Positions 1 to 33,626 of a DNA stretch of 33,626 bases are shown here, piece by piece. The stretch is from Meiothermus luteus (GTDB taxonomy: Bacteria; Deinococcota; Deinococci; Deinococcales; Thermaceae): positions 1 through 33,626 of the forward strand of contig NZ_QWKZ01000022.1 of the NCBI RefSeq assembly GCF_003574085.1. The letters run 5' to 3'. A model generated the notes under the pieces. It did no database searches. It saw only the letters and a list, made by a program, of their open reading frames with translations, and was not told the origin of the DNA. Numbering within the stretch: position 1 is the first letter of the stretch; every line of letters begins with the position of its first letter. The position numbers and the translations under genes are program-made.

Positions 1-1
1 G

Positions 2-685
<684 letters not shown>

Positions 686-698
686 AAATCGCATTAGA

Positions 699-719
699 CT
701 ACACCGATACAGGGTGTAG
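699..719. promoter_or_regulatory. 7-bp inverted repeat upstream of citrate synthase
   Basis: CTACACC and GGTGTAG form a perfect 7+7 bp dyad separated by 7 nt, lying 13 nt before the citrate synthase start and just ahead of its ribosome binding site. A second dyad of related sequence (AGTGTA-ac-TACACT, 635-648) lies in the end of the preceding gene. The position suits an operator or a 5'-UTR hairpin. No regulator is assigned. Confidence 0.4.
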
Positions 720-732
720 TAAAGAGGGATCT

Positions 733-1875
733 ATGGCAGCGACAACAGCAATCGCGAGGGGACTGGAAGACGTCATCTTCACCGAGAGTAGCCTGTGCTT
801 CATTGACGGGGAGCAGGGGAGGCTCTACTACGCGGGCTACAAAATTCAAGACCTGGCCGAACACTCCACCTTTGAAGAGGTCACCTACCTACTGCTGCAC
901 GGGCGACTACCCAGCAAAGCCGAGCTGAAGGCCTTCAGCGCCAAGCTGGCCTCCCTGCGGGCCCTGCCGCCTTCGGTTATCAAGCAAATCAAGCAGTTCC
1001 CCAGGAACGCCCACCCCATGTCCATGCTGCGCACCGCGGTGAGCGAGCTGGGAATGGTGGACGAGACCGAGGCCGACGTATCGCCCGAGGCCCTCTACGA
1101 GAAGTCGCTCTCGCTCATCGCCAAGTTCGCTACCATCGTGGCCGCCACCAAGCGCCACCGCGAAGGACAGAAGATTCTAGCCCCGCGCAAGGGCCTCTCC
1201 CACGCGGCCAACTTCCTCTACATGTCCAACGGCCGGGTACCCAGCAAGGAAGAGACCAAGCTGATGGACGTGGCCCTGATCCTGCAAGCCGAACACGGCT
1301 TCAACGCTTCCACCTTCACCGCCATCGCCACCTACTCCACCCAGACCGACATCTACAGCGCCATTGTGGCCGCAGTGGGCGCCCTCAAGGGGCCGCGCCA
1401 CGGCGGAGCCAACGAAGCGGTGATGAAGATGATCGCCGAGATTGGGGCCCCCGAGAACGTCTCGAGCTGGCTGGCCGAACTGCAGGCCAAAAAAGGCCGG
1501 GTCATGGGAATGGGCCACCGGGTCTACAAGTCCTACGACCCCAGGGCCGGGGTGCTAGACAAGTACGCTGCCCTGGTCGCGGCCAAGCACGGGCACAGCA
1601 AGGAGTACGCCATCCTGAAGGAGCTCGAGCGGCAGGCCGGGGCCATCTACAACCCCAAGGGCATCTACCCCAACGTGGACTTCTACTCCGGGGTGGTCTA
1701 CTCCGACCTAGGGTACTCCCTCGAGTTCTTCACCCCCATCTTCGCCGTGGCCCGCATCTCTGGCTGGTGCGCCCACATTCTGGAGTACACCAAAACCGAC
1801 AATCGGCTGCTGCGGCCCGACTCCCACTACACTGGTAAGCTAGACCTGCCCTACATACCCCTGTCCAAGCGGTAG
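733..1875 (+). CDS. gltA: Citrate synthase
   Basis: Condenses acetyl-CoA and oxaloacetate to citrate, the entry step of the TCA cycle, in the cytoplasm. The ATG at 733 is preferred because AAAGAGGGA lies at 721-729 and the product then has 380 residues, the usual length of short bacterial citrate synthases; the frame continues upstream to 619 without support. Catalytic residues are visible: His223 in [11 protein letters not shown], His262 in [15 protein letters not shown] and Asp316 in YPNVDFYSG. The length fits the dimeric Gram-positive/archaeal type rather than the long NADH-sensitive enterobacterial type. A 2-methylcitrate synthase cannot be fully excluded from sequence alone, but no prp genes are nearby. 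It is followed by a strong terminator and preceded by an inverted repeat that may be an operator. Confidence 0.96.
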
Positions 1876-1893
1876 GTCCGAACAAGACCCCGT

Positions 1894-1919
1894 GCCCGCC
1901 CCTGAGGGGCGGGCCTTTT
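1894..1919 (+). terminator. Rho-independent terminator of citrate synthase
   Basis: Perfect 9-bp GC stem (GCCCGCCCC / GGGGCGGGC) with a 3-nt TGA loop followed by CTTTT, 18 nt after the citrate synthase stop. The minus-strand side lacks a T tract, so it mainly serves the plus strand. Confidence 0.9.
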
Positions 1920-1931
1920 GGGTGAGCCCCT

Positions 1932-2369
1932 TCAAAAACCGATGCCCCCGGCTGCCTCCCCGTAGCGCTTCAGCACCAGGTCAATCACCCAGCCCGTTAC
2001 CGCCACATACAGCCAGACCGGCACCGTCCAGCGGGCCCAGGCCTTGTGCACCGCGAAGCGTTGCTTGAAGGCGTTGTACAGGAGCCAAATCACCAAAGGG
2101 CCGTTGAGTGCGGCCAGCACAGTGTGGCTGATGAGCAAGGCGTAGTAGGCCACGCGCCACTCCTCCGGACCCGCGTAGCGGGTGGTGCCGTATAAGCCCC
2201 ACTTGAGCAGATAGAAGACCAAAAAGAGCGCCGCCAGCACGGTCGCCATCAGCATGACCCGGGGGTGCCAGACCCGGTCGCCGCGGCGGATGAGGATGAC
2301 CCCCACCACCACCGCCAAGCCTGAGAGGCCGATCAAGGCAGCAGCGATATCTCCAAGCAACTCTCCCAT
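1932..2369 (-). CDS. DUF420 family membrane protein
   Basis: A 145-residue integral membrane protein with about four hydrophobic helices: near residues 7-26, 38-60, 73-98 and 115-135. The Arg/His-containing helix ends and the segments VFYLLKWGLYGTTRYAGPEEWR and ISHTVLAALNGPLVIWLL match my memory of the DUF420 family. Some members are associated with assembly or function of haem-copper oxidases, but no oxidase genes are in this window, so the role is unproven. The ATG at 2369 has GAGGGGAAG about 9 nt upstream. It lies 71 nt downstream of the small TPR-like gene on the same strand and may share its transcript. Confidence 0.8.
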   Translation of the reverse strand: MGELLGDIAAALIGLSGLAVVVGVILIRRGDRVWHPRVMLMATVLAALFLVFYLLKWGLYGTTRYAGPEEWRVAYYALLISHTVLAALNGPLVIWLLYNAFKQRFAVHKAWARWTVPVWLYVAVTGWVIDLVLKRYGEAAGGIGF

Positions 2370-2440
2370 CGTGTGCGCTTCCCCTCAGCACCGCAGCATC
2401 CCGCGGCGACCCCAAAATACCCAATCCTTCCTCGGGACAT

Positions 2441-2752
2441 TTATCCCGGGGTTACACCCGCGAGCTCCTGGCCCAACCGCTCGGCCAAGCGGCGCACCCG
2501 CTCCTCCCGCGAGGTACGGGCATAGCTATAGCCCAGCATAAAGGCCCGCTCGGCCTCCTGTCGGCGGCCCCGCTGGCCCTCGAGCTGGGCCAGGCGCAAG
2601 TAGGCCAAGGCCATCATCCCGTCGCGCTCCTTGGAAGGGCGCACCGCCTCCAGCAGGCCCACTGCCTCCTTGAGGGAGGCCACCGCCTCCTGTGGGGGCA
2701 GCTCGCGCGCTTTGCGGATTAGGAGGGCCGCTTGGTCGAGCAGGCGTTGCAC
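2441..2752 (-). CDS. Small TPR-like helical protein, unknown function
   Basis: A 103-residue, highly charged, all-helical protein. Two stretches (ASLKEAVGLLEAVRP and MALAYLRLAQLEGQRGRRQEAERAFMLGYSYA) have the spacing of tetratricopeptide repeats, suggesting protein binding. No catalytic motif is visible and I do not recognise the family. The GTG start at 2752 is chosen because a TATACT -10 box ends 7 nt upstream (leaderless pattern) and the frame does not extend convincingly further. It precedes the DUF420 gene on the same strand and is divergent from csaA. Confidence 0.7.
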   Translation of the reverse strand: MQRLLDQAALLIRKARELPPQEAVASLKEAVGLLEAVRPSKERDGMMALAYLRLAQLEGQRGRRQEAERAFMLGYSYARTSREERVRRLAERLGQELAGVTPG

Positions 2753-2759
2753 AACCTAG

Positions 2760-2765
2760 AGTATA
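2760..2765 (-). promoter_or_regulatory. -10 box (TATACT) of the TPR-like gene
   Basis: On the minus strand TATACT is followed by 7 nt and the GTG start, with no room for a separate Shine-Dalgarno leader. This is the leaderless arrangement repeated at many genes of this window. No convincing -35 was seen. Confidence 0.5.
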
Positions 2766-2815
2766 CGAAGCCCACGGGGATTGACGGAAGGCAGCCAAAA
2801 GGAAAGACTCTCCTC

Positions 2816-3145
2816 ATGACGCCCTACGAGGCCTTCCAGCTGCTCGAGCTGCGCGTCGGCCGCATTCAAAAAGCCGAGCTACACCTAAAAGCCCGCAAGC
2901 CCTCCTACTGCCTTTGGATAGACCTCGGCCCCCTGGGCGTGAAGCAAAGCAGCGCCCAAATCACCGACCTCTACACCCCCCAGGACCTGGTGGGGCGGCT
3001 GGTTATCTGCGCGACCAACCTGGGGGAGCGCAACATCGCCGGGTTCCGGTCCGAGGTGCTGGTGCTGGGCCTGCCGGACGAGGCCGGTCGGGTGGTGCTG
3101 CTCTCGGCTGAGCGGGAGGTGCCGCTGGGGGGCCGGGTCTTCTGA
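2816..3145 (+). CDS. csaA: CsaA-like tRNA-binding domain protein
   Basis: A 109-residue single-domain OB-fold protein of the CsaA/Arc1p/EMAP tRNA-binding group. Diagnostic segments are LLELRVGRIQKAELH near the N-terminus, LWIDLGPLGVKQSSAQIT in the middle and NLGERNIAGFRSEVLVLG near the C-terminus, the last being a CsaA signature. CsaA of Bacillus is described as a secretion-related chaperone; the fold binds tRNA, and the physiological role here is unknown. The ATG at 2816 is preferred over the open frame upstream because it gives the family length and has AAGGAAAG about 8 nt before it. It is a single gene, divergent from the TPR-like gene and convergent with the GGDEF pair. Confidence 0.88.
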   Translation: MTPYEAFQLLELRVGRIQKAELHLKARKPSYCLWIDLGPLGVKQSSAQITDLYTPQDLVGRLVICATNLGERNIAGFRSEVLVLGLPDEAGRVVLLSAEREVPLGGRVF

Positions 3146-3191
3146 GGACCGGAAACCTCGCCCCTCGAGCTGGCCCTAGAGGCAAACCCTC

Positions 3192-3317
3192 TTAGGAACT
3201 CACAGCCACCTCCACCACCAGCCAGCCCAGGAAGAAAAGCGCTGCGAGAAGCGCCAAGCGGTGCCGGAGGGAAAAAGCCCCCTTGCCCCTGAAAAACCCA
3301 GGCACGCGGTTTTGCAC
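3192..3317 (-). CDS. Small 41-residue single-pass membrane protein
   Basis: A short GTG-started frame with an excellent ribosome binding site: AAGGAG six nt upstream, overlapping the TAA stop of the GGDEF gene (TAAGGAG). The product starts with a basic stretch (VQNRVPGFFRGKGAFSLRHR), continues with a hydrophobic helix (LALLAALFFLGWLVVEVAV) and ends SS. This is the classic shape of a bacterial small membrane protein, N-terminus in the cytoplasm by the positive-inside rule. The gene begins 9 nt after the GGDEF stop codon, so the two are probably translationally coupled. The family is not recognised. Confidence rests on the ribosome binding site, coupling and topology, not on homology. Confidence 0.6.
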   Translation of the reverse strand: MQNRVPGFFRGKGAFSLRHRLALLAALFFLGWLVVEVAVSS

Positions 3318-3326
3318 GGTTTCTCC

Positions 3327-3986
3327 TTAGTAGTAAAACCCAGGGAAGGTCTGGTTGCCTCCCGAGGCAACCGCTTCCGCTAAAAAGCGCCGGGCCCGCT
3401 CAGCCACCGCTTCAGAAGAGGGCTCGTCCTCGCGGCTGGCCAAGCCCAGGCTCAAGGTCAGCCGAAGATCGGGGTGCAGGGTCTGCCAGGGGTACTTGAG
3501 CACTGCGACCCGGAGCCGCTCACACACCCCAAAGGCTCGGTCGCCGCTTATGCCCCGTAGAATCAACGCCAGCTCACCCTCCCCCACCCGGGCCGCGGCG
3601 TCCGAAGCCCGCAGGGCCCTGCGTACGAGCTGGCCAACCCGGCGCAGGGCCTCCTCAGCGACCTGCGGGCCCAACCGCTGGGCCACCCCCGGCAGGCTGT
3701 CCAGTTCCACCCAGACCAAGCTGAACACCTCACCGCTCTGATGGACCTGGGCCAAAGCTTCTTCAAAAGCCCCTCTGTTCAAAAGCCCGGTCAGGGGGTC
3801 GGCTTGCAACGAAGCACCGCGGGCCCGCAAAAGGGCCTCGTTGCGGACTTGAAGCAGCTCAAGAGCCTTCCCTAAGTCCGACCGCAGGGCCTCTAGGTGG
3901 GGAATGGGCTGCTCGAGCTCCTCCCTCATACGCTTTAGAAGCTCCATCAGCCTAAGGTCCTCGTCCCGCAAGGTTTCCACCGCCAT
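3327..3986 (-). CDS. GGDEF-domain protein with degenerate active site
   Basis: A 219-residue soluble protein: an N-terminal helical or coiled-coil region (residues 8-60, rich in Leu, Glu and Arg) followed by a GGDEF domain. The domain opens with DPLTGLLNRGAFEEAL (63-78), the universal DxLTGLxNR motif. The signature loop reads GEGEL at residues 135-139 instead of GG(D/E)EF, so the second Gly and the catalytic Asp/Glu position are changed; the first metal site is E94-L-D96. The RxxD inhibitory c-di-GMP site is kept (R126-A-S-D129). Such proteins are usually inactive as cyclases, and some act as c-di-GMP receptors. No receiver, PAS or transmembrane segment is seen. It is followed closely by a 41-residue membrane protein that may localise or partner it. 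Confidence 0.88.
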   Translation of the reverse strand: MAVETLRDEDLRLMELLKRMREELEQPIPHLEALRSDLGKALELLQVRNEALLRARGASLQADPLTGLLNRGAFEEALAQVHQSGEVFSLVWVELDSLPGVAQRLGPQVAEEALRRVGQLVRRALRASDAAARVGEGELALILRGISGDRAFGVCERLRVAVLKYPWQTLHPDLRLTLSLGLASREDEPSSEAVAERARRFLAEAVASGGNQTFPGFYY

Positions 3987-3992
3987 AGCTAA

Positions 3993-3998
3993 AGCATA
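3993..3998 (-). promoter_or_regulatory. -10 box (TATGCT) of the GGDEF gene
   Basis: TATGCT on the minus strand is followed by exactly 6 nt and then the ATG at 3986. There is no Shine-Dalgarno sequence, so a leaderless transcript is likely. Confidence 0.5.
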
Positions 3999-4052
3999 GA
4001 AGACCCGCTCACCAGGGGCTGTGCTGTATGAACATAACCTAAAAAGCGGGAA

Positions 4053-4077
4053 AGCCCCACCGAGGGCCGAGGGGGCT
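4053..4077. repeat. Inverted repeat in the GGDEF-mrp intergenic region
   Basis: AGCCCC (4053-4058) and GGGGCT (4072-4077) could pair around a 13-nt loop in the 190-nt divergent region 3987-4176. No T tract follows, so it is not a simple terminator. The same region holds a TTGACA hexamer at 4093-4098 without a convincing -10 box at the right distance. Little else is recognisable. Confidence 0.25.
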
Positions 4078-4176
4078 CCACCATCCAGCGGATTGACAAA
4101 GCCGAACGTGGCCTTTCTGCCAATGTGAGCCTAACCTCCTTCAAAAAGGCTTTTTTGGGGGTAACTTGAAAAAGAG

Positions 4177-5226
4177 ATGAGTTCGCTTACCGAGGCCTTG
4201 GTGCTGGAGGCCCTCAAAACCGTTCAAGACCCCGAGCTGCACAAAGACCTGGTTTCGCTGGGCATGGTGGAGCAGGTGAGCGTGCAAGGCAACCGGGTGG
4301 CGATTCGCATCAACCTAACCACCCCCGCCTGCCCCCTCAAAGAACGCATCGCCGAGGATGTGCGCTCCGCCCTAAAGCCCCTTGGGGCCACCGAAATTGA
4401 GGTGCACTTCGGCGCCCAGGTCCGCGGGCCGCAAAACCCACCCCTACCCGGCATCAAGCACATCGTGGCGGTGGCCTCGGGTAAAGGCGGGGTGGGCAAG
4501 AGCACGGTGGCGGCCAACCTGGCGGTGGCCCTGGCCCAGGAAGGCGCCCGGGTGGGCCTCCTTGACGCCGACATTTACGGCCCCAGCCAGGCCCAGATGT
4601 TCGGCCTCCAGGGCGAGAAGTTAAGAGTAGACGAGCAGAAGCGGATGGTGCCCCTCGAGCGCCACGGCGTGAAGCTCGTCAGCATGGCCAACATCGTCCC
4701 CCCAGGGCAGGCCATGGTCTGGCGGGGGCCCATCCTGCACGGGGCCATTCGTCAGTTCTTGCAAGAGGTGGCTTGGGGGGAGCTGGACTACCTGGTGGTG
4801 GACCTACCCCCCGGCACCGGGGATGTGCAGCTCTCCTTGTCCCAGCTTACCCGGCTTTCGGGGGGGGTCATCGTCACCACCCCCCAGGAGGTGGCCTGCA
4901 TAGACGCCGAACGGGCCTTGGACATGTTCCGGCGAACACAAGTAGAGGTACTTGGGATCGTGGAGAACATGTCCTTTTTCGAGCAAAACGGCCAGAGAAC
5001 CTACATCTTCGGGCAGGGCGGGGGCCGCCGGATGGCCGAGCGGCACAAGACCGCCTTCCTAGGGGAGATACCGCTGGCCCCCTCGGTACGGGAGGCAGGG
5101 GACGGAGGGATTCCGGTGGTGGCGGGCCAGCCCAGCTCCGCCGAGGCCGAGGCCTTCCGCCAGGTCGCCCGCAACCTGGCTGGGCGCCTCTCGGTGCAGA
5201 CCCAGATGCTTCTGCCCATGGCCTAA
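4177..5226 (+). CDS. mrp: Mrp/ApbC-family Fe-S cluster carrier ATPase
   Basis: A 349-residue protein with an N-terminal MIP18 (DUF59) domain (residues 1-80, conserved Cys52 in TTPACPLKERI) and a deviant Walker A P-loop NTPase domain (SGKGGVGKST, 101-110; LLDADIYGPSQ about 128-138; LVVDLPPGTGD about 206-216). Family members carry and transfer [4Fe-4S] clusters to apoproteins in the cytoplasm. Oddly, the segment that in classical Mrp/Nbp35 proteins holds the cluster-bridging CxxC reads ENMSFFEQNGQRTYIFGQGG (263-282) with no cysteine. The start at 4177 follows AAAAAGAG. The next gene, a SufR-like regulator, begins 7 nt downstream, with its ribosome binding site overlapping the mrp stop codon. 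Confidence 0.93.
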   Translation: MSSLTEALVLEALKTVQDPELHKDLVSLGMVEQVSVQGNRVAIRINLTTPACPLKERIAEDVRSALKPLGATEIEVHFGAQVRGPQNPPLPGIKHIVAVASGKGGVGKSTVAANLAVALAQEGARVGLLDADIYGPSQAQMFGLQGEKLRVDEQKRMVPLERHGVKLVSMANIVPPGQAMVWRGPILHGAIRQFLQEVAWGELDYLVVDLPPGTGDVQLSLSQLTRLSGGVIVTTPQEVACIDAERALDMFRRTQVEVLGIVENMSFFEQNGQRTYIFGQGGGRRMAERHKTAFLGEIPLAPSVREAGDGGIPVVAGQPSSAEAEAFRQVARNLAGRLSVQTQMLLPMA

Positions 5227-5233
5227 GGAACGT

Positions 5234-5854
5234 ATGGCCTTTGGTCTTGGTGAAACCAAGCTGCGCATCCTCGAGACCCTTAGGACCCGCTCGAGCTGCG
5301 CGGGTTCGCTGGCCGAGTCCCTGGGCATCTCCCGAGTAGCGGTGCACCGGCACCTAGAGGACCTGGAGCGCGAAGGGCTGGTGCGGGCGCGAATTGAAAA
5401 ACCCGAGGGCCGGGGCCGCCCCAAACAAGTCTACGAGGCGGTGGACGAACAGGCCCCCTACGCCCGTATGTGCGCCGATGTGCTCACCCACATAAAGGAA
5501 CTCTTCGGGGCTGGGGTGGTGCTGGAGGTGTTGTCCCAGCGCAACGAAAAGCTCCTCCAGGAGCTGGCCCCACACCTAGAGGGGCTGAGCTTGGAGCAGA
5601 AAATCTACCGCCTGGCTGAGTTTCTCACCGAGCGCGGCTACCAAGCGCACTTCTACCACGAAAACGGAGCTTGGTACCTAGAGCAGGGCCGCTGCCCCAA
5701 GCTGGCCCTCTCTTTAGAGCACGCCGAACTCTGCGAGGCGGAGCTTTTGATGTACCAAAAGCTGCTGGGTGCCCCTATCCTCCGTGAGGAGCGCATTGCC
5801 GCCGGGGGCAAATGCTGCCGGTACCGCATCGCTCCCCAGGAAGAGAAGCCTTAA
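5234..5854 (+). CDS. SufR-like winged-helix regulator with cysteine cluster
   Basis: A 206-residue transcription factor. Residues 8-60 form a winged helix (SLAESLGISRVAVHRHLEDLEREGLV, then a basic EGRGRPKQVY wing). The C-terminal part holds four cysteines, C154, C167, C194 and C195, in the pattern RCP...ELCE...GGKCCRYRI, which matches SufR-type [4Fe-4S]-sensing repressors of Fe-S assembly genes. The TAAGGA ribosome binding site overlaps the mrp stop, so the two are co-translated. It probably controls Fe-S biogenesis and perhaps its own operon; no suf genes are in the window. An alternative is one of the broader cysteine-containing ArsR/MarR-like regulators, but the context with mrp and fur favours Fe-S sensing. 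Confidence 0.82.
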   Translation: MAFGLGETKLRILETLRTRSSCAGSLAESLGISRVAVHRHLEDLEREGLVRARIEKPEGRGRPKQVYEAVDEQAPYARMCADVLTHIKELFGAGVVLEVLSQRNEKLLQELAPHLEGLSLEQKIYRLAEFLTERGYQAHFYHENGAWYLEQGRCPKLALSLEHAELCEAELLMYQKLLGAPILREERIAAGGKCCRYRIAPQEEKP

Positions 5855-5914
5855 AGACCCGCATCCTCCCCTCTGGAAAATCCGCTAAGCGAAGGCCGTT
5901 GTTTTTCCTCGAAC

Positions 5915-5933
5915 ATAATGATAAATCATTTTC
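5915..5933. promoter_or_regulatory. Fur-box-like palindrome upstream of fur
   Basis: AATGAT-aa-ATCATT (5917-5930) is a perfect 6-2-6 dyad in an AT-rich island, followed by TTTTCATTTGAT. It closely resembles the classical Fur box, with a one-base difference in the centre spacing. It lies 23 nt before the -10 box of the Fur-family gene, so autoregulation is likely. Confidence 0.7.
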
Positions 5934-5955
5934 ATTTGATCAAGGCCGGCTCTGC

Positions 5956-5961
5956 TATCCT
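5956..5961 (+). promoter_or_regulatory. -10 box (TATCCT) of fur
   Basis: TATCCT ends exactly 6 nt before the ATG at 5968 and no ribosome binding site is present, so the mRNA is probably leaderless. The Fur-box-like dyad covers the -35 region. Confidence 0.55.
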
Positions 5962-5967
5962 GAAAAC

Positions 5968-6339
5968 ATGGAACGCTCCACCCGGCAGCGGCAGGCCATC
6001 CGTGAGGTGATGGCAGAGCTAGACCGGCCCCTCTCCCCGGCAGAGGTCCTCGAGGCGGCCCGCCGCAAGGTGCCCAGCCTAGGCATCGCCACGGTCTACC
6101 GCACGCTCAAGGGGCTGGTGGAGGAGGGCAGCGCCGTGACGGTTGAACTTCCCGGGCAGGCCCCGCGCTACGAGCTATCTGGGAAGAAGCACCACCACCA
6201 CTTCCACTGCACCCGCTGCGGCAAGGTGTTTGAGCTGGAAGGCTGTCCCGGCGACTTCTCCTTTATGCTCCCCAACGGCTTCCAAGCCGATCGGCATGAA
6301 ATCGTGCTCTACGGGCGCTGCACGGAGTGCAGCCTCTAA
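5968..6339 (+). CDS. fur: Fur-family metalloregulator
   Basis: A 123-residue metal-dependent repressor. An N-terminal winged helix (residues 5-60, with IATVYRTLKGLVEEGSA as recognition region) is followed by HHHHFHCTRCGKVFELEGC and a C-terminal HEIVLYGRCTECSL, so both CxxC pairs of the structural zinc site and the His-rich metal-sensing site are present. Whether it senses Fe, Zn or peroxide (Fur, Zur, PerR) cannot be decided; the upstream Fur-box-like palindrome and the Mrp/SufR-like neighbours favour iron. The ATG at 5968 is chosen from the -10 spacing and family length; the open frame extends upstream only as read-through of the intergenic region. Its end overlaps that of the convergent tlpA-like gene by 4 nt. 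Confidence 0.9.
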   Translation: MERSTRQRQAIREVMAELDRPLSPAEVLEAARRKVPSLGIATVYRTLKGLVEEGSAVTVELPGQAPRYELSGKKHHHHFHCTRCGKVFELEGCPGDFSFMLPNGFQADRHEIVLYGRCTECSL

Positions 6340-6815
6340 AACCCCTCGAGCAGCGAGGCCAGCTCCGCCTCCCTTACCTCACCGACATGCCGCCGCATCA
6401 AGCGCCCCTGGGCGTTGTAAAAAAGCGTCACCGGTAGGCCCTGCAGGCGCAGGGGTTCGCTCAGGAGGGCCTGGGGGTCCAAAAGCAGGTTGGGAATCCG
6501 AATCCCCAGCTCGGCCTCAAAGGCCTCCACTGCCACCAGGCCATCGCTGACGTTGAGGAAGACGAAGTTAAGCTGCGGATGGGCTTGGGCAGCCCGCAAC
6601 AGCAAAGGCATCTCCCGCCGGCACGGTGCGCACCAGGTGGCCCAGGCGTTGAGCACCACCGGCTTGCCCAAAAACGCCCGCAACTCAACCTTTTGCCCTT
6701 CGCGGTTCTGAACCCAAGCCGAAGGTAGGACTTCCTGGGGGGGGCTTCCCGGGCGCAGCAAGACCAGCGCAACCAAGAGCCCCACGAAAACCGCCCACCA
6801 AACCCGGCTCCGCAT
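6336..6815 (-). CDS. TlpA/ResA-type membrane-anchored thioredoxin
   Basis: A 159-residue thioredoxin-fold protein. Residues 5-20 form an uncleaved signal anchor (VWWAVFVGLLVALVLL), placing the rest outside the cytoplasmic membrane. The active site is WCAPC (61-65) in the family-typical NAWATWCAPCRREMP context, and the cis-proline is P128 in GLPVT. Such proteins reduce disulfides for cytochrome c maturation or other extracytoplasmic thiol targets. No ccm genes are nearby, so the client is unknown. The TAGACT -10 element ends 8 nt before the ATG, with a weak GAAGGG between them. Confidence 0.9.
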   Translation of the reverse strand: MRSRVWWAVFVGLLVALVLLRPGSPPQEVLPSAWVQNREGQKVELRAFLGKPVVLNAWATWCAPCRREMPLLLRAAQAHPQLNFVFLNVSDGLVAVEAFEAELGIRIPNLLLDPQALLSEPLRLQGLPVTLFYNAQGRLMRRHVGEVREAELASLLEGF

Positions 6816-6823
6816 CGCCCTTC

Positions 6824-6829
6824 AGTCTA
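6824..6829 (-). promoter_or_regulatory. -10 box (TAGACT) of the tlpA-like gene
   Basis: Minus-strand TAGACT followed by 8 nt (GAAGGGCG) and the ATG at 6815. A very short leader or leaderless start is likely. Confidence 0.4.
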
Positions 6830-6867
6830 GGCTACCCCCAGGGAGGACACCAGGATACCGCTCACGG

Positions 6868-6873
6868 TATGGT
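6868..6873 (+). promoter_or_regulatory. -10 box (TATGGT) of the nitrilase-family gene
   Basis: TATGGT is followed by exactly 6 nt and the ATG at 6880. A partial -35 (AGGACA at 6844-6849) stands 18 nt upstream. No Shine-Dalgarno is visible. Confidence 0.5.
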
Positions 6874-6879
6874 AGGGAC

Positions 6880-7836
6880 ATGCGGGTACACCTGGTGGCG
6901 GTGCAAGCAACCCTGCGGCGGGAACCCTACACCCAGCCCGAGGCTTTCCAAAAATACGTCATGGAGCTTACCCAGCGGGCCACCCAAGGCCTCCCCGAGG
7001 GCGAGGCCCGGTTGGTGGCCTTCCCCGAGGCCTTCGGCCTGCCGCTGCTGTTCTGGCTGGAAACCCCCCTCGAGGTCCAGCAGGCCCCCACCACCCTTCA
7101 GGCCGTACTCAGGCTGCTGCGGGCCAACTGGTCCACCGCCCTGAGGCTCGGCGGGCTATGCCCAGCGGTTTTCTACCACCTGCGGGCACCACGGGTCTGG
7201 CCAATTTACCAACAGGCCTTCGCCGAAGCGGCCCGGGCCTTCCAGACCTACATCGTGGCGGGCAGCCTGTTCAGCCCCCTGATGGACTTTGAACCGGCTC
7301 GGGGGCTGCACCCCCAGGGCCCCCAAGCCTACAACCTCTCACTCTTCTTCTCCCCCAAAGGCCGCTTGCTGGGCAGAATCCCCAAGATGCGCCTCACCCC
7401 CCACGAACGAAGGGCCTTCCTGAGCCCAGGCCCTCCCGGGCGGCAGGTTCTGGAAACCAGCCTAGGCCGTATAGCTGTCCTCATCTGCCTGGACGCCTTC
7501 CACGAAGACCTGGTCGAGCAGGCCGACGCCGCCGGAGCCTGGCTGGTGGTGCAGCCCTCCGCCAATCCGGCCCGTTGGGAAGGCCCCTGGAGCGGTGACC
7601 CCAGCCAGTTAGAAGGAGAGATCTGGCTGCGCGAGGGCCTGGCGGGGAAGCTCCTAGACCGGGAGAACCTGCGCTACGGGCTCAACCCCATGCTCAACGG
7701 CGACCTCTACGAGCTTCACTTTGAGGGAAGAAGCGGAGTCTACCAGGCCGGTGGCCCACTGGCCCTGGCCGAACACCCCCTGGGCGAGGCCCTCGTGCGG
7801 GCCACGGTTGAGGTGGAGCTGGGGCGGAGCCACTAG
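6880..7836 (+). CDS. Nitrilase/carbon-nitrogen hydrolase superfamily protein
   Basis: A 318-residue cytoplasmic CN-hydrolase. The catalytic triad is recognisable: Glu50 in FPEAFG, Lys169 in GRIPKMRLTPHE and Cys203 in AVLICLDAFHEDL. Family members hydrolyse amides, ureido groups or nitriles; the substrate cannot be predicted because the insert at residues 60-125 (hydrophobic, with many Leu and Arg) is unlike the well-known branches. It is a single-gene unit with its own promoter. Its stop overlaps the convergent trmFO stop by 4 nt. Confidence 0.88.
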   Translation: MRVHLVAVQATLRREPYTQPEAFQKYVMELTQRATQGLPEGEARLVAFPEAFGLPLLFWLETPLEVQQAPTTLQAVLRLLRANWSTALRLGGLCPAVFYHLRAPRVWPIYQQAFAEAARAFQTYIVAGSLFSPLMDFEPARGLHPQGPQAYNLSLFFSPKGRLLGRIPKMRLTPHERRAFLSPGPPGRQVLETSLGRIAVLICLDAFHEDLVEQADAAGAWLVVQPSANPARWEGPWSGDPSQLEGEIWLREGLAGKLLDRENLRYGLNPMLNGDLYELHFEGRSGVYQAGGPLALAEHPLGEALVRATVEVELGRSH

Positions 7837-9155
7837 CCCACGAAGGCCTCAAAGGGGGCTAGGGCCCCCTCCAGCCAGACCCTAAAGGCCTCCAAGCCCC
7901 GCCGGTACATCCGGGCCCGCCGCTCGGCTTTTTTCCCACCCTCCAAAGGGGGCACCAGGCCCCAGTTGGCGTTCATGGGCTGGAAGTTTTCGGGGTTGGC
8001 GTGGGCCAAGTAGCGCACCAGCCCCCCCAGCATGCTCTCCTCTGGGGGCACCGTGGGGGAAAGGCCCAAGGCCAGCCGGGCAGCGTTGAGTCCAGCTAGG
8101 AAGCCGGTGGCGGCAGACTCCAAATACCCCTCCACCCCCACCAGCACCCCGGCCACCAATAGGCGCGGATGCTGGCGGAACTGCAGGGTGGGCGCCACAA
8201 GGCGCGGGGCGCAGAGGTAGGTATTTCGGTGCATCACCCCATAGCGCACGATCTCGGCCTTTTCCAAACCCGGTATACTCTGCACCACCAGCTTTTGGTC
8301 CCCCCACTTGAGCCCGGTCTGGAAGCCCACCAGGCTCCACATCCGCCCCTGAGGGTCTTCCGCTCGAAGCTGGACCACCGCGTAGGGCTCCTTTCCGGTG
8401 CGGGGGTCGGGTAGGCCTACCGGCTTCATGGGGCCAAAACGGGGGGTATCGTAGCCCCGCCGGGCCAGCTCCTCTATGGGCATGCAGCCCTCAAAGAACT
8501 CCAGCCGCTCCCAGTCGTGGGGGGTGTGCCGGCGAGCCTGGGTGAGCACCTCATAGAAGCGGCGGTACTCCTCCTCGGTCAGCGGGCAGTTCAGGTAGTC
8601 GGCGCTCTGCCCATAGCGGCCTGCCCGGTAGACCACCTCGTGGTTGATGCTCTCCCCCAAGACCACCGGGGCTGCGGCGTCGTAGAAGCTCAGGAAGTGC
8701 GGCCCCAATAGCTCCTGTAGGCGCTGGGCCAGGGCCTCTGCGGTGAGGGGGCCGGTGGCCAGGACCACCACCCCCTCCTCGGGCAGGGCAACCACCTCCT
8801 GGCGCAATACCTTTACCTTGGGGTGCCGCTCCAGGGCCTGGGTGATCTCGGAGGAAAACTCCTCCCGTTCTACTGCCAGCGCCCCACCCGCGGGCACCCG
8901 GTGCCGGTCTGCGGCCCACAAGACGAGGGAACCCGCCGAGCGCATCTCAGCCTGCAAAAGCCCCTTGGCGTTGGTCTCCCCTTCCCCGCCCAGGCTGTTG
9001 GAGCAGACCAGCTCGGCAAACTCCCCGGTGCGGTGGGCCGGCGTCATGCGCGAAGGCCGCATCTCGTAAAGCCGCACCTCCAGGCCCAACCGGGCCAGGG
9101 TATAAGCCGCCTCAGACCCGGCCAGGCCCGCCCCGATAACGTGCACCGTCTTCAT
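7833..9155 (-). CDS. trmFO: tRNA (m5U54) methyltransferase TrmFO
   Basis: Folate- and FAD-dependent methylation of U54 in the tRNA T-loop, giving ribothymidine. The 440-residue length is typical. The N-terminal FAD-binding motif is IGAGLAGSEAAYTLARLG (7-24). EMRPSRMTPAHRTGEFAELVCSNSLGG contains Cys51, and FEGCMPIEELARRG carries the second family cysteine; both Cys regions are characteristic of TrmFO (formerly Gid). In Thermus thermophilus the m5U54 base is the substrate for 2-thiolation by the Ttu system, so a link to the sulfur-carrier E1 at the window start is possible but inferred. The ATG at 9155 is 7 nt after a TACACT -10 element. Confidence 0.96.
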   Translation of the reverse strand: MKTVHVIGAGLAGSEAAYTLARLGLEVRLYEMRPSRMTPAHRTGEFAELVCSNSLGGEGETNAKGLLQAEMRSAGSLVLWAADRHRVPAGGALAVEREEFSSEITQALERHPKVKVLRQEVVALPEEGVVVLATGPLTAEALAQRLQELLGPHFLSFYDAAAPVVLGESINHEVVYRAGRYGQSADYLNCPLTEEEYRRFYEVLTQARRHTPHDWERLEFFEGCMPIEELARRGYDTPRFGPMKPVGLPDPRTGKEPYAVVQLRAEDPQGRMWSLVGFQTGLKWGDQKLVVQSIPGLEKAEIVRYGVMHRNTYLCAPRLVAPTLQFRQHPRLLVAGVLVGVEGYLESAATGFLAGLNAARLALGLSPTVPPEESMLGGLVRYLAHANPENFQPMNANWGLVPPLEGGKKAERRARMYRRGLEAFRVWLEGALAPFEAFVG

Positions 9156-9162
9156 CCCACCC

Positions 9163-9168
9163 AGTGTA
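9163..9168 (-). promoter_or_regulatory. -10 box (TACACT) of trmFO
   Basis: Minus-strand TACACT followed by 7 nt (GGGTGGG) and ATG. This is the leaderless arrangement seen repeatedly in the window. Confidence 0.4.
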
Positions 9169-9172
9169 ATTC

Positions 9173-9190
9173 AGGCTTCAACCAAAGCCT
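9173..9190. repeat. 6-bp inverted repeat between trmFO and the SRPBCC gene
   Basis: AGGCTT (9173-9178) and AAGCCT (9185-9190) with a 6-nt spacer, in the 119-nt divergent region just upstream of the trmFO -10 box. It could be an operator for either gene; there is no other support. Confidence 0.25.
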
Positions 9191-9274
9191 ATACCCCTAT
9201 GGCAAAATCAGCGTACCGTCAAGCTGCCTTTCTCTGTGCCTTTGCGGCGCGCTGTGGGTCTTTGGGGAGGTCGC

Positions 9275-9751
9275 ATGTTCAGGGAGGAGCTCGAGCTCAA
9301 CATCCAAGCCCCAAGAGAAGCGGTCTGGGCGGCTTTCCAAGACTTTTCAAGCTGGCCTTCCTGGGCCAAGGCCATCCGCAAGGTAGAGCGGCTGGAAAAG
9401 GGTTGGCGCTTCGTGGCCCACGGTCAGCCCCCAGTGGACCTGGTCTGGGCAGCTGAGGCCACCGTGCGGCAGCCTCCGGAGTACCTGGCCTTCGCCAGCA
9501 TCCCCGGGGAGGCCCACAACCTCGAGCTACACGGCCACATCCGGCTTAGCGAGCGGCCCGATGGCTCAACCCACATGGAGGTTCTGGTAGAGGGCAAACC
9601 CCATTACCACAGCCGAGTTCTGGACAAGATCGCCGACCTGTACGCGATGGTCTTTGGAGAGCCCAACAAGCTCCTAAAGGTCACCTTTGAGCAGTTCAAG
9701 GCCCACCTGGAGGAAGCCCACCGTCGGCGGCCCTCCTTAGTGCGGGAGTAG
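9275..9751 (+). CDS. SRPBCC (START/polyketide cyclase-like) domain protein
   Basis: A 158-residue soluble protein with the pattern of the SRPBCC superfamily: an initial strand (FREELELNIQAPREAVWAAFQDFSSWPSWAKAIRKVERL, residues 2-40), alternating strands, and a long C-terminal helix (LLKVTFEQFKAHLEEA). Proteins of this fold bind hydrophobic ligands in a deep cavity; no catalytic residues can be assigned. The ATG at 9275 is chosen over upstream frame because GGGGAGG precedes it by 4 nt and the family begins this way. It is convergent with clpX, with only one base between the two stops. Confidence 0.75.
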   Translation: MFREELELNIQAPREAVWAAFQDFSSWPSWAKAIRKVERLEKGWRFVAHGQPPVDLVWAAEATVRQPPEYLAFASIPGEAHNLELHGHIRLSERPDGSTHMEVLVEGKPHYHSRVLDKIADLYAMVFGEPNKLLKVTFEQFKAHLEEAHRRRPSLVRE

Positions 9752-9752
9752 C

Positions 9753-10949
9753 TCAGGAGGCCTGGCGCAACCGAGCGTCCTCCAGGGCCGCCAAGGGCCT
9801 GTCCAGGTGTGGCAGGTCAAAGATCAGCTCCCTCACACCCGAACCAGGAAGCTCAAACATCAGGTCCACCATGGCCCTCTCAATGATGGATCGCAACCCC
9901 CGGGCCCCGGTTCCACGCTTTAGGGCCCGCCGGGCAATCTCCCGCAGGGCCGCCGGGGTAAAGTGCAGCTCCACCCCTTCCATGCGCAAAAGCTCCTGAT
10001 ACTGGCGCACCAGGGCATTTTTAGGCTCGGTCAGGATACGCACCAGGGCCTCCTCGTCTAGAGGCTCGAGCTGCACGATTACCGGCATCCGGCCCACGAA
10101 CTCTGGGATAAGCCCAAAGCGCACCAGGTCTTCAGGGATAACCTCAGGCTTCTCCTCGGTCTTTTTGGGGCGGGTAAACCCAATGGGGTGCTGGTCCACC
10201 CGCGAGAGCACGATGCGCTCCAGGCCCTCAAAAGCCCCCCCTAGGATGAAGAGGATGTTCCGGGTGTTGACCTGGATGAACTCCTGGTGGGGGTGCTTGC
10301 GCCCCCCCTGGGGGGGCACGTTGGCGATGGTGCCCTCCACGATCTTCAGAAGGGCCTGCTGCACCCCTTCCCCGGAAACATCCCGGGTGAGACTGGGGTT
10401 CTCCGACTTGCGGGCTATCTTGTCAATCTCGTCAATGTAGATGATCCCCTTCTCCGCAGCCTGCACATCAAAGTCAGCGGCCTGCAACAGGCGCAGAATG
10501 ACGTTTTCCACGTCTTCCCCCACATAGCCGGCCTCTGTCAGGGTGGTTGCGTCGGCAATGGCGAAGGGCACATCCAGCATCCGGGCCAGGGTCTCGGCCA
10601 GTAGGGTCTTCCCGGTGCCGGTAGGGCCTATGAGGAGCACGTTGGACTTCTGCACCTCTGCCTCGGGGTGCAAAAGGCGCTTGTAGTGGTTGTAGACCGC
10701 GACCGAAAGGGTCCTCTTAGCCAGCTCCTGGCCCACCACATACTGGTCTAGGAAAGCTTTTATCTCGGCCGGCTTGGGCAGGTGGCGGGGGCCTTTGTAG
10801 GTGGATTTGGACTCAGCCTTGAGCAAGGAGTGGGCCCGCTCCACGCACTCGTCGCAGATGTAGGCCTCCCCCATTGGGGACTCCACCAGATGGGCCACCT
10901 CAGGGTACCTGCGGCCACAAAAGCTGCAAACGGGCTTACTGCGCTTCAC
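9753..10949 (-). CDS. clpX: ATP-dependent Clp protease ATP-binding subunit ClpX
   Basis: AAA+ unfoldase that feeds substrates into ClpP. The 398-residue protein has the N-terminal zinc domain (C8, C11, C32, C35), Walker A GPTGTGKT (108-115), Walker [10 protein letters not shown] (169-177) and the IGF tripeptide (in HPIGFTRP) used to dock on ClpP. The sensor/arginine region [23 protein letters not shown] near the C-terminus is intact. The GTG start at 10949 lies inside the end of clpP (14-nt overlap), which implies translational coupling. Confidence 0.97.
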
Positions 10950-11523
10950 GGCTCACCACCTGGTCTACGATACCGTACTGGGCCGCCTCCTCGGCGGAAA
11001 GGTAGTAATCGCGTTCGGTATCCCGCTCCACCTTCTCCAAGGGCTGGTGGGTATGGCGGGCCAGAATCTCGTTGAGCACCTTGCGGGTCTTCAGGATTTG
11101 CTCGGCCTGGATGGCGATGTCGGTGGCCTGGCCACCCAGCCCGCGGGCCCAGGGTTGGTGGATCATGACCCGCGAGTGCGGCAAGGCGTAGCGTTTTCCC
11201 GGGGCCCCCGCAGCCAGCAAAACCGCCCCCATGGAGGCCGCCAGCCCCACACAAATGGTGGATACCGGTGGAACCACAAACTGCATGGTGTCGTAAATGG
11301 CCAGCCCAGCGTCCACATCCCCCCCCGGGCAGTTGATGTACATGCGAATCTCCTGGTTGGGGTTTTGCGCTGCTAGGAAGAGAATCTGGGCCACCACAGT
11401 GTTGGCCACCTGGGCATCAATGGGGCTTCCCAGAAAGATGATGCGGTCCTTTAGAAGGCGGCTGTAGATGTCGTACACCCGCTCACCGCGGGCGGTCTGC
11501 TCTATGACGTAGGGGACCACCAT
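10936..11523 (-). CDS. clpP: ATP-dependent Clp protease proteolytic subunit ClpP
   Basis: Serine protease subunit, 195 residues. The N-terminus [24 protein letters not shown] is the standard ClpP start. The catalytic triad is Ser97 (GLAASMGAV), His122 (RVMIHQP) and Asp172 (TERDYYLS). The usual INSPGG loop reads [11 protein letters not shown] here, a small substitution beside the substrate cleft. Together with the coupled clpX it forms the ClpXP protease. A TAGAAT box lies 9 nt upstream of the ATG with AAGG between. Confidence 0.97.
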
Positions 11524-11532
11524 ACCGGCCTT

Positions 11533-11538
11533 ATTCTA
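11533..11538 (-). promoter_or_regulatory. Possible -10 box (TAGAAT) of clpP-clpX
   Basis: Minus-strand TAGAAT is 9 nt before the clpP ATG. CTTGAA stands a little upstream (13 nt between TTGAAG and TAGAAT), too close for a normal -35. The call rests on the -10 alone. Confidence 0.35.
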
Positions 11539-11813
11539 TGCCCCCGCCCGGCTTCAAGGGAGGGTTGGCGCACATACTCCAGGCTTTGGAGTGACCCAAC
11601 TTGCCAGCCCGTTACTCGGGGTCATACTCCAGCAAGCGGCCTACTTTCAGGACCCAAGCGGGGCTCTAAAGCCCCTCGCCTTTGCCCTGGTGCCCAAAAC
11701 CGACCCCTGCGCCGAGGCCAGCCTGGCCGTGGAAATGTCCAGCCACATCGCCGCGGAACCCGCCCAAAGCCACACACCCCCCACCCCCCTCGGAGGAGGC
11801 CGCCCGCAAGCGA

Positions 11814-11819
11814 TATACT
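11814..11819 (+). promoter_or_regulatory. -10 box (TATACT) of the peptide ABC operon
   Basis: TATACT lies 14 nt before the permease ATG at 11834. No good -35 hexamer is seen at 17 nt. Confidence 0.4.
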
Positions 11820-11833
11820 CGGGCTACCTCGCC

Positions 11834-12784
11834 ATGGCTGGCTACATTCTCCAACGCCTTCTCGCAGCTATTCCCACCTTGCTCGGGGTAGCCCTCATCA
11901 CCTTCCTGCTCATGCGGGCCGTGCCGGGGGATGTGGTCACGAGCCTGGTGGGCCTCGAGGCCAACGTTTCCCCTGAGCGCATGGCCGAGCTGCGGCGCCT
12001 GTTCGGGCTCGACCTGCCCCTGCACGTGCAGTTCGGGCAGTGGCTGGGGGCTGTCTTGCAGGGCGATTTTGGCAGCAGCCTGCGCACCGGGCGCGAGGTG
12101 GCCCAAGACCTGGCTCTGCGCTTTCCGGTCACGCTGCAGCTCACCCTTATGGGCCTCTTCACCGCTCTCCTGATTGCGGTACCGCTGGGGGTGCTGGCAG
12201 CCCTCCGGCGGGGGGGCTTTGTGGACTACCTCGCCTCGTTCTTGGCCATCCTGGGTCTATCGGTGCCAGGATTCTTCCTGGCCTTGCTGCTCATCCTACT
12301 CTTCGCCCTGGGGCTGGGCTGGCTGCCCCCGGCAGGTTTCGTACCCCTGGCCGAAAACCCCGCTCAAAACCTCCGGCATATGGTTCTGCCGGCCCTCTCG
12401 CTGGGCCTGATTCTGGCCGGAGCCGTCACCCGCATTCTGCGCAGCTCGATGCTCGAGGTGCTCTCGCGCGATTACATCCGCACTGCCCGGGCCAAGGGGC
12501 TCTCGGAGCGGGTGGTGATCTTCCGCCACGCCCTGCGCAACGCTCTGATTCCGGTGGTCACCGTCATCGGCATCCAGTTCGGCTCACTGCTGGGTGGGGC
12601 AGTCATCATTGAGCAGGTCTTCAGCCTACCGGGGGTGGGGCGCTTTGCCCTCGAGGGCATCAACCTGCGCGACTACCCGGTGGTGCAAGGCACGGTGCTT
12701 TTCGTGGCAGCAGCAGCGGTGCTGGTCAATCTCCTTGTGGACCTCCTCTACTCGCTCATAGACCCCAGGATTCGCTACGAGTAA
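11834..12784 (+). CDS. Peptide/nickel-type ABC transporter permease, DppB-like
   Basis: A 316-residue inner-membrane permease with six hydrophobic helices, starting with the family N-terminus GYILQRLLAAIPTLLGVALITFLLMRAVPGD. The cytoplasmic EAA loop that contacts the ATPase is present (YIRTARAKGLSERVVIFRHALRNALIPV) and the C-terminal end is LLYSLIDPRIRYE. It pairs with the DppC-like permease starting 25 nt downstream. The family takes up di- and oligopeptides, nickel, or oligosaccharides; the substrate is not determined. The ATG at 11834 is chosen on family length, although the frame is open further upstream. Confidence 0.92.
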   Translation: MAGYILQRLLAAIPTLLGVALITFLLMRAVPGDVVTSLVGLEANVSPERMAELRRLFGLDLPLHVQFGQWLGAVLQGDFGSSLRTGREVAQDLALRFPVTLQLTLMGLFTALLIAVPLGVLAALRRGGFVDYLASFLAILGLSVPGFFLALLLILLFALGLGWLPPAGFVPLAENPAQNLRHMVLPALSLGLILAGAVTRILRSSMLEVLSRDYIRTARAKGLSERVVIFRHALRNALIPVVTVIGIQFGSLLGGAVIIEQVFSLPGVGRFALEGINLRDYPVVQGTVLFVAAAAVLVNLLVDLLYSLIDPRIRYE

Positions 12785-12809
12785 CCCCCTAGTGAGGACA
12801 CCTGCTGCC

Positions 12810-13667
12810 ATGAGCCCTTCTGCACCTACCCTTTGGCCCCCTCTTCTCAAAGCCCTTCTGCGCAACCGCTCGGCCCTCATCGGTGGCCTCATCACCTTGA
12901 TTGTGGTCTTAGGGGCGCTGCTGGCCCCCCTGATCGCCCCCTGGGACCCCCTCCGGTTTGGGGGGTCAAACCGGCTCTCAGGCCCCTCCCCAGAGCACTG
13001 GCTGGGCACCGATCAGTACGGGCGCGACTTGTTCTCGAGGGTGCTCTACGGGGCCCGCTTCTCGCTCTCGGTAGCAGCAGTCTCGGTACTGGCCGGGCTT
13101 CTGGTCGGTGGAACCCTGGGCCTCTTGGCCGGGTATTTTCGGGGCTGGCTTGACCTCACCATCTCCCGCCTGGCCGACATCCTTATCGCCTACCCCGCCA
13201 TCCTCCTGGCCATCGCCTTTCTGGCCTTCCTGGGGGGTGGCTTCACCAACCTGGTCTTGGCCATCTCGGTGGTGTTTGTGGGGCCCTTTATCCGGGTGGC
13301 CCGGGCCGCGGCCCTCATGGTGCGGGAGGAGCCCTACGTGGAGGCCGCCCAGGCCATGGGGGCCAGCCACACCCGCATCATCCTCCGCACCATCCTCCCC
13401 AATGCGGCAGCCCCTCTGATTGTGGAGGCCACCCTACGCTTCGCCTATGCTGTGCTGGCTGAGGCCGCTCTCTCCTTCCTAGGGCTTGGCGTCCAACCGC
13501 CCTTCCCGGCCTTGGGCTCCATGGTCTCGGAAGGCCGGGCTTTTCTCTCCCTCTCGCCCTGGGGCTCGCTGGTACCGGGGTGCGCCATCGTGCTGATGGT
13601 GCTGGGTTTTAACCTCCTAGGCGACGGACTACGGGACGCGTTGGACCCCAGGCTGCGCAGGCTGTAA
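12810..13667 (+). CDS. Peptide/nickel-type ABC transporter permease, DppC-like
   Basis: A 285-residue permease. It begins with the OppC-type N-terminal helix and the periplasmic segment HWLGTDQYGRDLFSRVLYGARFSL, then the DppC transmembrane core. The EAA motif EAAQAMGASHTRIILRTILPNAAAPLIV is intact and the tail GDGLRDALDPRLRRL is typical. The ATG at 12810 with GTGAGG upstream is preferred; a GTG at 12792 is possible but lacks a ribosome binding site. It works as a heterodimer with the preceding permease. No ATP-binding subunits follow; the next gene is the binding protein. Confidence 0.92.
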   Translation: MSPSAPTLWPPLLKALLRNRSALIGGLITLIVVLGALLAPLIAPWDPLRFGGSNRLSGPSPEHWLGTDQYGRDLFSRVLYGARFSLSVAAVSVLAGLLVGGTLGLLAGYFRGWLDLTISRLADILIAYPAILLAIAFLAFLGGGFTNLVLAISVVFVGPFIRVARAAALMVREEPYVEAAQAMGASHTRIILRTILPNAAAPLIVEATLRFAYAVLAEAALSFLGLGVQPPFPALGSMVSEGRAFLSLSPWGSLVPGCAIVLMVLGFNLLGDGLRDALDPRLRRL

Positions 13668-13672
13668 CGCCT

Positions 13673-13692
13673 TATAATCATTGCAAAGGAGG
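13673..13692 (+). promoter_or_regulatory. -10 box (TATAAT) and strong ribosome binding site before the binding-protein gene
   Basis: A consensus TATAAT at 13673-13678 starts 6 nt after the permease stop, and AAAGGAGG at 13685-13692 stands 4 nt before the ATG. An internal promoter would give the binding protein extra expression, as is common for ABC importers. No clear -35 is seen. Confidence 0.45.
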
Positions 13693-13696
13693 AAAA

Positions 13697-15214
13697 ATGA
13701 AAAGGCTTTTGGTCCTGCTGGCTCTGGTCCTGGCCGCGCCTGCCCTGGCGCAGAAGTACGGCGGTGTGCTAAGGGCCGGTATGCAGACCGACCCGGTGGG
13801 CCTTGACCCCCACACCACCAACGCCACCGCCAGCCGCAACGTGCTGGAAAACATCTACGACACCCTGGTCATGCTCGACAGCAAAGGCCGCATCGTACCT
13901 GGGCTGGCCCAGTCCTGGTCGGTCTCGCCCGACGGCCTGACCTGGACCTTCCGCCTGCGGCCCGGCGTCACCTTCCACAACGGCGACCCCCTCAAGGCCT
14001 CGGACGTGGCTTTCTCCATCAACCGCATCAAAGACCCCGCCACCAAAAGCCCCCGGGCCAACGACTTCGCCCTGGTGCGCTCGGTCACCGCGCCCAACGA
14101 CAGCACCGTGGTCATCCAGCTCTCCCAACCTTTCTCACCCCTCTTAGCCAAGCTGGCCTTCAGCACCAACGTGGTGGTCTCGGAGAAGGTGGCCAGGGAA
14201 AACAACAACGACCTCAATAAGGCCATCGTTGGCACTGGCCCCTTCCGCTTTGTGGAGTACATCCCCCAGACCCGGCTGGTGGTGCGCAAGTGGGATAAAT
14301 ACTGGCAAAAGGACAACCAAGGCCGTCCGCTGCCCTACCTAGACGGAATCACCTACACCTTCTACCCCGATCCCGCAGCCCGCTCCACCGCGCTAAGGGC
14401 TGGGGCGGTGGACTGGATAGAATACGTGACCGCCGCCGACGTGCGCCCGCTCAAGGCCGAGCGCAACCTGGTGGTGGTGGGAGGCCCCTCGGCCAACTTC
14501 CGGGCCCTCTATTTCAACACCACCCGCGAGCCCTACAACAACCCCAAGGTGCGCCAGGCCATCGCCTACGCCATTGACAAAAAATCCATCGTAGACCTGG
14601 CCCTCTTCGGCACCGGGGGTATTGTGGCCCGGGGCACCACCATCCCCTCGGGGGTCTACGCCTACACCCAAAGCCCCTACAACACCCGCGATGTGACCAA
14701 GGCCAAGCAGCTCCTGGCGGAAGCGGGCTTCCCCAACGGCTTCACCATGAACCTCTACGTCACCTCCACCTACGACTTCCTGCGCACCCCCGCCGACGTA
14801 ATTCGCGACAACCTGGCCGAGGTAGGCATCCGGGTGAACATCCAGGCTGAGGACTGGAACGTCTACCTGCCCAAAGCCCTGCGCAGCGAGTTTGATGTGA
14901 CCCTCTTAGGCACCTCGGGCCAGACCGACCCCGACGACTACCTCTTCAACACCTTCCACCCCTCCTCGGCCCTGAACCTCTCCAAGTACAAAAACGACCG
15001 CGTGACCCAGCTTCTGGAGCAAGGACGGCGGATCTCGAGCCAAGCGGAACGCCAGCGTATCTACATGCAGGTGCAGGAGATCGTACTCCAGGACTGCCCC
15101 ATGGTCTTCCTATTCCACTCGGCCCAGTACGAGGCCATGCACCGCCGGGTGCAGGGCTTCTTGCACTTCCCCAACACCAGCTACCTGGCCTTCCGCTACA
15201 CCTGGTTGCAGTAG
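13697..15214 (+). CDS. Extracellular solute-binding protein, family 5 (DppA/OppA-like)
   Basis: A 505-residue periplasmic substrate receptor of the importer encoded by the two upstream permeases. It has a Sec signal peptide (MKRLLVLLALVLAAPALA, cleavage before QKYGG) and no lipobox cysteine, so it is free or weakly attached rather than a lipoprotein. Family-5 features are the N-terminal LRAGMQTDPVGLDPHTTN, LAQSWSVSPDGLTWTFRLRPGVTFHNGDPLKASDV, and NNPKVRQAIAYAIDK. The ligand class (peptide, nickel or sugar) cannot be read from sequence. It has the best ribosome binding site in the window, consistent with high expression. Confidence 0.94.
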   Translation: MKRLLVLLALVLAAPALAQKYGGVLRAGMQTDPVGLDPHTTNATASRNVLENIYDTLVMLDSKGRIVPGLAQSWSVSPDGLTWTFRLRPGVTFHNGDPLKASDVAFSINRIKDPATKSPRANDFALVRSVTAPNDSTVVIQLSQPFSPLLAKLAFSTNVVVSEKVARENNNDLNKAIVGTGPFRFVEYIPQTRLVVRKWDKYWQKDNQGRPLPYLDGITYTFYPDPAARSTALRAGAVDWIEYVTAADVRPLKAERNLVVVGGPSANFRALYFNTTREPYNNPKVRQAIAYAIDKKSIVDLALFGTGGIVARGTTIPSGVYAYTQSPYNTRDVTKAKQLLAEAGFPNGFTMNLYVTSTYDFLRTPADVIRDNLAEVGIRVNIQAEDWNVYLPKALRSEFDVTLLGTSGQTDPDDYLFNTFHPSSALNLSKYKNDRVTQLLEQGRRISSQAERQRIYMQVQEIVLQDCPMVFLFHSAQYEAMHRRVQGFLHFPNTSYLAFRYTWLQ

Positions 15215-15233
15215 CCCGACGAAGTGGAAAATT

Positions 15234-15257
15234 CCAGGGGGCCTACCGGCCCCCTGG
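15234..15257. terminator. Bidirectional hairpin terminator between the binding-protein gene and gyrB
   Basis: Perfect 10-bp stem CCAGGGGGCC / GGCCCCCTGG with a TACC loop, lying between convergent stops. On the minus strand it is followed by AATTTTCC, so it most clearly ends gyrB transcripts; on the plus strand the tail is poor. Confidence 0.75.
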
Positions 15258-15262
15258 GTTGC

Positions 15263-18353
<3,091 letters not shown>

Positions 18354-18357
<4 letters not shown>

Positions 18358-19355
18358 GCGTTGGTAAAGCGCACCAGCCGCTCCAAAAGCACCAGCCCCG
18401 CTCCCTCGTCCAGCAAACCCTGGGCCAGCCTCACCCCCTCGGCCAGGCTGTCCACCTTGCCGGCCAAGTAAAAGGCCGCCCCGGCGTTGAGGGCCACCGC
18501 ATCCCGCTTAGGGCCCCGCTCCTTTCCCCCTAGGATGGCTCGAGCGGTCTCGGCGTTCTCCTGGGGCGTACCTCCCCGGATGGCCTCGTAAGGGGCGCCA
18601 GCCAGGCCCACCTCCTCAGGGCGCAGGGTATAGGTGCGCACCTCCCCATCGCGAAGCTCGGCCACCTGGTTCACCCCCAGCACCAGCTCGTCCACCCCCT
18701 CCCCATGGACCACCATGGCCCGCTCGGAGCCCAGCCGGCCCAGCACCTGGGCAAAGGTAAGGAGCAAGGAGGGGCTGTGCACCCCCACCAGGTTCAAAGT
18801 GGCAAAGGCAGGGTTGGTCAGCGGCCCCAGGAGGTTGAAGACCGTGCGCACCCCCAGCTCAGCCCGCACCGGCGCCACGTAGCGCATGGCGGGGTGGTGG
18901 TTTCGGGCGAAAAGGAAGCCCAGCCCTAGGGTCTCAATGGACTCGGCCACCCTTTGGGGCGGCAAGTCTATCCTCACCCCTAAGGCCTCGAGCAGATCAA
19001 AGGAGCCCGAACGCGAGGAAGCCGCCCGGTTGCCGTGCTTGGCCACCGGAACCCCTCCCGCCGCCACCACGAAGCAGGTGGTGGTAGAGATGTTAAAAGC
19101 GTCCGGGGCTACCCCTCCGGTGCCCACAATGTCCATAACCGGCCGGCGCTGGGTCTCTACCCGCACCGCTGCCTCGCGCATGCCGGCAGCAAACCCCGCT
19201 ATCTCCTCCGGGGTTTCTCCCCGGGTCCGCAGGGCCATAAGCACCCCGGCGGTCTGCACAGGGGTAAGGTCGCCGGCCATAATCCGCCGCATCAGGGCCT
19301 GCGCCTCAGCCTGGGACAACGGCTCAGCCAGAAGGGCTTTCTTCAGTTCGTCCAC
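18354..19355 (-). CDS. trpD: Anthranilate phosphoribosyltransferase
   Basis: Second committed step of tryptophan synthesis: anthranilate plus PRPP to phosphoribosylanthranilate. The 333-residue length is standard. The PRPP-binding motif is DIVGTGGVAPDAFNIST (75-91), followed by VAKHGNRAASSRSGSFDLLEALG, with NPAFATLNLVGVHSP and GPKRDAVALNAGAAFYLAG towards the C-terminus. The GTG at 19355 has a strong GGAGGTAGC ribosome binding site. It is separated from trpE and trpG by three glycosyltransferase genes on the same strand and coupled by ATGA overlap to the LpxB-related gene. Confidence 0.95.
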
Positions 19356-19389
19356 GCTACCTCCATTGGACCTCCACCCGGCCCGAACC

Positions 19390-20253
19390 TCAGTCTAAAA
19401 GCGGCAAGGGCAGCCGCCAGCCTCGCTTCAAACCCCTAAAAAGCGCCCCCGCCTTGTCAAATCGGCCACGCAGGCCGTACTCCACCAGCCAGAAGAGGCA
19501 ATAGCCCGCCACAGCCAACAGGGGCCAAGGCGCATGCTTGCGAAAAAGCCGGACGTTGTAGGCGGCGAAGTTTTCATCGGCAGCCAGGCTGCTGCTCCAG
19601 GAGGTGCCCCCCTTGTGCAGCACCCGGGCCCCCGGGGCCACCCCCAGCCGAAAACCGGCCTTCCTAAGCCGCAGACCATAGTCGCAGTCCTCCCCATACA
19701 TGAAGAAGCCCTCGTCCAGAAGCCCCACCCGCTCCAGGGCCTTCCGCCTGATGAGCAGGCTGGCCCCGCTTATGTAGGAAAGGCGGGGCATCTGGGCGGG
19801 GTGGCTGAGGAGGCGGATGAGCCCCCACTTAAGCACCACCTCTCCCCCACCCCAGGCCTGCACCCGCTCAGGGCGATCCATATCGCACACCACCGCACCC
19901 ACCGCCCCAAGGCCTGGGTCGGCCTCGGCCAGCCGCACCATGGCCGACAGGGCCCCCGGGTCAGGCTGGGCATCGGGGTTCAGGAGCCAGACGTAGTCGG
20001 CCCCCTCGGCCAAGGCCTGCCGGATACCCAGGTTGTTGCCCCCCGCAAAGCCCAGGTTGCGCTCTAGCTCGACCAGCCTCACCTCAGGAAAAGCAGCCCG
20101 AATCCGGGCCACCGAGTCGTTGTCCGAGGCGTTGTCCAAGAGCAACAGGCGCCAGCGCGGGTAGTCCAGCCTCTCCAGCGCCCGAAGGCAAGCCAGGGTA
20201 TCCCACCAGGCGCGGTAGTTGAGGACGAGCACGTAGACCAGTGGACAGCTCAT
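19390..20253 (-). CDS. Family 2 glycosyltransferase (rhamnosyltransferase-like)
   Basis: A 287-residue GT-A fold enzyme. The N-terminal VYVLVLNYRAWWDTLACLRALERLDYPRWRLLLLDNASDN, the middle NLGFAGGNNLGIRQALAEGADYVWLLNPDA and FFMYGEDCDYGLRLRKAGFRLGVAPGARVLHKGGTSW match the WbbL/rhamnosyltransferase branch of GT2. The DxD equivalent is NPDAQPD. A hydrophobic patch near residues 243-258 (PLLAVAGYCLFWLVEYG) suggests membrane contact. The ATG overlaps the stop of the upstream glycosyltransferase by 4 nt (ATGA). It probably adds a sugar to an envelope or secreted glycan; donor and acceptor are unknown. Confidence 0.88.
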   Translation of the reverse strand: MSCPLVYVLVLNYRAWWDTLACLRALERLDYPRWRLLLLDNASDNDSVARIRAAFPEVRLVELERNLGFAGGNNLGIRQALAEGADYVWLLNPDAQPDPGALSAMVRLAEADPGLGAVGAVVCDMDRPERVQAWGGGEVVLKWGLIRLLSHPAQMPRLSYISGASLLIRRKALERVGLLDEGFFMYGEDCDYGLRLRKAGFRLGVAPGARVLHKGGTSWSSSLAADENFAAYNVRLFRKHAPWPLLAVAGYCLFWLVEYGLRGRFDKAGALFRGLKRGWRLPLPLLD

Positions 20254-21131
20254 GAACCCTCCAGCAGCCCCCGGGTGTAGGCGGCCTCGAGCAGAAACCG
20301 ATAGCCCCTAAAAGCCCCCGGGCCCTCCTCCCAACGCCGATCTTGCAGGAGCTGCTCCGCCTTGGCCCAAGGATAGGCCAAGCGCTTGTAAAGCCGCGAG
20401 GTAGGATGCACCCCTGTCCAAAGCGCCACCAGAGGATGGGGATGCAGGCGGTAGAACTCCCAGGCCATCCGCCCCATGCTGCGCTGCTTGGCCAGGGCCA
20501 CCTCGAGGCTTGGCCGATCCTCGTGGGCCGCCCGGGCCCCAAGGGCCAACCGGGGCCGAACCCCCTTTCTCCAAAGCCGCCAACCCAACTCATGCTCCTC
20601 CCAACCATAGCCAGCGAAAGGCGCAAACGTCTCCGCTAGAACCCGGGACAAGGACCGGCTCGCGAACCAGAAGCCTCCCCAGCCCAGCACCGCCCCATCG
20701 ACCCTCCCACGAACCCCGGCCTCGGTCTTCGCCCGCCAGAAACAGGCGAAGGCCTCCTGGGCAAAGCCCTCGGGCACATAGGTCCGGCTCACGGCCGCGG
20801 CGTGGGGGTAGCGCCGGTGCAGCCCCAGGTGGGCCTGTAGGAAACCCGGCTCGGGCACCATGTCGTCGTCGTTGAAGAGCACGTAGCGGCCCCGGGCTCG
20901 AGCCAGCCCGGCGTTGCGGGCAGCGGCCAGGCCCCCTCTGGGCTGGCAGACCACCTCGAGCCGGGGGTCGCGCAGGGCACCTAGCCGCTTCGAAGTTCCG
21001 TCCTCCGAGCCGTCGTCCACCACAATCACCTCAAAGTCCACCCCGGTCTGGGCCAGAAAAGCGCCCACGGTGCGGACCACCTGTTCGGCCCGGTTGCGGG
21101 TGGGAATCACGACGCTGAGCTCTGGTTCCAT
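20250..21131 (-). CDS. Family 2 glycosyltransferase
   Basis: A 293-residue GT-A enzyme with ELSVVIPTRNRAEQVVRTVGAFLAQ at the N-terminus, VDDGSEDGT for nucleotide binding, GGLAAARNAGLARARGRYVLFNDDD with the DxD metal motif (about residue 90), and WEEHELGWRLWRKG as the acceptor-side ED-type motif. The start overlaps the upstream glycosyltransferase by 25 nt and the end overlaps the downstream one by 4 nt, so the three form one translational unit. The substrate is unknown. Confidence 0.88.
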   Translation of the reverse strand: MEPELSVVIPTRNRAEQVVRTVGAFLAQTGVDFEVIVVDDGSEDGTSKRLGALRDPRLEVVCQPRGGLAAARNAGLARARGRYVLFNDDDMVPEPGFLQAHLGLHRRYPHAAAVSRTYVPEGFAQEAFACFWRAKTEAGVRGRVDGAVLGWGGFWFASRSLSRVLAETFAPFAGYGWEEHELGWRLWRKGVRPRLALGARAAHEDRPSLEVALAKQRSMGRMAWEFYRLHPHPLVALWTGVHPTSRLYKRLAYPWAKAEQLLQDRRWEEGPGAFRGYRFLLEAAYTRGLLEGS

Positions 21132-21925
21132 GCGTCGGAAGCCCCCCAGGCGTAGGCCAGCTCATAGTCCCCGCGGGCCCCCAGGAGGCCCTTGAAGGAG
21201 GGGAGCAGGGCCAGCTTAATGGCCAGAAGGACCGGATGCACCCCCAAGGCCCAGGCAATGCGGGGATCGCCGTGCTTCCTCCAGACCCGCACGTGGGCTG
21301 CACCCGCCTGCCGGGCCTTCTCCAGGGCCCTTCCGCGGTAGTCAAAGGCCTCGTGCACCGCCACCGCGTCCCCCAAAAAGACCAGCCGAGCCCCGGCCCT
21401 CATCAACCGATAGCCCAGGTCGGGGTCCTCACCGCCATAGCCGCTAAAGGCCGGGTCGTACCCCCCCACCTCCTCAAAAAGGGCTTTGGGCAAGGAAGTG
21501 TTGTTGCCGGTAACATTCCACCAAAAGGCCCGGGGGCCCCTAAGCTCGGCGGCCCCTGTGCCCCTTAGCTCCGGCGGCAGCTCTAGCCGCCCCACCGCCA
21601 CCACCCGGGGCTGGGCATGGGCCTTTTGGTGAGCCTCGATCCAGCCGGGCTGGGGCATCACGTCGTCGTCGGAAAAGAGCAGGATGTCGCCCGTGGCCGC
21701 CTGGGCCCCGCGGTTGCGGGCCCCTGCCGCCCCCAGGCCCGGGGCAAGCTCGAGGAAGCGGAAGGGGAAAGGGGGCCGGTACTGGCTTAAAAACTCCAGC
21801 GTCCCATCGGTGCAGCCGTCGGCCACCACCACCACCTCAAATTCCCCCCGCTGGACCTCCAGAAGGCGCAGCTTCTTCTCCAAAAGCGCGCGGCGGTTGT
21901 GGGTAGGAACGATCACCGAGAGCAT
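21107..21925 (-). CDS. Family 2 glycosyltransferase
   Basis: A 272-residue GT-A enzyme, first of three in tandem. Motifs are SVIVPTHNRRALLEKKLRLLE, VVADGCTDGT, GAAGARNRGAQAATGDILLFSDDDVMP (DxD) and GYGGEDPDLGYRLMRAG. A hydrophobic segment near residues 224-241 could touch the membrane. The ATG at 21925 has a good GAGGAGGGAG ribosome binding site, unlike the coupled genes behind it, and lies 58 nt after trpG; so the cassette can be translated independently, while no separate promoter is evident. Confidence 0.88.
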   Translation of the reverse strand: MLSVIVPTHNRRALLEKKLRLLEVQRGEFEVVVVADGCTDGTLEFLSQYRPPFPFRFLELAPGLGAAGARNRGAQAATGDILLFSDDDVMPQPGWIEAHQKAHAQPRVVAVGRLELPPELRGTGAAELRGPRAFWWNVTGNNTSLPKALFEEVGGYDPAFSGYGGEDPDLGYRLMRAGARLVFLGDAVAVHEAFDYRGRALEKARQAGAAHVRVWRKHGDPRIAWALGVHPVLLAIKLALLPSFKGLLGARGDYELAYAWGASDAWNQSSAS

Positions 21926-21983
21926 TCTCCCTCCTCACCGGCCCCGGCAGGCCACGGGCAGCCCGGGGTCCATTATCCAGGGT

Positions 21984-22562
21984 TCAACCACACAGCGCCA
22001 AGAAGTTGGCCAGCATCTCTTTTCCCCCTTCGGTCAACACCGACTCGGGGTGGAACTGCACCCCGTGGGTGGGGTAGCAGCGGTGGCGCAGCCCCATCAC
22101 CGTGCGGCCCGTTTCCTCCTCTACCCAGGCGTTGACCAAAAGCTCCTCGGGCAGGTCCTCCACCACCAGCGAGTGGTAGCGGGTGGCCGCGAAAGGACTC
22201 CTCAGACCTGAGAAAACCCCGCTGCCGTCATGGGCGATAAGGCTGGTCTTGCCGTGCACGATGCGCTTGTGCCGGACTACCCGGGCCCCAAAGGCCTCCC
22301 CGATGCTCTGGTGGCCCAAACAAACCCCCAGGATGGGGTAGCGAGGGGCATACCGGCGTATCAGCGGCACCGAGAGCCCAGCCTCCTTAGGGGTACAAGG
22401 CCCTGGGGAGACCACGATGCCATCGGGGTTGAACGCCTCCACCTCCTCGAGCCGGAAGCGGTCGTTGCGCCAGACGGTCACGGCCGCCCCCAGCTCGCCC
22501 AGGTACTGCACCAGGTTGTAGGTAAAGGAGTCGTAGTTGTCCACCACCAAGATTCGCTTCAT
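21984..22562 (-). CDS. trpG: Anthranilate synthase component II (glutamine amidotransferase)
   Basis: Provides ammonia from glutamine to TrpE. The 192-residue class I amidotransferase has the N-terminal RILVVDNYDSFTYNLVQYLGELG, the oxyanion region SPGPCTP, the nucleophile elbow GVCLGHQSIGEAFG and the catalytic His-Glu pair in GVQFHPES. The ATG at 22562 overlaps the trpE stop (ATGA), indicating coupled translation and 1:1 production. The open frame upstream of the ATG is a shadow of trpE. A shared role with folate synthesis (PabA) is possible in organisms with a single gene. Confidence 0.95.
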   Translation of the reverse strand: MKRILVVDNYDSFTYNLVQYLGELGAAVTVWRNDRFRLEEVEAFNPDGIVVSPGPCTPKEAGLSVPLIRRYAPRYPILGVCLGHQSIGEAFGARVVRHKRIVHGKTSLIAHDGSGVFSGLRSPFAATRYHSLVVEDLPEELLVNAWVEEETGRTVMGLRHRCYPTHGVQFHPESVLTEGGKEMLANFLALCG

Positions 22563-23956
22563 AGCCCCTCCTCCGCCAGCCGGACTGCCTTCAGCATGGC
22601 CTGGGCCTTGTTCAGGCACTCCAGGTACTCCGCCGTGGGGTTGGAGTCGTAGACCACCCCGGCGCCGGCCTGCACGTGCACCTGCTCCTGGGCCACCACC
22701 ATCGTGCGCAAGGTCAGAGCCATGTCCATATGGCCGTCGTAGGCCAGATAGCCAAAAGCCCCCCCATAGGCACCGCGGCGGGAGGGCTCGAGCTCCTCTA
22801 TGATCTCCATGGCCCGAATCTTGGGAGCCCCCGACACGGTGCCCATGGGCAGAACCGAGGCCAGCGCGTCCAACGGGGTCCGGTCCTCCCGAAGCTCCCC
22901 CTCCACCGTTGAGACAATGTGCATCACGTGCGAGTAGTACTCCACCACCATCAGCTCCTTGGGACGGACGCTGCCGTAGCGGCAAACCCGGCCCAGGTCG
23001 TTGCGGGAGAGGTCTACCAGCATCACGTGTTCGGCTCGCTCCTTCTCGTCGGCAAGAAGCTCCTCGGCCAAGGCCTTGTCCTCAGCGGCGTCCTGCCCCC
23101 GCCGGCGGGTCCCCGCGATGGGCCGGGTCACCACCCTGCGGCCATCGGAGCGCAGCAGGCTCTCGGGGCTGGAGGAGACCAGCGTCACCTCACCCAGGTC
23201 TAAAAAACCCATGTAGGGGCTGGGATTGACCGAGCGAAGGGCCCGGTAAATGGCGAAAGGGTGAACCCCTAAAGGCGCGGAGAAGCGCAGGCTGGGGACC
23301 ACCTGGAAAATATCCCCCGCCCGGATGTAGTCCAAAGCCCGCTCCACCAAGGTCTCGTACTCGGCCTGGGAAAGATTCGGGGTGAACGCCATGCGCCGGC
23401 CGGCCCGTTCCCCCGGCACCCCCGGCAGGGGGCCCCGGAGGCGCTGCTCGGCCCAGGCGATGCGCTCTAAGGCCTCAGCTTTCTGCTCCTCCTGGGCCGG
23501 GGCCACGATGTGAAGCTGCTGCTTGAACTGGTCAAAAACCACCAGCACCTCCGGCTCAATGAAGAGGAGGTCAGGAACACCCAGAACATCCGGCTTCAAG
23601 GCAGGAAGGCGCTCGTAACAGCGAATCAGGTCGTAGGCCGCATACCCCACCGCGCCTCCCCAGAACAAGGGCAGGTCGGGGTCAAAAGCCACAGGCCGAT
23701 GGACGGCTTCGTAGAGGGTGCGGAGGGGGTCGTGGGTAGGGATGGGCCTTCCGTTCAGGGTAAAAACCCCATCCTTGAGCCTCCAGACGTTCTTCGCTCC
23801 TACCCCCACGAAGCTCCAACGGGCCCAGGCCTTGCCCCCCTCCACCGACTCCAACAGGAAACTCGGGGTGGTCTTTTCGGAAAGCTTCAGGTAGGCCGTA
23901 ACCGGGGTCTCGAGGTCGGCCAGCAGGGTCTTCTTGATCGGAAAGGTTCGCTTCAT
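22559..23956 (-). CDS. trpE: Anthranilate synthase component I
   Basis: Converts chorismate and ammonia to anthranilate, first step of tryptophan synthesis. The 465-residue protein carries the N-terminal LLES feedback-binding motif (FLLESVEGGKAWARWSFVG) and the chorismate-binding core: RPIAGTRRRGQDAAEDKALAEELLADEKERAEHVMLVDLSRNDLGR and PMGTVSGAPKIRAMEIIEELEP. The ATG at 23956 is chosen because GAGGAGCGGG precedes it and it starts downstream of the attenuator terminator; the open frame further upstream reads through that hairpin. It is regulated by the trp leader directly upstream, and its stop overlaps trpG. Confidence 0.96.
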   Translation of the reverse strand: MKRTFPIKKTLLADLETPVTAYLKLSEKTTPSFLLESVEGGKAWARWSFVGVGAKNVWRLKDGVFTLNGRPIPTHDPLRTLYEAVHRPVAFDPDLPLFWGGAVGYAAYDLIRCYERLPALKPDVLGVPDLLFIEPEVLVVFDQFKQQLHIVAPAQEEQKAEALERIAWAEQRLRGPLPGVPGERAGRRMAFTPNLSQAEYETLVERALDYIRAGDIFQVVPSLRFSAPLGVHPFAIYRALRSVNPSPYMGFLDLGEVTLVSSSPESLLRSDGRRVVTRPIAGTRRRGQDAAEDKALAEELLADEKERAEHVMLVDLSRNDLGRVCRYGSVRPKELMVVEYYSHVMHIVSTVEGELREDRTPLDALASVLPMGTVSGAPKIRAMEIIEELEPSRRGAYGGAFGYLAYDGHMDMALTLRTMVVAQEQVHVQAGAGVVYDSNPTAEYLECLNKAQAMLKAVRLAEEGL

Positions 23957-23972
23957 CCCGCTCCTCAAAATG

Positions 23973-23999
23973 AAAAACCCCTGGAGAGGCCCCAGGGGT
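23973..23999 (-). terminator. trp attenuator terminator hairpin
   Basis: On the minus strand ACCCCTGG and CCAGGGGT form a perfect 8-bp stem around a short loop, followed by TTTTCATTTT. It stands between the leader peptide stop and the trpE ribosome binding site, the place of a transcription attenuator. Confidence 0.88.
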
Positions 24000-24021
24000 A
24001 CAAAGCGGCACCGCCCGGGGA

Positions 24022-24063
24022 CTACCCAGGCCACCACCAACCCAAAGCGGCGCGCAGTCGCAT
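24022..24063 (-). CDS. trpL: trp leader peptide (MRLRAALGWWWPG)
   Basis: A 13-residue frame with three consecutive TGG codons at positions 9-11, ended by TAG. Its ATG is preceded by TAAGGAACCG, a good ribosome binding site. In 13 codons three adjacent Trp residues are very unlikely by chance, and the frame sits 66 nt ahead of trpE with a U-tailed terminator between them. It acts by its translation, not by its product. Confidence 0.9.
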   Translation of the reverse strand: MRLRAALGWWWPG

Positions 24064-24120
24064 CGGTTCCTTAGTTTGCCTCAAACCGACCCAGAATGCA
24101 ACGCGCATCTTCTGGCGGGG

Positions 24121-24126
24121 TAGACT
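24121..24126 (+). promoter_or_regulatory. -10 box (TAGACT) of the MFS transporter gene
   Basis: TAGACT ends 8 nt before the GTG at 24135, with no Shine-Dalgarno. This supports the internal GTG as start rather than the ATG at 24096. The promoter is divergent from the trp leader. Confidence 0.45.
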
Positions 24127-24134
24127 ATTCCCCA

Positions 24135-25307
24135 GTGAGGCCGCTTTCGCTGCTCTTTCTTACCCTCTTCAACAGCATCCTAGGGCTGTCCATCCTGTTC
24201 CCCATCCTGGGCCCCCTGGCCCGCGAGCTGGGGCTCAGTGAGCTGCAGGTAGGACTTTTCTCCACCGGCTATGCCCTCATGCAGTTTCTCCTCTCCCCCT
24301 ACTGGGGGCGAAAGAGCGAGACCGCAGGGCGCAAGCCCATACTCCTGGTAGGCATCCTAGGCTTTTCGGTCAGCTTCTTCCTGTTTGCCCTGTTTGCCTG
24401 GCTCGGCTATCAAAAAGCCCTTTCGGAACCAACCCTCTTCACCCTCCTGCTCCTCTCCCGGCTTCTTGGGGGGGCTTTTTCCTCCGCCACCTTGCCCACC
24501 GCACAGGCCTACCTGGCCGACATCACCCCCCGGGAGAACCGGGCCCAGAACTTTGCCGTCCTCGGGGCAGCCTTCGGCCTGGGGATTATCTTCGGTCCAG
24601 CCATTGGGGCCGGGCTGGCGCAGTTCGGCCTCCTCACCCCGGTGGTCTTCTCAGCGGGGTTGGCCCTGCTCAACGCCGCGTTTGTGGGGTGGGTCCTGCC
24701 TGAATCGCGCCGGTCGGAAGCCCACCTCGAGGCCACGCCAGGCCTATCCTGGCGCGACCCTCGGGTCCTTCCCCTCCTAGCCGCAGGCCTCAGCATAAAC
24801 CTGGCCTCGGTGGCCATGGAGCAAACGGTGGCCTTCCTCTTCCAAGACCGGCTGGGGCTCAGCCCAGCCCAGACCGCCCAGGCGGTGGGTCTAGCCCTGG
24901 TGGTGTTCGGGGTGGTGGGGGTGCTCGTCCAGGGGGTCTGGGTGCGCATGGTTCGGTGGTCCCCTCGAGCCCTGATCCTGCTGGGGCTGCCCCTTTCGTT
25001 GCTGGGCTACTTGGGCCTGGTCTTCGCTCACAACTTCGCTGGTCTCACCGCTGCGCTGGTGCTGCTGGGCCTGGGCACCATGGCCAGCCCCGGGCTAAGC
25101 GCGGCCCAGTCACTAGCTGTTTCCGACCGGGAGCAAGGGGCCATAGCCGGCCTCTCCAGCGCAGCCCAGGCCCTGGGCAGGATGCTGGGCCCCACCCTGG
25201 GCACCGGTCTTTATGGGCTCTCCCCTGCCTACCCCTATGTCTTTTCAGCCCTCCTAATCTCCTTGGCAATGCTCTTCTTTCTGAGCCAGCCTAGGCTGGC
25301 CCGCTAA
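24135..25307 (+). CDS. MFS transporter, TetA/DHA1-like
   Basis: About 390 residues with twelve hydrophobic helices, an inner-membrane proton-coupled antiporter. The first helix is SLLFLTLFNSILGLSILFPILGPLA; the MFS motif A loop follows helix 2 (SPYWGRKSETAGRKP), and GGAFSSATLPTAQAYLADITPRENRAQNF is typical of tetracycline-type efflux pumps. The substrate cannot be predicted. The GTG at 24135 is favoured by promoter spacing; an ATG at 24096 would add 13 residues without a ribosome binding site. Its end overlaps the convergent TPR gene by 17 nt. Confidence 0.87.
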   Translation: MRPLSLLFLTLFNSILGLSILFPILGPLARELGLSELQVGLFSTGYALMQFLLSPYWGRKSETAGRKPILLVGILGFSVSFFLFALFAWLGYQKALSEPTLFTLLLLSRLLGGAFSSATLPTAQAYLADITPRENRAQNFAVLGAAFGLGIIFGPAIGAGLAQFGLLTPVVFSAGLALLNAAFVGWVLPESRRSEAHLEATPGLSWRDPRVLPLLAAGLSINLASVAMEQTVAFLFQDRLGLSPAQTAQAVGLALVVFGVVGVLVQGVWVRMVRWSPRALILLGLPLSLLGYLGLVFAHNFAGLTAALVLLGLGTMASPGLSAAQSLAVSDREQGAIAGLSSAAQALGRMLGPTLGTGLYGLSPAYPYVFSALLISLAMLFFLSQPRLAR

Positions 25308-25764
25308 CCCCCTCAAACCAGCGAAACCAACGGGCCTTAGCGGCAAACTCGGCCCGGCGGGGGAAGGCCTGGGCCTGACGGTAGGTTTCAAGGGCCTCCT
25401 GAGGCTCCCCGGCCCTGGCCCAGGCCAGGGCGATGGCCCTAAGGCAGCCCCACTGCCCCTCCTCATCCCCTAAAAAGCGGTACACCGCCAAAGCCCGGGA
25501 AAATAGGGGTATAGCCTGGTGGCTGTCGCCCTCGTACAAGCGGGCTATCCCCCATATAAATAGACTCTCCGCCCAGGCACGGTTGTTGCTCTGGCAGCGG
25601 GCCAGGTGCTCCGCTTGGCAAGCCAGCCCGCCGGCCTTGGGAGGATGCTCTTCCAAAACACGCCAGGCCTCCTCCAAAAGTTGCTTTAGGCGTTCACGCA
25701 TCGTCGGGGCGTCCACCATAACCACCCGCCAGGCTAGCAGCCTGCTCGCAATTGCCTGGTCCAT
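25291..25764 (-). CDS. TPR-containing protein, unknown function
   Basis: A 157-residue helical protein. Tandem helix pairs such as AESLFIWGIARLYEGDSHQAIPLFSRALAVYRFLGDEEG and CLRAIALAWARAGEPQEALETYRQAQAFP have tetratricopeptide repeat spacing, so it probably mediates protein contacts. No catalytic or membrane segment is visible. The ATG at 25764 has GGTAGGTGA upstream; internal ATG codons at residues 16 and 22 are possible alternatives. It resembles in style the small helical protein near 2.5 kb. The family is not recognised. Confidence 0.7.
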   Translation of the reverse strand: MDQAIASRLLAWRVVMVDAPTMRERLKQLLEEAWRVLEEHPPKAGGLACQAEHLARCQSNNRAWAESLFIWGIARLYEGDSHQAIPLFSRALAVYRFLGDEEGQWGCLRAIALAWARAGEPQEALETYRQAQAFPRRAEFAAKARWFRWFEGVSGPA

Positions 25765-25820
25765 TCGTCACCTACCAGCTTCACGTAACGCTCATCCCAA
25801 CCTCACAGGGCCCGCTGCGC

Positions 25821-25826
25821 TAGGCT
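25821..25826 (+). promoter_or_regulatory. -10 box (TAGGCT) of the FAD-linked oxidase gene
   Basis: TAGGCT is followed by exactly 6 nt (AAGACC) and the ATG at 25833, without Shine-Dalgarno. A leaderless start is likely. Confidence 0.45.
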
Positions 25827-25832
25827 AAGACC

Positions 25833-27176
25833 ATGCTGGACTCCCTCAAAAGCCTCCTCCCCGGAAAGGTAAGCACAACACCGGCCGACCTGGAAGCCCA
25901 CGGCAAAGACGAGAGCTACCCGCTCCAGCGTCCCCCGCTGGCGGTGGTCTACGCAGAAAACCTCACCGACGTTCAGGCCACCTTGGCCTGGGCCCGGGAA
26001 AACCGGGTTCCGGTCATCCCCTTTGGGGCTGGGACCAGCCTCGAGGGGCAGCTCATTCCCCAAGGGCCGGCCCTCTCCCTTGACCTATCGCGTATGAACC
26101 GCATCCTGCAGATTGCCCCCGAGGACTTCCTAGCGGTGGTGGAACCCGGCGTCACCCGCAAGGCCCTGAACGAGGCCCTGAAAGGCACCGGCCTCTTCTT
26201 TCCAGTAGACCCCGGGGCCGACGCCAGCCTGGGAGGAATGGCCGCCACCAACGCCTCTGGAACCACCACCGTGCGCTACGGGGGCATGCGGCCCAACGTG
26301 CTGGCCCTGCAGGTGGTCCTGGCCAGCGGGGAGGTGCTGGAGCTCGGGCGAGCGGTGCGCAAAACCAGCGCAGGCTACGACCTGAAGGACCTGTTCATCG
26401 GCTCCGAGGGCACCTTGGGCATCATCACCCGCCTGACCCTAAGGCTCCACCCCCTCCCCGAACACGTCCACACCCTGCGGGTCTTCTTCAAAAACCTGGA
26501 GGCCGCCGCCCAGGCCGCCTACAGCGTTATGGCCAGCGGCCTGCCGGTAGCGCGGCTCGAGCTGGTGGACGCGAGGGGCATTGCAGCCATCAACCGCTAC
26601 TTGGAACGGAGCTACCCGGAAAGACCGGCCCTGTTTGTGGAGTTCCACTCCTCCAGCCGCGAGGCCCTGCAGGCCGAGTCCAGGCTGGCCCTCGAGCTCA
26701 TGCAAGGGGCCGGGACCCTCAGCGTGGACGCGGCCCAAACCCAAGAGGAACGCACCGCCCAGTGGGAGGCCCGGCACCAGGCCTACTGGGCCCTGGTCAA
26801 CCTCTACCCCGGCAAGGCTTACCTCTCCACCGACACCGCAGTTCCAATCTCCAAAATGCCCGCCCTGGTGGCCTACGCCAGCCGCCTGCTGGGGGAGATG
26901 AACCTGCAGGGCAGCATTCTAGGGCACGTGGGGGACGGCAATTTCCACACCCTAGTGGTCTTTGAGCCGGGCGAGGCGAAGGCCGAGGCCTTCTCTGAGC
27001 GGTTGGTGGAGCACACCCTGGCCCTAGGCGGCACCTGCACCGGGGAACACGGGGTGGGGCTGCGCAAGAAAAAATTCCTGCCTAAAGAGCACGGTCCAGC
27101 CCTCTCGTGGATGCGTCAGATTAAAGGACTTTTCGACCCAGAGGGGCTGCTCAACCCGGGCAAGATTTTTGACTGA
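25833..27176 (+). CDS. FAD-linked oxidase, D-lactate/glycolate dehydrogenase family
   Basis: A 447-residue flavoprotein oxidising a 2-hydroxy acid, most like D-lactate dehydrogenase (cytochrome) or the GlcD subunit of glycolate oxidase. The FAD-binding PCMH domain includes VIPFGAGTSLEGQL (about 67-80), FFPVDPGADASLGGMAATNASGTTTVRYG and DLFIGSEGTLGIITRL. The C-terminal domain has the metal/substrate motifs LGHVGDGNFHTLV and GGTCTGEHGVGLRKK. No Fe-S subunit (GlcF) or GlcE is adjacent, which favours the single-chain D-lactate type. Substrate is inferred only at family level. Confidence 0.9.
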   Translation: MLDSLKSLLPGKVSTTPADLEAHGKDESYPLQRPPLAVVYAENLTDVQATLAWARENRVPVIPFGAGTSLEGQLIPQGPALSLDLSRMNRILQIAPEDFLAVVEPGVTRKALNEALKGTGLFFPVDPGADASLGGMAATNASGTTTVRYGGMRPNVLALQVVLASGEVLELGRAVRKTSAGYDLKDLFIGSEGTLGIITRLTLRLHPLPEHVHTLRVFFKNLEAAAQAAYSVMASGLPVARLELVDARGIAAINRYLERSYPERPALFVEFHSSSREALQAESRLALELMQGAGTLSVDAAQTQEERTAQWEARHQAYWALVNLYPGKAYLSTDTAVPISKMPALVAYASRLLGEMNLQGSILGHVGDGNFHTLVVFEPGEAKAEAFSERLVEHTLALGGTCTGEHGVGLRKKKFLPKEHGPALSWMRQIKGLFDPEGLLNPGKIFD

Positions 27177-27189
27177 GGATTCCCAAGGC

Positions 27190-28182
27190 CTAATTCCTAA
27201 GGCCAAGGCCGGGGGCGCAGTGGTTCTTGGAGAGCTTAAACTGGTTCTGAAAGCCGTCCGAGCGCTGGGACATCCAGATGCCCACGTCGCTGTGGCGGGA
27301 CACCACCTGCCTGAGCCCTCCGCCCGCTCTACCGAAGGCATCGGTGTAGAACACCTCTGGACCACCCGGGTTGTACCAATAAACCGGGCCATGGTAGGCC
27401 TCCCGGTTGCAGCCGCGCAAACCCTGGAACCCCTCAAAGACCTCCTCGGTGTAGTGCAGCTCATTAACATTGAAGGGGTTCATGGTGGTAATGGGGTCAA
27501 AAACGGCGGTGGAGGCCACCACCTCCACCTTTTCGGCCAGGCGCAGCTTGAAGGTCCAAATTTCGTAGAGCGAACCAGGATTCTGGCCGTGGCAGCCGCT
27601 TCCCGGAAGGGTCATCACGGCACGGCCAATGTCGTTGCTGGGGTCCGTGTCGTTCAAGGTGGGGTCGCGCGCGCAGATGGAGCCTACCAGCCCGGTGTCG
27701 GCCATCCCCTGCACGCTTACCCGGTGCCCACTGGGGGCCACCAGGTCAAACATCAAAGAGTGGTGGCGCACGCTGTAGCGGCGCACCCCACCGGTACCCA
27801 TGTGGGCCACGATGCGGGTGCTGGTCAGGGCGACGCGGTCCTCATCGTTGCGAACCCCTCGGTTGGCCACAAAAACCTTGAAGCCCTCGTGGGCCTCAGG
27901 CATCCCCGCCAGCTTGCCCACGTAGCCAAAGGGGGGCAGCTCAGGATTGGCCAGGCTGGTCCGGGGGTCGTCCCCGTGCTCGTGATCAAAATAGCACCCG
28001 TACTCGGGGTCTACCTGGGGATGCCAGGTGGGGTAGAACTCCCCATCCGGGCCACGCACGGTATGGCGGTTGTGCACCCACTCAGGGCAGAGCTGCTCCC
28101 CCATGGACATAGGGGGCTGCAGCGGCTTTTGGCAGCCTTGTAGAAGCCCCAAAGCGGCCAACAACAAGAGCCCTGTCCGCAT
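27190..28182 (-). CDS. Unrecognised secreted lipoprotein
   Basis: A 330-residue predicted lipoprotein: signal peptide MRTGLLLLAALGLLQGC with lipobox LQGC, so Cys17 is the likely lipidated residue. The mature part is rich in His, Asp, Trp and Tyr, with noticeable blocks CPEWVHNRHTVRGPDGEFY, WHPQVDPEYGCYFDHEHGDDP, RYSVRHHSLMFDLVAPSGHRVSVQG, and four or more further cysteines, suggesting disulfides and a possible metal or carbohydrate site. I do not recognise a family. GAGGCG lies 7 nt before the ATG. It is convergent with the oxidase gene, and a YceI-like gene lies 72 nt upstream on the same strand. Confidence 0.82.
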   Translation of the reverse strand: MRTGLLLLAALGLLQGCQKPLQPPMSMGEQLCPEWVHNRHTVRGPDGEFYPTWHPQVDPEYGCYFDHEHGDDPRTSLANPELPPFGYVGKLAGMPEAHEGFKVFVANRGVRNDEDRVALTSTRIVAHMGTGGVRRYSVRHHSLMFDLVAPSGHRVSVQGMADTGLVGSICARDPTLNDTDPSNDIGRAVMTLPGSGCHGQNPGSLYEIWTFKLRLAEKVEVVASTAVFDPITTMNPFNVNELHYTEEVFEGFQGLRGCNREAYHGPVYWYNPGGPEVFYTDAFGRAGGGLRQVVSRHSDVGIWMSQRSDGFQNQFKLSKNHCAPGLGLRN

Positions 28183-28229
28183 GAAAGCGCCTCAAGTCCG
28201 AGGCTACCCGATTCTTCCGGCCCTGGGTT

Positions 28230-28251
28230 AATCTCTTCTTCAGAAAAGATT
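28230..28251. repeat. AT-rich 10-bp inverted repeat between the YceI-like and lipoprotein genes
   Basis: AATCTCTTCT and AGAAAAGATT can pair with one mismatch on the plus strand; on the minus-strand RNA the mismatch becomes a G-U pair. It starts 3 nt after the YceI-like stop codon. A hairpin that slows decay or partly ends transcription between the two genes is possible. Confidence 0.35.
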
Positions 28252-28254
28252 TAG

Positions 28255-28782
28255 TTAACGCGGGGTGGCCCGGGCCTCCACCCAGACCTCCACAGGGTCA
28301 TTCACCCGCAAAAAGAGCAGGCTGGGCGGGATGAGGCGCCACTCCGTGAAGCTGGTGCTAAACCCCCCAGAGAATAGGTAGCCGTTTCCCTCTCGCACAA
28401 GCCTCCCCCGCACCCGCACCGACCGGCGAACCCCGCTGATCTCTAAAGCCCCGGCGAGCACCGCCTCCTCCCCGAAGGGCACAAGCTGCTCCACCTCGAG
28501 GCAGCTTTGGGGGTATCGGCTCACATTGAAGACCCCTCGAGCATCGGCGTCGCGCAAGGGGTTGCCGGAGTCAAAACGGGCCAGGTCCACGCAAACCCGG
28601 CCCGTGGCCTCACCGGTCTGGCTGTCCCAGCGCACCACCCCCTGGAGGCTGGTGTTGGTGCCCTCCCAGCGTCCTAGGGTGTAGCTGGCGGCATAGGTAA
28701 CCCGCCCCTCCACGGCATAGGTCTGAGGCTGCGCCAGGGCCAATCCCCCCAACAAACCCAGCGCCCAAACAAAGCCCCTCAT
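28255..28782 (-). CDS. YceI-like secreted protein
   Basis: A 175-residue exported protein with a short signal peptide (MRGFVWALGLLGGLALA, cleavage before QPQTYAVEG). The mature chain looks like the YceI lipid-binding beta-barrel: an initial strand region, YTLGRWEGTNTSLQGVVRWDSQTGEATGRVCVDLARFDSGNPLRDADARGVFNVSRYPQS and ALEISGVRRSVRVRGRLVREG. The DSGNPLRDADARGVFNVSRYP block is the family's most recognisable part. YceI proteins bind isoprenoid lipids in the periplasm. A good GGGAGGTAAGG ribosome binding site precedes the ATG. It is followed on the same strand by the unknown lipoprotein. Confidence 0.8.
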   Translation of the reverse strand: MRGFVWALGLLGGLALAQPQTYAVEGRVTYAASYTLGRWEGTNTSLQGVVRWDSQTGEATGRVCVDLARFDSGNPLRDADARGVFNVSRYPQSCLEVEQLVPFGEEAVLAGALEISGVRRSVRVRGRLVREGNGYLFSGGFSTSFTEWRLIPPSLLFLRVNDPVEVWVEARATPR

Positions 28783-28864
28783 CCTTACCTCCCTCGTGGC
28801 TTCCCTTCTACGCTAGGTCCGGATACCCCAAACCCACCGTAGGGCAGAACCCCATCGGCCCTGC

Positions 28865-28870
28865 GATAAT
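28865..28870 (+). promoter_or_regulatory. -10 box (GATAAT) of uridine phosphorylase
   Basis: GATAAT, one mismatch from TATAAT, is followed by exactly 6 nt (GGGAGC) and the ATG at 28877. A leaderless start is likely, though GGGAG could serve weakly. Confidence 0.4.
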
Positions 28871-28876
28871 GGGAGC

Positions 28877-29644
28877 ATGCCAACGCTCTACCACATCGGC
28901 TTTGGCCCCGAGGACCTGGGCGACCCCCCTCCAACCCTAGCCCTTCTGAGCGGCGATCCCCAGCGAGCCAGCCAAATCGCGCGCACCAAGCTGCAAAAGG
29001 TACGCACCCTCTCCGAGAACCGAGGCCTCAACAGCTACCTGGGCCTACTACCCAGCGGAAAACCCATCCTCTCCGCCACCAGCGGCATGGGCGCCCCCAG
29101 CCTAAGCATCGTGGTCAACGAGCTCGTGCAGCTAGGCATCCGCACCATCATCCGGGTAGGCACCAGCGGCTCCATCCAGGAGGAGGTGCCCCCAGGCAGC
29201 GTGGTGATTTCCAAGGCCGCCTTGTGCCGTCAGGGCGCCGCCAACGACATAGCCCCCCCAGAGTACCCCGCCAGCGCCGACCCCTTCCTGACGGTGGCCC
29301 TGGTGGAGGAGGCCCGTCGGCTGGGCATCCCCTACGCGCTGGGCATCACCGCCTCGGTGGACACCTTCTACGAAGGCCAGGAGCGGGTAGGCTCGGCCAA
29401 CCCCCACCTCCTGCGCAGCCTCCAGGGCATCACCGAGGAGTATCGCCACCTACGCATCCTCAACTACGAGATGGAGGCCGGAACCCTCTTCAAAATGGGA
29501 AATGTCTACGGCTTTGCCGCGGCCTGCGTGACCGGGGTCATCGCCCAGCGCACCCGGGCGGAAGAACCCCTTCTGGACGCAAAAGGGCTGGCTGTGGAGC
29601 GAGCCATTGAGCTGGCGGTGGCGGTCGCCGAGCGTTTCGCCTGA
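28877..29644 (+). CDS. udp: Uridine phosphorylase-like nucleoside phosphorylase
   Basis: A 255-residue cytoplasmic enzyme of the hexameric nucleoside phosphorylase family, splitting a nucleoside with phosphate into base and (deoxy)ribose-1-phosphate. Visible motifs are the phosphate-binding LLSGDPQRASQIA, the SATSGMGAPSLSIVVNELV region, IRVGTSGSIQEEVPPGSVV and the substrate-site NYEMEAGTLFKM, which is very close to the uridine phosphorylase signature. SVDTFYEGQERV also matches the uridine-specific branch. Purine specificity (DeoD) is less likely. Confidence 0.88.
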   Translation: MPTLYHIGFGPEDLGDPPPTLALLSGDPQRASQIARTKLQKVRTLSENRGLNSYLGLLPSGKPILSATSGMGAPSLSIVVNELVQLGIRTIIRVGTSGSIQEEVPPGSVVISKAALCRQGAANDIAPPEYPASADPFLTVALVEEARRLGIPYALGITASVDTFYEGQERVGSANPHLLRSLQGITEEYRHLRILNYEMEAGTLFKMGNVYGFAAACVTGVIAQRTRAEEPLLDAKGLAVERAIELAVAVAERFA

Positions 29645-29675
29645 CCCCGGACTTTATGTAACGGGGGCGATTTTT
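29645..29675 (+). terminator. Weak rho-independent terminator after udp
   Basis: CCCCG (29645-29649) and CGGGG (29662-29666) pair around a 12-nt loop; GCGATTTTT follows. The stem is short, so efficiency is doubtful. Confidence 0.35.
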
Positions 29676-29734
29676 CATCTAAATCTCACCGTATTGCCGC
29701 CGCTCCCCCTCGAGGCGTGCACAAGGCAAGCCCG

Positions 29735-29772
29735 AAGGAGGGGTAGATGTGAGCTTCATTAGGAAAGATTAA
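29735..29772 (+). promoter_or_regulatory. Strong ribosome binding site with 7-codon upstream ORF before the M23 gene
   Basis: AAGGAGGGG (29735-29743) is one of the best ribosome binding sites in the window, but it serves no long frame. It precedes an ATG-TGA start-stop pair (29747-29752) and a GTG frame at 29749 (VSFIRKD, then TAA at 29770). That GTG frame is in phase with the following M23 peptidase gene, interrupted by the TAA. Either this is a regulatory upstream ORF, or the original start of the peptidase cut off by a stop codon. Confidence 0.45.
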
Positions 29773-29817
29773 GACAGCTTGACGCGACCCACATTCCCGC
29801 GTTACTTATTGCACCTG

Positions 29818-30720
29818 ATGCCGCTGCGCCGACACCCTGTCCGCTACACCCTCTGGCTGGCCCGTACCGGCGCGGCTCCCAAGAGTTTTTCTCTCCCGGC
29901 TTGGGTTCCACTAGTGGTGCTGGGTGTGTTGGTGGGTTGGAGCGGCCTGAACCTTTGGCTCTGGCATCGCACCGCCGAGATGCGCAACCTGCAAATCCAG
30001 CTCGTGAGCCTCTCCGAGCAGGCCCGAAAACTCAACAACCAGCTCGCCGCAGAGCGCACCCGCAACAACGCCCTAAGCCAAGACGCCAAGCGCATCCTGA
30101 GGCAGATTGAGTTACTGGAGCAGGAAATCAACGCCCTGCGCGAGCGAGCGGGCATGCCCAAAATCAAGCTGACCCCCACCCGCAACGAGGAAGGGGGTCG
30201 GGGGGGCGCTGGGGTGCCGGCGGGGCTCGAGGAGGTCTTGAAATACGCCGCCCAGCAAACCGAAAACCTGGGCGAGCAACTCAGCGAGGTCTCCCCCGCC
30301 CTCCACGAAACCCTGCGGCGCGAGGCGGCCACTCCCTACGGCTACCCCCTGCGCGGGTACACCCGCATCACCTCTTACTTCGGCTACCGACGCAACCCCT
30401 TTGGCTGGGGCTTCGAATTCCACAACGGCGTGGATTTCTCGGCCCCCTATGGCAGCCTGGTGCAGGCCACCGGGGCCGGGGTGGTGGTGGAAGCCGGCTG
30501 GAAGGGGCCTTTTGGTCTGGCGGTGGTGGTGGACCACGGCTACGGCTACCGCACCCTATACGGGCATCTCTCCAGCATCCTGGTACGGCCTGGCCACCGG
30601 GTGGAGCGAGGCACCGCGTTGGGGCGGGTGGGCTCCACCGGCCGCTCCACCGGGCCGCACCTGCACTACACGGTCTACCGCTACGGCAGCGAGGTGAATC
30701 CTAGCCGATACTTAGACTAA
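29818..30720 (+). CDS. M23-family (LytM) peptidoglycan endopeptidase, membrane anchored
   Basis: About 300 residues: a basic N-terminus, one membrane helix (WVPLVVLGVLVGWSGLNLWLW), a coiled coil (EMRNLQIQLVSLSEQARKLNNQLAAERTRNNALSQ and onward to about residue 120) and a C-terminal M23 domain facing the periplasm. The zinc ligands are intact: His and Asp in FHNGVDFSAP and the HxH of GPHLHYTVYRYG. The start is uncertain: ATG 29818, TTG 29779, or originally GTG 29749 before an in-frame stop. The enzyme should cut peptide cross-links of the cell wall. A bactofilin and a second M23 gene follow in the same direction. Confidence 0.88.
   Translation: MPLRRHPVRYTLWLARTGAAPKSFSLPAWVPLVVLGVLVGWSGLNLWLWHRTAEMRNLQIQLVSLSEQARKLNNQLAAERTRNNALSQDAKRILRQIELLEQEINALRERAGMPKIKLTPTRNEEGGRGGAGVPAGLEEVLKYAAQQTENLGEQLSEVSPALHETLRREAATPYGYPLRGYTRITSYFGYRRNPFGWGFEFHNGVDFSAPYGSLVQATGAGVVVEAGWKGPFGLAVVVDHGYGYRTLYGHLSSILVRPGHRVERGTALGRVGSTGRSTGPHLHYTVYRYGSEVNPSRYLD
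30627..30686 (+). repeat. 60-nt near-identical segment shared with 31990-32049 (copy 1)
   Basis: Encodes VGSTGRSTGPHLHYTVYRYG around the HxH zinc motif of the first M23 peptidase. It matches the second M23 gene at 57 of 60 bases, far more than the rest of the two genes, and all three differences are synonymous. Confidence 0.85.
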
Positions 30721-30755
30721 GCCGGCCCAGGCTTAGGGTATGATGCGGGTAAACT

Positions 30756-31142
30756 ATGGCGGTGCTAGGCGGACGCAGATCCAACCCGGCCGTGCTCACC
30801 TATCTGAGCGAGGGCAGCGAGATTGAAGGAAACCTCAAGACCAGCGGCAGCGCCCGGATTGATGGACGGGTCAAAGGCTCGGTGATCGTAGAGGGCGACC
30901 TGGAAATCGGCAGCAACGCCCAAATTGAAGGGGAACAGGTGCGGGCCCAGAACATCATCGTACACGGCCAGGTAAACGCCCAGATCACCGCCAGCGGCAA
31001 GCTGCACATGACCAAAACCGCCCGTGTGGAAGGGGACATCCGGGCCATGTCGCTGGACGTGGAGGCAGGAGCGGTCTTCGTAGGCCGCAGCCAGACCGGC
31101 GAACTCCGGGCCTTGCCCCAGAATACCAAGCCGGGGGGATAA
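30756..31142 (+). CDS. Bactofilin
   Basis: A 128-residue cytoskeletal protein. The core is a run of short repeats with alternating hydrophobic and Gly residues: LSEGSEIEGNLKTSGSARIDGRVKGSVIVEGDLEIGSNAQIEGEQVRAQNIIVHGQV, the right-handed beta-helix of bactofilins (DUF583), with disordered ends. Bactofilins form membrane-associated filaments without nucleotide and often recruit M23 peptidases that shape the wall. This one is flanked on both sides by M23 genes on the same strand, which strongly supports that role. The ATG at 30756 gives the family length. Confidence 0.94.
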   Translation: MAVLGGRRSNPAVLTYLSEGSEIEGNLKTSGSARIDGRVKGSVIVEGDLEIGSNAQIEGEQVRAQNIIVHGQVNAQITASGKLHMTKTARVEGDIRAMSLDVEAGAVFVGRSQTGELRALPQNTKPGG

Positions 31143-31180
31143 GCCCGGTCAAATATCACCTAAAGCCTTCCCGCAGGGAT

Positions 31181-31186
31181 TATGTT
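31181..31186 (+). promoter_or_regulatory. -10 box (TATGTT) of the second M23 gene
   Basis: TATGTT is followed by exactly 6 nt (AGGGCC) and the ATG at 31193, again the leaderless layout, so this gene can be transcribed apart from the bactofilin. Confidence 0.4.
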
Positions 31187-31192
31187 AGGGCC

Positions 31193-32083
31193 ATGGCCAA
31201 AGGGCCACACCCCCTTCGCACAGCCCTTACCCTTCGGGTACCGCTTTGGGCAGCGGTTTTGCCTGTGGTGCTGCTGGTTTTAGGCGCAGTCTCACTCCGG
31301 GAAAAGGCCGCGGGCGAGCGAGCCCAGCTCCTGGCTCTTCAGGCTGAGGCCCGAAGGTTGGCCCTGGAGCTCGAGGCCGAGCGAAGCCGGAACCAGGCCT
31401 ACAGCGCAGAAGCCGCACAGCTCCAGCAAAGCCTGGGGATTCTGGAAAGGGAGCTCAACCGCCTGCGGGCCAGAGCGGGCCTGCCCGAGGTTCGCCTGGG
31501 GCCCATCCAGCCCAGCCCGCCCTCCTCCGAAGCGCCCCGTGGCGCGGGAGAACCGGTTGAGCTGGGAAGCCTGCTCCTGAGTCTGCGAACCCGGATGGAC
31601 AACCTCTCCCTAGAGCTGGAGGCCACCGCCCGGTCCCTCGATAACCCCACGCCCCCCGACCCTTGGCCAAAGCCCACCCGATCAAATCGCACCCCCAGGG
31701 GCCTCCCCCTTCCCTTTGAGGCCCGCCTCACCTCCGGCTTCGGCTACCGTCCCAGCCCGTTCGGTACGCTGGCCTATGAGTTCCACAACGGGGTAGACCT
31801 GGCAGCCCCCGAGGGCACTCCGGTCTACGCCACCGCTGCGGGAACCGCAAGCCAGGTGGGGTGGAACCCCCTATTTGGCCTCATGGTGCTGCTTGACCAC
31901 GGCAACGGCCTGCACACCCTATACGGCCACCTCTCGGCGGCCTACGTGGCGCGGGGCCAGACGGTAGAGGAAGGCCAGCCCATCGGCGCGGTGGGCTCCA
32001 CCGGCCGCTCCACCGGGCCACACCTGCACTACACGGTCTATCGCTATGGGGTGGCGGTGGACCCCCTACCCTATCTACGTTAG
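31193..32083 (+). CDS. M23-family (LytM) peptidoglycan endopeptidase, membrane anchored (second copy)
   Basis: A 296-residue paralogue of the first M23 protein with the same layout: basic N-terminus, one membrane helix (PLWAAVLPVVLLVLGAVSL), coiled coil (residues 39-100), a Pro/Ser-rich linker and an M23 domain. The zinc ligands are complete (FHNGVDLAAP and GPHLHYTVYRYG). The domain end shares a 60-nt almost identical stretch with the first copy. Probably acts on the peptidoglycan together with the bactofilin and the first peptidase; one of the two could be regulated differently through the separate promoter. Confidence 0.92.
   Translation: MAKGPHPLRTALTLRVPLWAAVLPVVLLVLGAVSLREKAAGERAQLLALQAEARRLALELEAERSRNQAYSAEAAQLQQSLGILERELNRLRARAGLPEVRLGPIQPSPPSSEAPRGAGEPVELGSLLLSLRTRMDNLSLELEATARSLDNPTPPDPWPKPTRSNRTPRGLPLPFEARLTSGFGYRPSPFGTLAYEFHNGVDLAAPEGTPVYATAAGTASQVGWNPLFGLMVLLDHGNGLHTLYGHLSAAYVARGQTVEEGQPIGAVGSTGRSTGPHLHYTVYRYGVAVDPLPYLR
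31990..32049 (+). repeat. 60-nt near-identical segment shared with 30627-30686 (copy 2)
   Basis: Second copy of the segment around the HxH motif; see the first copy. The differences are at the 31st, 52nd and 58th base. Confidence 0.85.
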
Positions 32084-32105
32084 GGGCCTTCGGCGCCCAC
32101 TTTTT
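32084..32105 (+). terminator. Possible terminator after the second M23 gene
   Basis: GGGC (32084-32087) and GCCC (32095-32098) can pair, followed by ACTTTTT. The stem is short; partial termination before accD is possible. Confidence 0.4.
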
Positions 32106-32118
32106 GAACCCCGTTCAA
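32104..32118. promoter_or_regulatory. Perfect palindrome TTGAAC-CCC-GTTCAA upstream of accD
   Basis: A perfect 6-3-6 dyad located 51 nt before the accD start. It has the size and symmetry of a dimeric repressor operator. An overlapping second dyad, AACCCC (32107-32112) with GGGGTT (32125-32130), could form a hairpin in any transcript entering from upstream. Confidence 0.5.
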
Positions 32119-32154
32119 GCAGTGGGGGTTTCGCTGGTTTTGTTCTCTAGGGTA

Positions 32155-32160
32155 TAAGAT
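32155..32160 (+). promoter_or_regulatory. -10 box (TAAGAT, within TATAAGAT) of accD
   Basis: The box ends 8 nt before the ATG at 32169. AGGG lies between them and could act weakly as a ribosome binding site. No strong -35 was identified. Confidence 0.45.
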
Positions 32161-32168
32161 AGGGCGTT

Positions 32169-33017
32169 ATGGCCTTAGAACGGCTCTTTCGCCGTCGCCG
32201 GGCCCAGGGCGAGGCCAGGGACATCCCCGAGCTTTGGGCCAAGTGTCCCAAGTGCGACGCGCAAATCTACAAAAAAGACCTGGAGCACAACCTCTATGTC
32301 TGCCCCAAGTGCGGCCACCACCTCAGGATGCCCGCCAGCAAGCGCATTGAGATGCTGGCCGATGCGGGCAGCTTTGAGGAGACCACCCGCCTTAGGCCCG
32401 CCGACCCCCTGGGCTTCGTGGACACAGAACCTTACCCCAAGCGGCTCGAGCGCTACCAGCGGGAAGCCGGGCGGCCTGACGCCATCGTAGGAGGACGCTG
32501 CACCATCGGTGGGGTACCCAGCGTACTCTTGGTGATGGACTATGCCTTCGCGGGAGGCTCCATGGGCAGCGTGGTGGGTGAGGAGATTACCCGAGGAGTT
32601 GAGCAGGCCGCCCAAGAGGAGCGGGCGGTGGTCATCGTGGCCGTCTCGGGGGGTGCCCGGATGCAAGAAGCGGCCCTCTCCTTGATGCAGATGGCCAAAA
32701 CCACCCTGGCCCTAGACCGGCTCTGGGCCAGGCGGCTGCCCTACGTTTCCATCCTGACCGACCCCACCACAGGGGGGGTCACGGCCAGCTTCGCAGCCCT
32801 AGCCGACGTGATCTTCGCCGAGCCGGGCGCGCTCATCGGCTTTGCCGGGCCTAGGGTAATCAAGCAAACCATCCGCCAGGAGCTACCCGAGGGGTTCCAG
32901 CGGGCCGAGTTCCTGCTCAAGCACGGCATGGTAGACCAGGTGGTAGACCGCCGTCAGCTCAAGGCCCAGGTGGCCCGGGTACTGGGACTCCTGCACCCTA
33001 CAAGGGTGGGGAGCTAA
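32169..33017 (+). CDS. accD: Acetyl-CoA carboxylase carboxyltransferase subunit beta
   Basis: Transfers the carboxyl group from carboxybiotin to acetyl-CoA with AccA, giving malonyl-CoA for fatty acid synthesis. The 282-residue protein has the N-terminal C4 zinc ribbon (C26, C29, C45, C48), then the crotonase-type core: [45 protein letters not shown] and [36 protein letters not shown]. The end [24 protein letters not shown] is typical. accA follows after 18 nt, so they form an operon that supplies equal amounts of the two subunits. Confidence 0.97.
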
Positions 33018-33035
33018 CCCTCCCCTGGAGGTTTC

Positions 33036-33626
33036 ATGCCTTTAGATTTTGAAAAGCCCATAGAGGAGTTGGAGAGCAAGATCGCCGAGCTCGAAGGCTT
33101 TGCTGCGAGCAGCGGGGTGGACCTATCCAGCGAGATTAGGGTGCTGCGGGAGCGGCTGGCCCAGCTCAAAAGCGAAACCTTCACCAACCTTTCCCGCTGG
33201 GAGCGGGTCCAGATTGCCCGGGCCCCCGGTCGCCCCACCACCCTAGACGTCATCGCACAGCTCATGACCGACTTTGTGGAGCTTTCGGGGGACCGCGCTT
33301 TCGGAGAGGACCCCGCGGTGGTGGGTGGCCTCGCCCGCTTTGAGGGCTCCACGGTGGTGGTGGTGGGCCACCAAAAAGGGCGGGACACCAAGGAGAACAT
33401 CCGGCGCAACTTCGCCATGCCCCACCCCGAGGGCTACCGTAAGGCCATGCGCCTCATGGACATGGCCGACCGCTTTGGGCGCCCCTTCATCGCCTTCATT
33501 GACACCCCAGGAGCCTACCCTGGTATCTCTGCCGAGGAACGCGGCCAGGCTTGGGTCATCGCGCAAAGCATCCAGCGCATGAGCCGCCTTAGGGTCCCGG
33601 CGGTGGCGGTGGTCCTGGGGGAGGGG
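33036..33626 (+). CDS. accA: Acetyl-CoA carboxylase carboxyltransferase subunit alpha (3' truncated by window)
   Basis: The first 197 codons of accA, open to the end of the window. The ATG at 33036 has TGGAGGTTTC just upstream. The N-terminal helix region ([20 protein letters not shown]) and [72 protein letters not shown] and [18 protein letters not shown] are all characteristic of AccA. Forms the heterotetrameric carboxyltransferase with AccD from the gene before it. Confidence 0.97.

Follow-up and report, generated by a model that had tools for sequence, protein, structure and literature searches.

The trp operon and its leader

The window, a 33.6-kb stretch of the Meiothermus luteus genome, carries the anthranilate synthase genes on its minus strand, together with trpD and the genes lying between them:

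22559..23956, minus strand: trpE, anthranilate synthase component I (PF04715 and PF00425)
21984..22565, minus strand: trpG, anthranilate synthase component II (PF00117, TIGR00566)
19390-21925, minus strand: three glycosyltransferase-like open reading frames (ORFs) between trpG and trpD
18354..19355, minus strand: trpD, beyond the three glycosyltransferase-like ORFs 3' of trpG (TIGR01245)

The gaps throughout this series are short or overlapping, and the gene arrangement suggests that trpD and the glycosyltransferase-like ORFs probably belong to the same operon as trpE-trpG. A glycosyltransferase gene also follows trpG in many Meiothermus and in Calidithermus; the order in Thermus is trpE-trpG-trpD. 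A search for viral relatives of TrpE found none.

Upstream of trpE, a short leader ORF (trpL) was found together with a predicted promoter, a terminator and segments able to pair in alternative ways:

24096..24101, minus strand: predicted -35 element TTGCAT (TTGCAT-N17-CA[AG]ACT recurs before most Meiothermus leaders)
24073..24078, minus strand: predicted -10 element CAAACT, 9 nt before the leader ATG (from counts of YANNNT hexamers)
24022..24063, minus strand: trpL leader ORF MRLRAALGWWWPG, predicted to be leaderless or nearly so (WW(W)PG-type leaders precede trpE in relatives)
24031..24039, minus strand: three consecutive Trp (UGG) codons, read from the sequence
24025..24031, minus strand: region 1 (GCCUGGG), overlapping the last Trp, Pro and Gly codons
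24013..24020, minus strand: region 2 (CCCCGGGC), pairing with region 1 or region 3
24008..24012, minus strand: region 2 extension (GGUGC), antiterminator partner of GUACC at 24001-23997 (folding)
23990..23999, minus strand: region 3, the terminator 5' arm (ACCCCUGGGG) (terminator search, folding)
23977..23986, minus strand: region 4, the terminator 3' arm (CUCCAGGGGU) (terminator search)
23967..23977, minus strand: terminator T tract TTTTTCATTTT, the first T also closing the stem

Along the minus strand the order is thus TTGCAT-N17-CAAACT-N9-ATGCGACTGCGCGCCGCTTTGGGTTGGTGGTGGCCTGGGTAG, then TCCCCGGGCGGTGCCGCTTTGT-ACCCCTGGGGCCTCTCCAGGGGTTTTTCATTTT and the trpE ATG at 23956. The leader frame with three adjacent Trp codons, which the initial annotation had pointed out, is present as a 13-codon ORF at 24063-24022, in which the Trp codons are numbers 9-11 and the stop codon lies 65 nt upstream of trpE. 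Hence, tandem codons for the end product of the pathway stand in a short ORF upstream of a gene of that pathway. Within the window, both strands of which were checked, a short WWW ORF with a terminator behind it occurs only here.

Alternative helices and their stability at high temperature

The terminator (23999..23977, minus strand) was also detected by an independent terminator search. The initial annotation had described a perfect 8-bp stem with a T tract; the terminator and its T tract stand, while the stem was found to have 10 pairs (7 of them G-C) around the loop CCT, followed by TTTTTCATTTT. Region 2 begins one base past the leader stop codon, and folding returned both of the 7-bp pairings proposed for it at the outset, one with region 1 (24031-24025 with 24019-24013) and one with region 3 in the terminator arm (24020-24014 with 23996-23990). 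The latter is extended by a previously unreported second block of 5 bp, GGUGC/GUACC (24012-24008 with 24001-23997), giving an antiterminator of about 12 bp in total.

The initial annotation had also remarked that such short stems would have to work at the growth temperature of a thermophile, and this holds modestly, as the computed energies of the 1:2, 2:3 and 3:4 stems were -9.0, -13.1 and -11.0 kcal/mol at 60°C and -6.9, -9.6 and -8.4 kcal/mol at 70°C. We further computed equilibrium folds of the complete window leader at 65°C with different ribosome positions masked. Without a ribosome, the RNA adopted the 1:2 helix together with the terminator; with a ribosome on the last Trp codon it adopted the antiterminator, and with a ribosome at the stop codon the terminator. 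The 2:3 helix and the terminator are therefore mutually exclusive in the folds, and region 1 overlaps the leader ORF in such a way that a stalled ribosome frees region 2.

Conservation and co-variation in relatives

The search for TrpE covered 111 genomes of the phylum, and the sequence upstream of about 100 trpE genes was read. The attenuator was found before trpE in Meiothermus, Calidithermus, Thermus, other genera of the family and three further families of the order. For analysis we assembled leaders from 65 genomes of four families (f1, f4, f2 and f3), with endings in WW or WWW, mostly WW(W)PG, and a terminator followed the Trp-codon leader in all 65. The start codons of these leaders were picked by hand among in-frame candidates, one genome (G006, L020) allowing two starts, and in three f4 loci, where a T run also follows the 2:3 hairpin, the terminator was chosen with a minimum distance from the stop codon. 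One leader with the ending WWPKG (G053, L142) was excluded from the set, no leader was found at one trpE locus of these families (G051, L143), and the TrpE search gave no trpE match in one Meiothermus genome (G013).

Co-variation was assessed with a swap test, in which each region of 18 divergent representatives was paired with its own partners or with those of other genomes in 20000 permutations. Own partners outperformed swapped ones for all three helices, the observed sum being reached in 2, 0 and 0 permutations for 1:2, 2:3 and 3:4, respectively; these counts are not exact probabilities, since the groups compared are related and relatedness was only partly controlled. In G006 (L020), CTCCAGG faces CCTGGAG at a place occupied in most relatives by CCC-N-GGG types, a clear case of compensation. 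Taken over the leaders, the complementary segments form a triple of the type CCnGG-CCCnGGG-CCCCnGGG. The comparison of relatives that the initial annotation had recommended thus returned both conserved Trp-codon leaders and co-varying hairpins.

The masked folds were extended to these relatives at 65°C. With a ribosome stalled on the last Trp codon and region 4 not yet made, the antiterminator formed in 65/65 leaders, and with a ribosome at the stop codon the terminator formed in 65/65 complete leaders. In equilibrium folds of complete leaders with a stalled ribosome, the antiterminator was kept in just 18/65, so that co-transcriptional kinetics must account for the switch in most relatives. 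When neither a ribosome nor region 4 was present yet, the 1:2 fold was seen in just 7/65 leaders, and the window leader favoured 2:3.

Start of the transcript and of leader translation

Of the 62 distinct leaders, 60 have a YANNNT hexamer whose end lies 6-9 nt ahead of the start codon (4.3 expected), and in 46 the hexamer in this -10 position is of the TANNNT form (1.8 expected). Shine-Dalgarno matches are at most 4 nt long in 59/62 leaders, as against matches of 5-7 nt at 48/65 trpE starts. Given the position of the hexamer and the weak Shine-Dalgarno matches, trpL is predicted from these patterns to be leaderless or nearly leaderless. In Deinococcus-Thermus about 40% of genes are leaderless, and a TANNNT box precedes their start by about 10 nt (PMC3160421); the leaders as a group show the corresponding signature of a TANNNT-like -10 element about 10 nt upstream and no Shine-Dalgarno sequence. 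The window hexamer, CAAACT, is not TANNNT; given how weakly it matches and its distance of 9 nt to the ATG, a 5' UTR of 1-3 nt is possible.

The initial annotation had credited the leader frame with a good ribosome binding site, and one may ask whether the same attenuator is instead read from a Shine-Dalgarno-led leader on a transcript that starts further upstream. The sequence AAGGA (24072-24068, minus strand) does lie 4 nt before the leader ATG, and AAGG-like bases are kept there in several Meiothermus leaders. However, AAGGA as such is not conserved in relatives, and as it is placed between CAAACT (24078-24073) and the ATG, most or all of it should fall upstream of the RNA 5' end and so probably outside the RNA. 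Together with the recurrent hexamer and the short Shine-Dalgarno matches described above, this makes a Shine-Dalgarno-led leader unlikely, and the ribosome binding site of the initial annotation was not upheld.

On the opposite strand, the listed ATG of a divergent MFS gene (24096-25307, plus strand) overlaps the predicted trpL -35 element. A likelier start for this gene, and possibly a leaderless one, is the in-frame GTG at 24135, which follows TAGACT (24121-24126) at a distance of 8 nt.

A probable ribosome-mediated attenuator

The trp leader is very likely a classical ribosome-mediated attenuator, as had been proposed at the outset; this reading is supported by the conservation of the leader, the co-variation of its three helices, the masked folds at 65°C and the lack of matches to TRAP or TrpR in the genome and to a T-box at trpE (see below). 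As a whole, we consider a ribosome-mediated trp attenuator whose RNA starts at or near the trpL start codon to be the best explanation, with a probability of roughly 0.93. The parts, their conservation, the co-variation of partners and the fold at each ribosome position come directly from the computations, and from these we infer where transcription begins, its coupling to leader translation and its regulation by Trp.

The 5' end of the transcript would coincide with the trpL start codon or lie no more than about 3 nt from it, and the ribosome would initiate there without a Shine-Dalgarno sequence. With ample Trp-tRNA the ribosome would reach the stop codon and cover region 2, so that 3:4 forms and transcription terminates about 20 nt before trpE. 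With scarce Trp-tRNA a ribosome stalled at UGG codons 9-11 would cover region 1, allowing the 2:3 antiterminator of about 12 bp to form and transcription to continue into trpE-trpG and probably also into the glycosyltransferase genes and trpD. If the leader is not translated, 1:2 would form and leave 3:4 free to terminate.

Other explanations

An additional role in trans might be played by the leader RNA after termination or by the leader peptide, as with rnTrpL and peTrpL in Sinorhizobium, and a predicted leaderless small mRNA does resemble rnTrpL (PMC7298713). Against this, family members do not share a conserved peptide N-terminus. The PG that is conserved overlaps region 1; f2 and f3 have lost it and show endings of the QPK, QLG, FR or PS type instead, with region 1 still complementary to region 2, so that the PG ending owes more to RNA pairing than to the peptide. 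This suggests an RNA constraint, and we regard a function in trans as improbable.

Sensing by another trp regulator finds very little room. Profiles of TRAP (PF02081) and TrpR gave no match in the 99% complete M. luteus genome, although both recovered their control genomes (Bacillus subtilis for TRAP), and the T-box covariance model gave no match at trpE. Moreover, no Rfam family reached its gathering threshold anywhere in the window, and the trp leader gave only sub-threshold matches to unrelated families. A case for a T-box could be drawn from matches elsewhere in the genome; three lie on other contigs (L195, L196 and L197), one of them above the family cut-off. The sub-threshold matches at the leader, to anti-hemB and Vax2os1, were taken as chance.

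Under another reading, the terminator would simply stand between promoter and trpE, with no regulation and with a Trp-rich ORF present by coincidence. A terminator could by itself reduce trpE expression, but this reading is hardly credible, as the Trp codons, regions 1-3 and the terminator recur jointly and co-vary in four families, and shuffling did not reproduce the ORF-terminator combination. A chance Trp-rich ORF was likewise rejected, none of 5000 shuffles of the upstream region giving an ORF with Trp codons and a terminator and whole-window shuffles giving a mean of 0.0 WWW ORFs with a terminator per shuffle.

Comparison with known trp leaders

Like the trpL-trpE attenuator of Enterobacteriaceae, the M. 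luteus leader combines a short ORF containing tandem UGG codons with regions 1-4, of which the pairings 2:3 and 3:4 exclude each other, and with an intrinsic terminator before trpE. Unlike the enterobacterial system, the predicted Meiothermus transcript lacks a Shine-Dalgarno sequence, the leader is only about 95 nt long from the ATG to the end of the T tract, and neither TrpR nor an Rfam match at the gathering threshold was found. A leaderless trpL is known from Sinorhizobium meliloti, where the 5' end of rnTrpL is the trpL ATG, a 14-aa peptide is encoded and trpE(G) is attenuated (PMC7298713), although that species belongs to another phylum and the likeness is one of architecture. Double or triple UGG codons, GC-rich alternative hairpins and a conserved complementary triple also characterize the trp attenuators predicted in Corynebacterium and Streptomyces, where the triple is gGCC-rGCy-GGCC (PMC1262725), compared to CCnGG-CCCnGGG-CCCCnGGG in Meiothermus and its relatives.

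Within the open-access text to which our search was limited, no paper describing a Thermus trp attenuator was found; the mechanism is classical and well supported, and we found no description of it for this phylum in that literature. Thermus thermophilus HB8, of a related genus, has the same trpE-trpG pair. An attenuator-like leader of this pair may reportedly have been described by Sato and colleagues in 1988; if so, an attenuator in this family has already been proposed. According to the present analysis, classical trp attenuation extends to most families of the order, its helices co-varying and its short, GC-rich stems folding at 65°C, and the ribosome that senses Trp is predicted to load at the 5' end of the RNA with no Shine-Dalgarno sequence. 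If true, this would offer a compact attenuator of about 95 nt for studying how transcription is coupled to leaderless translation at high temperature, and a sister family (f5), which apparently uses another kind of trp leader, would provide a clean evolutionary contrast.

A different trpE leader in the sister family

At the f5 loci that were read, a Trp-run leader with a terminator was not found upstream of trpE. Instead, 10 f5 genomes (loci L150, L153, L158, L159, L162, L166, L167, L169, L185 and L189) carry, after a TANNNT box and before trpE, a leader with (S/R)WTG[A/V]LGRW(R/L). The DNA pattern of this leader matched once in each of 11 genomes of the phylum; 10 belong to f5, with the match ahead of trpE, and the eleventh is a Thermus (G036, L170), the sole exact match outside f5. 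Within the WTG-GRW core, pairwise differences at codon positions 1, 2 and 3 were 0.044, 0.069 and 0.436, and the Arg codon is invariably CGA. UCYUGGAC in the leader paired better with the trpE Shine-Dalgarno region of its own genome than with those of others (51/20000 permutations, with trpE starts assigned by hand). We treat this f5 leader as a lead rather than a result.

Tentatively, and at somewhat less than even odds, we suggest that in this Deinococcus-Thermus order the trp leader is a leaderless mRNA that opens with the leader start codon, so that the ribosome sensing Trp is loaded at the very 5' end, and that f5 has replaced this attenuator with a leaderless SWTG[A/V]LGRWR leader, its peptide under selection and its RNA pairing with the trpE ribosome binding site, which would suggest a translational attenuator sensing Trp partly via the nascent chain. 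In five further f5 loci (L151, L155, L157, L163 and L164), GCGATGGC is kept upstream of trpE even without the WTG part.
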